From positions 83,823 through 147,822 of the forward strand of contig NZ_CP110343.1 in NCBI RefSeq assembly GCF_034359305.1: a DNA stretch of 64,000 nt, written 5' to 3'. Below the pieces are notes generated by a model. It made no database searches and was not told where the DNA came from. It saw nothing but the letters and a program-made list of their open reading frames with translations. A program made the translations under genes and the position numbers. Source of the stretch: Candidatus Fokinia cryptica (GTDB lineage Bacteria > Pseudomonadota > Alphaproteobacteria > Rickettsiales > Midichloriaceae). This document shows positions 1 to 64,000 of the stretch, piece by piece (the stretch's first letter is position 1; every line of letters begins with the position of its first letter).

Positions 1-393
1 TTCGTTCTACCAACTAGTACTGATCTCATACAGTATATTGGAGAATGGAGTAACTACATTGTAGACTGTGCAATTGCAAATGGTATTTCAGCTTCTAATT
101 TAATCTTAGATGTAGGAATAGGATTTGGAAAAACACATTACCAAAGTATTGAATTACTCAGAAGATTAAGAGATTTTAAAAATGCTTTTGTAAGAAATTT
201 ACCAATTCTTGTCGGTCACTCACGCAAATCATATATCAACGCTATTTCACTTCAAACACCTATAGATAGAGATTTAGAAACCTCTATAATATCAGCATCT
301 ATAGCCCAATATACTGATTATCTGAGAGTACACAACGTAACTGATACGCACAGAGCATGCGTAACACATAATATCATGAATCAAAAATATTAA
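1..393 (+). CDS. folP: Dihydropteroate synthase, C-terminal part (5' end outside window)
   Basis: Open from the first base in frame 1 to a TAA; 130 residues are visible. Dihydropteroate synthase joins 6-hydroxymethyl-dihydropterin diphosphate to p-aminobenzoate in cytosolic folate synthesis. Seen: LDVGIGFGKT (the TIM-barrel substrate loop, family form LDPGIGFGK), then GHSRKSYI (the GxSRKS loop) and a terminal VHNV, matching the family's RVHDV. These three motifs in this order and spacing identify the family. The start and the pterin-binding N-terminus lie left of the window. It converges on rppH with a 7-bp gap, so no terminator fits between them. Confidence 0.9.
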   Translation, partial: FVLPTSTDLIQYIGEWSNYIVDCAIANGISASNLILDVGIGFGKTHYQSIELLRRLRDFKNAFVRNLPILVGHSRKSYINAISLQTPIDRDLETSIISASIAQYTDYLRVHNVTDTHRACVTHNIMNQKY

Positions 394-400
394 TAAAAAA

Positions 401-868
401 TTACTCACTACTCATAACGTTCATAATGACATTTCTGTAATCTCGAATAAATTCCTCATAAGCATCATGCTTAAAAGATACTATATCTCGCATAACACAT
501 TCTATATTACTCCACTTCCAATCCAAAAACTCTATCGGCTCTTTTGCTATATTTATCTCCTCTTCAGTACCATAAAATTTTAGTACAAACCACCTCTGTC
601 TTTGTCCAATGTAGTACCCATTCCATACTTTTTCTTTTATCTCTTTCGGTAAGTCATACTGATACCACATACCGTTATTACCTACTATATCTACGCTTTT
701 AATTCCTGTTTCTTCATATACTTCTCTAAGTATTGCACTCTCGGGCTTCTCGTTCTCTTCTATTCCACCTTGTGGTAGCTGCCATCCATCTACAGCTCCT
801 TTTCTTTTTCCCTGCCATATCCCAGCATTACTTTTTACTATTATTGCACCAACACCAAGTCTGTACAT
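401..868 (-). CDS. rppH: RNA pyrophosphohydrolase (Nudix)
   Basis: 155 residues, the usual RppH length. RppH removes pyrophosphate from the 5' end of triphosphorylated mRNA and so starts decay. The Nudix box is complete at about residues 34-56: GGIEENE, then REVYEETGI, fitting Gx5Ex7REUxEExGU. The start MYRLGVGAIIV and the segment WQLPQGGIEE are typical of the RppH/invasion-associated subgroup rather than of housekeeping MutT. The start is the ATG whose complement ends at 868; the opposite gene rbfA begins 50 bp away, so the gap must hold both 5' ends. No strong Shine-Dalgarno sequence is visible. Confidence 0.9.
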   Translation of the reverse strand: MYRLGVGAIIVKSNAGIWQGKRKGAVDGWQLPQGGIEENEKPESAILREVYEETGIKSVDIVGNNGMWYQYDLPKEIKEKVWNGYYIGQRQRWFVLKFYGTEEEINIAKEPIEFLDWKWSNIECVMRDIVSFKHDAYEEFIRDYRNVIMNVMSSE

Positions 869-918
869 TTAAGCTTCAACTCTATATAAATATCAACAAC
901 TTACTTTAGAAGTAATAT

Positions 919-1329
919 ATGCACAATCATTATTTTAAAGGACAAGAGCCTTCAAATAGACAGGCAATGCTTGCAAAAGCAATAAGAAATGAAGTGGCTC
1001 TCTTAGTGGTACGTGGAGAATTGCTAGAATATGGAATATCTTGTGAGAAAGTTACAATCACTGGTAGTAATATCAGTAGAGATCTAAAAAACGCTAATAT
1101 CTTTATTCATATAAACAATTTTCAAAATTCTGATAACTGCAAAGAAAATAATGATCCAGCTCCATATGATCTGCTACTAGAAAACTTCGAAGATGCCAAA
1201 TATTTTATACGTGCTAAGATATGTGCCACTATGAAGATACGTTACGTACCACAATTGCACTTTAAAAGAGATCATTCTATCGATGCACTGTATGAGCTCG
1301 ATGTCGTGATGCGATCATTATCATTGTGA
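919..1329 (+). CDS. rbfA: Ribosome-binding factor A
   Basis: 136 residues. RbfA binds the immature 30S subunit near 16S helix 1 and aids late 16S maturation. The KH-like core is recognisable: an RNEVALLVVRGEL helix, VTITGSNISRDLKNANIFIH (the conserved V-S-DL-xA-V strand) and the C-terminal FIRAKICATMKIRYVPQLHF, which matches the family's RYVPxLxF motif. In many bacteria rbfA follows infB; here it stands at the head of an rbfA-maf-rimP run, so the usual rimP-nusA-infB-rbfA order is broken. The gap to maf is 7 bp, suggesting cotranscription. Confidence 0.9.
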   Translation: MHNHYFKGQEPSNRQAMLAKAIRNEVALLVVRGELLEYGISCEKVTITGSNISRDLKNANIFIHINNFQNSDNCKENNDPAPYDLLLENFEDAKYFIRAKICATMKIRYVPQLHFKRDHSIDALYELDVVMRSLSL

Positions 1330-1336
1330 ATTTATC

Positions 1337-1918
1337 ATGACTTTAGTTCTTGCCTCTTCATCTCCGTTTAGAATTGCCCTGCTGAAACAGATGGGATATA
1401 TCCCGGACATAATAGATTCTCCTGATATAGACGAAACTAGATTAAAAAGAGAAAGTCCAATAAAATTAGCAACAAGACTTGCACAACAAAAAGCTTTAAT
1501 AGTTTCTAAAAGGCATGACAATTGCATTGTATTAGGTTCTGATACCGTTACCACAGTTGGAGGACGTATCTTACCAAAGGCTCTTACTGAAGAAGATGCA
1601 ATTCTGTGTATAGATGCATTATCTGGAAGGAGAGCTAAAATCTATACCGGTGTTTGTTGTATTAAAGATAGTATAAAAAGAGAGAAAATATCGTGCACAA
1701 CTTTAAAATTTAAACCTCTTTCTCAACGAGAAAAAGATGCTTATTTATCATCTAGGGAATGGTATGGGAAAGCTGGTGGATATGGAATCCAAGGGATAGC
1801 TGCAAGTTTTATATCTTGGAGTAGTGGTAGCACATATACAAACGTAGCCGGTCTGCCACTTTATGAGACATATTGCCTATTATCATCGTTTGGAATATTC
1901 CCTAATTACAATATATGA
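1337..1918 (+). CDS. maf: Maf-type nucleoside triphosphate pyrophosphatase
   Basis: 193 residues, normal for Maf. Family members hydrolyse dTTP/UTP or modified nucleotides to monophosphates in the cytosol. Seen: LASSSPFRIALLKQMG (the Maf N-terminal S-P-R-LL signature), the acidic segment IDETRLKRESP, GSDTVTT (metal-binding Asp) and WYGKAGGYGIQG (the GKAGxYGIQG motif). Subfamily (dTTP/UTP-type or m7GTP-type) cannot be set with certainty. It lies in a tight run between rbfA and rimP (gaps 7 and 8 bp) and so probably depends on an upstream promoter. Confidence 0.9.
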   Translation: MTLVLASSSPFRIALLKQMGYIPDIIDSPDIDETRLKRESPIKLATRLAQQKALIVSKRHDNCIVLGSDTVTTVGGRILPKALTEEDAILCIDALSGRRAKIYTGVCCIKDSIKREKISCTTLKFKPLSQREKDAYLSSREWYGKAGGYGIQGIAASFISWSSGSTYTNVAGLPLYETYCLLSSFGIFPNYNI

Positions 1919-1926
1919 AACATTAA

Positions 1927-2481
1927 ATGCAGTACAATGCCATTTTTAAATTGAAATCAGAGGAAACGATTTTCAATATCCTCTCTGATACACTATTAAC
2001 TATGAATTATGAGATCGTGCGAGTAAAAATCGTACATAATGCTCAGGTAGAAATATTGATAGAAAAAACTACTGGAGAAACAGTATCAGTAGATGAAACA
2101 GCTAAGGTAGCTAGATATATAAAACCATTATTATATCAAGGGAATGCAATATTAAATAATGATCAAAATTTCTCCCCTATGGAGTATAGTTATGATATTA
2201 GTTCATGTGGAATAGAAAAACCACTTACCAGACAAAAAGACTTATTAAATTCTATTAATAAAATAGTAAGTATAAAACTTTATAGAAAAATTACAGATAA
2301 AAATGGATTAAAGTTCAAAAAACTAGAAGGGGAATTAGTAAAACTCATAGATACCGGAGTAGTAATACAGCATAACTCTGAAGAAATTAGCATATCATTT
2401 GATAATATATCTGAAATTACATTAGTGTATGTTCCATGGAGAGTTAAGAACCATTCATCAAGAAAAATAAAGAAGAAGTAA
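1927..2481 (+). CDS. rimP: Ribosome maturation factor RimP
   Basis: 184 residues. RimP acts on the 30S subunit and is needed for assembly around the central pseudoknot. Seen: an N-terminal domain with YEIVRVKIVHNAQVEILIEK followed by a V-S-VDETAKVAR segment (family: VTLDDCxxVSR), then YDISSCGIEKPL (family: LEVSSPGxDRPL) and a C-terminal Sm-like domain, ELVKLIDTGVVIQ. In most Alphaproteobacteria rimP heads the nusA-infB operon; here it ends the rbfA-maf-rimP run and is followed by 168 bp of non-coding DNA. The product ends in a basic tail (KIKKK). Confidence 0.85.
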   Translation: MQYNAIFKLKSEETIFNILSDTLLTMNYEIVRVKIVHNAQVEILIEKTTGETVSVDETAKVARYIKPLLYQGNAILNNDQNFSPMEYSYDISSCGIEKPLTRQKDLLNSINKIVSIKLYRKITDKNGLKFKKLEGELVKLIDTGVVIQHNSEEISISFDNISEITLVYVPWRVKNHSSRKIKKK

Positions 2482-2649
2482 TATGCTAATATGGAGTTCA
2501 TTTAGCTATACATATCATTGATTATATACATCGTGCATAGTACAATCCTCGTCGAGTTACGAACCCCTATTTATGAAGCGGTAACATCGTATTTGATGTA
2601 AAGAAACCATCTTCGATAGCAATGTTATATAAGAAATTATGTCCAAAAA

Positions 2650-5334
2650 ATGATAAGAGATTTTTACAATTCAGATTACAATAAACCCCAATTAATAGAA
2701 GGTCAATCAGCAACTGAAGAGCGTTTTCTATTGGGAGGAAAAGGACAAAAATTGTATGAAATGCATAAATTAGGTATCAAAGTACCATACGGCTTCACAA
2801 TCACAACTGAAGTATACAAAAAATACTCTCAACATTTTACTAATATTGATTTCGAATTACCTGATACCATTAAAAGCAATCTTACGGAAGCTGTGAATAG
2901 GTTGAGTACATTTTGCAAAAAACCCTTCGCTCAATTATCTCATAACCCTTTACTTTTATCTGTACGTTCGGGAGCTCCTTTCTCAATGCCTGGCATGATG
3001 GAAACGATACTAAACGTCGGATTAAATGATGAGACGGTAGAGAGATATACAAAACAATATGGAGAATCAATTTTCATATATGATACATACAAGAGGTTAT
3101 TAGAGATGTACGGCAATGTGGTGCTTGATATATCAAAGAACACCTTTGAAGCTCTCTATCATTTTCACCTATCAAAACACACTTCTAAAATAGAAGCCCT
3201 AAAGTTCATCATAGAAGACTATAAAAAATTATATAAAACAGAGAAGGGGATAGAATTTCCACAAGACTGCTGGAAGCAATTATTTTCATCTATCGAAGCT
3301 GTTTTTCGCTCTTGGAACAATGATAGAGCATATCATTACAGAAACATACATCACATATCACATGACATTGGTACAGCAGTAAATGTCCAAATGATGGTAT
3401 TTGGCAATTTTAATAACAAAAGCTATACAGGAGTAGTATTTTCTAGAAATCCATCTACAGGAGAAAACGAGCTTTTCGGAGAATATCTCGAAAATGCCCA
3501 AGGAGAAGATGTAGTATCTGGCTACTATAATGCATGCTCTCTCGCATCTTCATCAAAGTACAGTGACAAACAACTATCTTTTGAAGAAAAAGAGCCCAAA
3601 CTGTTTCAAGAATTGAATGAAATTTGTAAGAAACTTGATCATCACTATAATGATATGCAGGATATAGAATTTACCGTAGAAGATGGGATGCTTTGGATTT
3701 TGCAGACACGCAATGGAAAACGATCTAGTAAAGCAGCAATCAAAATCGCATCTCAAACAATAAGAGAGTGTAATTCTGAAAGCGCGATAATAAACGTCTT
3801 AAACGGACTAGCAATAGAAGATCTACAAAATGTTATGCATCCAATTATTGATGACGAACAACATAATTTCCAAATTCTCTCCAAAGGTCTACCAGCTTCT
3901 CCTGGTGTTGCCTCCGGTATTATAGTATTCTCTACGAAACAAGCGGAAGTACTAAGTAATAATAAAAATGTTATTTTGGTAAGAAAACAAACTTCTCCGG
4001 ATGATATATTAGGTATGAACATATCCTCCGGAATCTTAACAGCTAAAGGAGGTATGACTTCTCATGCTGCTGTAGTAGCACGTGGAATGGGGAAGCCATG
4101 CGTGTGTGCTGCTGACTTTCTTATTGTAGAAGAGGACAAGAAAGTAATATTTGGAGAACAAGTGTTGTTCGAAGGAGATGAAATTACCATCAACGGCAGT
4201 ACAGGTGATGTGATTAAAGGAATAGTAAAAACTATATCTCCTAAACTAGACGATGATTTTTGGAATATCCTCACATTAGCTGATAAAATCAAAACCACCG
4301 GCGTATATGCAAATGCAGAAACGGAAGAAGATATTAAAACTGCTCTTCGTTTTGGTGCAGAGGGAATAGGATTATGTAGAACTGAGCATATGTTCTTTGG
4401 AGAAGAAAGAATTCCAGTTATGCAAAGCGTTATTTTTGAAAAAGATGCAACTCTTAGAAAACAACATTTACAAAAATTAATCGAATTTCAAAAGGAAGAT
4501 TTTCTTCTTATAATGCGTTTAATGAACAGTAATAGAATGATAATTAGACTGTTAGATCCACCTATACATGAATTCTTACCCCACTCAGACGCAGAAAAAA
4601 ATGCATTTCTTATGTATAATACTCATAAATACTCCAAAGCAGAATTAGATGATATCGTGGATAGCATGCGTGAAAATAACCCTATGATGGGTAATCGCGG
4701 ATGTAGACTCGGAATTACATATCCCGATATATATGCCTCTCAAGTTATTGCTATATGTAATGCTATTCGAGATGCCGTACAATTACATATATATCCTAAT
4801 ATTGGGATAATGGTACCTTTTGTCTCTGATGAAAAAGAGTTAATGATAATCTTTCAAATGATTAAAATTAAAATAAATGAAATTTTACATGATATAGATC
4901 ATAGCTCTTATACGGTAAAACTAGGAGCAATGATAGAATTACCAAGAGCGACTATAATTGCTGATAAGATTGCTAAAATGTGTGATTTTATCAGCTTTGG
5001 TACTAACGACCTTACTCAAATGACATATGGTATATCACGAGATGATTCTGCTAAATTTGAGGAATCTTATATAGAAAACGATATTTTTTCAGACAGTCCA
5101 TTTAGCGAATTCGATATTGAAGGAGTTGGTGAACTTGTAAAAATAGCTGTCAAAAAAGCACGTACAGCCAATTCTAACATTAGTATAAGCGTATGTGGGG
5201 AACATTGTGTGGAAAAGAAAGCTGTAAATTTTTTCCTTGAATTAGGAGTAAATTATCTATCGTGCTCTCCACACAGAGTACCAATTACAAAGCTATTATC
5301 AGCACAATACTGCATAGCGAAAAGGACATTATAA
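2650..5334 (+). CDS. ppdK: Pyruvate, phosphate dikinase
   Basis: 894 residues, full length. PPDK interconverts pyruvate, ATP and Pi with phosphoenolpyruvate, AMP and PPi in the cytosol; in Rickettsiales it links host-derived pyruvate/malate to PEP. Seen in order: an N-terminal nucleotide-binding domain (FLLGGKGQKLYEM; SVRSGAPFSMPGMMETILN; GVVFSRNPSTGENELFGEY), the swivelling phosphohistidine domain (GGMTSHAAVVARGMGKPCV, catalytic His near residue 470) and the TIM-barrel PEP domain (GAEGIGLCRTEHMFF; GNRGCRLGITYP; SFGTNDLTQMTYG; SVCGEHC, with the catalytic Cys near the end). Nothing is missing. The start codon has no Shine-Dalgarno sequence upstream. Confidence 0.96.
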   Translation: MIRDFYNSDYNKPQLIEGQSATEERFLLGGKGQKLYEMHKLGIKVPYGFTITTEVYKKYSQHFTNIDFELPDTIKSNLTEAVNRLSTFCKKPFAQLSHNPLLLSVRSGAPFSMPGMMETILNVGLNDETVERYTKQYGESIFIYDTYKRLLEMYGNVVLDISKNTFEALYHFHLSKHTSKIEALKFIIEDYKKLYKTEKGIEFPQDCWKQLFSSIEAVFRSWNNDRAYHYRNIHHISHDIGTAVNVQMMVFGNFNNKSYTGVVFSRNPSTGENELFGEYLENAQGEDVVSGYYNACSLASSSKYSDKQLSFEEKEPKLFQELNEICKKLDHHYNDMQDIEFTVEDGMLWILQTRNGKRSSKAAIKIASQTIRECNSESAIINVLNGLAIEDLQNVMHPIIDDEQHNFQILSKGLPASPGVASGIIVFSTKQAEVLSNNKNVILVRKQTSPDDILGMNISSGILTAKGGMTSHAAVVARGMGKPCVCAADFLIVEEDKKVIFGEQVLFEGDEITINGSTGDVIKGIVKTISPKLDDDFWNILTLADKIKTTGVYANAETEEDIKTALRFGAEGIGLCRTEHMFFGEERIPVMQSVIFEKDATLRKQHLQKLIEFQKEDFLLIMRLMNSNRMIIRLLDPPIHEFLPHSDAEKNAFLMYNTHKYSKAELDDIVDSMRENNPMMGNRGCRLGITYPDIYASQVIAICNAIRDAVQLHIYPNIGIMVPFVSDEKELMIIFQMIKIKINEILHDIDHSSYTVKLGAMIELPRATIIADKIAKMCDFISFGTNDLTQMTYGISRDDSAKFEESYIENDIFSDSPFSEFDIEGVGELVKIAVKKARTANSNISISVCGEHCVEKKAVNFFLELGVNYLSCSPHRVPITKLLSAQYCIAKRTL

Positions 5335-5600
5335 AAAAGAGAACAGCTTCATTATTTGAATTGTCAAAATAAGTATTAGCTGAAATTAGTTAAGTATTTT
5401 AAAGAAATTTAATTTATGATAGTTGCACTCATTTAAGGAGAAGGTTTTTAATTTCCAAAATGATGCGTAGGAAGTTCCTTTAAAAAAGAAGTGGCATCCG
5501 ATCATAAATTTTTTGAAATAATCTGGTGCTATATTTATAGTTAAACTTATAAAAAAACTATAGAAATAGCCTGATTTCATATCTTTTTGCTCAATAGATA

Positions 5601-7319
5601 TTACAAATTCTCTATATGAACAACGATCTTAGGGGCTTTTCCGAGTTCTTTTTTGCAAAATTTCGCTACATGCTTTGCTACTGGTTTAATTACAGATGCT
5701 ACACCACTTTTAAATGAATCTTCAACGACATCTCTTACAACTGCGACCAAGCTAGACACAATTTTTGTATCTTCTTGGACTGACATATCAAGTAATCCCG
5801 GCGCTAAAATGTATGGTCTCCTCGCAATTCTATTGTTACTATTTAAGAACAGTAATACCACAACAAGACCATTCTCCATCATCACCTTTCTATCCTTAAT
5901 AACTATGCTATCAGAAGAGATAAGATTTTTACCGTCTACAGCTAAATATCCAGACTCTACATCTCCTAGCGTATGCATAAGTTCTTCCTTATTTTTAGCT
6001 TTCGGATTAAGAGATATCACTTGCCCACACTTCAAAAGTACACTAGCCATCTCAGGATTTACATCTTGTACAAATTCCTTATGCAAAGACATATGAGAAA
6101 TCTCACCATGCACTGGAATGACGAGACGTGGGAAATTTAATGTTGTATATAACCATCTCATTTCCTCTCTCGAAGGATGACCGGAAACATGCACAAAATG
6201 ACTTTTTTCAGTAAATACCGTAACGCCTTTTTCAATAAGCTGATTAATCACTCCATCTATTTTCTTCTCATTACCAGGAATTCTTTTAGATGAAAAGACT
6301 ACTAAATCATCCTTAAATATATCTAAGTGCGGGTGAAACTGCCCTGCTATTGCAGTAATTACAGCAAATCTTTCACCTTGACATCCAGTACAAAGCACTA
6401 TCAGCTCATCTCTTTTATACTTAGAAGCATCCTCAGCTAATATGAAAGGCTCAAACTCCTTTAAGTACCCGCATTTCAAAGCTACTTCATACATCCTAAT
6501 TAAAGATCTTCCGGCTAAAACCATCTTCTTCCCCAGACTTTTAGCTATTTGTGCTACAGAATACATTCTAGAGATATTCGATGCGAATGTAGGAATAAAA
6601 ATAGTACCAGTCTTCCAACTACCAATGATTTCACGTAAGCTCTGCTGCAATTCAACTTCCGAATGCAATGGTTGCTCATTAAAAACATTAGTAGAGTCAG
6701 ATACTACAGCAAAAATACCATTTTTAGCTATTTTTCGAATAGTATCTTCGTCAGTTTTTGCTCCTACTAGAGGAGTTTCTTCAATTCTCCAATCTCCAGT
6801 ATGACAAATAGTAGTGTCTTTTCCGTCAACTCTGCACGATATAAACAATATCATCGACATAGGTATCGAATGCGTTACATTTGCAGGTGTGACAATAAAA
6901 TCGGAAAGCTTAATCTCTTCTCCTGTATTCAATTTTTTTATAAGATCCATCTTCGATTCTGCTACCTCTTGCTCCTTAAACTTACTCTTCAAAACTAAGC
7001 ATGTAAATTCACTAGCATACAATGGTGGAAAACCCATATACTCCCATAAGTACTGCAGTGCTCCTATATGATCTTCGTGAGCATGGGTAAGTACGATACC
7101 AACTAAATCATCCCTGATCTTATCTATAAAATCAGGTTTCGGTAACATCACGTCTATTCCTGGGAACTCATCCCCAGCAAAACCAAGACCACAATCTACC
7201 ATGAGCCACTTCCCATTGTAGTGATAAAGCGTGCAGTTTACGCCTATTTCACCGACTCCACCAATCGGTATAATAATGAACTCCTTCTTAAAAGTCCCAG
7301 TGGAAAAATCCAAATACAT
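5601..7319 (-). CDS. rnj: Ribonuclease J
   Basis: 572 residues. RNase J is a metallo-beta-lactamase/beta-CASP nuclease with 5'-3' exo- and endoribonuclease activity, used in mRNA turnover and rRNA end maturation. Seen: IPIGGVGEIGVNCTLY (N-terminal signature), VDCGLGF, THAHEDHIGAL (the HxHxDH zinc motif, near residue 77), HTGDWR, the beta-CASP segment FASNISRMYSVAQ, and HVSGHPSREEM with IPVHGEISHM near residues 360-390. The C-terminal domain is present. The gene is divergent from ispG and converges on ppdK across 266 bp in which I recognise no gene. Confidence 0.95.
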   Translation of the reverse strand: MYLDFSTGTFKKEFIIIPIGGVGEIGVNCTLYHYNGKWLMVDCGLGFAGDEFPGIDVMLPKPDFIDKIRDDLVGIVLTHAHEDHIGALQYLWEYMGFPPLYASEFTCLVLKSKFKEQEVAESKMDLIKKLNTGEEIKLSDFIVTPANVTHSIPMSMILFISCRVDGKDTTICHTGDWRIEETPLVGAKTDEDTIRKIAKNGIFAVVSDSTNVFNEQPLHSEVELQQSLREIIGSWKTGTIFIPTFASNISRMYSVAQIAKSLGKKMVLAGRSLIRMYEVALKCGYLKEFEPFILAEDASKYKRDELIVLCTGCQGERFAVITAIAGQFHPHLDIFKDDLVVFSSKRIPGNEKKIDGVINQLIEKGVTVFTEKSHFVHVSGHPSREEMRWLYTTLNFPRLVIPVHGEISHMSLHKEFVQDVNPEMASVLLKCGQVISLNPKAKNKEELMHTLGDVESGYLAVDGKNLISSDSIVIKDRKVMMENGLVVVLLFLNSNNRIARRPYILAPGLLDMSVQEDTKIVSSLVAVVRDVVEDSFKSGVASVIKPVAKHVAKFCKKELGKAPKIVVHIENL

Positions 7320-7365
7320 GTCAGATATTTACTCTTCTAAATCGAGCTTAAAGCAGCGAAACTAT

Positions 7366-7395
7366 TTGTCAATTGTAGTCACTTTAAGCTATAGT
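7366..7395 (+). promoter_or_regulatory. Candidate sigma-70 promoter for ispG
   Basis: TTGTCA at 7366-7371 and TATAGT at 7390-7395 each match the consensus at five of six positions and are separated by 18 bp. They lie in the divergent rnj/ispG gap, about 85 bp before the ispG start. This is pattern matching in AT-rich DNA, so chance is a real alternative. Confidence 0.35.
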
Positions 7396-7481
7396 ACCAA
7401 ACGATACAGTACATGTAATATCTTCACATAGTCAAGTAGAATTGATAAAGTGCAAAAAAACTTCTGCTTTTTTTCAATAAC

Positions 7482-8711
7482 GTGAATCACGACGAATTCA
7501 TTACCACAAAAGCTAAAACTCGCTCAGTGCAAGTAGGCAGCATTGTAATAGGAGGAGACGCGCAAATTACAGTACAATCAATGACGGACACTATTACTAG
7601 TAACGTCAAAGACACAGTGGCTCAAATAAAGCTACTAGTAGACTCAGGAGCGGAAATTGTAAGAATTACCGTAGATAATAGTAATGCTGCGACAGCAGTA
7701 TCAGCTATAAAAGACTCTCTGATGAGAGAAGAAGCTTATGCTAAAATCCCTTTAGTTGGGTGTTTTCATTATAATGGACACATACTCTTACAAGAATCTC
7801 ATGAATGTGCATTAGCTCTAGATAAATATAGAATAAACCCCGGTAATGTGGGTACGAAGGGTAAAAGGGATAAAAATTTTGAAGAAATTCTAAAAATCGC
7901 TCAAAAATTTAACAAGCCTATTAGAATTGGTGTCAATGGAGGAAGCCTCGAACAAGAACTACTATCAGAACTCATTGAAGAAAATACACATAACAACCTA
8001 TCTATCGAACAAATAAAAAGGGAAGCTATCGTAAAATCAGCATTACTTAGTGCGCAAAAGGCAGTGTCATATGGAATGCAAGAGGATAAGATTATTTTAT
8101 CCGCTAAAGTAAGCAATCTAAGTGATGTAGTATGGGTTTACAAACAATTATCTAAGCACTCTCAATATCCATTGCACGTAGGACTAACTGAAGCAGGAAG
8201 TGGTATAGATGGAATAGTAAAAACCGCGGCAACTGTAGGGATACTTTTACATCACGGTATAGGAAATACCATACGTGTCTCTACTACATCTCATGACAGA
8301 ACTGAGGAGGTTAAAATTGCAAAAAGCATACTACAGGCACTTAATATAAGAAATTTTGCACCTTCTATTACTTCATGTCCAGGATGCGGACGTACAAGCA
8401 GTACTGCTTTTCAAACGCTCAATCTTAAGGTAAATGAGTATGTAGCGGATAAATTAGAAGAATGGAAAAAACTTTATGGAGATGAAAAAATTAGTAAATT
8501 AAAAATTGCTGTAATGGGTTGCATTGTAAATGGTCCAGGTGAAAGCAAATCAGCGGATATAGGTATTAGTATGCCAGGAAATAACGAAGAAGATTTAGCA
8601 GTAGTTTTTATAAAAGGTACAAAAAAATCCATTCTGAGAAAAACAGAAAATACTTCAATATATCAACAATTCATTACTATTTTGGAAGATTTTATAGCTT
8701 CTTCGTACTAA
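7482..8711 (+). CDS. ispG: 4-hydroxy-3-methylbut-2-enyl-diphosphate synthase
   Basis: 409 residues from a GTG start. IspG (GcpE) is the [4Fe-4S] enzyme that converts MEcPP to HMBPP in the non-mevalonate isoprenoid pathway. Seen: VQVGSIVIGGDAQITVQSMT (N-terminal signature), INPGNVGTKGKRD, IRIGVNGGSLEQ, GLTEAGSG, then the iron-sulfur cysteines in TSCPGCGRTS and in VMGCIVNGPGESK. GPGE closes the conserved motif. The product feeds the polyprenyl synthase at 17.1 kb. The GTG follows an AT-rich stretch without any Shine-Dalgarno-like sequence. Confidence 0.95.
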   Translation: MNHDEFITTKAKTRSVQVGSIVIGGDAQITVQSMTDTITSNVKDTVAQIKLLVDSGAEIVRITVDNSNAATAVSAIKDSLMREEAYAKIPLVGCFHYNGHILLQESHECALALDKYRINPGNVGTKGKRDKNFEEILKIAQKFNKPIRIGVNGGSLEQELLSELIEENTHNNLSIEQIKREAIVKSALLSAQKAVSYGMQEDKIILSAKVSNLSDVVWVYKQLSKHSQYPLHVGLTEAGSGIDGIVKTAATVGILLHHGIGNTIRVSTTSHDRTEEVKIAKSILQALNIRNFAPSITSCPGCGRTSSTAFQTLNLKVNEYVADKLEEWKKLYGDEKISKLKIAVMGCIVNGPGESKSADIGISMPGNNEEDLAVVFIKGTKKSILRKTENTSIYQQFITILEDFIASSY

Positions 8712-8825
8712 GCAGGAATCGATACTGTGCTTTTCCTTTATTAAAGATTCATGCAAATTCTGTATTGTAATACCTCATGCTGTGGAGTATATACTGGTAT
8801 CAGGTTAAGTGTTGTTATTGGTAAA

Positions 8826-9374
8826 ATGAAAAACTACGTACCTAGACTGTTAGAGAAATATAATACGACAATCAAGCCTAACATGATGAAGAAGTATCAG
8901 TACTACAACGTCATGAGTGTGCCAAAGATTAAAAAAATCGTCATATCTATGACTTCTAAAAAGCTTAGGGATGATCAGAAATTTATAGAAAAGGTCAAAG
9001 AGGATTTATGGCTTATTGCTGGACAAAGACCATGTCAGACTAAAGCTAAAAATTCCATAGCAGGCTTCAATCTAAGAGAAGGAATGTTACTTGGCTGTTT
9101 CGTTACTCTTAGAAGAGGCATGATGTACGATTTTTTGGATAGATTTGTAAATATCGCACTTCCTCGCGTAAGAGATTTTAAAGGAATCTTACCTAAGCAA
9201 TTTGACGGACGTGGTAATATCTCAATGGGAGTTAAGGAACAGATTATCTTTCCAGAGATAGACTATGATAAAGTGGAAGAAATAAGAGGAGCAAATGTGA
9301 CAGTAGTTACTACATGTAATTCTGATGCAGAAGCGAAAGATCTTCTACTAGAATTTGGGTTTCCTATCAAATAA
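8826..9374 (+). CDS. rplE: Large-subunit ribosomal protein uL5, outside the spc operon
   Basis: The start at 8826 gives 182 residues beginning MKNYVPRLLEKY, the usual uL5 length and N-terminus; the frame extends 25 codons further upstream but that part does not look like L5. uL5 sits in the central protuberance and contacts 5S rRNA and the P-site tRNA. Seen: NVMSVPKIKKIVISM, GQRPCQTKAKNSIAGFNLRE, LGCFVTLRRGMMYDFLDR, GRGNISMGVKEQIIFPEI and a C-terminal LLLEFGFPIK. Normally it is flanked by rplX and rpsN in the spc operon; here the neighbours are ispG and a methyltransferase gene. A second copy elsewhere cannot be excluded. Confidence 0.93.
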   Translation: MKNYVPRLLEKYNTTIKPNMMKKYQYYNVMSVPKIKKIVISMTSKKLRDDQKFIEKVKEDLWLIAGQRPCQTKAKNSIAGFNLREGMLLGCFVTLRRGMMYDFLDRFVNIALPRVRDFKGILPKQFDGRGNISMGVKEQIIFPEIDYDKVEEIRGANVTVVTTCNSDAEAKDLLLEFGFPIK

Positions 9375-9462
9375 TCTTCTTTTTTTTATCTTTCTTTAGT
9401 TTATTTGTGCCATTTTTGCAGTATGTGTGTGTTAATGTTTATCTTTTTGAGTAATTTTCTTC

Positions 9463-9468
9463 TATAAT
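9463..9468 (+). promoter_or_regulatory. Candidate -10 element upstream of the MidA-type gene
   Basis: A perfect TATAAT lies 31 bp before the GTG start at 9500. No convincing -35 hexamer stands 16-18 bp upstream, so the assignment rests on the -10 box alone. Confidence 0.25.
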
Positions 9469-9499
9469 TGCACATCAATTTAGAACCATACTTTTCCCA

Positions 9500-10636
9500 G
9501 TGTCTCTCGCTTCAGCATGTAATGACATCATTCCTTTTGACGTCTTTATGATCCTTTCCAATAGAGATTACTATCAAAATGCCGTAATTGGCAAAGTAGG
9601 AGATTTTATCACAGCACCCGAAGTTAGCGATGTGTTTAACATGATACTCGGGAAGGCGATACTCTCTCATGCTTTAAAGAAAAAGAGCAAGCTTCTTATA
9701 ATAGAACTTGGTGGCGGTACAGGTAAGATGATGCGTGATATATTGCGCTTATTTCAGGCTTATACAGATAATAATATCACTACAACGGTATCAGCAGTAT
9801 TTATGCTAGAACAGAGTGCAAGTATGAGAGAAAATCAAGAAAAGAATATCGATAAAGATATACTCTCTTCTTGCCCTATAGAATGGTTTTCAGATCTCGA
9901 CACTCTAGTACAAAAAGCTCAGCTTGTAGCTGAAGAAACAAATTCTACAGTGGTTGTTATTTCTAATGAGTTTTTTGACACCCTTCCGATGAAACAATTT
10001 CATCTCAGTGATAAAATTTCTGAATTACATGCGCGTTGCTTGGAAGAAAATAATATAGAACTGATATATAGAGAGCCATCCGAATGTAGCACCCACCTTA
10101 TCGAGGAATATGTAAGGAAAAATGCTAAACTCCTCAATCAAATCATAGCAGAAAACAAATACGCTATCGTTGAACTTTCTCCAGTGAGAGAAATGTACTT
10201 AAATAAACTACTAGATATAATAATACCTTATAATGGTATGTTTCTGACTATTGATTACGGACACTTTGGATATAAACATACGGATTCGATTAAGTTCATA
10301 AAAAATCACAAACTACTCAATAACGTTAGAAAACTAGGAGAAACTGATATATCATCAGCTGTCGATTTTTATGCTCTGGCTAAAGTAGCGATACGACGTA
10401 ACTGTATAGCGACATTTTGTTCGCAATCTGACTTCCTCAAAAAACATGGTATTTTTGATATAGCTAAAGATTTCTTCCACAAATTCCTAGACTCTGATAT
10501 ACATGCAAAATATTTTGAACAAATGTGGTTGGATACTGCTAAACTTACATCTAAACTCGATATGGGAGGTGCTTTTAAAGTGCTCAACATAACTAATTCT
10601 CCAGTACAAAAAACGGGCTTTAAACGATGCATCTAA
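9500..10636 (+). CDS. SAM-dependent methyltransferase, MidA/NDUFAF7 family
   Basis: 378 residues from a GTG start. The family (COG1565, DUF185) is related to mitochondrial NDUFAF7, which methylates an arginine of a complex I subunit during assembly; the bacterial target is not settled. Seen: IIPFDVFMILSNRDYY (family: I-F-x-AL-PxxGYY), GDFITAPEVS, LIIELGGGTGKMMRDILR (SAM-binding motif I), NEFFDTLPMKQFH, TIDYGHFGY and the terminal VLNITN. These motifs in order make the family call firm. A complex I subunit gene (nuoH) occurs 48 kb away; that is not evidence of a link. Confidence 0.88.
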   Translation: MSLASACNDIIPFDVFMILSNRDYYQNAVIGKVGDFITAPEVSDVFNMILGKAILSHALKKKSKLLIIELGGGTGKMMRDILRLFQAYTDNNITTTVSAVFMLEQSASMRENQEKNIDKDILSSCPIEWFSDLDTLVQKAQLVAEETNSTVVVISNEFFDTLPMKQFHLSDKISELHARCLEENNIELIYREPSECSTHLIEEYVRKNAKLLNQIIAENKYAIVELSPVREMYLNKLLDIIIPYNGMFLTIDYGHFGYKHTDSIKFIKNHKLLNNVRKLGETDISSAVDFYALAKVAIRRNCIATFCSQSDFLKKHGIFDIAKDFFHKFLDSDIHAKYFEQMWLDTAKLTSKLDMGGAFKVLNITNSPVQKTGFKRCI

Positions 10637-10672
10637 AGCAAATTTCTTTAAATTTTATATTTCTATACTGTA

Positions 10673-10900
10673 ATGAAAATATTAAAACAAATAATCCAAA
10701 AATTAGAAAAATTAGAAGAAGAAAAGCATGAGCTGACCGAACTGATAAAAGAAACATATGCTCAATCTAGATCTATAGGATTAGAACCTAAAATCGTAAA
10801 GAAAGTGGTAGCATTAAGAAAAAAAGGATTAGACGTAGCATCTCAAGAAAATGAAATGATAGAAAAATATATGCAAGCCTTAGAAAGTGATGATGTTTAG
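10673..10900 (+). CDS. GapR-like nucleoid protein (DUF2312)
   Basis: 75 residues. The family binds AT-rich, overtwisted DNA and in Caulobacter (GapR) helps topoisomerases ahead of replication and transcription. Seen: an N-terminal coiled-coil helix QKLEKLEEEKHELTELIKE, then YAQSRSIGLEPKIVKKVVAL and RKKG with a short C-terminal helix ending in EKYMQALE, matching the family's IERLEEEK / AKANGFDxKxLRxxIRLRK layout. Highly charged, with no membrane segment. It lies 36 bp after the methyltransferase gene and may share its transcript. Confidence 0.85.
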   Translation: MKILKQIIQKLEKLEEEKHELTELIKETYAQSRSIGLEPKIVKKVVALRKKGLDVASQENEMIEKYMQALESDDV

Positions 10901-10996
10901 GCAGTTTCTTAATAAGAGTAGTATTTGTTATGGTGGTTCGTTGATATATGATATATATTACTGATTATCGTATTCATATAGTGACTGACGTAACAC

Positions 10997-11266
10997 ATGT
11001 GCAATTCACGCAGCATCAGTATGGGACATACTCTCGCATCTTTTGTGCAGAAATATAAGGAAAAATGCTCCTTTATAGTGTGCGAATTTAGAGGCGATGA
11101 ACATATCAGGAATACATTGCAAAATTTTGGTATTATGCCATATAAAGAAGTTTCTGCAATACGTAAGTACAGTGATAGTATAGTACTTTTCATAGCGGAA
11201 CTTAATGTTACAGTTGCAATCGGACTACCCGTAGCTGAAGTATTATTTGTTAGACCAAAAGCATAG
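10997..11266 (+). CDS. feoA: FeoA-domain ferrous iron transport protein
   Basis: 89 residues. FeoA is a small SH3-like cytosolic protein that supports FeoB-dependent Fe2+ uptake. Recognition rests on the barrel-like strand pattern (FIVCEFRGDEHIRNTLQNFGIMP with G-D and L-x-x-F-G-I-x-P, then NVTVAIGLPVAEVLFV) and on its position 8 bp before feoB. Conservation is weak, so alone the match would be moderate; the pairing with feoB raises it. An alternative start at the internal ATG (11021) would remove the first eight residues. Confidence 0.75.
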   Translation: MCNSRSISMGHTLASFVQKYKEKCSFIVCEFRGDEHIRNTLQNFGIMPYKEVSAIRKYSDSIVLFIAELNVTVAIGLPVAEVLFVRPKA

Positions 11267-11274
11267 ACACATCT

Positions 11275-13419
11275 ATGGAATTCTGCTGTAACGTTGCTCT
11301 TTTAGGGCATCCTAATTCAGGAAAGACTACTTTAATGAATAGACTGAGCGGTACTAAATGCAGAACTGGAAATTGGTTCGGTGTAACTCTCATGAAGAAT
11401 GAGAAAAAATGCGAAGAAATAAAGTTTATAGATCTGCCGGGAACAGATTATTTTCCAAGAGGTACTTCTTATGAAACTGGACACGTAGAATACGAAATTG
11501 TTCATGACTTACTGAAATCAGATGATGTAGATCTCTATATAAGCGTCGTGGACGCTACTAATATTAAGCATGATCTCATGTTCACCATGGAGCTCATGAT
11601 GAGAAAAGCTAATGTACTCATAGTAATTACAAAAGCTGACATAGCGAAACGGCATGGTATTACGATTAAACATGATACCCTTGCTACGTTATTAGGATGC
11701 GATGCTTTTGTAGTAAGTGCAACCTCTAATAGTTCAATTACAGAATTAAAAAAATATCTATGTAAATGTGCCACTATTATTTGTACGGCAAAGAAGAATA
11801 ATCATCAGGTTATGCCATATTTTAATAATGTTTGGAATGTACTTCTCCCATCAATAATAAAGCATCAGTTTCAAGATAACGAAGATAAAGCTAAAAGCAT
11901 AATAAATGAGTTAAAGCATGCTAAAACGACTGCTAAAAAAGAAGTATCAGGCCTTATAAGCGTATTTTCGCTTTTTGAATTACTACAAAATTCTACAACT
12001 TATAATTATGTAGATTACAGTATTGTTCGCTATATAAAACAATTTACTGAAAACATATTTTCGTGCTACACATCGTTCATTAATGAAATATATGATAAAA
12101 CAGTAATTGTTGAAAAATCTCGAACATTGATAAATTACATCGATGAACTATCATTTAAATTAATATTTACACTTCCGATTTTCGCACTTTTAATAAGTGG
12201 AATACTTTTTTTATCAGCACTATCTAGTTCCTTCATTTCACCTATATTGCTTGATTTGGTAAATGCACTCTTTACATATCCTGCAACATTAGCTATCTCG
12301 GGAGTTCTACCAGATGCACTATTAATACTAGTATATCGTAGCCTCTCTTTAGGATTAAATATTATCATCTCTTTCATACCTCCAGTCTGTACATTATATG
12401 CATGCTTATTCACCTTGGAAGAAACAGGCTATATGAGCAGATTATCACTCTTGATGAATAGAACTTTATCAAGAATAGGCTTACCAGGAAATGCAATTAT
12501 TCCACTCATCCTCAGCTTTGGCTGTAATGTACCATCAATACATACTACGCTTAGTATCAGCAACAAAAAAAGCAGAATCATAGCAATTATGATGATACCA
12601 TTCATGAGCTGTAATGGCAGATTTATAGTTTTCACCACTATAGGATTATACTTTTTTCGCTCATATACTTTTTTAAAGATTTTTGAATTATATGCTCTCG
12701 GAATTTTTGTAGGTATCCTTACAGCAATAATACTATGCAAGATACTAAAACCACAACCTGATACAATAATATTGCGATTATCACAATACACACTCCCATC
12801 TTTTGCTATAGTTAGTCAGAAAACGTGGGATTTCTCTAAGTCATTTATACTAAGTATTACCAAGAGTATATTTATATCTCTCATAATATTTTATACATTT
12901 TCTTCTTTTTCGCTTAAAGAATATAAAATTGTTACAAGCAACTATTTATCTGATTCTATTCTTGCGGAAATGGGAAGAAAAATATCATTCATTACTCAAC
13001 ACATAGGGGTTCATCCTGATGATTGGCAAATAAACGTAGCACTTATAGCTGGAATCATTTCAAAAGAAGTGATTATCACCACCGCACGTACACTGTACAC
13101 TCTAGAAGATAATGCAAATGAACAAGAATTATTGTTATTGCAAAATAAACAAAAATGGATGCTCCAAAAATATGAGCAAATTTTCAATAGATACTTTGAA
13201 AACAATACTGAAATATCAATTCACGAAGAGGTATTAAAAACGAATTTTGATAATAGTCAAAATGTATTCGCATTTATGGTATTTGTATTACTATACTTTC
13301 CATGCATTTCCGTTTTTGCAATGATAAAATCTCAAATAGGCTTGAAATGGGCAATATTATCATTTTTATGGTCTACTTCTATAGGATATATCTTAGCATG
13401 GATATTCACTTTAATATAA
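11275..13419 (+). CDS. feoB: Ferrous iron transporter FeoB
   Basis: 714 residues: an N-terminal G domain and a polytopic membrane domain. FeoB carries Fe2+ across the inner membrane using nucleotide hydrolysis. Seen: GHPNSGKTTL (G1, residues 11-20), the G2 segment GNWFGVT, DLPGT (G3), and ITKAD at the G4 place where the family usually has NxxD. The membrane part has the paired Gate-type regions with conserved Cys: LILSFGCNVPSIHTT and MIPFMSCNGRF. The length is a little below the roughly 770 of E. coli FeoB. The stop lies 2 bp from the stop of the opposite gene. Confidence 0.92.
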   Translation: MEFCCNVALLGHPNSGKTTLMNRLSGTKCRTGNWFGVTLMKNEKKCEEIKFIDLPGTDYFPRGTSYETGHVEYEIVHDLLKSDDVDLYISVVDATNIKHDLMFTMELMMRKANVLIVITKADIAKRHGITIKHDTLATLLGCDAFVVSATSNSSITELKKYLCKCATIICTAKKNNHQVMPYFNNVWNVLLPSIIKHQFQDNEDKAKSIINELKHAKTTAKKEVSGLISVFSLFELLQNSTTYNYVDYSIVRYIKQFTENIFSCYTSFINEIYDKTVIVEKSRTLINYIDELSFKLIFTLPIFALLISGILFLSALSSSFISPILLDLVNALFTYPATLAISGVLPDALLILVYRSLSLGLNIIISFIPPVCTLYACLFTLEETGYMSRLSLLMNRTLSRIGLPGNAIIPLILSFGCNVPSIHTTLSISNKKSRIIAIMMIPFMSCNGRFIVFTTIGLYFFRSYTFLKIFELYALGIFVGILTAIILCKILKPQPDTIILRLSQYTLPSFAIVSQKTWDFSKSFILSITKSIFISLIIFYTFSSFSLKEYKIVTSNYLSDSILAEMGRKISFITQHIGVHPDDWQINVALIAGIISKEVIITTARTLYTLEDNANEQELLLLQNKQKWMLQKYEQIFNRYFENNTEISIHEEVLKTNFDNSQNVFAFMVFVLLYFPCISVFAMIKSQIGLKWAILSFLWSTSIGYILAWIFTLI

Positions 13420-13421
13420 TT

Positions 13422-14516
13422 TCACTTCATTTTCATTCCATCTTCTGTCAGGAAAACAAACGTATCATTCTTCTTCACTTCCATAATCGTAGTAAACGTA
13501 TTTAATCCCTTCTCTCTCTTAAGCTCAATTTCAGCAACTCCTTCTTCTTCAGAGGTGATACTAGTATCACAAAATGAAAGTGGATACATAACATTCCTGA
13601 TATCTTGCAATTTTGCATTTTTAACATCTTCTATCTTTAGAACGATAATATATTCATCACGTAAAAATGGTCTTGCAATACCTATCACAGGATTAGCAAT
13701 TATATTTTGTGCATACTCCTGAAATAGCATCTTTACCTCAACATCTTGAACTTTATTAGCTATAACACGCGGAAACTGAATATCAGCTTCAGACTGAACT
13801 GTAGCGTTTTCAATATATTTTGCCACCTCATCAATAGAATTTGATTTCTTATATTGCTGGGCAATTTCAGTAAGTAAGGAATTTGTCAATAGATCCTTTC
13901 TTATCATCAGTTGATGAAAACTTATGAGACTATTTTCGCTCAAACGAAAAGTCTTAGATACTTTTACCCCAAACATTTCATTGATAGCTAAAACAGAACT
14001 AATCTCTCCCATACGCATTATGGCATAGTTTGATATTCCAAATCTCATGTAACATTCTTTTTCTCTTTCTGAGATCTTTTGAAAAGATTCAGACATTTTG
14101 AATAATTTCTCCCCACTTATCTGTAAATTAACAACCTTCTTAAACTCTGAAAATGGTAAATTTTTCTCGGTTAGCAATTCATGTATACTGATATTCTTGT
14201 ATTGTCTATGCTCCTCTTCTATCTTTTTTAGCACAAGATTTAGCTCTTGCTCTGAAAGTTGAAGACCTAATCTTTGAAGAGCTATGTTTGCAAGATGAGC
14301 ATTTATTATCGCATTCAGCAACTTAGCGTCTCTTTTGATTGCTTTCTGGAGTAAAATCTCATTAGCTTTTGCAAAATAATCCAAATCTATGTTAGAAATA
14401 GCACTCTCTCCGACTACTGCATATATCTCGTAACTCTGCACAACTCCATATACTTCTGCTTGCTCAGTAAAACAGAATAGTAAAAAAGAAAAAATAATAT
14501 TGCGAAATTGCTTCAT
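13422..14516 (-). CDS. SurA-like periplasmic chaperone
   Basis: 364 residues with a probable signal peptide (MKQFRNIIFSFLLFCF). The N-terminal domain is SurA/PpiD-like: IYAVVGESAISNIDLDYFAK (family: IVAVVNDxVITxxDL), then NAIINAHLANIALQRLGLQLSEQEL and a helical E-K-N-L-x-F repeat. SurA-type proteins escort outer-membrane porins to the BAM complex. I do not see the parvulin peptidyl-prolyl isomerase motifs, so it may be a chaperone only. An AAGGAG lies 13 bp before the start, too far for a standard Shine-Dalgarno sequence. Trigger-factor-like or PrsA-like relatives are alternatives. Confidence 0.65.
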   Translation of the reverse strand: MKQFRNIIFSFLLFCFTEQAEVYGVVQSYEIYAVVGESAISNIDLDYFAKANEILLQKAIKRDAKLLNAIINAHLANIALQRLGLQLSEQELNLVLKKIEEEHRQYKNISIHELLTEKNLPFSEFKKVVNLQISGEKLFKMSESFQKISEREKECYMRFGISNYAIMRMGEISSVLAINEMFGVKVSKTFRLSENSLISFHQLMIRKDLLTNSLLTEIAQQYKKSNSIDEVAKYIENATVQSEADIQFPRVIANKVQDVEVKMLFQEYAQNIIANPVIGIARPFLRDEYIIVLKIEDVKNAKLQDIRNVMYPLSFCDTSITSEEEGVAEIELKREKGLNTFTTIMEVKKNDTFVFLTEDGMKMK

Positions 14517-14623
14517 TTACTGCTAAACACTCCTTATCAATACACAATATATCAATCAATACTATATCTTCAAGAATTAATCGCTCATGATCGCATACGG
14601 ATGCAAATTATTTCAGAGAAGCA

Positions 14624-16636
14624 ATGCTATACATAGACGTAATATTACCTATCGCAATAGATACCTATCTCACGTATAGCGTACAGAATTTAGAAAATGA
14701 TATCTTAGGTAGATTTGTTATAGTTCCTTTTAGAAATACTACTACTATCGGCTTAGTAGTATCGACTCATAATACAAAACATCAATTTGAAGTACGTGAG
14801 ATAATTAAAATTATATACGAATTACCTCATATCGATTTAAATACAATGCAATTTCTAAAAGCTACGGCACACTATAATATGTCTCCGATAGGAATTTTCT
14901 ATAAAATGATTCTTGGAGGAATGCATACGAAACCTCATAGAATAGGAAAATTTAAAGTAAGCAAAGATGAAATTCTAGATAATGAAGCATTGCAAGACAT
15001 TTCTCTTTCTTCTCATCAAATGAGAATAGCTTCATCGATAGTAGCAAATCTACAACAATACGGTGTTCATGTATTGCACGGTGTAACTGGCTCAGGGAAA
15101 ACAGAAACATATCTCTATATTGCCAAAAAAGTTATAGAAAGTGGCAAGCAGGTTTTAGTGCTACTACCAGAAATACTATTAAGCACCCAACTTTCAGTAA
15201 GATTTAAAAAGTATTTTAGAGAAATAGGGATATGGCATTCCGGAGTAAAGCAATCGGATAAAAGTTCCACATGGCATAGAATACAACGCTCATATGATGA
15301 TGCGTCGATGATAAAATTTGTAGCAGGAGCTCGAAGTGCCTTATATTTACCAATGCATAATATAGGACTCATCATAGTAGACGAAGAACACGATACTTCA
15401 TTTAAGCAAGAAGAAAATCCTCTTTATCAAGCAAGAGATATGGCAATTATAAGAGCTAAATATCATAACATACCGATAATACTATCATCTGCTACACCAT
15501 CAATACAAACGATATATAACGCAAAAAAAGGCAGATACTACTATCACAAACTGGAGCAAAGATACAGTTTATCAGGAATACCCAATGTGGAAATTTTAGA
15601 CATCAGGCAAAATACTCTCCGATCTACATGCAATAGCAAGCAAAATACACTACCGATCATCCACCCTTACTCATTGCAAGCAATACAATACACTCTCCAA
15701 AAAGGAGAGCAAGTGATGCTTTTTATCAACAAAAGAGGATACGCTAACGTCCTAATGTGTAGTTCCTGTGGAGCAAGAATAGGATGTGAAAAATGTAATG
15801 TACCACTAACATATCATAAAACTAAAAATATAGTTTTATGTCACTACTGTGGCTACAACCACCAATTAGAATATTCTTGTCCAGCATGCAATAGCATAAA
15901 CAGTATTAGATTATATGGTCTTGGTATAGAAAAGGTAAAAGAGGAATTAGATAAATTACTTCCAAACTATGAAAGTACCGTATTAAGTAGCGACTTTGTC
16001 ATCAATAAAAGTAATAATATCTTATCAGAAATAGAAAACGGAAAGATAAAAGTAATCATAGGTACTCAAATACTCTCTAAAGGATTTCACTTTCCTAATT
16101 TACAACTTATCATAGTTATAGACTCTTCCAGTACTCCACTTATCAGCGATATAAGAGCACTTGAGAAAACGTATCAGAATCTTTATCAGCTAATAGGACG
16201 AGCTGGAAGAGAGAAGGATAATGCAAGAATTATTTTACAAACTCATGAACCAACTCACTGGTTTGTACAATCTATCATCAATATGAACTACGATAATTTC
16301 GTAAAGCAGGAGATGCAAAACCGAAAAAATGCATTAATGCCACCTTTCGCTAAGTTATGCTCTATGAGCATACAACACCAAGATCAAAAAACTGCACTAC
16401 AATCCATCAGAGCTATAGAAGATATTATGAGAAGTGAAAATAAAAAACATAATGTTGTTGTGATGGGAACTTCAGAATGTCCCATCTTTAGATTGAACGG
16501 TACCTTCCGGTATCGCATTATATTGCAATCACAACATAATATGGCGATACAAAATTTCTTAAATAATGTTTTTCACAAGCATCCTAATATTAGAAAAAAA
16601 ATGAAAATCGACATAGATCCATACTCTTTTATATAA
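14624..16636 (+). CDS. priA: Primosomal protein N' (replication restart helicase)
   Basis: 670 residues. PriA recognises stalled forks and D-loops and reloads DnaB. Seen: an N-terminal 3'-DNA-binding domain (short here), GVTGSGKTETY (Walker A, near residue 155), LLPEILLSTQ, GARSALYLP, VDEEHDTSFKQEE (DEEH box), LFINKRGYANVLMCSSCGARIGC and further CxxC pairs that bind zinc (CEKCNVPL, CHYCGY, CPAC), then GTQILSKGFHFPN and QLIGRAGR (motifs V and VI). All helicase motifs are present. Confidence 0.95.
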   Translation: MLYIDVILPIAIDTYLTYSVQNLENDILGRFVIVPFRNTTTIGLVVSTHNTKHQFEVREIIKIIYELPHIDLNTMQFLKATAHYNMSPIGIFYKMILGGMHTKPHRIGKFKVSKDEILDNEALQDISLSSHQMRIASSIVANLQQYGVHVLHGVTGSGKTETYLYIAKKVIESGKQVLVLLPEILLSTQLSVRFKKYFREIGIWHSGVKQSDKSSTWHRIQRSYDDASMIKFVAGARSALYLPMHNIGLIIVDEEHDTSFKQEENPLYQARDMAIIRAKYHNIPIILSSATPSIQTIYNAKKGRYYYHKLEQRYSLSGIPNVEILDIRQNTLRSTCNSKQNTLPIIHPYSLQAIQYTLQKGEQVMLFINKRGYANVLMCSSCGARIGCEKCNVPLTYHKTKNIVLCHYCGYNHQLEYSCPACNSINSIRLYGLGIEKVKEELDKLLPNYESTVLSSDFVINKSNNILSEIENGKIKVIIGTQILSKGFHFPNLQLIIVIDSSSTPLISDIRALEKTYQNLYQLIGRAGREKDNARIILQTHEPTHWFVQSIINMNYDNFVKQEMQNRKNALMPPFAKLCSMSIQHQDQKTALQSIRAIEDIMRSENKKHNVVVMGTSECPIFRLNGTFRYRIILQSQHNMAIQNFLNNVFHKHPNIRKKMKIDIDPYSFI

Positions 16637-16708
16637 ATTTATATAGATAATGCATTAAAAATGAAAAAACGTTATAATTCCCAATAATTGATTATTTATG
16701 AATTTATT

Positions 16709-17089
16709 ATGTATAAATACGATATAGAAAATGTTTTCGCTAAGATTTTACGAAAAGAAATTAGTTGTCAAAAAGTATATGAAGATGACTATTGTTTATC
16801 ATTTCATGATATCGCTCCTCTAGCTCCTGTACACGTTTTATGCATACCAAAACTACAAGTAGTAAATTTTGATGCTTTTATAAATGTAGCCACTCCTCAA
16901 TTTTTTCATTACTTTTTTAATGGGCTATCCAATACAATTAAGATTTTAGAGTTACAAAGTGGCTATAGATTAATTAGTAATTCAGGAGCAAATGCTATGC
17001 AGACAGTGGAACATTTCCATATTCATATCCTTGGTGGAGAATTTTTAGGAGGATTACTACCCGAAACGTATAAAGAACATACAAATTAA
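16709..17089 (+). CDS. HIT-family nucleotide-binding protein
   Basis: The ATG at 16709 gives MYKYDIENVFAKILRKEI, the usual HINT N-terminus; an in-frame TTG seven codons upstream is a weaker alternative. HIT proteins hydrolyse nucleotidyl conjugates such as adenosine phosphoramidates. Seen: F-x-D-I-x-P-x-APVHVLCIPK, then LISNSGANAMQTVEHFHIHILGG, containing the catalytic HxHxH. About 126 residues, close to HINT length. The gap to the polyprenyl synthase gene is 9 bp, suggesting cotranscription. Confidence 0.88.
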   Translation: MYKYDIENVFAKILRKEISCQKVYEDDYCLSFHDIAPLAPVHVLCIPKLQVVNFDAFINVATPQFFHYFFNGLSNTIKILELQSGYRLISNSGANAMQTVEHFHIHILGGEFLGGLLPETYKEHTN

Positions 17090-17098
17090 TTTATAGGT

Positions 17099-18094
17099 AT
17101 GATATTTCAAAACGATATCACACGCATAGAGGATATAATCTATTCATGCTTTGAATCTCAATCTAACAACAAAAAACACCAACTTATACCTAAGATTGCA
17201 AGACATATATTGAGCGCTGGAGGTAAGAGAATAAGACCATATTTCTCACTACTGGTAATGAGTTACGGTATGGAAAATATCTATTTCTGTGACGCTAGTT
17301 TATCCATAGGAGCAGCCATAGAATTACTACACACCGCAACTCTACTGCATGACGATGTAATAGATCATAGTGCTTATAGGAGAAATATTAAAACTGCAAA
17401 TAAAATATGGGGTAATAATGCGAGTATTTTAGTAGGAAATAACCTTTTCAGTAAAGCTTTTGAGCTTATAGCTAAAACGAAGTCATACGAAATAATGGAG
17501 ATTCTAGCAAATGCTTCATCACATATTACTCAAGCTGAAATTAGCCAACTTACTACAATAGGAAGATATGATATTAGCAAAGAAGAATATATCAACATTA
17601 TATACGGCAAAACTGGTGTATTATTTGAGGCAACTGCTAAAATAGCCGCTATATGGAAAAAGTACTATAATATCCAGAAGTGGGCTAAATTAGGACGTAA
17701 TATAGGTATATTATTTCAAATTAAAGACGATGTACTAGATTATAGCAGCAACAATACTGGAAAAAAACGCTTTCAAGATATCTTCGAAAGAAAAACTACA
17801 TTACCTCTTATGATATTACTAGAAAACGCAAATAATGAAGAAATTGATATAATTAAAGAAATATTTAGTAGCAAAAGAGGTATCATAGCAGAAAGTAAGT
17901 TAACTATTCTCGGAAATTGCATGAACAAATACAGAGTTGCAGAAAAAGTACTGGAATATAGCAAATCTTATCTAGAAGAAAGTTTTATAATATTGGAGGA
18001 ATTAAAAGAAAACACAAACTCTGATAATGCATTATTAGCAGTACGAGAATGCATGAATCTCTTACGTCATTTATCAAATTTTCAGTCTGTATAA
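17099..18094 (+). CDS. ispB: Long-chain polyprenyl diphosphate synthase
   Basis: 331 residues. It condenses isopentenyl diphosphate onto an allylic primer to make the long tail of ubiquinone. Seen: AGGKRIRPYFSLLV, LLHTATLLHDDVIDHSAYRR (first Asp-rich motif, DDxxD), AEISQLTTIGRYDISKEEY, IYGKTGVLFEATAKI and FQIKDDVLDYSSN (second DDxxD), then GKKRFQDIFERKTTLPLMIL. Octaprenyl or decaprenyl product length cannot be read from sequence. It fits with ispG and ubiB elsewhere in the window as parts of quinone supply. Confidence 0.9.
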   Translation: MIFQNDITRIEDIIYSCFESQSNNKKHQLIPKIARHILSAGGKRIRPYFSLLVMSYGMENIYFCDASLSIGAAIELLHTATLLHDDVIDHSAYRRNIKTANKIWGNNASILVGNNLFSKAFELIAKTKSYEIMEILANASSHITQAEISQLTTIGRYDISKEEYINIIYGKTGVLFEATAKIAAIWKKYYNIQKWAKLGRNIGILFQIKDDVLDYSSNNTGKKRFQDIFERKTTLPLMILLENANNEEIDIIKEIFSSKRGIIAESKLTILGNCMNKYRVAEKVLEYSKSYLEESFIILEELKENTNSDNALLAVRECMNLLRHLSNFQSV

Positions 18095-18346
18095 AAAATA
18101 TTATAGCAAAATAAAGAAGCTTAAAAATGATAATAAAATATTGTAATAGTAATCTCTCCGAAGTACTTCTCTAGTTTATAATACGATTAATGCTGAGGCC
18201 TTACGGTATTGATAAACGCACTGCTATTTAGAAATTTTAAAATATTCTCCAAAATTGACAAAATATCTACCACTGTTAATTAAATGATTTATAGTTGTTG
18301 TGATCAAAGTGTTTAGCTTTTAAAGTTTGTACAATATTTTGTTGAT

Positions 18347-19831
18347 GTGATGAAAAAAGTAATAGACATAGTACGCATCAGAGAGGATAGCAAAGAGAAA
18401 GTAGAAAAGAACAATTGCGAAACCAAATTGCATTGCGAAAGCGTCGAACATCTCGGAGAAAATTGGAAAATTGTCAGTGAAAAGTTAGAATCCATAGTAG
18501 GACGCACAGCATATAGAAATTGGCTTTCTAAAATACAAACTTTGGAACAGAAAGATGATACGTTGATACTTGAAGCTCCATCTCATTATGTGAAGGAATT
18601 TGTGATGCGACACTACTTTATTAATATCTTAGATGCAATAAGGGAAGTTTGTCCTTCAGTCATTCACGTAGAAATGACTGTTTCTACAGGTAAGAATGGA
18701 GCTGTGAACGATGATAAATTTTCTACGTTTGGTAAACATAGTAATGCAGTATCAGGAGCTAAATCTCACTCATCATGTACTTTTCAAAATTTCGTTGTAG
18801 GCGAGGCTAATAAAGTAGCTTACTTTATGTTAAAACATCTATGTGATACATCCTCCGAAGGTATTGGTACACCTAATGTAATGTATCTTTACGGACAGCA
18901 TGGGAACGGCAAAACACATTTACTACAAAGTATACTTTCTAGTAATTATACTTCTAAACACGGCTCTTCATACTATACAGCTGAACGATTTTCTCAAAGC
19001 TATATTGACTCAATCAGAGGTAAATCTATTTACTCATTTAAAAAAAATATTCTCGATAATGACCTATTGCTTTTTGATGATGTGCAGTTTCTCTGTGGAA
19101 GAGAAAAAACTGAAAAGGAATTATCATGCATAATTGCAACAATGATAGAAAATGGTAAGCGTATCGTCATCACCGGAAACGAACATCCTAAATTATTACC
19201 ACTTTCTAAAAGACTAGAGTCTATTTTACTGGGAGGTATGGTGGTAGAACTAAAACAGCCAACACAAATGCTAAAAATGAGAATACTAGAGCAAAAAAGA
19301 AAGATACTTTCTCATAAATCAGAAATTGCTTTAGCAATCTCTGATGAAATATTAGAATTAGTAGCTCAAAAAACTTCAAATATTAGAGAAATGGAATCTC
19401 TACTTCAGAAAATTGTAATGTCTTGCGAAATTCTAGGAATAGAACCGGATATCGATATTGTTGATTCTATATCATGTTCGGATGGAACTAGCGAAACTTC
19501 TGAAAAATGCGATTCTTCAAAAGTACCACTCATACTACCAACGCAATCACAGATACAAAATGTAGTATCTATAGTACTTTCGTATTATTCGATAACAGAA
19601 CAACAACTTGCATCTAGAATTAAAACTTCATCCATCATATACGCAAGGCAAATGTTAGCTTTTATATTGCGTAACTCTTTTATGTTATCATTTCATCAAA
19701 TAGGTAATTATATGGGAAATAGAACTCACTCTACAGTAATATCTTTATATAACACTTTCAAAAAAACCCTCCAAAGTGGTAACTCTCAAGCTGTTTCCAC
19801 TTACAATCATTTGATGTCAAAATTGCAATAA
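18347..19831 (+). CDS. dnaA: Chromosomal replication initiator DnaA
   Basis: 494 residues. DnaA binds 9-bp boxes at oriC and opens the duplex. Seen: domain I at about 40-110 (SEKLESIVGRTAYRNWLSKI), a linker, the AAA+ domain from FQNFVVGEANKVAYFM (with GQHGNGKTHLLQS as Walker A and LLFDDVQFLCGREKTEKEL as Walker B), and domain IV with the helix-turn-helix signature GNYMGNRTHSTVISLYN (family: GGRDHTTVxHA). The N-terminus has about 35 extra residues. The 252 bp upstream hold no clear consensus DnaA box, so I cannot place the origin here. Confidence 0.95.
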   Translation: MMKKVIDIVRIREDSKEKVEKNNCETKLHCESVEHLGENWKIVSEKLESIVGRTAYRNWLSKIQTLEQKDDTLILEAPSHYVKEFVMRHYFINILDAIREVCPSVIHVEMTVSTGKNGAVNDDKFSTFGKHSNAVSGAKSHSSCTFQNFVVGEANKVAYFMLKHLCDTSSEGIGTPNVMYLYGQHGNGKTHLLQSILSSNYTSKHGSSYYTAERFSQSYIDSIRGKSIYSFKKNILDNDLLLFDDVQFLCGREKTEKELSCIIATMIENGKRIVITGNEHPKLLPLSKRLESILLGGMVVELKQPTQMLKMRILEQKRKILSHKSEIALAISDEILELVAQKTSNIREMESLLQKIVMSCEILGIEPDIDIVDSISCSDGTSETSEKCDSSKVPLILPTQSQIQNVVSIVLSYYSITEQQLASRIKTSSIIYARQMLAFILRNSFMLSFHQIGNYMGNRTHSTVISLYNTFKKTLQSGNSQAVSTYNHLMSKLQ

Positions 19832-19962
19832 AATCCAATGTCGCAAGGACACTACACTTTTAAATTTTGATCATAACTTTATTACGGCTTTTATATAAAA
19901 TATCTTGTGAGTTTTTTCTGTTTCGCTAAGATTCAGTTGCATATTGCTTAAGTGTCGTTTAC

Positions 19963-20394
19963 GTGTGTAGGTTTCTTGTTTTGTTATGTGTCGTATTTTG
20001 TACTAGTTGCAGTTCAAGTATTGAACGTCATGGCTATTCTTTTCGAGATGTAAATCACGAATCTTTCGACAAAACTATATTGAAGGGTGCTCCTGCTAGT
20101 TCTATAGATAAAGTGTTGGGTACTCCAATGAGTGTAGTGGTAACAGATAATATGCTAAAAGCTTTTTATATCGAAGCGTTAGTAAAGCATAAGCCTATTG
20201 TAGGACAAAATGTGGTTTGTTATAACGTCTTGGAAATTACAGTAGATCCTAAAAGTGATACTATTGTTGATGTATCATTTTATTCTACATTCCCTCGGAA
20301 AGTACGATATGAGAAAGATAAAAGCAAGATAGATGGGCAAAATTTCAAGGTATTGCAACAATTTTTATACAACGCTGGAAGATTTCAGAATTAA
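19963..20394 (+). CDS. BamE/SmpA-like outer-membrane assembly lipoprotein (probable)
   Basis: 143 residues from a GTG start. A short N-terminal hydrophobic segment ends in FCTSCSSS, which could be a degenerate lipobox. The middle carries the SmpA/OmlA pattern seen in alphaproteobacterial BamE: RHGYSFRDV, then ILKGAPASSIDKVLGTPMSVVV (family: I-G-x-S-x-xDV--LGxPS) and further strands. BamE supports the BAM beta-barrel insertion complex. The core residues match but the rest is diverged, so this is a family call rather than a certain orthologue. It lies 8 bp before hflC. Confidence 0.6.
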   Translation: MCRFLVLLCVVFCTSCSSSIERHGYSFRDVNHESFDKTILKGAPASSIDKVLGTPMSVVVTDNMLKAFYIEALVKHKPIVGQNVVCYNVLEITVDPKSDTIVDVSFYSTFPRKVRYEKDKSKIDGQNFKVLQQFLYNAGRFQN

Positions 20395-20402
20395 ATTTAA
20401 GA

Positions 20403-21293
20403 ATGAATATGGCTCTTAATCACAGGTATATAGTGTTATTTGTAACTTTCACATTATCGTTAGTTATTTTAGCATTTAACAGCATTTACGTTTTGCATCA
20501 AACACAGTGCGCTCTCGTTTTACAACTTGGAAAACCAGTTAAAGTCATAAAAGAACCAGGTTTACGTGTGAAACTTCCATTTATACAGAATGTTATTTTC
20601 TTTGATAGAAGAATACAAAATATCACTTTTTCGTCTAATGACGCAAATGAATTCGTTACTGCAGAACAAAAGACAATGAAAGCAGATGCATACTGTAAGT
20701 ATAGAATTGTTGAACCATTGCGTTTTTATGAATCGGTAAATAATGAATATGTTTTTAGAGAAAGATTGTTGGCTGTCATAGAATCTTCTCTTCGCAAGAT
20801 AATAGGTAGCGTTTCGTTCAATGATGTACTGAGAGAAAATAGAAAAATAGTGATAGAGAAGGTTTTACTAAATGTAAAAACGCAAATGAGAGCTTTTGGT
20901 ATTGAAGTAATTGATGTGAGGCTTGTGAGTGTGCAATTACCGGAAAAAGCACTGAAAGCAGTTTATGAAAGAATGAAAACGGATAGAGAAAAAGAAGCTG
21001 TTGAGATACGTTCGCAAGGAGCAGCTCAGGCTAAATTAGTAAGAACAACAGCCGAAAAGGATTGTGAACTTATTATAGCTGAAGCTGAGAGACGAGCACA
21101 GGAAATTATGGGAGAAGGAGATGCAGAAGCAGCAAAGATCGTCGCAGCTGCAGCTGCTTCAGATAAAGACTTTTACGTATTCTACAAAAGAATTGAAGGG
21201 TATAAAAAGGCACTTTCTAATAAAACATATTTCTTACTTTCTGATGAAATGGGTTTTTTAGATACCTTCTTCAAAGGTGTGAAAAATGAGTAA
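20403..21293 (+). CDS. hflC: HflC, SPFH/band-7 membrane protein
   Basis: 296 residues with one N-terminal membrane segment (about 8-30). HflC and HflK form a large periplasm-facing cage around the FtsH protease and modulate it. Seen: TQCALVLQLGKPVKVIKEPG LRVKLPF (family: ALVxRFGKxxxxxxPGLHxK), the SPFH domain, AVYERMKTDREKEAVEIRSQG, AEAERRAQEIMGEGDAEAAKI and DFYVFYKRIEGYKKAL. These C-terminal motifs are HflC rather than HflK. HflK normally precedes it, but here the gene upstream is the BamE-like one. It overlaps the next gene by 8 bp. Confidence 0.88.
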   Translation: MNMALNHRYIVLFVTFTLSLVILAFNSIYVLHQTQCALVLQLGKPVKVIKEPGLRVKLPFIQNVIFFDRRIQNITFSSNDANEFVTAEQKTMKADAYCKYRIVEPLRFYESVNNEYVFRERLLAVIESSLRKIIGSVSFNDVLRENRKIVIEKVLLNVKTQMRAFGIEVIDVRLVSVQLPEKALKAVYERMKTDREKEAVEIRSQGAAQAKLVRTTAEKDCELIIAEAERRAQEIMGEGDAEAAKIVAAAAASDKDFYVFYKRIEGYKKALSNKTYFLLSDEMGFLDTFFKGVKNE

Positions 21294-21882
21294 GATGAAG
21301 CATATGAAAAAATTACTTATCGTAAAAGATTGTTATAGCGAAGCGGATAATAATTTATTATGCAGTATCGAAGATGTGAGCTTTTTCGTTTATGTTGGAA
21401 AGCTGTATTGCAATAATATAGACGATAAAGTTAAGGTTATAGAATCTGTAAAACAAGATGTTGCTAGTGTGTACGATGTTAAGCATCTTACTGAATTGAG
21501 CAATGAATGCGACTGCGTACTTCTATTAGACAGACTTGGTAATAGCTTTTACGAATATACAAAAGTCGCGTTATGCTATTTGGCAGCTTTAAAAGATAAG
21601 GCTGTCTTAATTAACAGCAACATATTTACCAACACCTTTCTTAGACTCAGCAATCATCAAATAAGAAAATGGTATGTTTTTGGCACCGTTGATAGTAAAT
21701 ACTTTAGTAATTGCAATTACAGGCTCACTTTAGCAGATTCTGAACTAAACTCTGTTAATTTCGTTTTATTCGATAAAGAATATAACTCAGAACTGAATTT
21801 GATGAAAAAAAACTTTAGTAATACTCTTAATACAGCAGTTGATATAGCTTTTTCTTTTTATAATCAACAAAATTTCTTTTAA
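21286..21882 (+). CDS. Protein of unknown function, overlapping hflC
   Basis: 198 residues; not recognised. The ATG at 21286 overlaps the hflC stop by 8 bp, so translational coupling is likely; ATGs at 21295 and 21304 are alternatives. No signal peptide or strong membrane segment is apparent. It is rich in Asn, Leu and Ser with several Cys, and alternates hydrophobic strands and helices (KKLLIVKDCY at the start, CDCVLLLDRLGN mid-way, KAVLINSNIF), which would suit a small alpha/beta fold. In many alphaproteobacteria hflC is followed by a Deg-type protease; this is not one. Confidence 0.7.
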   Translation: MSKMKHMKKLLIVKDCYSEADNNLLCSIEDVSFFVYVGKLYCNNIDDKVKVIESVKQDVASVYDVKHLTELSNECDCVLLLDRLGNSFYEYTKVALCYLAALKDKAVLINSNIFTNTFLRLSNHQIRKWYVFGTVDSKYFSNCNYRLTLADSELNSVNFVLFDKEYNSELNLMKKNFSNTLNTAVDIAFSFYNQQNFF

Positions 21883-21981
21883 GCATTAAGTATTTTACTT
21901 TATATTTATCAGTAGTACTTCCGGGATCGTATTTTTACCAGCATAAGTAATTTGTGCGTTGTTATGCATTAGCATATATGA

Positions 21982-22389
21982 GTGTCAGATCAATTTCACA
22001 TTAGCGGATACGCTACAGTTTTTGAACATTATGATCTAAATAATGATGTCATCAAACCACATGCTTTTGAAAATCCTATTCCCTCTACATTACCACTGCT
22101 GTGGGAACATGCTTCTAATCAGCCAGTAGGATATACTACAAGCATAGAACAAGATGAATATGGATTATATATAAGTGCATTAATAATACTAACAACAAAA
22201 ACTGCAAGAGAAGTAAAAAATCTTATATGTGATTCAAATATCAGAGGACTAAGTATAGGATTTATACCAATCTCAACTAAATCTGATCCTCGTACACCAT
22301 GTCGTATAATACATAAAGCAAAATTATTAGAGATAAGTATTGTCACAATACCATCTAATTATTTAGCTCATATTACGTACTTCGGCTAA
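21982..22389 (+). CDS. HK97-type prohead protease, GTA-like (g4 position)
   Basis: 135 residues. Prohead proteases trim the capsid scaffold during phage or gene-transfer-agent head maturation. Seen: ISGYATVFEHYDLNNDVIKPHAF (family: GYASVFGxxDxxGDVVxPGAF), PLLWEHASNQPVGYT (catalytic His), NIRGLSIGFIP (catalytic Ser) and LLEISIVTIPSN (family: L-E-VSLVTxPAN). The GTG start directly follows an in-frame TGA. The length is about that of the catalytic core alone, so tail extensions found in phages are lacking. It is the first of five head genes ending at 24923. Confidence 0.85.
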   Translation: MSDQFHISGYATVFEHYDLNNDVIKPHAFENPIPSTLPLLWEHASNQPVGYTTSIEQDEYGLYISALIILTTKTAREVKNLICDSNIRGLSIGFIPISTKSDPRTPCRIIHKAKLLEISIVTIPSNYLAHITYFG

Positions 22390-22394
22390 AAAAA

Positions 22395-22471
22395 TGGTGG
22401 GTGATAGCGGACTCGAACCACTGACCTCTACGATGTCAACGTAGTGCTCTAACCACCTGAGCTAATCACCC
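22395..22471 (-). tRNA. tRNA-Val (anticodon GAC)
   Basis: Read on the minus strand it folds as a cloverleaf: acceptor GGGTGAT pairs with ATCACCC, the anticodon stem CTACG/CGTAG encloses loop TTGACAT (anticodon GAC), the T-arm contains GGTTCGAGTCC, and the discriminator A is followed by an encoded CCA (22395-22397). It lies antisense between the GTA protease and capsid genes, 5 bp after the protease stop. Confidence 0.95.
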
Positions 22472-22538
22472 AATCACACACTGCATAATATACATAACGT
22501 GATAAAAAACAATATTCTAAACAAATTATCGATAAATA

Positions 22539-23609
22539 ATGAATACTGAAAATCTTCAATCAAATCAGCAAGCAATCTATCATGAAAAGATAGCTAATTT
22601 AGAAAATATACAAAAAGACTTTGCTAAGAAAATGTCACAGATCGAACGTCTAGTACAGAAAAATGTCACAGATAATGCTGTACCAGTACCTAGATATACA
22701 ACATCTGACAGTCATTTAACATCCTATATGAGATATGCAAAATTGGAATATGATCATAAAAATGCTAATGATTATGAAATCAAAGGTTCCCCAAATGCAT
22801 TTATACCAAAAGAAGAAATAAAAGAACGGTTATACTCTAAAGTATCCGCATTATCTCCAATACATAAATTATCTAAAAAAGTTTTTACCACTACAAGCGT
22901 ATTTGAATACATAAAACCTTCTACTACTCAAACTGCAAAATGGATTACTAATTCTGATGATAATTTAAATAAAAACGAAATTACATTTCAGCATCATAAA
23001 ATACCAGTTTTTGATTTGGAAACTACTTCACGTACTACTCAAACAATGTTAGATGATTTGAGCTTTGATGTAGAAGAGTGGTTTTTGAATGAAGTATCTA
23101 TGAAGTTCGCTACAATAGAAGAAGAGGCTTTTCTTCATGGTGATGGAAAAACTATGCCTTCAGGAATATTAAATAATAAAGACATAGGTACTGCAGAAAT
23201 CTCCATAAGTTCACTATCTATCGATCATTTTATTGAGCTATTTTATTCTTTAGAAGAACGATTTTCTCAAAATGCCACTTTTATTATTAGCCCTAAAGTG
23301 GCTAAAACATTAGCAAAGCTAAAAGATAGCAGTGGAAAGTATATTATCGATTCTATACCAAGAAATGGAATTACAAAGTTATTAAATATGAACGTCGTAA
23401 TTTCTCAAAATATGCAACGCGAAAATATCAATACAATTCTTTTTGGGAATTTTGAAGAAGGATATCTTATAGTGGAAAGGCAAGAAATTCGCATATTGAG
23501 AAATCCATACATTGATCAAAGATGCATAACATTTTATGTGACTAGAAGACTTGGTGGCGATGTAATACAACCTACAGCGTTTAAAAAACTAAAATTGCTC
23601 AATAAATAG
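22539..23609 (+). CDS. HK97-family major capsid protein, GTA-like (g5 position)
   Basis: 356 residues. It would form the shell of a phage or GTA head. Seen: an N-terminal coiled coil (about 5-45) that acts as the scaffold delta domain, then the HK97 fold: LSPIHKLSKKVFTTTSVFEY, AKWITNSDDN, VFDLETTSRTTQTMLDDL, EEAFLHGDGKTMPSGILN (family: A-F-xGDGxxxPxGIL) and the C-terminal FGNFEEGYLIVERQEIRILRNPY (family: GDFxxGYxIxDRxGxxVxRDPY). It is intact end to end. The stop codon abuts the next ATG with no gap. Confidence 0.9.
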   Translation: MNTENLQSNQQAIYHEKIANLENIQKDFAKKMSQIERLVQKNVTDNAVPVPRYTTSDSHLTSYMRYAKLEYDHKNANDYEIKGSPNAFIPKEEIKERLYSKVSALSPIHKLSKKVFTTTSVFEYIKPSTTQTAKWITNSDDNLNKNEITFQHHKIPVFDLETTSRTTQTMLDDLSFDVEEWFLNEVSMKFATIEEEAFLHGDGKTMPSGILNNKDIGTAEISISSLSIDHFIELFYSLEERFSQNATFIISPKVAKTLAKLKDSSGKYIIDSIPRNGITKLLNMNVVISQNMQRENINTILFGNFEEGYLIVERQEIRILRNPYIDQRCITFYVTRRLGGDVIQPTAFKKLKLLNK

Positions 23610-24116
23610 ATGAGCTTTTCATATTCACTACCGTTATCTATAGAAGAGATAAAGCTTTTTCTCAGAATAGAGCATGATGAAGATAATGAGTTGCTTAATG
23701 CGTTACAATTCTTTTCTATCAAAAAACTAGAAGCATATCTCAACATAGCGATAATACCTCAAGTTTATAAATACAAATTTGCTGAAGCAAAAAACTCCGT
23801 AATACTGCCGGTAATTCCTGCAATTGAGATACAAAAAATTGTAACTCATAACGGAACTATAATTAGAGAAATTACAAACTTAAATACAAAAATAATAGAT
23901 GAAGAAGTAGTAGAAGGCTTACCAAAGTTACTAGCCGATTATCTAACAATTTACTATATTGCTGGTAATTATTTTGCGAGTAAATATACATATCACATGA
24001 AGTATTGCTTATTAGAAGTAATAGAATGTGAGTATAACAACAAAAATAAAAAGCCTAATAACGCATTAGATAGTACATTGCGGAAATATTCGGCATTCAA
24101 AAGATATAAAATATAA
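23610..24116 (+). CDS. Head-tail connector/adaptor, GTA-like (g6 position)
   Basis: 168 residues. Seen: the gp6/phiE125-type start LSIEEIKLFLRIEHDEDNEL LNAL (family: L-EVKxHLRVD-xxEDxLL), then LEAYLNIAIIPQVYKY (family: AExYTGRALIxQTW) and VILPVIPAIEIQKIVTHNG (family: LPxxPVxSVxxVxxxD). These proteins form a ring between portal and tail. The ATG begins directly after the capsid stop. Sequence identity is low, but the motif order and genomic position agree. Confidence 0.78.
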   Translation: MSFSYSLPLSIEEIKLFLRIEHDEDNELLNALQFFSIKKLEAYLNIAIIPQVYKYKFAEAKNSVILPVIPAIEIQKIVTHNGTIIREITNLNTKIIDEEVVEGLPKLLADYLTIYYIAGNYFASKYTYHMKYCLLEVIECEYNNKNKKPNNALDSTLRKYSAFKRYKI

Positions 24117-24127
24117 ATATAAAGCAT

Positions 24128-24535
24128 ATGGAAATACCAATTATTATTGAGAAATTTAACCCATCTATATTGGAATTCGGAAATATAAAAGATACATGGA
24201 TAAATCCGCTGAAAATATGGGGGAAACTTATCAGTACAGAAATTGATAAGATAGAAAATAGATATCTACAAAAAACAAAGATTTCAATAAATAATACATC
24301 TCACATGAGATATATAATTCGAGCAATAACTGAAGAAGGGGAAACAATAAGAGCAAAATATATAAGTAAAGATAAGTTACTCGGATATATAACATCTATA
24401 GAAATTGATGAAGAAAACAGTAGTTGTATTTTCATATGTTCTAAAATATCTACTTATTATAAATATGATGAAAACAAAAACTCCACTATATCTCCTTACT
24501 CAAATAGAGGAATTACTGAAAAGTCATTCTTATAA
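24128..24535 (+). CDS. Probable head-closure (stopper) protein, GTA-like (g7 position)
   Basis: 135 residues. The call rests mostly on position: in the Rhodobacter GTA the gene after the adaptor encodes the small stopper of the phage head-tail-adaptor family. What can be seen is compatible: WINPLKIWGKLISTEID (family: W-xxxVWAxIxP), then YIIRAITEEGETIRAKYISKD and a strand-rich end. No signal peptide or membrane segment. Its last 71 bp overlap the next gene, a compression not expected if both were decaying freely. Confidence 0.55.
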   Translation: MEIPIIIEKFNPSILEFGNIKDTWINPLKIWGKLISTEIDKIENRYLQKTKISINNTSHMRYIIRAITEEGETIRAKYISKDKLLGYITSIEIDEENSSCIFICSKISTYYKYDENKNSTISPYSNRGITEKSFL

Positions 24536-24923
24536 CCTCTCACCTGTCTGCATATCACAACATGATACAAATATAAAATCTTCTAATAATATAGATAAAA
24601 ATACTGGATATTATTTTTTCTCTGAATCAGATACTGAATACTTTACTCCTTCTCTTACTATAAAGGCACTTGATATAGATAAAACTTCTCACTTTACGTT
24701 TGAGTCATATTTGCTACATGTAACTATCAACATAGTAAATGAAAAACATAAGAATAATGAAAAATTATTAAAAATAGTATCAAATTTAATGCTTTCTTTA
24801 ACTAATGAGAACATAAAAATATCTAAGCATGTGATAAAAACATCTCATCACAATAATTATAAAAATATGGAAGTTCTATTCACATATAATACATATCTTT
24901 ATTACTATCCTAATCAAAAATAA
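24465..24923 (+). CDS. Probable tail-terminator, DUF3168-like (g8 position)
   Basis: The frame opens at 24405, but the paired ATGs at 24465 and 24468 give the expected start MKTKTPLYLLTQIEELLKSH (family: L-x-AIxxxL). About 152 residues. Further seen: SLTIKALDIDKTSHFTFESYLLHVTINI (family: H-xQTxxVTVHVWS) and the terminal YKNMEVLFTYNTYLYY (family: R-xxTRF). Similarity is weak and position carries much of the weight. The next expected GTA gene, the tail tube (g9), is absent: xthA follows on the opposite strand 16 bp later. Confidence 0.55.
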   Translation: MMKTKTPLYLLTQIEELLKSHSYNLSPVCISQHDTNIKSSNNIDKNTGYYFFSESDTEYFTPSLTIKALDIDKTSHFTFESYLLHVTINIVNEKHKNNEKLLKIVSNLMLSLTNENIKISKHVIKTSHHNNYKNMEVLFTYNTYLYYYPNQK

Positions 24924-24939
24924 TAACAAATAACTTCTA

Positions 24940-25731
24940 TTACTTACTAAGATCAAAATAACATATAAGAGGAACATGATCAGAGGGTCTTTGCATTATC
25001 CTAAATTCATCCAATATAGCAGCTTTAGACATCATACTGGAGATTTTATCTGATACACATATATGGTCTAATCTCATACCAAGATTTTTTACATATGAAT
25101 TTCTATCTCTATAATCCCACCATGTAAATTTTTGAATATTTGGATTTAAAGCTCTCCACATATCAATATAATTAGACGCAAGAATTTCTTTTAACCTTAC
25201 TCTTTCAGATTCGTGAAAGCCTATAGTACCATCCATCCCTATCGGATCATACACATCAATGTTATCTGGAGCAACATTAAAATCTCCACCTATGATATAG
25301 TTATCATCAAGCTCATAGGCTTCCATCATAAGTTCTTTTAAACTTTCTAAAAAAAAGAGTTTTGACTTAAAATTTTGGGAAGATACGTCACTTCCATTTG
25401 GGAGATATAATGAAGCTACCTTAAAACATACTTTATGAACATTAATCACTATTTCTATATATCTAGCTTCTCCTAAGTTATTGCCTATGTCTCTACGCTT
25501 GTATTCATCAACTCTATATTTTGATAGGATAGCTACTCCGTTATAAGATTTTTGTCCATATATATAGGAAGAATATCCTAATTCTTCCATAAATTCGTAA
25601 GGAAAGTTATTCTCATCACACTTGATTTCCTGTAGCAACACCAAATCGGGAGAATATTTTTGGCATAACTTTGATAAATGCTCTAACCTCACTCTTATAG
25701 AATTTACATTCCATGTACAAATAGAAAACAT
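24940..25731 (-). CDS. xthA: Exodeoxyribonuclease III
   Basis: 263 residues. This AP endonuclease and 3'-5' exonuclease acts in base excision repair. Seen: CTWNVNSIRVRLEHL (N-terminal Asn), LLQEIKCDENNFP (metal-binding Glu), GGDFNVAPDNIDVYDP, TWWDYR, RLDHICVS and SDHVPLICYF (catalytic Asp-His). All active-site motifs are present. It lies 13 bp downstream of rho on the same strand, so a rho-xthA unit is likely. Confidence 0.95.
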   Translation of the reverse strand: MFSICTWNVNSIRVRLEHLSKLCQKYSPDLVLLQEIKCDENNFPYEFMEELGYSSYIYGQKSYNGVAILSKYRVDEYKRRDIGNNLGEARYIEIVINVHKVCFKVASLYLPNGSDVSSQNFKSKLFFLESLKELMMEAYELDDNYIIGGDFNVAPDNIDVYDPIGMDGTIGFHESERVRLKEILASNYIDMWRALNPNIQKFTWWDYRDRNSYVKNLGMRLDHICVSDKISSMMSKAAILDEFRIMQRPSDHVPLICYFDLSK

Positions 25732-25744
25732 ATCAACGACTTAT

Positions 25745-27154
25745 TTACTGCATTTTATTAGTTATCATATTAGTGAAAAATTCAGCATTACTAGAGGTAT
25801 TTTTCATTCTTTCTTTTAGTAATTCTATAACTTCTTCTGGATTCATATCTGATAATATCTTCCTTAGTACCCATATTTTTTTCAAGCTTTGTGCATCTAT
25901 CAATAACTCTTCTTTTCTTGTACCAGATTTAAATATATCCATTGCAGGAAATATTCTCTTATCAGCCAATCTTCTACTCAATACTATTTCAGAATTTCCC
26001 GTTCCTTTAAATTCCTCAAATATCACATCATCCATTTTAGAACCTGTATCTACTAAAGTTGTCCCTATTATAGTAAGCGAGCCACCATTTTCTATATTCC
26101 TTGCTGCACCAAAAAATCTTTTAGGTCTATATAGAGCGCCAGAATCAACTCCTCCACTCAAAATTCTACCAGAAGATGGTGCTACTTCATTATAAGCCCT
26201 AGCTAATCTCGTAATTGAATCCAGCATTATTACAACATCTTTCCCAGTTTCTACCAACCTTTTCGCTCTATTCAACACCATTTCCGCGAGATTAACGTAA
26301 TTTTGAGAAGGTTCATCGAATGTTGAGCTATATACTTCTCCTTTTACAAAACGCTCCATTTCCGTAACTTCTTCTGGTCTTTCTCCTATTAGTAACACCA
26401 TAACAGTACAGTCATGATATTTTCTTGAAATTGCATTTATTATATTTTGCATCAGAATAGTTTTTCCAGTCTTAGGAGGTGCAACTACAAGAGCTCTTTG
26501 CCCAAATCCTATTGGACTAATCATATCCACAATTCTGCAACTCAAGTCATCTCCTTCAATGTCGCTCATGTCTATCCTTGTATCTGGATATACTGGTACT
26601 AAATCATCAAAATTAACTCTTCTCCTTAATTCTGTGACAGGTACATCGTTAACCATCTCTATATTAGCAAGAGAAAAATTTTTGTTCTCTCCTCTTTTAG
26701 GTGACTTAACTGCTCCAACAATCATATCACCACTTCTAAGAGAATATCTTTTTATATAACTTGAAGGTACATATATTTCTTCAAAATTTCTAACCCACGG
26801 AAAATTCCCACATGCTCTCAAAAAGCCAAAGCCTTCCCCTATCACATCTAACAAACCACATGCTAAAACTTTAGAACCTCTTTCTATCAAAGAATTTACA
26901 GCATGAACGACTTCATCAGATTTTCTGTCAAATCTTTCCACTTTTATCTGCAAATCTAATAACTGTGACTCATCCATTGCTCTTATATCGTTAATCCAAT
27001 AAATTTCTGCATTATCTTTGTATTTATAGTCTAAAGTGGCAATTTCTTCCCTTTCATCCTTCATTTGCTCATCTTCTTTCCTTTCCCTTACAAATCTATG
27101 CTTTACAGTTCTTGTAAAAGATCTTTTTTCTATTTTTTTATTTTCATTTTTCAT
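25745..27154 (-). CDS. rho: Transcription termination factor Rho
   Basis: About 470 residues. Rho is the hexameric RNA helicase that ends untranslated transcripts. Seen: an arginine/lysine-rich N-terminal extension, the RNA-binding domain (GFGFLRACG, YVPSSYIKRYSLRSGD), then APPKTGKTILMQNI (Walker A), LLIGERPEEVTEMER, MLDSITRLARAYN (Walker B), SGGVDSGALYRPKRFFGAARN (Q-loop) and LVDTGSKMDDVIFEEFKGTGN (R-loop). The ATG at 27154 is chosen; an in-frame GTG at 27163 adds three residues but lies inside the parS palindrome. The many tightly convergent gene ends in this window may make the cell dependent on Rho. Confidence 0.96.
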   Translation of the reverse strand: MKNENKKIEKRSFTRTVKHRFVRERKEDEQMKDEREEIATLDYKYKDNAEIYWINDIRAMDESQLLDLQIKVERFDRKSDEVVHAVNSLIERGSKVLACGLLDVIGEGFGFLRACGNFPWVRNFEEIYVPSSYIKRYSLRSGDMIVGAVKSPKRGENKNFSLANIEMVNDVPVTELRRRVNFDDLVPVYPDTRIDMSDIEGDDLSCRIVDMISPIGFGQRALVVAPPKTGKTILMQNIINAISRKYHDCTVMVLLIGERPEEVTEMERFVKGEVYSSTFDEPSQNYVNLAEMVLNRAKRLVETGKDVVIMLDSITRLARAYNEVAPSSGRILSGGVDSGALYRPKRFFGAARNIENGGSLTIIGTTLVDTGSKMDDVIFEEFKGTGNSEIVLSRRLADKRIFPAMDIFKSGTRKEELLIDAQSLKKIWVLRKILSDMNPEEVIELLKERMKNTSSNAEFFTNMITNKMQ

Positions 27155-27155
27155 A

Positions 27156-27171
27156 TGTTTCACGTGAAACA
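27156..27171. promoter_or_regulatory. parS centromere site
   Basis: The 16 bases TGTTTCACGTGAAACA form a perfect palindrome and match the conserved ParB-binding parS consensus TGTTNCACGTGAAACA at every position. ParB clamps load at such sites and, with ParA and SMC, segregate the origin region. It begins 1 bp upstream of the rho ATG. parS sites cluster near oriC in most bacteria, and dnaA lies about 8 kb away. parA and parB are not in the window, and I saw no second perfect site. Confidence 0.85.
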
Positions 27172-27178
27172 GTTAATT

Positions 27179-27625
27179 TTACAATATATCGCATGGAAAT
27201 GTCGCATTACTTCTTGCTACACAATCTACAAATATATTCATAACATCTACATCATGAGCTTTTACCCATTTCCACGATAATTTCTCTCGAAAATATCTGA
27301 TATAGAACAATACTTCATTCCATAAATCGACGTTTTTTACTTTTCCTCCGTTCCAGTTGTTACGAGTCCAATTTTCTATCCATATACTTGCTCCATCACA
27401 TACATATTTACTATCACTTCTTATTTCTATGTATCTCATGTTTAGCTCAGTCGCTTTCTTCAAGCCAGAAATGGCGGCAGTGAGTTCCATTCTGTTGTTA
27501 GATGTAAGTTCTTCGGCTCCGGATATCAAGAATAATTTATCATCAGCTTTTACAAGCGATGCCCACCCTCCTTTTCCTGGATTACCTAGACATGACCCAT
27601 CACAATAAACAATTCCAACACTCAT
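27179..27625 (-). CDS. rnhA: Ribonuclease HI
   Basis: 148 residues. RNase HI cleaves the RNA strand of RNA-DNA hybrids (R-loops, Okazaki primers). Seen: YCDGSCLGNPGKGGWA (first catalytic Asp), NNRMELTAAISGL (Glu), IRSDSKYVCDG (Asp), WTRNNWNGGKVKNVDLW and WVKAHDVDVMNIFVDCVAR, where the usual GHxGHxxNExxD has become AHDVDVMNIFVD; the last Asp remains. The stop lies 7 bp from the parS site and 24 bp before rho on the same strand. Confidence 0.93.
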   Translation of the reverse strand: MSVGIVYCDGSCLGNPGKGGWASLVKADDKLFLISGAEELTSNNRMELTAAISGLKKATELNMRYIEIRSDSKYVCDGASIWIENWTRNNWNGGKVKNVDLWNEVLFYIRYFREKLSWKWVKAHDVDVMNIFVDCVARSNATFPCDIL

Positions 27626-27842
27626 AAAATGATCTAATATCTTATTATTACTATGATGTGGAGATTGAAGATTGATGAATAACTCACTTATATATTTCTT
27701 TTGATGTTATTGCAAATATATTTATCTTATATCTTACAAAATTCGATATTTCAAAAGCTTTGAAAGCTCGATTATTTTGTTGAAAAAAACAAAAAACACA
27801 TATATAATCTCTAAAAGCACTCAAAAATAGACAGGAAATTAG

Positions 27843-28754
27843 ATGTCCTTCATTTATTCGTTGCATCATCTTATGAATCAGAAAACGTTGTTCGTAGCTA
27901 TACTTGTAACAATCATTCTAGTAATAGCAGTAGCCACTTATGTGGAATTTGTTAGAAAACGGGAAAAAAGCATACTACACAAAAAACAAAATGTCGCTCA
28001 TTTAGAAAATCTTATAGATGAAAGGATATCTAATTATATTCAAAAAAATCCCGAAAGAGTAGCTCTTATACTAGAAGAGTATTACAACAGGAAGAGATTT
28101 GATGATGAAGTGGATGAGATATTTCACGGGTTGCAGAATGATCCAAATATATCAATTCTACCAAAAGAAAAGCAGAATTTAGAAGAGGTTCAAATGGTAG
28201 TATTTTTTGATTATCTTTCCGATTCTTCTAGAGCATTTCTTCCAATTCAGAAAAAATTTGCTCTACAAACGAAAGTTCCTCTCAGAATTTTTCATAAAGG
28301 AATACCTAGTACAGAGGAATCAGCAATATTGACTAAAGTTGCTATTGCTTCATATATAATCTCTCCATCCTCATATCAAGTTTTGCATGAAGCGTTTCTC
28401 ACTGCTCCAATAGAGGAACTGAAGGATTACGATAAGATGATGGTCGTAGTTCGAAATTCTGGAATTGATATTGAAAAATTGAATGCTCTTTTAGTGGATT
28501 CTGAAGCCGTGTCCTCGATAGAAGCTATTTTATCTAATAATGTAGATTCAGCTCGTATTATAGGAGTAAGAGTTACGCCTTCCTTCTTAGTTAAGAATAA
28601 GCTTATTGACGGAATGCAGTCCGTAGATAGTTTGAATGACATTGTAGGTAATAGCTTACAAGATGAAGAGAAAGAAATAACAGAACTTAAAGAAGATAAA
28701 AAAGAAGATAAAGATATTGACGATATCCGAACTCAAGAAGAGAAACATCCTTAA
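27843..28754 (+). CDS. DsbA/Com1-like thioredoxin-fold protein without cysteines
   Basis: 303 residues. One N-terminal membrane anchor (about 15-35, LFVAILVTIILVIAVATY), a helical linker, then a DsbA-type domain: VQMVVFFDYLSDSSRAFLP stands where the family has VEFFDYxCGYCKxxxP, and IGVRVTPSFLVKNKLIDGM is the cis-Pro loop (family: GTPTFxVNGxxxxGA). Family members oxidise or isomerise disulfides in the periplasm. Here the CxxC is replaced by SDSS and the whole protein contains no cysteine, so it cannot do redox chemistry; a binding or scaffold role is possible. The tail is strongly acidic and Lys-rich. A start at 27873 is also possible. Confidence 0.8.
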   Translation: MSFIYSLHHLMNQKTLFVAILVTIILVIAVATYVEFVRKREKSILHKKQNVAHLENLIDERISNYIQKNPERVALILEEYYNRKRFDDEVDEIFHGLQNDPNISILPKEKQNLEEVQMVVFFDYLSDSSRAFLPIQKKFALQTKVPLRIFHKGIPSTEESAILTKVAIASYIISPSSYQVLHEAFLTAPIEELKDYDKMMVVVRNSGIDIEKLNALLVDSEAVSSIEAILSNNVDSARIIGVRVTPSFLVKNKLIDGMQSVDSLNDIVGNSLQDEEKEITELKEDKKEDKDIDDIRTQEEKHP

Positions 28755-28756
28755 GA

Positions 28757-30019
28757 TTAGTACCTTAGTGAATTAATAAATTTCTCAATCGTGCTTGGAA
28801 TGAATTCTTTTTCGTTTTTTTTAAACCATTCTTTGATTACTTCTATGCAGTCGACGGATAAGTGATTCAACAAACTTTCGAGAGATATCATTCCTTTGTG
28901 CATCATTGCTAAATTCGGATTCATATCAATATTAAAATTATCGATGATAGAGAGTAGTTCTTTTAATAAAGTGGAGATTGCACATTCCTTTTTGGAATTT
29001 TGTACAGCGATCATGATGCTTCTACATGCTATAGAGAACGTATATTTTGTAGATGGATCTAAATATGATGCTTGTATGTGAAGATCTGCTACATCATCAT
29101 AGTTTCCTTCCAGAAAAGACTTTATAATTCTTCCAAAGATTTTCCCATCTTTCTTAGATATACTGCCAATCATTCCAAAATCTAAAGCAACTACACGATC
29201 ATCGTAAAACAAAAAGTTCCCTATGTGAGGATCTGCATGAAAGAAGCAGTCGATATAAATTTGAGAAAGAATGAAGTCAGCAATCAATCTTGCAATATAT
29301 TCCCTTTTTTCAATAATAGAGTTGTCTGTTATAGATATTCCATTAATCCATTCCATCACAAGCATTTTATTTGTAGAGTGCATTAATTCCAATTTTGGTA
29401 CTTTTATATTACATCTCCGTACTGTGTTAGAATTATGCATTCTTTCCATAGTTGCGGCCTCCATATACAAATTAAATTCACTTTTTGACGTGATACTTAC
29501 ATTTTGCACTATCTTTAGTAATCTATCTTTCATTTTTTTTGAAAGTAATATGCAATATTTTATTATAAAAGCTATAAAAGAAATATTATCGTAAAATTTT
29601 CTTTCTATATTTTGCTTTAGTAGCTTTACTGCATAGACGTTTTCATCTATTTCTACCCTATATACTTCAGCTATAGAGCCAGCTGCTATAAATGTAATAT
29701 TCTTAGCACTAGAAAAATGTTCTTTGATGATATTTATTGAGGAAGCGGGATTTTGTATTGGTACACCATCGTATAATTTTTGAAATTCATAAGCTATCTC
29801 GGAACTTATTACATCTTGCCTAGTAGAAAGTACTTGTCCTAATTTAACAAATGCAGGACCTAAATTTGTCATAGCGAGGCATAATGCCTTACCTATATTG
29901 CATAACGCGAGTCTCTTTTTACGAGCATCTTTATAAAAGCTATAAAGCAATAGAGTAAATAATATCTTTACAGAGTACGGCTTTAATAACAATTTAAGCA
30001 ATTTTAGAAAATACTGCAT
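28757..30019 (-). CDS. ubiB: UbiB/ABC1-family atypical kinase (ubiquinone biosynthesis)
   Basis: 420 residues. UbiB is a membrane-linked atypical kinase or ATPase needed for ubiquinone synthesis. Seen: LGPAFVKLGQVLSTRQD (the KxGQ extension diagnostic of the ABC1 family), AAGSIAEVYRVEI (A-rich loop), YAVKLLKQ (Lys), MEWINGISI, FFHADPHIGNFLFYDD (catalytic loop) and ALDFGMIGSI (DFG). Family members often carry two C-terminal membrane helices; here the end is short and charged, so the protein may be truncated at that point. It converges with the DsbA-like gene 2 bp away. Confidence 0.92.
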   Translation of the reverse strand: MQYFLKLLKLLLKPYSVKILFTLLLYSFYKDARKKRLALCNIGKALCLAMTNLGPAFVKLGQVLSTRQDVISSEIAYEFQKLYDGVPIQNPASSINIIKEHFSSAKNITFIAAGSIAEVYRVEIDENVYAVKLLKQNIERKFYDNISFIAFIIKYCILLSKKMKDRLLKIVQNVSITSKSEFNLYMEAATMERMHNSNTVRRCNIKVPKLELMHSTNKMLVMEWINGISITDNSIIEKREYIARLIADFILSQIYIDCFFHADPHIGNFLFYDDRVVALDFGMIGSISKKDGKIFGRIIKSFLEGNYDDVADLHIQASYLDPSTKYTFSIACRSIMIAVQNSKKECAISTLLKELLSIIDNFNIDMNPNLAMMHKGMISLESLLNHLSVDCIEVIKEWFKKNEKEFIPSTIEKFINSLRY

Positions 30020-30258
30020 TAAAAGTACAAGAAAAGATAATAAGCCACATGATTGCTATTTATTTTATGTATAGTGTAACTTAATTCAGAATGAAACTTC
30101 TAAGTCATAGTTAGTAGATAAGAATTATCCAAGTAAACATATAGATTGTGAAGAGAAAGATGCAATTTTTTACGAGAAGTTATAGTACGAATTGATGAGA
30201 TATCAGCATTGAAAGCATAAGTGTCTTCATGTACAATACGCAAAAATTTTTTTGCTAT

Positions 30259-30924
30259 ATGTATATAAAATGCATTCTCTTGCTTATTTGCACTATTGTG
30301 ATGAGCTTGAGTTTTGATGAGAAAGGATGGGCTAGTATAAATAGCATTGGTATTGCTTGTTTTGGTGTAAAATCTGCGAACTCTAAGATTGTAACAATGG
30401 ACTATGATAGAATTCACTATCTTGAGCAAATGCTTAAATTACGTCCATATATATCAGGAGGAATTGGTGTAGGTAAATACGATATAAACAATGATTCAAG
30501 TGTATTATGGATATTACTTACATCGTTTTCTGGTGGATTTATGAAGAATTTAGGATGTTTTGGTATTGGTGGTTACAGTACCGTTACAATATGTCATGTA
30601 AGACATGCTGATAATTTAATGAGTATACGTTTCGATAAGAATCATATTATTACTAGTAGCGTTGGTATCAAATTTGATTATAGGGACAAAATTTCATTTC
30701 AGTTGTGTTATACATTTTTTCCTAATTTTGAAAAAACTGTAGAAGCTCAAAACGGTACATTGCAGAAAGGAAAGGTAACGAATCGCTTAGAGTATGATGG
30801 TAGAGTAGAAGTGCATACATTATTAGAAAATAGTAGAAGAGGGTATGCAGAAAAAAATATGGAGAAAACTCTACCACCCGTTATCATACCTTCATTATCG
30901 CTAAAAGTATCATTTTTATTCTAA
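30259..30924 (+). CDS. Probable outer-membrane beta-barrel protein
   Basis: The ATG at 30259 gives a signal-peptide-like start MYIKCILLLICTIVMSLSF; the frame also allows an earlier start at 30229. About 221 residues. The body alternates short amphipathic strands with Gly/aromatic residues (RPYISGGIGVGKYDIN, GIGGYSTVTICHV, SSVGIKFDYRDKISFQLCYTFFP) and ends in SLKVSFLF, a terminal Phe as expected for BAM-inserted barrels. No family recognised; it resembles Rickettsiales surface antigens only in style. Confidence 0.55.
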   Translation: MYIKCILLLICTIVMSLSFDEKGWASINSIGIACFGVKSANSKIVTMDYDRIHYLEQMLKLRPYISGGIGVGKYDINNDSSVLWILLTSFSGGFMKNLGCFGIGGYSTVTICHVRHADNLMSIRFDKNHIITSSVGIKFDYRDKISFQLCYTFFPNFEKTVEAQNGTLQKGKVTNRLEYDGRVEVHTLLENSRRGYAEKNMEKTLPPVIIPSLSLKVSFLF

Positions 30925-31048
30925 TTTCTATAAAAAAGTATTTATCACTCCATGTTATAAAATGATTTATATAATTACATAAACTTGATTATCATATTTG
31001 CTGCGATGTATTATGTCCTGACATATTTTATTTATCAAAGAAATATAA

Positions 31049-31765
31049 ATGTCGTTGGGTCACAGAAAAAGGATAAGAAGTTTATTTCGAAAAGCAAAGT
31101 TTGGTACTACGAAGGAGGAGCGTTTATTGGAAATATTACTTTTCCAAGTTTTTAGTAGGAAAGATACCAATGAATTAGCTAAAGTCTTGCTAAGAAAACA
31201 TGTATCTCTAAGAGAAGTATTTAACAAACATTCAGACATAAAAGATGAAAGGAATGTCGGAAAAGGAGTAGAAGAATTCTTTATTGCGATATCAGAGCTA
31301 TTTCACCGTTGTTACATGCATAATAGAAGAGCAAAACGTATTACGTTAGATAGTTGTATTAGTGTAGTGAGGTACTGTGAGCTGAAAGTACCACCAGAAG
31401 ACTGTAAGATATTAAAGATATTGAGTTTAGATGAAGATAACACACTAATAGCATCTGATGTAATTGGGGTAACTGTAGGAGAAAAATTAAGGTGCGATGA
31501 GATGGAATTTTTGAGATTAGCAATAGTAAGGAAAGCTACATCTGTGGTTATAGTGCATTACAATTGTACAGATGTTGTATATGCCCTTCTAAGGATTCCA
31601 CGTTTTTACGAACTACTATGTAACACAAATGTAAAAATACGAGACTATATCTTAATCACATCGAAAATTAGCATATCACTCTTTTTTTCAGAAGATAACT
31701 TTATCACTCATAAATACCTTATAGGGTGGTACGGAAAAACTAAAAAGCAAGTACTACTAAGATAA
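31049..31765 (+). CDS. RadC-family protein lacking the JAMM metal motif
   Basis: 238 residues. The N-terminus is clearly RadC-like: GHRKRIRSLFRKA, ERLLEILLFQVFSRKDTNELAKVLLRKHVSLREVF (family: ELLxxLLxxxxxRxDxxxLAxxLL). The C-terminal half keeps the MPN fold outline (LKILSLDEDNTLIASDVIGVTVGEKL), but where the family has HNHPSGxxxPSxxD this protein has IVHYNCTDVVYALLRIP, so the metal-binding HxH and Asp are gone. RadC has no settled role in repair. The protein may be a binding protein or a decaying gene without stops. Confidence 0.75.
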   Translation: MSLGHRKRIRSLFRKAKFGTTKEERLLEILLFQVFSRKDTNELAKVLLRKHVSLREVFNKHSDIKDERNVGKGVEEFFIAISELFHRCYMHNRRAKRITLDSCISVVRYCELKVPPEDCKILKILSLDEDNTLIASDVIGVTVGEKLRCDEMEFLRLAIVRKATSVVIVHYNCTDVVYALLRIPRFYELLCNTNVKIRDYILITSKISISLFFSEDNFITHKYLIGWYGKTKKQVLLR

Positions 31766-31847
31766 GTGAAATGTGCTGCTAAATCTATGCCAAAAACGAA
31801 TGCCCTTCCTCATATATTCGAGAGAGATAGCGATTCAGGATGCACTA

Positions 31848-32342
31848 TTAATGTTCTCTATAATGTAGTATACCGATCACATAACGCTTAGCTTCTTCAA
31901 GATCACAATCGAAGACCATACTAAATTCCGTACTGAAGAGCAGCAATGCACTTTCATATAACTTCTTCGCTCCGCTTGATACATCAGCCATGTTAGAGTT
32001 ATATAGATCGCGCAATACACCAGCAATCTCAGATAAATTTCCAGAAGCTATTTTTGCTCCATACTCCCTTGCTATTCTGCCCCACATACCTCTTCTTGGA
32101 GTTTTTGGGCTTTTAAGCACAGAAATAGCAGTCTCTAACTCTTGTTTAGTGCTGATATGACGTAAACCAACAGTTTCAATTTTATCCTTTGGAACTTTAA
32201 CTCTCACCTTATCATTGAGAAATACTATTTCATACGAAGAGATGATGACTCCGGCAATTTCCGTATTGCATTCACCTTCTATTTGTCCTATTCCCCTAGA
32301 AGGGTAAATAACTCTATCGCCTACTTGAAAAGGTTCTTGCAT
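31848..32342 (-). CDS. CarD-family transcription regulator
   Basis: 164 residues. CarD binds the RNA polymerase beta subunit through a Tudor-like domain and stabilises the open promoter complex, mainly at rRNA promoters. Seen: FQVGDRVIYPSRGIGQIEGE (family: FKxGDxVVYPxHGVGxI), YEIVFLNDKVRVKVPKDKIETVGLR and a helical C-terminal domain beginning about residue 80 (RGMWGRIAREYGAKIASGNLSEIAGVLRDL). Complete. Divergent from cydA with a 119-bp gap. Confidence 0.93.
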   Translation of the reverse strand: MQEPFQVGDRVIYPSRGIGQIEGECNTEIAGVIISSYEIVFLNDKVRVKVPKDKIETVGLRHISTKQELETAISVLKSPKTPRRGMWGRIAREYGAKIASGNLSEIAGVLRDLYNSNMADVSSGAKKLYESALLLFSTEFSMVFDCDLEEAKRYVIGILHYREH

Positions 32343-32461
32343 AATACCAGATACTTTCCACTACTAAAATCAAGACACATTCTACACTATTTAGTATGAT
32401 TTTGCAAACCTTCTGAAATAATGATACAATTTATCGATGTATAGAGATTAATTTCTAACTT

Positions 32462-33763
32462 ATGACGGCTGAGATGTTAGCAAGGCTGCAATTTGCAGCA
32501 AATATCACTTTTCATATTCTATTTCCTTCAATTACGATTGCTTTGAGTTGGATATTGCTATACTTCAAATGTGCTTTTAACAGAAGTCAATCTGAAAGTT
32601 GGAAAAAATTGTACATGTTTTGGACAAAGGTATTTGGACTCTCTTTTTCTTTTGGCGTTGTTAGTGGAGTTACTATGTCATTTCAATTTGGCACAAATTG
32701 GCCTGGTTTTATGGAGAAAGTAGGTAATATAGCGGGACCTTTACTTGGAAATGAGGTATTAAGTGCTTTCTTTTTGGAAGCAACTTTTCTTGGTATAATG
32801 TTATTTGGATTTGGGAGAGTACCTAATTTACTGCATGATATAGCAACTTTTCTTGTAGCTGTTGGAACTACATTATCGGCATTTTGGATTATTAGTTTAA
32901 ATAGCTGGATGCATACCCCTGCTGGTTTTGAGATTATAGATGGAGTAGTAATAGCAAAAGATTGGTTTCAGGTTGTATTTAATCCATCGTTTCCCTATCA
33001 ATTTTCGCACGTCTTAATAGGTTCTGGTATTACAGCAGCATTCTTAATAACTGGCATAGAGACGTACAAGGAAACAAAAAATAGCAATAATGAAAGCGTC
33101 GTTAAGGGTAAAAATTTCGGGATATTGCTTATTACTATACTTTTGCCAATACAAATCATTATAGGAGATCTACATGGGCTTAATGTACTCAAGCATAATC
33201 CTGCAGCAATTGCTGCAATGGAAGGTTTATGGGAAACAAAAAAAGGAATACCTCTTGTAGTTTTTGCAATACCAAATGAAAAGAAAGCGGAGAATAAATA
33301 TTCCGTAGAAATTCCGAAATTAAGTAGCCTCATATTGACACATAGTTGGAATGGAGAAGTTCGTGGCATAGATAGCTTTGAAACACATCCACCTGTATTA
33401 CCTGTGTTTTTTGCCTTTCGAATAATGGTGGGAATGGGTTTTTTAATGTTTTTTATTGGAATTTATGCTTCATATCGCATGATAATAAGAAAAAGTTATA
33501 ATAAATTTCTGAATACCATTCTTATCTTTATGACTTTTTCAGGGTGGATAGCAAATATAGCTGGTTGGTATGTAAGTGAAGTTGGGCGACAACCATATCT
33601 GGTATTTAATATCTTAACGCGTACCGATGCCCTCTCAAAGATAGTATCGGATACTAAGCTTTCTTTTACATTCCCTATATATCTTATAATGTACGTCGTT
33701 TTGTTATGCGTTTATGTGTGGACTATATTTTATATGGCACGTAATGATACTCAAAAACAGTAA
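32462..33763 (+). CDS. cydA: Cytochrome bd ubiquinol oxidase subunit I
   Basis: 433 residues with about nine membrane helices. CydA holds hemes b558, b595 and d and oxidises ubiquinol. Seen: ARLQFAANITFHILFPS (heme-ligand His near residue 18), FSFGVVSGVTMSFQFGTNWPGF, EATFLGIMLFG, NSWMHTPAGFE, FSHVLIGSG (second His) and GWYVSEVGRQPYLVF, where the family signature GWxxxExGRQPW has Tyr in place of the final Trp. The short length suggests the short Q-loop form. CydB, its obligate partner and usual next gene, is not here: a TerC-family gene follows after 33 bp. Confidence 0.93.
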   Translation: MTAEMLARLQFAANITFHILFPSITIALSWILLYFKCAFNRSQSESWKKLYMFWTKVFGLSFSFGVVSGVTMSFQFGTNWPGFMEKVGNIAGPLLGNEVLSAFFLEATFLGIMLFGFGRVPNLLHDIATFLVAVGTTLSAFWIISLNSWMHTPAGFEIIDGVVIAKDWFQVVFNPSFPYQFSHVLIGSGITAAFLITGIETYKETKNSNNESVVKGKNFGILLITILLPIQIIIGDLHGLNVLKHNPAAIAAMEGLWETKKGIPLVVFAIPNEKKAENKYSVEIPKLSSLILTHSWNGEVRGIDSFETHPPVLPVFFAFRIMVGMGFLMFFIGIYASYRMIIRKSYNKFLNTILIFMTFSGWIANIAGWYVSEVGRQPYLVFNILTRTDALSKIVSDTKLSFTFPIYLIMYVVLLCVYVWTIFYMARNDTQKQ

Positions 33764-33796
33764 AATCTAAAATTAATTTTGATGAAATAAAGAGAA

Positions 33797-34795
33797 ATGT
33801 TCTCTATATACCACTGGATTGGAACTTTCATGCTATTTATAGCTCTTATAATGTTCGAATTCATATTACATGATAAGCATTCAAAGCAACCTCAGAAGGG
33901 TGAATCTGTTATTACGAACATCAGTATGGTGCTATACGTTTTAACTGCATCTATAGTGTGTTTCGTGATATATTTCTACTTTTATACTAGAAATATATCG
34001 TTTGTTGAGCAATTTATTACGGGTTATTTGATTGAGTTATCGCTCAGTATAGATAATGTGTTTGTCTTTATAATGTTATTTGATGCTTTTAAAATTGGAA
34101 AAAAGCAACAATATAAAATTTTGATGCTAGGTATAATAGGTGCGATTTTAATGAGAATGGCCATTATAGTATTGGGTATACCAGTAATAGCAAAATTTAA
34201 TTGGGTTATAGGGATTTTTGGAACTATCTTGTTTATAGGGGGAATAAAAGCCGTAAGTAAATTTTTTAGGAAAAAATGCTCTAGAATAGAAACTGTTGTC
34301 GTGAAGCCTGAAAAGCGAGATGTAGGGGTATTTATCAGGTGGTTAATGAAATATTTGCCGATAATATCACAAAAATTAAGAATAACTTTCGATAAAGATT
34401 ATGTTGGAGATAAGTTTTTTATCGTACGAAATGGCACTCTTGTAATAACTAGATTATTTGCAATACTGTTGCTTGTGGAGAAAGCAGATTTGTTATTTGC
34501 ATTGGACTCAATACCAGCAATAGCTTCAGTGACGAATGATAGTTTTATTATTTTCTCTTCGAATGCTTTTGCCGTCCTTGGGTTAAGAACTATGTATCAC
34601 TTTCTTTCTGGAATAATACATACTGCATTATTTTTGGAACTAAGCTTAGGATTTACGCTTATTTTTGTGGGGAGCAAGATGTTACTGAAAATTGTACATT
34701 ATGAAATTAATAATACGTTTTCTATATTGATCATTTTGAGCATCTTTGCCGTACCAGAAATCGTAAGGTACTTCAGTATGAAGCGAGAGAAATGA
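33797..34795 (+). CDS. TerC-family integral membrane protein
   Basis: 332 residues and about eight membrane helices. TerC/Alx proteins export manganese or calcium and are linked to tellurite resistance and metal loading of exported proteins. Seen: two Asp-containing repeats, GYLIELSLSIDNVFVFIM (about 75-92) and VEKADLLFALDSIPAIASV (about 230-248), the paired metal-site motifs of the family, plus SNAFAVLGLRTMYHFL. Spacing of 33 bp to cydA suggests cotranscription. Confidence 0.92.
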   Translation: MFSIYHWIGTFMLFIALIMFEFILHDKHSKQPQKGESVITNISMVLYVLTASIVCFVIYFYFYTRNISFVEQFITGYLIELSLSIDNVFVFIMLFDAFKIGKKQQYKILMLGIIGAILMRMAIIVLGIPVIAKFNWVIGIFGTILFIGGIKAVSKFFRKKCSRIETVVVKPEKRDVGVFIRWLMKYLPIISQKLRITFDKDYVGDKFFIVRNGTLVITRLFAILLLVEKADLLFALDSIPAIASVTNDSFIIFSSNAFAVLGLRTMYHFLSGIIHTALFLELSLGFTLIFVGSKMLLKIVHYEINNTFSILIILSIFAVPEIVRYFSMKREK

Positions 34796-34865
34796 TGTAC
34801 AATGACTTGACTTTATGGAAAAAATTCTTATACCATGACTGTTACTTATGAATATAAAACGTCTT

Positions 34866-35165
34866 ATGTTTGCTGTAATAGAGCAGGGAGCGAAGCAGTA
34901 CTTAGTATCGCTTGGCTCTATAATAAAGATAGAGAAGGTAGAGCAAGATGTAGGGGGAAGATTTGAATGCTCAAACGTTATAATGTATACTGGTAACGGT
35001 ACTTCTGCTACAACTAAGGGTAAAGTAGTATGTGAGGTGACTGAGCATCTAAGAGACGATAAGATTTTGATTTTTAAAAAACGGAGAAGACATACATATA
35101 GGAGGCTTCAAGGGCACAGACAGTATATCTCTTTTGTGAAGATTGTCGATATAATCCCGCACTAG
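34866..35165 (+). CDS. rplU: Ribosomal protein bL21
   Basis: The start at 34866 gives MFAVIEQGAKQYLVSLGSII, matching the family start MYAIIETGGKQYKV; an ATG at 34848 would add six residues. About 99 residues. bL21 binds 23S rRNA. Seen: VIMYTGNGT, GKVVCEVTEHLRDDKILIFKKRRRHTYRR (family: V-AxVxxHxRGxKIxVFKxKRRKxYRRxxGHRQ) and LQGHRQYISFVKI. It is followed by rpmA after 47 bp, the standard rplU-rpmA order. Confidence 0.95.
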   Translation: MFAVIEQGAKQYLVSLGSIIKIEKVEQDVGGRFECSNVIMYTGNGTSATTKGKVVCEVTEHLRDDKILIFKKRRRHTYRRLQGHRQYISFVKIVDIIPH

Positions 35166-35212
35166 GGTGGCGTTAGAAAACAAGTATTTGTATATGCGAT
35201 TTATTTTAGGTT

Positions 35213-35494
35213 ATGGCAACTAAAAAAGCTGGTGGTAGTTCGAGAAACGGTCGTGATTCCAGAGGAAGACGACTTGGACTAAAGCGTTCTGGAGGACAAG
35301 CAGTGAGAGCTGGCAATATAATTGTAAGGCAACGTGGAACCAAGTATCATCCGGGAGTTAATGTAGGTCTTGGGAAAGATCATACTATATTTGCATTGTG
35401 TGATGGATATGTTGTATTTAGGAGAGGATACAAAGATCGCAATTATGTAAGTGTTTCCAGTACTTCTCCTTACACTTCCTCTGTAACTAATTAG
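35213..35494 (+). CDS. rpmA: Ribosomal protein bL27
   Basis: 93 residues. bL27 reaches towards the peptidyl-transferase centre. Seen: [20 protein letters not shown] (family start MAxKKxGGSSxNGRDSxxKRLG), then [40 protein letters not shown]. The N-terminus starts directly with MATKK, so no Firmicutes-type leader cleaved by Prp is present. Intact and well conserved. Confidence 0.97.
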
Positions 35495-35513
35495 GATATG
35501 GTGTAATTTTGTC

Positions 35514-36047
35514 ATGAGTTCAAATGATGACTTAATATACTCTCGGTATGGTTGGGATCAGTACTTCATGAGTATGGCTTATATGGCTTCTATGAAGAGC
35601 AAAGATCCTAAAACTAGAGTAGGGTGTGTAATAGTTGGTAATTCTTCTTCCATACTTAGTACTGGATATAATGGACTTTCTCGTAGTGTTGAAGATCTAG
35701 CTTCGCGTTATCGTTCTTCGGAACTAAAATATGCAATGTCTAATCATGCTGAGGAGAACGCAATGCTTAATGCTGCTAGAAACGGAATCAGAATTGATGA
35801 TTCTACTCTTTATACGAATTGGATGCCGTGTGTTGCATGTAGTAAAAGCATAATTCAGGTAGGCATAAAAAGAGTGGTATATCATACTGAATATCCAGGT
35901 AATACCAATGATATACCACGCAATCCTAAACACGGATTTGATATTGCAAAAATAATACTCGAAGAGGCAAGTGTTCTACTAGAAGGTATCAGTTGTGAAA
36001 TTATAAAAATAAAAGGATTGTACAAATCTAAAGAGATTAATGTATAA
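35514..36047 (+). CDS. Deoxycytidylate (dCMP) deaminase family protein
   Basis: 177 residues. dCMP deaminase makes dUMP for thymidylate synthesis. Seen: GWDQYFMSMAYMASMKSKDPKTRVGCVIV (family: WDxYFMxxAxxxAxxSxDPxxxVGxVIV), STGYNGLSRSVEDL, NHAEENAMLNAARNG (zinc His and catalytic Glu) and TNWMPCVACSKSIIQVGIKRVVY (zinc PCxxC). Active-site residues are complete. ComE-type deaminases are an alternative. It lies 19 bp after rpmA. Confidence 0.87.
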   Translation: MSSNDDLIYSRYGWDQYFMSMAYMASMKSKDPKTRVGCVIVGNSSSILSTGYNGLSRSVEDLASRYRSSELKYAMSNHAEENAMLNAARNGIRIDDSTLYTNWMPCVACSKSIIQVGIKRVVYHTEYPGNTNDIPRNPKHGFDIAKIILEEASVLLEGISCEIIKIKGLYKSKEINV

Positions 36048-36206
36048 CTTTGCCATAGCGTTAATTTCTTCAGATATTTCGTTATTTGCGAAGCGAATCA
36101 CGATATTATTTACTGATTCATGTGATGATATTTACCCGAAAGAATAGTGTATTTTCAACATTATGTGTACTATCTTGTATTATCTAGTAAAAACTAATCG
36201 CTTTTA

Positions 36207-36557
36207 ATGCAGAATATGTACGACGTGATATGCAAGCCATCAATTGAGAGATTAAAGCGAGCTAAAGCATATGATGTATGCTGTTATGCTATAAAAGACT
36301 CGATAGTTGCGGAATATGTGATTATAGCTGAATGTTCTTCGACAAGGCATGCTATCTCTACAGCAAACGATATGTTGGAGTATTTAAAAAAAGCTCTTGA
36401 TATACCTGCCGTGATGATAGAAGGAATAAGAAGTGGTGAGTGGATTCTTTTAGATATAGGTACTGTGATAGTGCATATCTTTACAAAAGAGTCGAGAGAA
36501 TATTATAGTCTCGAAGAATTTATAACAAATTCCGGCGGCAGTATCGTGCTATCATAA
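36207..36557 (+). CDS. rsfS: Ribosome silencing factor RsfS (Iojap)
   Basis: 116 residues. RsfS binds uL14 and blocks subunit joining during starvation or biogenesis. Seen: [28 protein letters not shown] (family: Y-VIATGxSxRHVxAIAdxxxxxLK), [21 protein letters not shown] (family: EGxxxxxWVLIDxGDVVVHVF) and REYYSLEEF. Complete. In many bacteria it lies by obg; here it precedes lepA by 13 bp, another translation factor. Confidence 0.9.
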
Positions 36558-36570
36558 TGCAAAATTAGGT

Positions 36571-38388
36571 ATGAAAAAGAAAGCTCTACAGCATATTAGA
36601 AATTTTTCTATTATTGCTCATATAGATCATGGTAAATCTACCATAGCAGATAGGTTAATCGAAGAATGTAAGGGAGTTGAGATGCGTGATATGAAGGCGC
36701 AAATTCTTGATTCTATGGATATAGAAAAAGAGCGTGGCATTACTATTAAAGCTCAAACTGTAAGACTTCTTTATACGGCATTAGATGGAAATGAATATGT
36801 GTTAAATTTAATAGACACTCCTGGGCATGTAGATTTTAGTTATGAAGTAAGTAGATCTCTTGCAGCATGTGAGGGTGCAATTTTAGTTGTAGATGCATCT
36901 CAAGGAGTAGAAGCTCAAACTCTCGCAAATGTGTATAAAGCAATGGATGCTGATAATGAAATTATTCCAGTTCTTAATAAAATAGATTTGCCAGCAGCAG
37001 ATCCTGAGAAAATTGCGACGCAAATACGTGATATTATTGGTCTTGATACAACAAATATTATTAAAGTATCTGCAAAAACTGGTGTAGGTATATTGGATAT
37101 TTTAGAAGGTATAATCAAGCTTCTACCGCCACCTAAAGGTGATATTGATAAACCTCTCAAAGCTTTACTGTTAGATAGTTGGTACGATAAATATTTGGGA
37201 ATTGTTGTATTAGTTCGTGTAATGGACGGTGAGGTAAAAAAAGGCGATGAGATTGTTATGATGTCGAATAGTGCAAAATATACGGTAGAGAATATAGGGA
37301 TATTTACTCCTAAAAAAGTTAATGTAGAGTCCTTAAGTGCGGGTGAATGTGGATTTATAGTAGCTACAATAAAGCAAGTAAAAGACTGTAAAGTTGGTGA
37401 TACGATTACTAATGCTAGAGTGCCATGTGATAAAGCTTTATCAGGTTTCAAGCCAAGTCTTCCAGTAGTATTTTGCAGTATATATCCAGTTGATAGTACG
37501 GAATTTTCCCTTTTAAAAGAGAGTTTAGAAAAGCTAAATCTTAATGACGCAAGCTTTACTTATGAGGTAGAAAATTCTGCAGCTTTAGGCTTTGGATTTC
37601 GATGTGGTTTTCTTGGAATGTTACACTTTGAAATTATTCAAGAAAGAATAGAAAGAGAATTTAATGTTGGACTTGTTACTACACCTCCGAGTGTAATATA
37701 TAAGGTAACTCTCTTTTCTGGAGACAATATTGATGTGCACAATGCCGCAGATATGCCAGATCCGTCAAGGATAAAAAGTATACAAGAGCCTTGGATTAAA
37801 GCTATTATGATGACACCCGAGCAATATATTGGAGTAATATTGGAGTTATGTAATTCTAAAAGAGGAGAGCATGTGAGCATTACATACTCTAGTGATAGAG
37901 TAGTTATTACTTATATGTTGCCATTAAATGAAGTGGTATACGACTTTTATGACAAGCTGAAGTCTTGTTCGCGAGGATATGCAAGTTTCGATTGGGAGAA
38001 AGCTGATTATAGGGATGGAGATTTAGTAAAGCTTAACATTATGATTAATGGAGAAAGTGTAGATGCGATGTCCACTATTATACATCGTACTCGTGCGGAA
38101 AGTAGAGGACGTGAGATATGTGAAAGGCTTAGCAAACTCATACCAAAGCATATGTTCCCTATACCTATACAAGCGGCAATAGGAGGAAAAATTATAGCAA
38201 GAGAGACAATTAGTGCATTGAGAAAAAACGTTACGGCAAAATGCTATGGTGGAGATATTACGAGAAAAAGGAAACTTTTAGAGAAGCAGAAAGAAGGTAA
38301 GAAACGCATGAAATCTATAGGAAGAGTAGACGTTCCTCAGTCAGCATTCGTATCTTTACTAAAAGGAGAAATAAAAAACACCGATTAA
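36571..38388 (+). CDS. lepA: Elongation factor 4 (LepA)
   Basis: 605 residues, the standard length. EF4 is a translational GTPase with a proposed role in 30S assembly and back-translocation. Seen: [20 protein letters not shown] (G1), the switch [32 protein letters not shown] (G3), [10 protein letters not shown] (G4), and the LepA-specific C-terminal domain: [10 protein letters not shown]-like segment ([16 protein letters not shown]), [21 protein letters not shown] and [19 protein letters not shown]. Intact. Confidence 0.97.
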
Positions 38389-38394
38389 TGGATG

Positions 38395-39126
38395 CTAGAA
38401 ATTTTCATTTACAGCTCTCATATCACTTTTAATAGCTATTCTATCATCAAAAACGAAGCAATCTCCCAGCCATTTCGAATCAGACTTAGTTCCACATTCT
38501 TGAAGATATCTTATTATCCCACCATCTAAGTGAAATACTTTTTGAAAGCCCTTTGCTTTGAGGTATGACGTTGTTTTTTCACATCTTACACCTCCTGTAC
38601 AATACATAGCGATTGCATCATTTTTGTTGAGTGTAGCTACATAATCATCAAGCCAGTTGAAGAATTCTGAAAAATTTTCGACTTTTGGATCTATTGCTCC
38701 TCTAAAAATACCGACGCAAGTTTCATAACTGTTTCTCGTATCTATAAGTTTGACATTTTGTTCGTTGAGCAATTCGTTCCATTCACTTGCTTTTAGATAA
38801 GTACCAGGAGTGAATGGTATTTTGTCAATTCCCCTTACCGTAATAATCTGAGATTTTATCTTTACTTTTAGCTTTCCAAATGGATGAGAATGGGAATAAG
38901 TTACTTTAAAATCCATAACGTATCCCGTAATTTCTAAGATTTTAGTTAAAACTCTAGTTTCTAATTCAGATGGAATAGAAATAGTTGCATTTAATCCTTC
39001 CTCTGCTATCAATATAGTGCCTTTCACGTTATTTTCTGCAAGAAAGTTTTTTAATTGTGCTTGTATTTCTGTTGTGTTCGTGATGCGAGAAAATTTATAA
39101 AATGTTGCTACTGAAAACTGCGACAT
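38395..39126 (-). CDS. trhO: tRNA uridine-34 hydroxylase (rhodanese domain)
   Basis: 243 residues. TrhO (YceA, UPF0176) makes 5-hydroxyuridine at the wobble position of several tRNAs. Seen: the N-terminal acylphosphatase-like domain (KGTILIAEEGLNATISIP; HPFGKLKVKIKSQIITV), then the rhodanese domain (VKLIDTRNSYETCVGIFRGAIDP) with the active Cys in MYCTGGVRCEKTTSYLKAKGF and LDGGIIRYLQ. The C-terminal zinc-like extension of E. coli TrhO is shortened. It converges on lepA at 6 bp. Confidence 0.9.
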   Translation of the reverse strand: MSQFSVATFYKFSRITNTTEIQAQLKNFLAENNVKGTILIAEEGLNATISIPSELETRVLTKILEITGYVMDFKVTYSHSHPFGKLKVKIKSQIITVRGIDKIPFTPGTYLKASEWNELLNEQNVKLIDTRNSYETCVGIFRGAIDPKVENFSEFFNWLDDYVATLNKNDAIAMYCTGGVRCEKTTSYLKAKGFQKVFHLDGGIIRYLQECGTKSDSKWLGDCFVFDDRIAIKSDMRAVNENF

Positions 39127-39285
39127 ATTGGATAGAGAGAAAAGGGATAATCTAGTAAAATCTGTCTAGCATATATTGATGATAATCTCAACTATGAGGA
39201 CGATTTTGAGTGTGAATTTTCAATATAGCTTGTATTTTTTCGGTAAATTGTTTAGATTTCAATTAATAAAACTTTGGTTGTGCAC

Positions 39286-39642
39286 ATGATAAACAAAAAG
39301 CGTAGAGCTGAAAGAACTAGAGTAAGGGTGAAGCTGCGTAATAAGTCGAGCAGGATGAGAATGACGGTTTTTATATCGAATTGTCACGTTTATTCTCAGG
39401 TAATAGATGATACTAGCGGAAATGTATTACTTTCAGCTTCTACTCTAAGCATGAGAGTAAGTTCCTCAAGAAAACCGAATTATTCAAATGCTATATGTGC
39501 AGAGCAAGTAGGCAAAGAAATAGCAAAAAAATGTAAGGATGCAAATATTGAAAAAGTAGTATTCGACAAAGGAGCTAAAAGATATCATGGTGTAGTAAAA
39601 GCTTTTGCAGAGAGTGCTCGTAGTGGCGGATTGAACTTTTAG
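39286..39642 (+). CDS. rplR: Ribosomal protein uL18, outside the spc operon
   Basis: The start ATG at 39286 gives MINKKRRAERTRVRVKLRNK; a TTG at 39274 would add four residues. About 118 residues. uL18 binds 5S rRNA in the central protuberance together with uL5. Seen: RMRMTVFISNCHVYSQVIDDTSGNVLLSAST (family: RPRLxVxRSNxHIYAQVIDDxxGxTLxxAST), EQVGKEIAKKCKDANIEKVVFDKGAKRYHG (family: VFDRGGYxYHGRV) and AFAESARSGGLNF. Normally it stands between rplF and rpsE; here it precedes fabG by 7 bp. Confidence 0.93.
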   Translation: MINKKRRAERTRVRVKLRNKSSRMRMTVFISNCHVYSQVIDDTSGNVLLSASTLSMRVSSSRKPNYSNAICAEQVGKEIAKKCKDANIEKVVFDKGAKRYHGVVKAFAESARSGGLNF

Positions 39643-39649
39643 TGCTTAT

Positions 39650-40396
39650 ATGTTTGCCCTAGAAGGTAGAAAAATATTATTGACCGGTGCTACTGGAGGT
39701 ATAGGACAGGTCGTTGTTGAATATCTTGTTAAAAGAGGTGCTATTGTAGTTGGAAGTGGAACTACTAGTAATAATGATGTTCTCCAAGAAATGGAGATAA
39801 TTTATGGTGGAAAGTTCAAAGGCATACAATTCGATCTTGGTGCTTCTTCTAGTAAAATTGATGCTTTCTTAAAAAGCGCAGAAGAAAAAATTGGAGGAAC
39901 ATTTGATACGTTAATATATAATGCCGGAATCACTTCGGACAAACTAGCTTTGAGAATGACAGATACCGATTGGACGGATGTTATCACCGTTAATCTCACT
40001 GCGGCATTTTTGTGTTGTAAAGCAGTATTACCAAGTATGATGAAAAATAGATTTGGAAGGATAATAGTTACATCATCGATAGTAGGATTCACTGGCAACA
40101 TAGGGCAGGCTAATTATACAACGAGCAAAGCTGGGATGATAGGCTTAATGAAGACACTTGCTTTAGAGGTTGCAAGCAGAAATATTACTGTAAATGCGGT
40201 AGCACCTGGCTTTATTAATACTAGGATGACTGAAAAAATTCCGGAAAATGCAAAGCAGGAATTTTTGAAACGTATACCTTTAGGAAAATTTGGAGAACCT
40301 GCAGATGTTGCCTCGGCAATAATATTTCTTGCTTCAAATGAAGCTCATTATATTACTGGAAGTACTTTACATGTAAATGGTGGTTTATACATGTAA
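39650..40396 (+). CDS. fabG: 3-oxoacyl-[acyl-carrier-protein] reductase
   Basis: 248 residues. FabG reduces beta-ketoacyl-ACP with NADPH in type II fatty acid synthesis. Seen: the Rossmann motif LLTGATGGIGQVV, NAGITSD, VTSSIVGFTGNIGQANYTTSKAG with the catalytic Ser-Tyr-Lys (YxxxK), and VNAVAPGFINTRMTEKIPE, then GSTLHVNGG. The motifs fit FabG closely. The start lies just after rplR, without a Shine-Dalgarno sequence. Confidence 0.94.
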   Translation: MFALEGRKILLTGATGGIGQVVVEYLVKRGAIVVGSGTTSNNDVLQEMEIIYGGKFKGIQFDLGASSSKIDAFLKSAEEKIGGTFDTLIYNAGITSDKLALRMTDTDWTDVITVNLTAAFLCCKAVLPSMMKNRFGRIIVTSSIVGFTGNIGQANYTTSKAGMIGLMKTLALEVASRNITVNAVAPGFINTRMTEKIPENAKQEFLKRIPLGKFGEPADVASAIIFLASNEAHYITGSTLHVNGGLYM

Positions 40397-40495
40397 TACA
40401 TTCATTTCTTTTAGGAGTAGCTATATTATTGTTTGACACAAGAAATAGAAAGTGTATTAAATTGTGGAAATATTGCTTACAAATATAAGGAAATT

Positions 40496-41916
40496 ATGAA
40501 TAACAGATTACGAGCTGTAAGCTATAGCAGATTCTTTAAGCGTTTTTTTAGCTTAAGTAAGGTAGAATTTTGGAAGTTAATGCTGAGCGGCTTGTTGTTT
40601 TTTCTTATAATTTCTTCTTATACGATAGTAAGAGAACTACAAAATGTTATATTTCCAGCTTTTTTAGGTTTAGAAAATATGCCACTTTCAAAGCTAGCGA
40701 CGTTGCTTTCATTATTGCCAGCTGCTTTAGTGGATGCTTACTTGATAGATCGTGTTCGTAGAGCGACTTTGTTGGTAGTATATCTAGCAGTATGGATTAT
40801 AATTGGTCTATATGTATCGTTCGGTTTACCGTTAGATATTCTAGATCTAACATCTGAGAAGATTTTTCTTACTACTTTGCAAAAATCTACTGTATGGGCG
40901 TTTTTCTTATTTGTAGAAGGCTATACCATATTTCTAATGTCGACTTTTTGGTCGTTCACAAATTCTATTAACGATCCTAAAAGTGCTAAGCATACATATG
41001 GTTTTATAGTAGCTTCATCGAAATTAGGAGGGATGTTAACAGCATTCTTAGCATGGGCATTATTTTCTACGTCTATAGATCTTGGATTTAGCGTAGTAGG
41101 TAAATTGAGATTACTAATGGTGGTTGCGGTATTGTTACTCATTATTGCCTTTTTTATCGTTTGTATTGCTATGGAGTATTTACCATCTGATGTATTTACT
41201 GGATATCACAATGTCCCTATTACAAAAGAAAAGGTTCGAAAGACGGTATGTTTAAGGGTATTAAGCTCTTATTTACCAATAGATATGTTCTTGGAATATT
41301 TATGCTGATGTCATGTACTGATGCTATAGGTGAGGTGATTAATTATCAAAGGTTAAGTCTTATGTTTAATCAGGCTAAAAGTTCTTCTAGTTTCAATGAT
41401 GATAAAATAGTAGATCTTGTATCTACTATATATTCTCAGATTGCCTACATGCAACTTATTGCATTTATATTATCGTTCTTCATCGCGAATGGACTGCTAA
41501 GGTTTATAGGAATAAGACGTTCTCTCTTTATCGTGCCAATTTTTGTTGGAATTGGCATTACACTCTATTTTTTGACTGGTATGCAGCAGTTAATCATATG
41601 TTTGTATGTTGCATTGTATGCACTCAATTATAGTATTGGTACTCCTGTGAGAGAAAGTTTATATATTGTCACGGATAGAGATGTGCAGGTAAAGAGCAAA
41701 TTTGTCATTGATGCATGTGCTGTTAAAATGTCTAGATCTCTTTCACATGGGTTTAATTACTGTAACGTGCAGTATATACTTTCTGCTTTTGGTAAACGAG
41801 CATCCATTTTTGCTAACAATGCTTTCATGTTAGGTTTTTGTGCTATATGGCTTTGTACCGCATATTTTATGGGAAAAGCATACGATGCAAAAAGTAAAGA
41901 GAAGGCTGGTGAATAA
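40496..41916 (+). pseudogene. tlc: ATP/ADP (nucleotide) translocase with a single frameshift
   Basis: Two overlapping frames together encode a full NTT/Tlc carrier of about 470 residues. These proteins swap host ATP for bacterial ADP, or import nucleotides, in obligate intracellular bacteria. First frame: KVEFWKLMLSGLLFFLIISS and YTIVRELQNVI; second: KLLFTNRYVLGIFMLMS and VIDACAVKMSRSLSHGF. Homology passes from one frame to the other near 41227-41245, just after ITKEK, at AAAAGAAAAGG; one base seems to be missing. The rest of both halves has no stops. The chosen ATG has an AAGGA upstream; a TTG at 40433 is the alternative. Programmed frameshifting or a sequencing error are alternatives to a true pseudogene. 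Confidence 0.75.
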
Positions 41917-42117
41917 AAAATGTACTGTTAGGTGGATAGTTGATAAAAATATGAAATTTATGAGGCTGGTCACCGTGGCAATAGAATAAGATATTTTCTC
42001 GAGCAGTATAGAAGTTTTTTCAGAAAAGCGTGCTAAAAAATGCCTGATTGAGAAATTACCTTCTTTCTGTTGTATATGTGCTTGATACTGCATGCAGTTT
42101 TTGTTAAACCATTTAGT

Positions 42118-42206
42118 GGACAGGTGGTCGAGCGGTCTAAGGCTCCGGTCTTGAAAACCGGCGTACGTTATGCGTACCGTGGGTTCGAATCCCACCCTGT
42201 CCGCCA
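42118..42206 (+). tRNA. tRNA-Ser (anticodon TGA)
   Basis: Acceptor GGACAGG pairs with CCTGTCC; anticodon stem CCGGT/ACCGG encloses CTTGAAA with anticodon TGA; a long variable arm (CGTACGTTATGCGTACCG) forms the extra helix of class II tRNAs; T-loop GGTTCGAATCC; discriminator G; CCA encoded at 42204-42206. Confidence 0.96.
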
Positions 42207-42493
42207 AAAGCGAACTCTGTGTGAAATTTTCTTAGTTCATATACATATCAAAAGTAGAAATTTCAGAAAAGAAGCTTTATTCATTTAGAATAATGACTTT
42301 TGTGTTGTTATTAGTTTCGCTTAAAAAGTTCAGAAATTCATTCAACTTCCCTTAATATTTCTATCGTAAAACTCGCGAATGAGCATTATAGATTTGTTTC
42401 ATAACTCGAAAAAGAACTTTTCCGAATTCTACTGGTATTTACTAAATACTGAAAAAAATCTATCATAAAGCCTTATTTTTATTAGGAAGTGTA

Positions 42494-43753
42494 ATGAATA
42501 GTAAATCTCAGAGATATAATGTGTTTCTATGGTTACTTTGTGCTTTTTTCTATTTCTATCAATTTATAGGAAGAATCTCTCCTATTGGAATGGCGAAGCA
42601 GTTTTCCGAGGAATTACACCTCAAAGCGAGTGAATTTGGTCTTGTTACTTCTACATGGTATTGGGCATATTCCATAATGCAAATTCCAATGGGAATAATG
42701 CTAGATAGAGTGAAACCACATTATCTTTTTTTCTTGGCTGCAGTATTAGCTGGGACAAGTTCATTGTTATTCTCTCTGAGTCATACTCTTTTTTTAGCAT
42801 GTATTGCTCGCTTTATGCTTGGGATTGCAGCATCTGCTGGTTTTATAGGAACAATGAAAGTCGCATCTTTGCTTTTTCCTAAAGAGAAGTTACCAGTGTT
42901 CTCAGGTATTACCAGCGCAATAGGTACTTTTACTCCAGTATTTGGTAGTAAGCTAATTGCTGATGCCGTACTATATTATGGATGGCGTGATTTTTGCTCA
43001 TTCCTTTTCTATATTGGAATTGTGATATCTATATCGTTTCCTATATTCTTTTGGGGACGAAAATTTAAGTTAGATCAAGATACCATTATTGAACATAAAC
43101 TTTCATTTCTGAAACAAATAAAGAATGTTATTAGCGAACGAAACGTTGTGGTATTAGGTGTTCTTGGCTTGATATTGTATGCACCATTGACAGCTCTTGC
43201 TGATTTATGGGGACCAGCGATTATCAGTTCTTTATATGAGATAGATCAGATAAAAGCAATTGGTATAAGCAGACTGATGTATGCAGGATTTGGTATAGGT
43301 GCTCTTGGAGTAGGTTTTATAAGAAAATTAGTAAATAATGTGTATTATGCTTTTTCTGGTGTATGTGCTATAGCATTTTGTATTATATTTATTGTTACTG
43401 TCTTACATCAGTTCATTAATCTTACTGTTTTGGGTATACTATTGTTCTTATTAGGCTTTTTTTGTTCATTAGAATGTGTAGTATTTTCTGAAGCGATAAT
43501 ATGTGTTCAGAAGAAAAGAATAGGGCTTACTTTAGGATTTATTAACACTATGACAATGCTTGGTGGAGCAATATTGCAACCAGTAATTGGGTTAGTACTA
43601 GATTTGTTATGGTGTGGTCAAATGAATCATGGAATGAGAGTATATGGTACATATGAATATGGAGGTGCTATCGTAATAATTGAAATGATAATGGTTGCTG
43701 GTATATGCATAGGACTATATTGGCAAAAAAGTTTTAGTAAAATGCCACAATGA
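42494..43753 (+). CDS. Major facilitator superfamily transporter (paralogue 1)
   Basis: 419 residues, about twelve membrane helices. Seen: YFYQFIGRISPIGMAKQF in helix 1, GLVTSTWYWAYSIMQIPMGIMLDR (the MFS loop 2-3 motif G-x-x-x-D-R), RFMLGIAASAGFIGTMK and the helix 10-11 segment LGFINTMTMLGGAILQP. Its closest visible relatives are the MFS genes at 44928 and 55746, with which it shares helix 1 and the LGFINTMTMLGG region. Substrate unknown; the type is common in Rickettsiales and probably imports host metabolites. It overlaps the next gene by 4 bp (ATGA). Confidence 0.88.
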   Translation: MNSKSQRYNVFLWLLCAFFYFYQFIGRISPIGMAKQFSEELHLKASEFGLVTSTWYWAYSIMQIPMGIMLDRVKPHYLFFLAAVLAGTSSLLFSLSHTLFLACIARFMLGIAASAGFIGTMKVASLLFPKEKLPVFSGITSAIGTFTPVFGSKLIADAVLYYGWRDFCSFLFYIGIVISISFPIFFWGRKFKLDQDTIIEHKLSFLKQIKNVISERNVVVLGVLGLILYAPLTALADLWGPAIISSLYEIDQIKAIGISRLMYAGFGIGALGVGFIRKLVNNVYYAFSGVCAIAFCIIFIVTVLHQFINLTVLGILLFLLGFFCSLECVVFSEAIICVQKKRIGLTLGFINTMTMLGGAILQPVIGLVLDLLWCGQMNHGMRVYGTYEYGGAIVIIEMIMVAGICIGLYWQKSFSKMPQ

Positions 43754-44718
43754 TAGATATGAGTTTTGTTGTAGGAGAGAATGAAAGTGGCTTACGTATA
43801 GAAAGAGCTATTGTGAAGTTCGCTCATACAAGTAATTGCATGATAAATTTTAGAGATGTATCAATTTTCCTCAGGAAAGGTTTACTTTATTGCAATAGTA
43901 AGAAAGTAAAAAGATCCATAATCGTGGAAAAAGATGATAGAATTGTAGTGAAATATTTTCATCATCGACATGTATCAGTAGCGAAGAAGCAAGTTAGCGA
44001 AGAGGTTGCTTATGAATTTCTAGTAAAAGTGAGAAATAATATAATATACGACACAAAAGATTTTTTAGTGATTAATAAAGAAGTGGGATGGGCAGTACAA
44101 GGTGGTAGTAATGTTAAAATCAGTATAGATGATATTTTGCCATTATTAGATGAAAAATGTACGATGAAATTGGTGCATAGAATAGACATGTGTACCAGTG
44201 GAGCTTTATTGATTGCAAAAAATACTAATTGTGCTCGATTGCTTGGCGAAATGTTTGCTCAACATGAAGTACGTAAAGTATATATTGGAGTCGTAGTAAT
44301 AAGTGAGCAAAACACATCAATGCATAATGATGGTATTAGCCACGATGTTATAGAATACTGCAAAGAAGGTAAAATAAAGCGACAAAATGCTATAACAAAG
44401 CATAAAGTATTATGCTGTTCACCAATATCAAATATCATGCTTATGCAATTTGAGATAGAAACGGGAAGAAAACATCAAGTACGGATTCATGCAATGAATG
44501 CTGGAACTCCGATTTTGGGTGATAAAAAATATGGCAAACAAAGAGAATTTAGTATCCAAGAATATATGTTAGATAAAATGTTCCTTCATTCTTATAGAAT
44601 ACAATTTAGATATGAAAATAATAAAGTAGATATAGTGGCGCCTCTTCCTGCTCACTTTATTAAATTATGCAATACGTATTTTCCTGCAATATCAATAAAA
44701 GATGGAATGCTTAATTAG
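43750..44718 (+). CDS. RluA-family 23S rRNA pseudouridine synthase (RluC/RluD-like)
   Basis: 322 residues. The N-terminal S4 RNA-binding domain is visible at about 14-75 (RDVSIFLRKGLLYCNSKKVKRS). The catalytic domain carries LVHRIDMCTSGALLIAKN (family HRLDxxTSGLLLxAKx, with the catalytic Asp), then FEIETGRKHQVRIHAMNAGTPILGDKKYG. Start ATG overlaps the MFS stop by 4 bp, so translation is coupled. RluC versus RluD cannot be decided. Confidence 0.9.
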   Translation: MIDMSFVVGENESGLRIERAIVKFAHTSNCMINFRDVSIFLRKGLLYCNSKKVKRSIIVEKDDRIVVKYFHHRHVSVAKKQVSEEVAYEFLVKVRNNIIYDTKDFLVINKEVGWAVQGGSNVKISIDDILPLLDEKCTMKLVHRIDMCTSGALLIAKNTNCARLLGEMFAQHEVRKVYIGVVVISEQNTSMHNDGISHDVIEYCKEGKIKRQNAITKHKVLCCSPISNIMLMQFEIETGRKHQVRIHAMNAGTPILGDKKYGKQREFSIQEYMLDKMFLHSYRIQFRYENNKVDIVAPLPAHFIKLCNTYFPAISIKDGMLN

Positions 44719-44770
44719 AAGCGCTTTTATGTTATTGATGGTATAAGTATACTGCGAAATGGAGGAAATT

Positions 44771-44851
44771 ATGATAGATATGTTACGAATCTTAGAAAAT
44801 TATGATATAAATGGAGTCTACAATTTACAGAAAGCACACTATCATTCATAA
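44771..44851 (+). CDS. Possible small ORF (26 residues) with a perfect Shine-Dalgarno sequence
   Basis: MIDMLRILENYDINGVYNLQ followed by six more residues and TAA. It is preceded by GGAGG at 44761-44765, five bases from the ATG, which is rare in this window. Product unknown. It lies in the 209-bp gap between the pseudouridine synthase gene and the second MFS gene. A chance ORF is the simplest alternative. Confidence 0.2.
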   Translation: MIDMLRILENYDINGVYNLQKAHYHS

Positions 44852-44927
44852 TTTTATCATAGCGATCTTTACGTTTTCATATCATATCAAGTAATTAATT
44901 AAGTTTGTAAAAATTTTCCTTACAAGA

Positions 44928-46175
44928 ATGCAAATTGCTTATTCTCACTTTCTTAGGTCACTATTCATTTGGGGAATAGGATGCTTTTTTTATTTCTATC
45001 AATTCATAGGTAGGATAATACCTAGTATTACTTCTGAGCAACTGATGCATGATCTGAATTTATCAGCCTCTTCCTTCGCCATTTCATCATCTTCTTGGTA
45101 TATAGCATATGCAATTGCACAGTTACCAATTGGATTATTGTTGGATTCTTACAGCCCTAAAAGAGTGATGTCTATTTCCTGTCTTATCATATCATTAGGT
45201 GCTTATATTGTTGCTTCATCTCATTCTTACCACATACTTGCGTTTGGTCGTGTATTAATGGGAATAGGCTCATCTGGTGCTTTGATAAGTACAATGAAAA
45301 TATCAAGAATGCTTTTCTCTCCTGCTATGTTTCCTGTCGCAAGTAGTACTACTATAGCAATAGGCGTGCTAGCACCTATCTTTTGTAATCTTTTTGCATC
45401 TGATGCAATTATTGGTATAGGATGGCGTGTATCATTTCTTTATACTTCCATCTTAGGAATTATACTTTCTTTTATTATACTGTTATTTGTTCATACTCCT
45501 ACTTCTAGTAATGATAAAAAATCCTTAATTTACGGTGAAGTATTAAAGAATCCTGAACTCATTGCTATAGGTATAATTGCACTTATATTATATTCCATTA
45601 TTTCAGCTATAGGTGACATGTGGGGTGCGACTTTTTTTACTGTTGTGTTCAATATTTCTGCAATCAGCGGGAAATTTGTAAATACTATGATATATCTTGG
45701 TTATTCCATTGGATGCTTTTTTATCGGTTGGATTGTGAATAAGTTTTATAGCATTTATTTGATTCATTTTATCTGTTCTGCTGTGATTACAGTGATACTT
45801 GGGTATTTAAGTTTTTGTAATTTTAGTCTGGATCTCGTATCAGGTGCATTTATGATGTTTTTGATAGGGATTTTTGCTTCCTCTAAAGTGCTTACTTTTA
45901 CACAATCTGTACTCATAGGCGGTAAAAATAATACCGGTACTGCTGTAGCTCTTGTAAACTGTATTACAATGCTTGGTGGTACTTTATGTCAGTCCGGAAT
46001 AGGTATTATTATGGATATGACATGGAGTGGTGCTACTAATGAGAGTGGTCGTAGAATATATACAGTAAGTGACTACAAAGCTGGCCTTTCTTTTATCTTT
46101 CTTCTCTTCCTGTTATCATCATTTCTTTCTTTATATTTTTTGAAGAAAAGTAAAATAAATCATAGAATTAGTTAA
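44928..46175 (+). CDS. Major facilitator superfamily transporter (paralogue 2)
   Basis: 415 residues, about twelve membrane helices. Seen: YFYQFIGRIIPSITSEQL, SSSWYIAYAIAQLPIGLLLDSYSPKR, GRVLMGIGSSGALISTMK, and ALVNCITMLGGTLCQSGIGI in the C-terminal half. Helix 1, the loop 2-3 motif and helices 10-11 match the MFS gene at 42494, so it is a tandem-duplicate-like neighbour interrupted by the rlu gene. Substrate unknown. Its last 8 bp overlap the 3' end of ftsI on the opposite strand. Confidence 0.88.
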   Translation: MQIAYSHFLRSLFIWGIGCFFYFYQFIGRIIPSITSEQLMHDLNLSASSFAISSSSWYIAYAIAQLPIGLLLDSYSPKRVMSISCLIISLGAYIVASSHSYHILAFGRVLMGIGSSGALISTMKISRMLFSPAMFPVASSTTIAIGVLAPIFCNLFASDAIIGIGWRVSFLYTSILGIILSFIILLFVHTPTSSNDKKSLIYGEVLKNPELIAIGIIALILYSIISAIGDMWGATFFTVVFNISAISGKFVNTMIYLGYSIGCFFIGWIVNKFYSIYLIHFICSAVITVILGYLSFCNFSLDLVSGAFMMFLIGIFASSKVLTFTQSVLIGGKNNTGTAVALVNCITMLGGTLCQSGIGIIMDMTWSGATNESGRRIYTVSDYKAGLSFIFLLFLLSSFLSLYFLKKSKINHRIS

Positions 46176-47763
46176 TAATTTTATTTTGTATATCATCGCA
46201 TTCTTTAATATGTTGCATGTTCATTATATTAATGATGCTTAACATTATGTTCTTAGCTACAGGTCCAGCAACAATTCCCCCAGTCGTTATGTGTTTATTA
46301 TATGTATTCTTCTTAGAATTTCTTATAACTACATATACGGCATATTTAGGTTTATTACATGGAAAAACACTAAAAAAGTATCCGTTGTTCATATTTTTAA
46401 CATATTGTCCGTGTTGGAGTACCTCAGCCGTGCCACTCTTTCCACCGATGCAATAGCCATCTATCGCAAATTTTTTTGTAGTAGAGTGATTTACTACATA
46501 ATGAAGCAAGTGTTGCATTTTACGGACAGTCTTCGATTTTAAAATTTTGCTCTTTTTAATTGTTTGTTTCTCATTTTTTATAAATTGAGGAGGTATAAGG
46601 AATCCTCCATTTATAGTACTTGCTAAAGCCGTAATAGCATGCAGCGGTGTTACTGCTATTCCGTATCCATAACTCATTGTAATAAGAGAAGCATGATTCC
46701 ATTTTGCAAGTGGTGGAAATAGAGGATTAGTTATTTCAGGAAAATCGGATTCTACTTTTTGTAATAATTTAAATCTTTTAAAATACTCTGCTTGTTGTTT
46801 TATTCCAAATCTATTAGCTATTGCTGCAATTCCGATATTAGAGGAATATGCTAATACTTGCGCAGTTGATATAACGGAACTTCTAGGTTTGTAGTCTGTA
46901 ATCGTAAAACGACCGATCGTTAATGGTTGCGAAACATGAAATTTCTCATCTAAAGAAACTGAATTAGTATCAAATCCAATTGCCATGCTCAATACTTTAA
47001 AAGTAGAGCCCATTTCCATTACAGCCATTGACGCTCTATTAATTGTAGCATCTTGTTCAGCATGTTGTAACATATTAGGATCAAAGTCTGGGATACTTAC
47101 CGAAGCTAAAATTTCTCCGTTTGTAACATCCATTACTATAGCAACTCCGGATTCTGCTTCATTCAGTCTTACACTATTGGAAAGTGCATGATGTGCTGCT
47201 CCTTGTATTCTGATGTCAATATTACTATATAACTCCTTTACTTCAGAATATTCAGGAATTTCCAGTATTTTCTCGAGTCCTGCTAAGGCATTGCTATCTA
47301 AATCAACGTACCCGACAACATGAGCGGATATCTCAGAGTGTGGATAAAAACGTTTTAAATCTTTAATACAGTACAAACCCGATAATCCTAATTCTCTTAT
47401 CTTATGTTCTTCAGTTGGGGACACATGTCTCTTAAGCCACATAAATGTGCTTTTATTCTTAATATATTTATCTACTTTCTTTTCTAAATCTTTAAATGCG
47501 AAAGGCATAAGTTTAGTTATAAATTCATTTATATCTAATATTTCTTGAGGATTCACATAAATGGAATACGTCTGTAAATTAGTAGCAAGTATGATTCCAT
47601 TTCTATCTTTTATAGGTGGTTTAATCTTGATATAACGAGAGATAATCTCGTTATTATCGAAATTTTTTGAAAAAGAAATGAAAAGTAATTTGCCAATTAT
47701 AGCGCAATAAAATACCAGTATAATACCTAATGCTATAAATATTCTCTGAGTTTTGGGGAGCAT
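46168..47763 (-). CDS. ftsI: Septal peptidoglycan transpeptidase (penicillin-binding protein 3)
   Basis: 531 residues. FtsI crosslinks septal peptidoglycan. Seen: one N-terminal membrane anchor (RIFIALGIILVFYCAIIG), the pedestal domain (IKDRNGIILATNLQTYSIYVNP; HVVGYVDLDSNALAGLEK), then the transpeptidase: EMGSTFKVLS (SxxK, near residue 253), YSSNIGIA (SxN) and GGKSGTAEV (KSGT). All catalytic motifs are intact, so this bacterium retains at least part of a cell-wall system. MrdA (PBP2) is a less likely alternative; the short length and the SGLY-type N-terminal domain favour FtsI. Confidence 0.9.
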   Translation of the reverse strand: MLPKTQRIFIALGIILVFYCAIIGKLLFISFSKNFDNNEIISRYIKIKPPIKDRNGIILATNLQTYSIYVNPQEILDINEFITKLMPFAFKDLEKKVDKYIKNKSTFMWLKRHVSPTEEHKIRELGLSGLYCIKDLKRFYPHSEISAHVVGYVDLDSNALAGLEKILEIPEYSEVKELYSNIDIRIQGAAHHALSNSVRLNEAESGVAIVMDVTNGEILASVSIPDFDPNMLQHAEQDATINRASMAVMEMGSTFKVLSMAIGFDTNSVSLDEKFHVSQPLTIGRFTITDYKPRSSVISTAQVLAYSSNIGIAAIANRFGIKQQAEYFKRFKLLQKVESDFPEITNPLFPPLAKWNHASLITMSYGYGIAVTPLHAITALASTINGGFLIPPQFIKNEKQTIKKSKILKSKTVRKMQHLLHYVVNHSTTKKFAIDGYCIGGKSGTAEVLQHGQYVKNMNNGYFFSVFPCNKPKYAVYVVIRNSKKNTYNKHITTGGIVAGPVAKNIMLSIINIMNMQHIKECDDIQNKIIN

Positions 47764-47911
47764 TTAGATGATTTTTTATATATCTAGATGTTTATGCAAT
47801 CAGCAATATAGTAGTGTTTATGATGATAATGAGCAACAATTTGGTTCTCAATTTTGAAAAACTCTATTAATTCATGTTGACTACTAAATTGATCGCATGT
47901 ATAAAGTGATC

Positions 47912-47939
47912 TTGCTGTCGTGTAGACAGTGCGTATCAT
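47912..47939 (+). promoter_or_regulatory. Candidate promoter for the 16S rRNA gene
   Basis: TTGCTG (47912-47917, 4 of 6) and TATCAT (47934-47939, 5 of 6) are 16 bp apart and would start transcription about 53 bp before the mature 16S 5' end. Plausible by position; pattern matching only. Confidence 0.4.
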
Positions 47940-47998
47940 AAAAGTAAAGAAAAGAGAGACGGTAAGTAATTTTTGAGCGTACAGATATATAAGGTTCA

Positions 47999-49523
<1,525 letters not shown>

Positions 49524-50045
49524 CAGTATAAAAAGTTATATAAAATTCGTATATCTTTGCTCAAAGACTTATCGTCTCTCTTTTCTTTGCTTCCTGCTGT
49601 TTTTTCAGTTACTTTTTGCATTTTCTGAAATTTCTTATTTGTGTGCTACTTTAGAATTTTATTTCTATCTTTGTTTGCACAATCAGTTTTCCGAATTATG
49701 ACTCTGCTTTTTTGTAGTTTACAGTTTATTTATGTACCATTATTGATAAATGTATTTTTATCATTGGTCAAACATTGTGATTCATAGTATTTTTTATTTC
49801 AATAGAGCGAATTATCCCTATGTTAGGTATATATTTTGTACTTAATATGATTATTATTTTATTGCCAATTAATACTTTAAAATTTTAAAAGCAAAACGAG
49901 TTTTTAGTTATTTATGTTATTAAGAGGTGCATGTGTATAGTTGTTCGTATTTCGATATAGTTTATCAATTCTTAAATGATAAATCTGTTAATTTTGAAAA
50001 ATTTATAATTCATGCTGTATATATAGGAGTATGATGTTTTTTTAC
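49524..50045. other. AT-rich intergenic region after 16S
   Basis: 522 bp in which I see no gene. A stem-loop with 7-bp arms TGATAAA/TTTATCA lies at 49744-49763, flanked by ACCA and TGGT that could extend it; it could be a weak terminator for the 16S transcript. No 23S, 5S or tRNA sequence is present. Confidence 0.5.
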
Positions 50046-51497
50046 TTATGATAGTAATTGCTCTAATGAAAGTGCAATTTCTACCATCTTTTTTTCATGC
50101 ATATGAGCTGTGATAATTTGCAAGCCTATAGGCAATCCAGAGTCCTTACAAGGGTAAGTTGGAAGGCTCATACAAGGTAGTCCGGCTAAACTAGGAGGGA
50201 TAGTAAGCACATCATTCATATACATTTCAAATGGCGAAATCTCAGCATCTATAGAGAAAGCTACATTAGTGGTAGTAGGAGATACTATAGCGTCAACAGC
50301 ATGGAAAATTTCATTAAACTGTTCGAATAGCATTCTTCTTATTTTTTGTGCTTTCAGGTAATATGCATCATATTCCTTACTAGACAGAACAAACGCTCCC
50401 ATTAATAATCTTCTCTTTACTTCTTCTCCCAGATATTTTCCTCTATGAGCACTAATACTTTCATGAAAATCTTCTGTAGCTTGGAGAGGGATACCATATC
50501 TTATTCCATCATATCTTGCTAAATTAGATGAAGCTTCTGCCGGTGCTATAATGTAATATACTGGCAATGCATACTCCATTAATGGCAAAGATACTTCTTT
50601 TAATTCTACTCCACTAGATTCGAGCTTTTTCATTGTTTCTTTATAACTGAAAGAAACACTTTCGCTCATTTTAAAGCCTATTTTTTCCAAATTGAAAAAG
50701 CCAATTTTTACGCCTTTCATATCGATAGCATTTAATGTCCCTAAGTTGCTATTATTATTTTGAATAGAAGTATGATCTCGTTCGTCATATCCCATTATTA
50801 TATCTAACATTAGTGCCGCACATCTTGTAGAAGCACCAAAGACTGCTGGTTGATCTAGAGAACTTGCAAATGATATCATGCCATATCTTGAGCATGTACC
50901 ATACGTAGGTTTTATTCCTACGATTCCGCATAATGATGCTGGTTGTCTCACTGAACCTCCAGTATCACTTCCAAGAGAAATAGGTACAACGCCACTACTT
51001 ACGGCTACAGCAGAGCCTCCAGAAGAACCACCAGCGGTAAGCTTTTGAGATGGTTTCCTCTGATCGACCAATGGATTAATGGTAGCTCCATATATTGAAT
51101 AAGTTGTAGATGAACCCATTGCGAATTCATCCATATTAGTTTTACCTAATGGAATACATCCAGCATCTAGGAGTTTCTGAGTAACGGTAGATTCATAAGG
51201 CGGAATGAAATCTTTTAAAATTGCTGAACAAGCAGTTGTTTTGATGTCTTTTGTACAGTAAAGATCTTTTATTGCTATAGGGATACCATCAAGTGGCATA
51301 CTCTTGCCTTCTCTTATACGTTTTTCAGCTTTCTCAGCTAAAGATATTGCAATTGAAGAAGTGATTTCGCAAAAAAAATTATATTTGCGATTTAAAAGTT
51401 CCAAATCCTGCAAACGTTCTGTCACAAACGTGATAGGAGATACTTCTCCGGTTTTAAACTTGAGCAAAAGCTCGCTAACAGATAAATACTTTGTCAC
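50046..51497 (-). CDS. gatA: Asp-tRNA(Asn)/Glu-tRNA(Gln) amidotransferase subunit A
   Basis: 483 residues. GatA releases ammonia from glutamine for GatB to amidate misacylated tRNA. Seen: GIPIAIKDLYCTKDI (catalytic Lys), GKTNMDEFAMGSS, TAGGSSGGSAVAVSSG (cis-Ser), LGSDTGGSVRQPASLCGIVGIKPTYG (nucleophile Ser) and CMSLPTYPC-GLPIGLQII at the end. The catalytic Lys-Ser-Ser set is complete. GatB and GatC, often adjacent, are absent; the gene ends a rpoH-smr-atpE-gatA run. Confidence 0.96.
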   Translation of the reverse strand: MTKYLSVSELLLKFKTGEVSPITFVTERLQDLELLNRKYNFFCEITSSIAISLAEKAEKRIREGKSMPLDGIPIAIKDLYCTKDIKTTACSAILKDFIPPYESTVTQKLLDAGCIPLGKTNMDEFAMGSSTTYSIYGATINPLVDQRKPSQKLTAGGSSGGSAVAVSSGVVPISLGSDTGGSVRQPASLCGIVGIKPTYGTCSRYGMISFASSLDQPAVFGASTRCAALMLDIIMGYDERDHTSIQNNNSNLGTLNAIDMKGVKIGFFNLEKIGFKMSESVSFSYKETMKKLESSGVELKEVSLPLMEYALPVYYIIAPAEASSNLARYDGIRYGIPLQATEDFHESISAHRGKYLGEEVKRRLLMGAFVLSSKEYDAYYLKAQKIRRMLFEQFNEIFHAVDAIVSPTTTNVAFSIDAEISPFEMYMNDVLTIPPSLAGLPCMSLPTYPCKDSGLPIGLQIITAHMHEKKMVEIALSLEQLLS

Positions 51498-51526
51498 AGC
51501 TATACCTTAATTTGCACAAGTATGAA

Positions 51527-51736
51527 CTATTTGAACAGTATGAGAAGAGCTAACAGTAATGCAAATAAACCTAATGCCTCAACCATTGCTCCACCTATAA
51601 AAGCGGCTTTCAACATATTGTCATAAGCTGATGGATTGCGAGCAGTACCATTAATCAGAGCTGCAAAAATCAACCCTAATCCGACAGCAGCACCGAATAA
51701 ACCAAAGCAAGCTAATCCAATACCAACAGGTTCCAT
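51527..51736 (-). CDS. atpE: ATP synthase F0 subunit c, stand-alone
   Basis: 69 residues, two membrane helices joined by a polar loop. Subunit c forms the proton-driven rotor ring. Seen: GLACFGLFGAAVGLGLIFAALI (Gly-rich helix 1), NGTARNPSA (loop, RNP motif) and GGAMVEALGLFALLLALLI with the proton-binding Glu in MVEALGLF. Normal size. Other F0 genes are absent next to it; the neighbours are smr and gatA. Confidence 0.95.
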   Translation of the reverse strand: MEPVGIGLACFGLFGAAVGLGLIFAALINGTARNPSAYDNMLKAAFIGGAMVEALGLFALLLALLILFK

Positions 51737-51783
51737 ATAAACTCTTGTAAACGTGTAAAAATTCCAATGTCAGTGTAATAAAT

Positions 51784-52263
51784 CTAAATGTCTTCTTCAA
51801 TTCGTTTTTTTACAAAAATGTAGAAAGCGCCATTCCCTCCATCTCTTTGTAAAGCAACGACACATTGTGTAACGTATTGTTTTACTTCAGGAAAAGTAAT
51901 CCAGTAGTTGAACAATTCTCTTAAAATCCCATGTCTATGGGATTTTACAAAATTCGATGTCATGTTACTGGAAAGCGCTTTACCGCCAGTAATTAATAGT
52001 AATAACCTTTCTCCATTTAGATACATTTCCTTGAGAAGCAAAGAAAATGCTTCATATGCTTTATCTCTATCCATACCATGTAAATCCAACACTTTATCAA
52101 ATGCAGTACTATGACCTAACATCTTCAACAATTTTTTGCTATGGAAATATTGAATTTCCAGAGCTTGATCATGTAATTCTTTCTTCTCCTTTTTTTTTGT
52201 TATATGGAGACCTCCATCGCAAAATTTCTGCCATACGCGCTCACATTCATCACGAATTTTCAT
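51784..52263 (-). CDS. Smr-domain protein
   Basis: 159 residues. Smr domains are small nucleases found alone or at the C-terminus of MutS2. Seen: VLDLHGMDRDKAYEAF (LDLHG motif), ERLLLLITGGKALSS (family: V-I-TGKG), HGILRELFNYWI (family: G-LRxxVPxWL) and GGNGAFYIFVKK (family: GGxGAxYVLLR). The TGKG has become TGGK, a small departure. It follows rpoH by 36 bp on the same strand. Nuclease activity is inferred from the family only. Confidence 0.88.
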   Translation of the reverse strand: MKIRDECERVWQKFCDGGLHITKKKEKKELHDQALEIQYFHSKKLLKMLGHSTAFDKVLDLHGMDRDKAYEAFSLLLKEMYLNGERLLLLITGGKALSSNMTSNFVKSHRHGILRELFNYWITFPEVKQYVTQCVVALQRDGGNGAFYIFVKKRIEEDI

Positions 52264-52299
52264 AAAATTTTATTTAGCAATACTCTGCTACTCGTAATA

Positions 52300-53115
52300 T
52301 TACGAACACATTCCTTTTTCAGCGAAGAAAATTTTTAATTTCACAAGAGCTTCTTTTTCTATTTGTCTAACTCTCTCTGCAGAAATATTATGTTTTGTAG
52401 CAATATCATTCAATGTTAAAGCTGGCTCTACTAAAAATCTATCTTCTACGATACTTGCTTCTCTTGAAGAAAGATGTGAGATACCGGCTTTCAACATTTG
52501 AAGTTTTGTACTTGATTCCTCTTCTCGAGCAACTAAAGTGCCAATATCACACGCTATGCTATCATTCCAAATTTCTTCATTTGTACCGTCTTCAGAATTA
52601 GATGATGGAGCATTCAAACTCACAACATGTCTGATATTCACAAATTCACTATCGGTAATTTCAGCTTCATTAAGTTTTTCTTTTATTTTCGCATTTTTAT
52701 AAAAAAGCCTTTTTTTCAAAGACGAAGTGCTAACCTTTAGGAGAGACCATGAACGTAATATAAATTCCTGTATTGAGGCTTTTATCCACCATATTGCATA
52801 AGTAGCTAGCTTACAATTCATATCCATTTTGAACTTCTTTACAGCGTGCATTAATCCTAACGCACCTTCTGATACTAAATCTACAAGAGCAGCACCGTAA
52901 GACCTATATTGCATAGCGATCTTCAATACTATTTTCATATGAGCCATTACTAATTTTTGAGCAGCTTTCACATCTCCATTAACACACCAATCATGAATGA
53001 GAGAGCTCTCTTCTTCAGCAGTAAGCAGTGGGATACTTCTTATTTTCGAGATATAAGAAGCTAAATTTGCCTCCTCTGAATTCAACTGAATTACACCATC
53101 TTTTAGAATTTTCAT
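52300..53115 (-). CDS. rpoH: Heat-shock sigma factor RpoH (sigma-32)
   Basis: 271 residues, slightly shorter than E. coli RpoH. It directs RNA polymerase to chaperone and protease genes. Seen: PLLTAEEESSLIHDW (region 1.2), AQKLVMAHMKIVLKIAMQYRSYG, LVSEGALGLMHAVKKF, LATYAIWWIKASIQEFILRSW (regions 2.3-2.4), the RpoH-box-like KKRLFYKNAKIKEKL that separates it from RpoD, and the region 4 helix-turn-helix TLNDIATKHNISAERVRQIEKEALVKLK. Heads the rpoH-smr-atpE-gatA run. Confidence 0.93.
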   Translation of the reverse strand: MKILKDGVIQLNSEEANLASYISKIRSIPLLTAEEESSLIHDWCVNGDVKAAQKLVMAHMKIVLKIAMQYRSYGAALVDLVSEGALGLMHAVKKFKMDMNCKLATYAIWWIKASIQEFILRSWSLLKVSTSSLKKRLFYKNAKIKEKLNEAEITDSEFVNIRHVVSLNAPSSNSEDGTNEEIWNDSIACDIGTLVAREEESSTKLQMLKAGISHLSSREASIVEDRFLVEPALTLNDIATKHNISAERVRQIEKEALVKLKIFFAEKGMCS

Positions 53116-53149
53116 ATCATATAAACAATGTTTTTCATGAACTACGTGT

Positions 53150-53180
53150 AGTATACCACAATAAAATAATTTATTGACAA
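53150..53180 (-). promoter_or_regulatory. Candidate promoter for rpoH
   Basis: On the minus strand TTGTCA (53180-53175) and TATACT (53155-53150) each match five of six consensus bases. The -10 is preceded by TGG, an extended -10 element. The 19-bp spacer is long. The predicted transcript would start about 28 bases before the rpoH ATG. The -35 overlaps the centre of the palindrome at 53160-53194. Confidence 0.45.
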
Positions 53181-53194
53181 TAAATTATTTTATT
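53160..53194. promoter_or_regulatory. 35-bp perfect palindrome upstream of rpoH
   Basis: Two 17-bp arms, AATAAAATAATTTATTG and CAATAAATTATTTTATT, are exact reverse complements around a single A at 53177. It covers the -35 region of the candidate rpoH promoter and lies between an ABC transporter 3' end and rpoH, both on the minus strand. It could be a regulator operator, a cruciform or, as RNA, an AU-only hairpin ending the ABC transcript; no U-run follows it. Confidence 0.7.
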
Positions 53195-53262
53195 ATTTTT
53201 TGTACATATGCATCTCTAGTGCGATTTTCCGATGAAAAAATATTTGAAATATTTTTATTATT

Positions 53263-55020
53263 TTACGTATTATCTACGACATGAGAATTGTGTGAATCTC
53301 TGATAATTAACCCGTTTGACATTTCTATTATTCTTGTAGCGTATTGTACGTACGAATCTCTATGCGTTATAAATATAATAGTTTTTTCTTTTGCATTCGT
53401 ATGAATTGCATTTAATACTTTTCCTTCGGTAATCTTGTCCATTTGAGAAGTTGCCTCATCAAAAATAATTAGGTCCGTATCCTTTCGAAGTAATGCTCTT
53501 GTGAGAAGTACCATTTGCTTTTGTCCTCCAGAAAGTTTTATGCCTTTTTCTCCAACAATAGAATCATATTTTTTTTCTAATTTTTCTATATATTCTGCTA
53601 TTCCTACCATATGAGCTATCTTTAGCACTTCTTCGGTGACAGCATCGCAGCTTCCGTATGTCATATTTTCCATAATCGTTCTGTGAAATAAGGTACTATT
53701 TTGTGTAACTATTGCTGAATGCTGTAGTAATTTATCATGATATTTGCTTGCAACATAACCGCTATCTGGTTTAATAATACCTAACATTATGTTCGCAAGA
53801 GTTGTTTTGCCGCTACCTGTGGTACCAATTATAGCTATTTTTTCTCCAATTTTGATTGAGAGCTCATCTAATTTCGTTATGAAGTGTTCTCTTTGAAATA
53901 CGATCTTGTGGAGGGATATTATATTTTTTTCTGAGTTTGATATGTATGTATTATGGTGTTTTTTACTACTTTTTTCTGCATCACACACTTTTCCAGAAAG
54001 CAGCTCTGATACATCGCGTATATTACATATTTTACTTATGTCATTTACTGCTTGTGATATTCTACCAAGAAGTCGAGACATTCTTATAAATTCTGCCATA
54101 AATTTCCAAAGATATCCGAAACATTTACCTATGAGGGAGAAGAATAGAGCAAAATCTCCGATTGTTATCGCGTGTTTACAGTACTGAACAAATAAAAAAT
54201 AGAGTCCACCACAAAACACAGCAACATACCATCCAGAAAAGAATATCATCAATGGAACGATAGTAATCTGGAATTTTATTTCTTTCTGTATTGCGATGCC
54301 GGTCGCATCAGAGATGTTTTTCTTTTCGTTTTTCTGTGAAGAATTCGTCACTACGCACCATATATTAGTGAGTATATCAACTATTATACCGTGTACATTG
54401 GAATTAGCATGCCACGCATTATTCGCAGCTTTTACAGATATTTTTAGATACGCTATGTTAAAAATGATAAACAAACAACTTAGAGAAAAAGAGAGGATAC
54501 CAAGTAAAAGAGATAGCTTAGACAGCATGAAAGATGCTATGAAAAAGAATATGCATGGAGTTATTAATCTCTCTGCTGTAGTGAAAAATTCGCTGATGCC
54601 GAGTGCTAAATCTCCGACTTTCATAGATATAGCTCCACTAAATACGTTGCTATAGGATGGTAATAAAACATCCAATAGTTTGCTCATAACTCTTTCATAA
54701 CTCATTTTCCTTATGCTAGGTATAAATTTTACATTCATTAAATAGTGATTTAAAATGTAGTTTATACATATTGCAGCGCATATAAAAATCCATGATGAAA
54801 TGTAGAATGAAGATGATTTCTGAGATCCAAAATTACTAGACGATACGTAATCCATAATTTCCTTTAGTATTTGAGCTTGATAAGACGATAGACATACCCA
54901 CGTCATACTAGTAAAAAGTATGAGAAAAACTATTTTCCATCTTTCTCTTATCAATGGTATCACTAGCCTTATTAAGGAGATGTTAAGCATTTTTGTGATA
55001 CGAGCTGCTAGAATTAGCAC
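53263..55020 (-). CDS. ABC exporter, fused membrane and ATPase domains (first)
   Basis: 585 residues; an internal ATG at 54990 would shorten the N-terminus by ten. Six membrane helices occupy about 1-320, followed by an ATP-binding domain: GTTGSGKTTLANIMLG (Walker A), VTQNSTLFHRTIMENMTYG (Q-loop), LSGGQKQMVLLTRALLRKDTDLIIFDEATSQMD (signature and Walker B; shown in parts LSGGQKQ and IIFDEATS) and ITHRD (His switch). A homodimeric type IV exporter, MsbA/lipid- or drug-type. Substrate unknown. Confidence 0.9.
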   Translation of the reverse strand: MLILAARITKMLNISLIRLVIPLIRERWKIVFLILFTSMTWVCLSSYQAQILKEIMDYVSSSNFGSQKSSSFYISSWIFICAAICINYILNHYLMNVKFIPSIRKMSYERVMSKLLDVLLPSYSNVFSGAISMKVGDLALGISEFFTTAERLITPCIFFFIASFMLSKLSLLLGILSFSLSCLFIIFNIAYLKISVKAANNAWHANSNVHGIIVDILTNIWCVVTNSSQKNEKKNISDATGIAIQKEIKFQITIVPLMIFFSGWYVAVFCGGLYFLFVQYCKHAITIGDFALFFSLIGKCFGYLWKFMAEFIRMSRLLGRISQAVNDISKICNIRDVSELLSGKVCDAEKSSKKHHNTYISNSEKNIISLHKIVFQREHFITKLDELSIKIGEKIAIIGTTGSGKTTLANIMLGIIKPDSGYVASKYHDKLLQHSAIVTQNSTLFHRTIMENMTYGSCDAVTEEVLKIAHMVGIAEYIEKLEKKYDSIVGEKGIKLSGGQKQMVLLTRALLRKDTDLIIFDEATSQMDKITEGKVLNAIHTNAKEKTIIFITHRDSYVQYATRIIEMSNGLIIRDSHNSHVVDNT

Positions 55021-55128
55021 GCATCATACACATGCTATATAGAAAAGAAAATACCATCGGCTAATGGTATTGATATTGAATAATACGTAAGCTATTTTGC
55101 TTAGAGTTAATAAGTAAGCATAAGAAAA

Positions 55129-55692
55129 ATGTTACGACGAGTATCAGGATTGCTTCGGAAGAAAAAAAAAGTATCACGTACGGTCTCTATCGAAAATGTA
55201 TCGTATAATATTCCAAGTTTCGATAGGAGATTGCTGGGGTGGCTTGTGGATGTGATGTTATTAGCTTTTTTATCAGCTCCATTGACTGAGTTTTTATATG
55301 ATAAGCTTTCCATAACATCAGAATTAGCAAAATTTTCAGATCTTTCTGGCATTACATCTCTAGATTCATTTTTGAATAGTGTGAGTCGAGAATTTTTACT
55401 GAAATACGCAACTATTCAAGTTATTATGATTCTTATATCTGCTCTGTATTTCATTATTTGTCTCGCTTATTATGGTAGAACTTTAGGTAAATTTGTAACT
55501 GGATGTACAGTTTTGGAGATGGGTAATGGTAAAAGAATTTCTGTACGTACCGCTGTTTTAAGAACTGTCCTGTATGCTGTTTCTGTATTACCATTTTGTA
55601 TAGGATTAATATTATTTATACCATTTTCCAAGCATGGGAGGGCATTGCACGATCGTTTGGCCGATACTATAGTGGTATTGAAAGGAAAGTAG
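55129..55692 (+). CDS. RDD-domain membrane protein
   Basis: 187 residues. The basic N-terminus is followed by the RDD motif region: NIPSFDRRLLGWLVDVMLLAFL (family: RxxAxxxDxxxL), a second helix (QVIMILISALYFIICLAYYGRTLGKFVTG; family: G-TxGKxLxGLxV), a third helix and HGRALHDRLADTIVV (family: LHDxxAxT-VV). Three to four membrane helices. RDD proteins have been tied to Na+/H+ exchange and other transport, but most are uncharacterised. Confidence 0.88.
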   Translation: MLRRVSGLLRKKKKVSRTVSIENVSYNIPSFDRRLLGWLVDVMLLAFLSAPLTEFLYDKLSITSELAKFSDLSGITSLDSFLNSVSREFLLKYATIQVIMILISALYFIICLAYYGRTLGKFVTGCTVLEMGNGKRISVRTAVLRTVLYAVSVLPFCIGLILFIPFSKHGRALHDRLADTIVVLKGK

Positions 55693-55745
55693 ACATATCA
55701 ATTTACTTGAGATGTGCCATGTTCTATCATTCTTAATATTAGTAT

Positions 55746-56990
55746 ATGCTAGTAATATTAGGTATGTTTTTACGCTATGCTCTTATACTGCTAAGTCCGC
55801 TAGCATTTTTTGGCTATCAGTTTATATTACGGTTATGGCCTGGCCTTCTACTAAATCACTTTCTCCTACAATTTAATATTCCCATCGAGAAGTTTGGCAT
55901 TTTAAACGGCTCATATTATTGCGGATATTCTTTGATGCAGATTCCGATTGCAGTATTACTTACTAGATATCATGTGCGTTATATTCTTGCTTTTAGTGTA
56001 AAAATAGCCGGTATATGTTTTGTTCTTTTCACCAATACCGAATCGTTTTCAGTAGCAATAATTGCGAGATTTATTACAGGAGCTGCATCAGCTTCAGCAT
56101 TTTTATGCGTATCTAAAGTCGCCATGGAATATTTTCTTCCAGCAAATTACGGAAAAATCATAGGTTGGTCATTTTCTATAGGCTTATTAGGCGCATTGTA
56201 TGGTGGTAAGCCTACCGTTACTCTACTAGAGCAATATGGAATAGGAAGAGTTTCATCTGTGTTAGCGATAACGTCATTCATAATATCGATTATTGCACTC
56301 TCTACATTAAGAAAATATAAAAATTATAATCTTAATAGCGAGAAAAGTGATATAAGGAAAGATTTGAAAGAAATAATCTCACCGAAAATTATTATTCTTA
56401 GCATTACGAATTTTTTGATGGTTGGTGCTCTTGAAGGATTTGCAGATGTATGGGGAGTTAGTTATTTGATAAGCGCATTTGATATTGAAAAGGATGATGC
56501 TGCTTCATTAGTGTCGTTCATATTTATAGGAATGATATTTGGAGGGCCAATCTTAGCGACTCTTGGAAAGAAATGCGGTAATATTAATACTGTTTTATGT
56601 TGTGCTATAGCCCTATCTATCACATTTATATGTCTTATTTTTTGTAGTCACTTAAATCCAACGTCACTTAAGATACTGTTCCTAATAACTGGGATAGCGT
56701 GCTGTTATCAAGTGCTTATATTTGCAATAGGGTGTACTATTACTCGAGAAAGTTCTCATAATATTGCCGTAGCATTTCTCAATACTACCAATATGTTAGG
56801 AGGATTCTATTTTCATACTGCAATAGGTTATATTATAAAGTTCTTTAATCCTGCAAATGCTTACTATACCACATATTCGTATAAGTGTGGAATTGCAATA
56901 ATACCAATATGTGCAACGATAAGTATTTTTATATTATTGTCGTTGAGGCTTAAATCAACTTTCAAAGAAATTTGCACTTCCAAGATATAA
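55746..56990 (+). CDS. Major facilitator superfamily transporter (paralogue 3)
   Basis: 414 residues, about twelve membrane helices. It shares with the genes at 42494 and 44928 the first helix (FFGYQFILRLWPGLLLNHFL against YFYQFIGRI-P), the SYYCGYSLMQIPIAVLL motif and the AFLNTTNMLGGFYFH region in the C-terminal half, but is more diverged and has lost the DR of the loop 2-3 motif (LLTRYHVRY). Substrate unknown. It follows the RDD gene by 53 bp. Confidence 0.85.
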   Translation: MLVILGMFLRYALILLSPLAFFGYQFILRLWPGLLLNHFLLQFNIPIEKFGILNGSYYCGYSLMQIPIAVLLTRYHVRYILAFSVKIAGICFVLFTNTESFSVAIIARFITGAASASAFLCVSKVAMEYFLPANYGKIIGWSFSIGLLGALYGGKPTVTLLEQYGIGRVSSVLAITSFIISIIALSTLRKYKNYNLNSEKSDIRKDLKEIISPKIIILSITNFLMVGALEGFADVWGVSYLISAFDIEKDDAASLVSFIFIGMIFGGPILATLGKKCGNINTVLCCAIALSITFICLIFCSHLNPTSLKILFLITGIACCYQVLIFAIGCTITRESSHNIAVAFLNTTNMLGGFYFHTAIGYIIKFFNPANAYYTTYSYKCGIAIIPICATISIFILLSLRLKSTFKEICTSKI

Positions 56991-57040
56991 GTGTCGATAA
57001 CTCTTTATATTTTTTGGAAGTGTTCTATAAATAAATAAAT

Positions 57041-57124
57041 GCGAACGTGGCGGAATGGTATACGCGCTAGACTTAGGATCTAGTGTCTTCAGACATAAGG
57101 GTTCAAGTCCCTTCGTTCGCACCA
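57041..57124 (+). tRNA. tRNA-Leu (anticodon TAG)
   Basis: Acceptor GCGAACG pairs with CGTTCGC; anticodon stem CTAGA/TCTAG encloses CTTAGGA with anticodon TAG; the variable arm is long (TGTCTTCAGACA), as in class II; T-arm GGTTCAAGTCC; discriminator A and encoded CCA at 57122-57124. Confidence 0.96.
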
Positions 57125-57230
57125 TTTACGAGATTTTACAAAATCTGCATGTAGGAATAATAAAAAACTATTCCATAAATTAGAGTTATTCTTTACTCTA
57201 GTAGTAGGATTTGGTGTAAAAAACGCTTCT

Positions 57231-58526
57231 ATGAAGCGCTACTGTTCTGCACAACACTTCTTCAGTGGCGTGATGTACATGTTAGTAATGTGTATGGTTA
57301 TAATACATCCTGTTCTTGGTGCTACTAATAAATATAGTAAGGTAAAGTACACACGACCGTTTAGTGGATTATTCTTAACAGCCGGAGCTAGTCTTTCAAT
57401 AATTCCTCAATTAACTTTGAGTTCTCCGGTTATAGTGCAGACAGACTCTACTAAGCGCAAAGTGACAGATGTAAAAAATATAACAAACAGCTCCACGTCT
57501 TTCTTTTCACCCATTATAGGGATTGGTTATGTATTTCCTCATGAAATAAGTTTGATGAGTACGTTTAGTATGAATACATTAAGTGTCCCTCATGATAAAT
57601 TAGTGATATCAGAACAGTTTCATATTGAACAAAGTGCTCTAGAAATAAGTCTTATAAAGTACTTCAATTTGACAAACCTAATAAAGCCGTTCATAGGTGT
57701 ATCAGTTGGTGGAGCAACGATACAGTACAGCTTACGCGGTCTTAAGCAAATTGATGAAGATGGAAACATTTTAAATAAGCGTGCTGTTCCTTTGGCAAAT
57801 TCACAAGTACGCCAACTTGTGGACTTTAATCAATTTGCTTTTTATGTTCAAGATACAAAAAGTGGGCAATCAAAATCTTCAAATAAAGTATGTGTTGTAG
57901 AATCTATAGGTAATACATGCAAATCAGTACAGTATTTAAATGGTAAAAATATTCTAGATTTCGGATATACTAAGAACGATACTCCAGTCAAAATTTTACT
58001 AGGAGATGCGACCGGTGATGGGAATGTAGAAACTGAAAAAAACAATTCTGCCTTCCTAGGTGTGCAAGGAGGACTTGCTTTTAGACACTGCAATATGCAG
58101 CTTGAGATTTTTGGTACTGTCAGATTTCAAGACACAAGATTGAAATTGCAAAATAATCTCTTTGGCTCTTACGATATACAAAATAAGTTAGTAAATACTT
58201 ACACTCATGAAAATATCACTAAGATACTTGATGATAGAGGGAGGTATTATGTAATACCAGTTCAGGAAGATGGAGAATGCAGTACTTTTACTGAAAATCA
58301 AGCATGCAACAGCCTTAATAACGATCTTTCAGATATGCCTACTGCATTCTTACAAGGTGGACAGCTAATGAAATTGGAACTTGGGGCAATAAGATATTTT
58401 TTTACGGAAGAGTATAAAGCCGCAATAGAAAGTATAAAAACAGATAGTAAAACTATGATAATTGATGGAGATATTGTACAAAATATAAATTATAGCGTTG
58501 GAACGAGGCTTTCTGTATCATTTTAA
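57231..58526 (+). CDS. Probable outer-membrane beta-barrel surface protein
   Basis: 431 residues. An N-terminal signal peptide is likely (hydrophobic core MYMLVMCMVIIHPVLGA). The body has Gly/aromatic strands (FSGLFLTAGASLSIIP, PIIGIGYVFPHE, IKPFIGVSVGGATIQY, FLGVQGGLAFRHC) with long polar loops and ends NYSVGTRLSVSF, a BAM-type terminal Phe. Family not recognised; it recalls the P44/Msp2-type surface antigens of Anaplasmataceae only in layout. tRNA-Leu lies upstream and nuoH downstream. Confidence 0.65.
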   Translation: MKRYCSAQHFFSGVMYMLVMCMVIIHPVLGATNKYSKVKYTRPFSGLFLTAGASLSIIPQLTLSSPVIVQTDSTKRKVTDVKNITNSSTSFFSPIIGIGYVFPHEISLMSTFSMNTLSVPHDKLVISEQFHIEQSALEISLIKYFNLTNLIKPFIGVSVGGATIQYSLRGLKQIDEDGNILNKRAVPLANSQVRQLVDFNQFAFYVQDTKSGQSKSSNKVCVVESIGNTCKSVQYLNGKNILDFGYTKNDTPVKILLGDATGDGNVETEKNNSAFLGVQGGLAFRHCNMQLEIFGTVRFQDTRLKLQNNLFGSYDIQNKLVNTYTHENITKILDDRGRYYVIPVQEDGECSTFTENQACNSLNNDLSDMPTAFLQGGQLMKLELGAIRYFFTEEYKAAIESIKTDSKTMIIDGDIVQNINYSVGTRLSVSF

Positions 58527-58587
58527 TACTGCTGTATTACAAGAAAGGATTATAACTGCTTTTTAGTAAATATTTCTCACCGATCTA

Positions 58588-59559
58588 ATGAGTATCATTA
58601 TTTCATCAATCATTTTATTGCTGTGCATTTTACTTGTAACGGCTTATCTTACTTTAATTGAGAGGAAGTTGATAGGATTTATGCAGCTTAGAGTAGGCCC
58701 AAGTATGGTAGGGGTGTTTGGGATATTACAACCAATGGCTGATGCAATTAAACTGCTGTTTAAAGAGCCAATAATACCACATAAAGCAGATAAAATATTA
58801 TTTCTAGTGGCTCCGCTGATTACTATGACTATCGCACTATTTGCATGGGTAGCTATACCTATAGGAGGGAACTTCTACATTAGTGATCTAAATTTGGGTA
58901 TTTTGTTTGTTCTATCTGTTTCCTCTCTTTCGGTATATAGTATCATATTAGCTGGACTTGCAAGCAATTCTAAGTATCCATTCTTAGCAGCCATAAGAGC
59001 AACTGCTCAAATGCTTTCGTACGAGTTAACGATGGGATTATGTATTCTTTCTGTCGTTACAATCGCAGGTAGTGGTAATCTCACAGATATAGTGTACATG
59101 CAAGTAGATATGCATTGGATTTTAAGATGTTTGATGTTACCTATAGGTTTACTATTCTTTATATGTACTCTTGCAGAGACAAATAGACATCCTTTTGATT
59201 TAGCAGAGGCAGAAAGCGAACTTGTGGCGGGATATCATTCGGAGTACTCTTCTATGCAGTTCGCGATGTTTTTTCTAGGAGAATATGCTAATATGGCATT
59301 GATGAGTAGCTTAACTACGCTTTTATTTTTAGGAGGATGGTCAGTACCATTTGGTATACAATCTCTCGAGTGCATTCCATCAGTGATATGGTTCTTAGTA
59401 AAGACCTTAGGATGTTTAATGTTATTTATAATAGTGAGAGGAGTTCTGCCAAGGTATCGATACGACCAACTTCTTAAAATAGGATGGGGGCGTTTACTAC
59501 CAACATCATTCATTTTATTTATGTTAGTTACCGTTACAAAATACTACTTAACACACTAA
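58588..59559 (+). CDS. nuoH: NADH-quinone oxidoreductase subunit H, stand-alone
   Basis: 323 residues, eight to nine membrane helices. NuoH joins the membrane and peripheral arms of complex I at the quinone site. Seen: YLTLIERKLIGFMQLRVGPS (family: ERKxxxxxQxRxGPNxxG), QPMADAIKLLFKEPIIP, LAETNRHPFDLAEAESELVAGYH (shown as AETNRHPFDLAEAESELVAG) and RGVLPRYRYDQLLKIGW. Intact. It lies outside any nuo cluster, followed 10 bp later by argS. Confidence 0.96.
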   Translation: MSIIISSIILLLCILLVTAYLTLIERKLIGFMQLRVGPSMVGVFGILQPMADAIKLLFKEPIIPHKADKILFLVAPLITMTIALFAWVAIPIGGNFYISDLNLGILFVLSVSSLSVYSIILAGLASNSKYPFLAAIRATAQMLSYELTMGLCILSVVTIAGSGNLTDIVYMQVDMHWILRCLMLPIGLLFFICTLAETNRHPFDLAEAESELVAGYHSEYSSMQFAMFFLGEYANMALMSSLTTLLFLGGWSVPFGIQSLECIPSVIWFLVKTLGCLMLFIIVRGVLPRYRYDQLLKIGWGRLLPTSFILFMLVTVTKYYLTH

Positions 59560-59569
59560 GAAAGTTGCT

Positions 59570-61267
59570 ATGATAGGAGGAATAAAATCTCAAATAAGGG
59601 AAATTATAACATGTTTTCTACATAACTCTGGCTATCAAAATACTGCTGTACGTGTAAGAAAAAATGCGTTTTTGCAGAATTCTTACCAAACAGATATTCT
59701 ATTTGAATTAGCAAAAAACACTTCTAAAACTCCACATGATTTGTTTCTAGAGCTTTTTTCTGGTGACGAAATGAGTGACTGTTTTGTTTTTTCTTTTTCT
59801 GGCAACGGTTTTTTAAATATTACTTTGAAAAATGAATTTATATCTCAAAGTTTATTTGAATTTCGAATAGATACACTACCGCGGAAGAATGTTGATGTTG
59901 TAGTAGATTATGCAAGTCCGAATGTCGCAAAAGAGATGCATGTGGGGCATTTACGTTCTGCTGCAATAGGATGTGCTATTTCAAGAATTTTAGAGTTTGC
60001 TGGATATAATATTATAAGGCAACACCATCTCGGAGATTGGGGTACGCAGTTTGGATTTATAATTCAGTTTATTATCGAGAAAGAAATAGAGACTGCTAAT
60101 CTCAGTATGAATGAGATGAATGTCATATATCAGAAAGCAAAAGAGCTATTTGACGAAGATATAGAATTTGAGAAAAGGGCTCGTATCAGGCTTGATAAGC
60201 TACAAAATAGTGATGTAGAGAGCCTTAAAATCTGGGATTTATTAGTGAAAAAGACTACAAAATATCTATCTGATACTTTTGATAGGTTAGAGGTGGATTT
60301 TGATACTAAAAACATCAAAGGTGAGAGTTCATATCGGAAGGAGCTACAAGGAATTGTAGATGACTTGAGAAATAAAAAGATCTGCGAAAAGGATAATGGA
60401 GCTGAGATAGTAAAGATAGATGATAAAGTAGAAATCTTAAAAAAATCTGATGGCACTTATTTATACATAACAACAGATTTAGCCGCTTTAAAGTACAGAG
60501 TCCAAGAAAAGAATGCTAAATGGCTTATATATATTACCGATAATAGACAAATCGATCATTTTAAACATGTCTTTCATATAGCTCGACTAGCAAATTGGGA
60601 TGAAGGAGTGAAGCTATCTCATATAGCTTTTGGAAATGTGTTGGGAAATAACAAAAAGCCTCTCAAAACTCGAGAAGGTAACAATACTCCACTTTCAGAG
60701 TTAATAGAAGCAGCTTGTATTGAAGCTTTTTCAATGATGAAAGGACGTGTAATTTCTGATAGCGTGAAAATTTCTCACACCATAGGTGTAGGAGCTATAA
60801 AATACTTCGATTTAAAAAATGATTATATAAAGGATTATGTATTTCATATGCCTCATGTTTTATCACTGCATGGGTGTACATCAGTTTATATACAAAATGC
60901 TTATATCAGAATACTTTCAATTTTAGAAAAATTTCAGGAATCTCCAGACTCAAAAAACATAGATTTTCAGCATTTAAATTTAGCAGATTACGCTCAATTT
61001 CAAGAAGAAGCTGAAATTTCAGTCGCTTTGAAGGCATTAGAGTTTTGGGATACCTTTGAATTAGTTTTAGAAACATTGAAACCTCATCACTTATCTAGCT
61101 ATCTTTATGAGCTTGCATCTGCATTTCACCTTTTATATGAGAAATGTCAAATTCTGAAAGCATCTCCTAAGGAAAGAAATGCAAGGTTATATTTAGCATA
61201 TACTGTACAAAATATCATCTATCGATCTTTAGACCTTTTAGGTATTAATGTTGTGCGTGAAATGTAA
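59570..61267 (+). CDS. argS: Arginyl-tRNA synthetase
   Basis: 565 residues. ArgRS charges tRNA-Arg. Seen: an N-terminal additional domain, DYASPNVAKEMHVGHLRSA (HIGH motif as HVGH), HHLGDWGTQFGFII, TDLAALKYR, GNVLGNNKKPLKTREGNN (KMSK-like position, here KKPLKTREG) and the DALR anticodon-binding domain near the C-terminus (YLAYTVQNIIYRSLDLLGI). Typical length. It converges on the second ABC exporter with a 10-bp gap. Confidence 0.95.
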   Translation: MIGGIKSQIREIITCFLHNSGYQNTAVRVRKNAFLQNSYQTDILFELAKNTSKTPHDLFLELFSGDEMSDCFVFSFSGNGFLNITLKNEFISQSLFEFRIDTLPRKNVDVVVDYASPNVAKEMHVGHLRSAAIGCAISRILEFAGYNIIRQHHLGDWGTQFGFIIQFIIEKEIETANLSMNEMNVIYQKAKELFDEDIEFEKRARIRLDKLQNSDVESLKIWDLLVKKTTKYLSDTFDRLEVDFDTKNIKGESSYRKELQGIVDDLRNKKICEKDNGAEIVKIDDKVEILKKSDGTYLYITTDLAALKYRVQEKNAKWLIYITDNRQIDHFKHVFHIARLANWDEGVKLSHIAFGNVLGNNKKPLKTREGNNTPLSELIEAACIEAFSMMKGRVISDSVKISHTIGVGAIKYFDLKNDYIKDYVFHMPHVLSLHGCTSVYIQNAYIRILSILEKFQESPDSKNIDFQHLNLADYAQFQEEAEISVALKALEFWDTFELVLETLKPHHLSSYLYELASAFHLLYEKCQILKASPKERNARLYLAYTVQNIIYRSLDLLGINVVREM

Positions 61268-61277
61268 AAAAGACTTT

Positions 61278-63017
61278 TTATATCTCTCCATTTGGTAAAA
61301 ATCCTCCAACTTGTGCATCCCAAAGCTTCTTATATGTGCCTCCTTTCTTCAATAAATTTGCGTGAGTATCATCTTCAATTATGTTACCATTTTCGAATAC
61401 TACTATTCTATCTACAGTAAGCAGTGTAGATAATCTATGAGCTATAATAATAGAAGTTTTATTTTTCATTAATTCAGCAATACTCTTCTGTATGGCGCTT
61501 TCTATTACAGAATCTAAATGAGATGTAGCTTCATCCAGTATAAGAATTGGTGCATTTTTTAGAATTGCTCTTGCAATTGCTATGCGTTGTTTTTGTCCTC
61601 CAGAAAGAATTGAACCTCTCTCTCCCACAAGAGAATCATATCCTTTCGGAAGCTTCGTAATAAAATCGTGGATATGTGCTTTCTTTGCTGCTTCTATTAC
61701 TTCTTGATCAGTTGCGCTAATTTTTCCATATCTAATATTTTCCATAATAGAGCGACTAAACAAAGAAACATCTTGAGGTATTACGGATATAGCATTTCTT
61801 AATGAGTCTTGTCGTACTTGACAGATATCTTGTTTGTCGATGTATATACTGCCGTCGACAATATCATATAACCTCAGAATAAGATTTATGAAAGTAGATT
61901 TACCGCTTCCAGAATAACCGACAAGACCAATTTTCTGCTTCGGTGGTATAGTAATAGATTTATTTAAGAAGAGTGTAGTACTATTCTTATGATGAAATTT
62001 CACATTATGAAATTGAATCATTCCTTCTTTCACTACAAGGGTGGAGGCATTTGGCTTATCTTTAACTCCAGTGTCATATTCTAAAATAGATAAAGCCTGT
62101 TTCAAAGTACCGTAATCTATAATAATTTCTCTTACAACAAAAGTAATATGAAATAATCGGGTGATGATTTCTAAGTTCGTCATAAATACAAGAGCGAAGT
62201 CTCCTGGGGTAATGATTCCTTTTGAGCTACAATATACCATACTAATCAAGCATAGTCCTATATATGAAGAAAATATGAAATGTTGAATTCTAAAATAAGA
62301 TATTAAAGCAGAAGTAGTAGTAATGCTTTTAGTCATTAACTTCTCAAGTTGTATTTTCAATCTGGATTTTTCGTATAAAAGAGATGAAAATATCTTGATA
62401 AACATCATATTTGACACGTAATCATTTACTTCTCCATAAGTATTAATTTCGTATTCTGCTTCCTTTTTAGCTAGTAATCCTATCTTTTTTATTTTGATGT
62501 AACACATTACTACAAATGCCGATACCCATATTAGCATTGTTAATCCGAATATGGGGTGCACTTTAAATAATAGTGCTACGCTTATTATAATAGTCACTAG
62601 TAAATGAAGCGGCTGTATTAATGAAAGTTCCATGATTCTAGGGATGATCTTAGCCGCATCTTTGATTCTAGAAGATATAGTACTTGATGGATGTTCTTGA
62701 AAAAAGTGATGGTCGTATAATCCAATTTTTTTAATAAATTTAATTGCTATGTCTCGTTTTATTTGTGGCATGTATTTTAATTCACACCAATCAAAGAAAT
62801 ACCACAAAAGAAATGTAAGAGCTTGAGCGATACAATACCAAACAACCAACATCCATATTCTATGAAATTGCATTACGCTTACATCATCTATAATAAGTTT
62901 TAGAATGTATGATTTTAGTGGATACTCTAGACCTGATAAAATTATTAAGAACGCAACGAAGTATAAGTAATACTTATAAGGCTTTACGCTTTCTATAATG
63001 AAGGAGCTAACGTTCAT
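61278..63017 (-). CDS. ABC exporter, fused membrane and ATPase domains (second, MsbA-like)
   Basis: 579 residues. Six membrane helices in the first 310 residues, then the ATPase domain: GYSGSGKSTFINLILRLYD (Walker A), IPQDVSLFSRSIMENIRYG (Q-loop), LSGGQKQRIAIARAILKNA (signature), ILILDEATSHLDS (Walker B) and IAHRLSTLL (His switch). The layout is that of MsbA-like and lipid or drug exporters. It differs clearly from the first ABC exporter at 53263, so this is not a recent duplicate. Substrate unknown. Confidence 0.92.
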   Translation of the reverse strand: MNVSSFIIESVKPYKYYLYFVAFLIILSGLEYPLKSYILKLIIDDVSVMQFHRIWMLVVWYCIAQALTFLLWYFFDWCELKYMPQIKRDIAIKFIKKIGLYDHHFFQEHPSSTISSRIKDAAKIIPRIMELSLIQPLHLLVTIIISVALLFKVHPIFGLTMLIWVSAFVVMCYIKIKKIGLLAKKEAEYEINTYGEVNDYVSNMMFIKIFSSLLYEKSRLKIQLEKLMTKSITTTSALISYFRIQHFIFSSYIGLCLISMVYCSSKGIITPGDFALVFMTNLEIITRLFHITFVVREIIIDYGTLKQALSILEYDTGVKDKPNASTLVVKEGMIQFHNVKFHHKNSTTLFLNKSITIPPKQKIGLVGYSGSGKSTFINLILRLYDIVDGSIYIDKQDICQVRQDSLRNAISVIPQDVSLFSRSIMENIRYGKISATDQEVIEAAKKAHIHDFITKLPKGYDSLVGERGSILSGGQKQRIAIARAILKNAPILILDEATSHLDSVIESAIQKSIAELMKNKTSIIIAHRLSTLLTVDRIVVFENGNIIEDDTHANLLKKGGTYKKLWDAQVGGFLPNGEI

Positions 63018-63164
63018 TTAACACGAAGGATAAAATCTGACCGAATGTCGCATGGTCGCATAAACATACGATGACGTCAACAATAGATAAAAACGACTAT
63101 ATGGCAATATAAAAGTTCTTCGATACTTTAGAATGTATGGGTAGTGTTATGGTTAAAAAGATTT

Positions 63165-63424
63165 TCATGTTATCTTTACTTCTAATTCCTCAAATGCTGA
63201 CAAAGAATATTGTATCCTAATTTTATATCTTTTTTCTTGAATACTTATTTCACTAGAAGATTTAGAAATACTATCCTCATCCTTTGTAAAAGTTTCGATA
63301 TTATTTTCGATACTTTCAGCTTCTATTATTTTTACTAAGTATAAAGCTACACTCTACAGTGATAACTACAGTTTAGGACATAGGATATTGTAGAGCGTAA
63401 AACGATTGTAATAAACTCTATCAT
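63165..63424 (-). pseudogene. Possible frameshifted small gene downstream of rplT
   Basis: On the minus strand an ATG at 63424 opens MIEFITIVLRSTISYVLNCS and stops at TAG after 25 codons. The neighbouring frame, read from about 63354 to TGA at 63165, continues VALYLVKIIEAESIENNIE and ends YKIRIQYSLSAFEELEVKIT. Together they would give about 86 residues with a protein-like composition after one frame correction. It starts 37 bp after the rplT stop. No family recognised; a chance open frame is possible. Confidence 0.3.
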
Positions 63425-63461
63425 CCAAAATCTAATATCAGCGCAATTTTAGGGAAGGAGT

Positions 63462-63815
63462 CTACTGATGAGCACTTACTCTATTTACTATCTCGCTAAA
63501 CTGTTCTGGATGACGTATAGCAATTTCTGATAGCATTTTTCTGTTCAGGCCAATTTTACTCTTAAGAAATAGTCCCATGAAGTGAGAGTACTTTAATCCC
63601 TTCTCCCTTAAAGCAGCATTCAGCCTCTGTATCCACAAAGCTCTAAATTCACGCTTACGAACTTTTCTGTCTCTATAAGCATACTGCAACCCTTTATGTA
63701 CTTTCTCAATGGCAACTCTGAAACAGCTTTTAGCACGTCCCCTATAGCCAGATGCCATTTCCAAAATCTTCTTATGTCTCTTGCGAGCAACTACACCACG
63801 TTTTACACGAGCCAT
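63462..63815 (-). CDS. rplT: Ribosomal protein bL20
   Basis: 117 residues. bL20 binds 23S rRNA early in 50S assembly. Seen: [39 protein letters not shown] (family: AxGYxGxRxxxxRxAxxxV), [20 protein letters not shown] (family: AYRDRRxRKRxFRxLWI), [15 protein letters not shown] and [11 protein letters not shown]. All L20 hallmarks are there. It follows rpmI by 72 bp on the same strand, the standard pair. Confidence 0.97.
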
Positions 63816-63887
63816 CTCAGAATATTAAATATTAAGTTTAACACGGTACTATCGAATTACAGCGATATCAATATAAAATCAATTTTT

Positions 63888-64000
63888 CTATAAGCCGTAT
63901 GGTATGTACTGCTTTATTCTTATACGCTCCATTTCTGGTAAAATGCAAGTACCACGTTGTTCTCTAAGTTGTCTAGCGGAGCGCTTTCGCATATTATGCC
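63888..64000 (-). CDS. rpmI: Ribosomal protein bL35, C-terminal part (5' end outside window)
   Basis: A frame too short for most ORF callers, read on the minus strand from the window edge to TAG at 63888-63890. The visible 36 residues start HNMRKRSARQLREQRGTCIL and end RIRIKQYIPYGL. This fits the C-terminal half of bL35 (family: KRHxxRKRSxKxxRxxRGTxxL and a final K-YxPxG). Its position just before rplT supports the call. The start lies to the right of the window. Confidence 0.85.
   Translation of the reverse strand, partial: HNMRKRSARQLREQRGTCILPEMERIRIKQYIPYGL

Follow-up and report, generated by a model that had tools for sequence, protein, structure and literature searches.

The window analysed here is a stretch of 64,000 nucleotides from Candidatus Fokinia cryptica, positions 83,823-147,822 of a single 815,586-bp contig. 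It carries a head-neck block of five protein genes, assigned (the last two as probable) to g4-g8 of the gene transfer agent (GTA) of Rhodobacter capsulatus (RcGTA; g1-g15; PDB 6tba), together with one tRNA gene. In window coordinates the features are:

21982..22389, plus strand: g4-type HK97 prohead (head maturation) protease, 135 aa, GTG start
22395..22471, minus strand: tRNA-Val(GAC) gene, between g4 and g5 and antisense to both
22539..23609, plus strand: g5, major capsid protein (HK97 type), 356 aa
23610..24116, plus strand: g6, head-tail adaptor, 168 aa
24128..24535, plus strand: g7, probable head closure (stopper) protein, 135 aa
24465..24923, plus strand: g8, probable tail terminator, 152 aa from the ATG at 24465

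The coordinates, strand and order of the five genes are those that an earlier note had given from the open reading frame list, and the layout it described also holds: g5 ends at 23609 and g6 starts at 23610, directly abutting, and g7 and g8 overlap by 71 bp (24465-24535). The genes do follow the RcGTA order, as that note claimed; what it overlooked is the tRNA-Val gene between g4 and g5.

Sequence comparison firmly identifies the protease, the capsid and the adaptor. The g4 product matches PF04586 (Peptidase_S78; 1.5e-25), phrog_80 (1.7e-34) and TIGR01543 (3.1e-23), and carries putative catalytic residues at the expected positions (His43 in LLWEHA, Ser91 in LSIGF); an orthologue lies 5' of the capsid gene in 12 relatives. 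The capsid protein belongs to PF05065 (Phage_capsid; 7.8e-54) and TIGR01554 (1.4e-62). The adaptor is weak in Pfam (5e-4), NCBIfam (TIGR02215, 6.9e-6) and phrog_40 (2.7e-5); its phmmer matches to the post-capsid genes of relatives reach 5.8e-12, and the profile of GTA g6 proteins recovers it at E 2.8e-17.

The closure and terminator calls, also made in the earlier note, are weak by sequence and are backed by position and predicted fold. Neither g7 nor g8 gives a significant match to a known family. Against the matching GTA profiles they rank 3 and 2 among 1029 sequences (shuffles plus window ORFs), with E of about 1 and 5. An HHpred-type check of 24128-24923, proposed in the earlier note, gives weak results: single-sequence hhalign against the relatives' profiles returns P 0.016 for g7, collinear across 79 columns, and P 0.027 for g8, with a match spanning just 27 columns. 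The AlphaFold model of g7 (pLDDT 70) is a beta-barrel whose top PDB matches are 2kz4, SPP1 gp16 and other stoppers or head-completion proteins, with RcGTA 6tba listed among them; for the g8 model (pLDDT 72), the PDB matches at E<0.001 are nearly all tail terminators or phage neck proteins. This fold support is partly circular, as the input alignments for both models included true GTA g7 and g8 proteins. Elsewhere in the family, g6 is followed by a gene for a Phage_HCP head closure protein (1.4e-19) and then by one for a tail terminator (phrog_176, 5.3e-12), and the g7/g8 overlap likewise occurs in some relatives. Position, profile rank and predicted fold together make head closure the probable identity of g7 and tail terminator that of g8.

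The block's neighbours within about 4 kb (dnaA, a band-7 gene, a gene of exonuclease III type and rho) are cellular genes. No integrase, replication or regulator gene is found beside the block in these near flanks. Immediately upstream, window positions 21286-21882 (plus strand) encode a 198-aa protein of unknown kind with no Pfam match. In many of the relatives' genera an EVE/THYN1-like gene (by sequence) lies divergently just upstream of g4; one genus has an lptE-like gene between g5 and g6; and the neck genes of relatives are followed by a protein of 63-93 aa with a C-terminal hydrophobic segment (loci L024, L025, L027, L028 and L029 for these three observations).

The tRNA-Val(GAC) gene is detected by ARAGORN and scores 65.8 bits against Rfam RF00005. 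A tRNA-Val(GAC) adjoins the capsid gene in 14 of the 17 relatives' loci (L022-L029, L031-L035 and L037), is antisense in 13, and in every locus that has a g4 sits between that gene and g5; these copies share 66-72 of 77 bases with that of the window. The other alphaproteobacterial GTA loci that were inspected have no such tRNA at the g4/g5 position. Its insertion is thus probably a trait of the family, with the head block of the window being the inherited one. Individual loci vary in detail: in L025 the tRNA shares 50 bp with the 3' end of the protease frame, and in L023 (genome G018) g4 and g5 are separated by a transposase-like insertion-element gene, located 640-1854 bases before the capsid gene, with ribosomal protein genes after the capsid. 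Expression of the block would involve read-through from g4 to g5 across the antisense tRNA, or a separate promoter for g5-g8; no strong promoter stands out.

The earlier note had stated that the terminase, the portal and all tail genes after g8 are missing at this place. Locally this is correct, and only the five genes are adjacent; the terminase, the portal, g12, g13 and g15 lie elsewhere on the contig, 120-285 kb from the head block. The GTA genes thus occupy five separate blocks (g4-g8; g2; g3; g12-g13; g15). The four blocks outside the window are, in contig coordinates and with the strand where given:

229,696-231,174: g2, terminase (TerL), 492 aa, 39% identical to relatives' terminases
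247,796-249,040, minus strand: g3, portal, 414 aa, family match 2.9e-75, best PDB relative RcGTA Rcc01684 (9.7e-64)
300,671-303,283: g15, megatron protein with GTA TIM barrel, 870 aa
389,759-391,236: g12 and g13, distal tail and hub proteins, adjacent

The terminase was located with a relative's TerL as query, and the other genes by family searches of the genome; for tail genes these covered g9 and g12-g15. Of the g2, g3 and g9-g15 homologues that the earlier note had suggested looking for, g2, g3, g12, g13 and g15 are recovered intact, and g9 and g14 were not detected. The g12 product matches DUF2460 (8e-37), the NCBIfam Rcc01695 family TIGR02217 (3.9e-32, under the cut-off) and PDB Rcc01695 (1e-15). 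For g13, TIGR02218 ('phage/gene transfer agent baseplate hub protein') is above cut-off; its best PDB relatives, both weak, are a hub protein of entry 8gtc and the RcGTA hub. The g15 product matches GTA_TIM (8e-47), GTA_megatron (562.7 bits, 1.9e-168, under the 800-bit cut-off because the protein is shortened) and PDB 6tba (1.5e-73); it is without the C-terminal Rcc01698 domain present in long relatives. A length of 870 aa is found here and in another genus (G002, G006), versus 1150-1250 aa elsewhere in the family (870-aa frames at L075:8672-11284 and L078:8824-11436).

The terminase belongs to phrog_38, unlike RcGTA g2, and neither the RcGTA type (PF03237 and PF17289; Terminase_6N and 6C) nor phrog_2 finds a terminase in the genome. 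Two alphaproteobacterial loci likewise have a phrog_38-type terminase next to GTA-like portals, so the Fokinia enzyme is plausibly the agent's own. Throughout the bacterial family the GTA-associated terminase is phrog_38 (L101:1513-2991; relatives L089-L107), and in three congeneric relatives (L103-L105) it carries extra sequence, with frames of 636-673 aa. For the tail tube gene g9 and the NlpC/P60-type peptidase gene g14, a joint profile finds no match in the genome, and the same profile matches 20 of the 23 family genomes. The slot just upstream of g15, which holds g14 in several relatives, is taken by a folD-like gene. Judged by sequence divergence, a g9 may be present and escape detection, as g7 and g8 nearly do.

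The reading frames are well preserved. Across the ten GTA genes, about 3,100 codons, there is no stop or frameshift in the Fokinia genome. When neutral change is simulated, 4% of runs retain all five window frames at 0.02 changes per site, and 0 of 300 do so at 0.05; under this model, chance or free decay of these frames is excluded. Eight GTA genes have a ratio of own-to-relative to relative-to-relative distance of 1.15-1.85, and rho, the one control gene, has 1.90; the whole lineage is fast, and the GTA genes are not faster. Fokinia distances to other genera are saturated, and dN/dS was taken from congeneric pairs of relatives, not from the Fokinia lineage itself: the capsid has 0.04-0.09, and the GTA genes as a whole span 0.04-0.53, with the highest values in the small neck genes. 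These values, obtained for the comparison among relatives that the earlier note had put forward, indicate purifying selection and are not near 1. Its view that frames free of stop codons are held by selection agrees with these results, and simple decay of the GTA genes is unlikely.

The family is Midichloriaceae, and its genomes include Candidatus Anadelfobacter sociabilis and a Candidatus Jidaibacter. The capsid gene is present in 18 of the 23 family genomes, Fokinia included. The order g3-g4-g5-g6-g7-g8-g9 recurs in relatives, where g12-g13, g14-g15 and the terminase lie either close by or at a distance. The GTA lies in about three blocks in some relatives and in five in Fokinia. PDB comparisons place RcGTA virion chains nearest to the capsid, portal, g12 and g15 proteins; for capsid and portal these are far ahead of phage entries (for the capsid, RcGTA Rcc01687, 6tb9, at 6.7e-32 versus 1.8e-14 for the next non-GTA entry). 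A search of IMG/VR gave no capsid relative above 29% identity. The portal and g15 trees unite Fokinia with Midichloriaceae (support 100/98 and 100). These two trees and the common tRNA-Val point to vertical descent with the host. The capsid tree was rejected as proof of such descent: the branch of the Fokinia capsid is 3.1-3.4 changes per site long and groups with that of a Streptococcus phage, itself long. With the Streptococcus phage removed, the family placement is neither supported nor rejected (p-AU 0.38 for a single clade); the capsid alone evolves too fast to be placed. Loss is under way in the family, as some relatives carry individual broken GTA genes. Terminase genes carry stop codons or splits in some of them, and g9 is frameshifted in G017 (L022, about 7540-7950) and intact in its congener G016, so loss proceeds gene by gene.

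Compared with RcGTA, the Fokinia genome holds homologues of g3, g4, g5, g6, g12, g13 and g15, and probably of g7 and g8, and its g4-g8 follow the RcGTA order. It differs in having five blocks instead of one cluster, a phrog_38 terminase, a tRNA-Val between g4 and g5 and a shortened g15. Among the features of an RcGTA-type large-cluster GTA, the capsid and portal lineage and g12, g13 and g15 are found, and an RcGTA-family g2, g9 and g14 are not. A compact GTA cluster occurs in 0 of 70 Rickettsiales genomes (PMC6821227). A study of Wolbachia, Anaplasma, Ehrlichia and Rickettsia describes their GTA genes as dispersed, vertically inherited and intact, with terminase, portal, capsid, connector and TIM-barrel genes in the dispersed set, and cites Lang and Beatty 2007 (Bordenstein and Bordenstein 2022, PMC9203015). 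Set against that description, the Fokinia loci are likewise scattered, with intact reading frames and vertical descent; unlike them, they belong to another Rickettsiales family and keep a five-gene head-neck block together. In Orientia tsutsugamushi, a terminase, a TIM-barrel protein, a portal, a DUF2163 protein, a capsid and a protease are conserved in all genomes at separate loci (PMC10732058); to these six reported genes Fokinia adds the adaptor, the DUF2460 protein and probably the closure and terminator proteins. Scattered GTA genes are thus already known from Wolbachia, Orientia and other Rickettsiales, and Fokinia joins that kind.

A full-text literature search, itself incomplete, found no paper on GTA genes in Midichloriaceae and none on a tRNA-Val within a GTA head block; the embedded tRNA anchor appears to be undescribed in searchable papers. 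A 2022 paper, which by its title reportedly concerns GTAs in endosymbionts of microbial eukaryotes, may already cover Fokinia or a related genome.

The best explanation is an ancient, vertically inherited, RcGTA-derived GTA that has been split into five chromosomal blocks in a Midichloriaceae-type endosymbiont (probability roughly 0.85). The earlier note had left a vestige, a split GTA and a co-opted particle side by side; the split GTA is favoured because homologues of g2, g3, g12, g13 and g15 are intact in four other blocks, and the vestige fits poorly and co-option is unneeded. The intact homologues, their order, their vertical placement and the lack of any sign of GTA-specific relaxation are observations. 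By analogy with RcGTA, the five blocks would be expressed together and their parts made in trans: the protease would mature the capsid shell, the portal and terminase would load chromosomal DNA into the heads, the neck would be sealed by the adaptor, closure and terminator proteins (g6-g8), and g12, g13 and g15 would form the tail tip or distal end. Particle formation, a complete tail and DNA transfer are putative features of the agent. Several points count against this explanation: g9 and g14 are undetected, g15 is without its C-terminal domain, the terminase family differs, the capsid branch is very long and the capsid tree by itself does not place Fokinia, and the rate comparison uses one housekeeping gene as control.

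Some of these points can be read in other ways. A decaying vestige would be a GTA that stopped working and lost g9, g14 and the g15 C-terminus, with the remaining genes not yet broken. The missing genes, the shortened g15, the long capsid branch and the single GTA genes broken in several relatives suit it, as does the essential tRNA-Val gene between g4 and g5, which would make deletion of the head block costly. However, that tRNA could guard g4-g5 alone against deletion and cannot account for open frames in five separate blocks; with about 3,100 codons free of stops and frameshifts, no GTA-specific acceleration relative to rho and purifying selection in congeneric relatives, a vestige is improbable. 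Alternatively, head, neck and baseplate-tip proteins may have been kept for a job other than DNA transfer, for instance as a capsid without a tail or as a device for injection or lysis. Such co-option would account for an undetected tail tube and g14 beside intact head and tip genes, and for a g15 C-terminal domain gone here as in one relative genus; yet the terminase and portal, needless for a DNA-free shell, are intact and conserved, and g9 may merely be too diverged to recognise, which leaves it very improbable.

A further arrangement would be a tube-less, DNA-filled GTA particle, in which head, neck, packaging motor and baseplate tip are kept, the tail tube and the g14 cell-wall peptidase are lost, and the particle is used between or within closely packed cells in the eukaryotic host; this variant is unlikely. 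A remnant of an ordinary prophage integrated in the Fokinia lineage is barely credible: all the genes are phage-derived in a wide sense, but the capsid and portal are nearest to RcGTA and family-mates, the same tRNA-flanked order recurs in most sequenced genera of the family, and the near flanks hold none of the integrase, replication or regulator genes noted above.

With the split GTA of Fokinia, the scattered yet maintained GTAs known from Rickettsiales come to include one in a 0.8-Mb Midichloriaceae genome, with most of the gene list present. The step from about three blocks in some relatives to five here illustrates the stepwise fragmentation of such an agent, and the tRNA-Val marker provides a simple way to locate the head block in new Midichloriaceae genomes. 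Should assembly in trans still take place, a route for DNA exchange may exist in obligate intracellular bacteria deemed genetically isolated.
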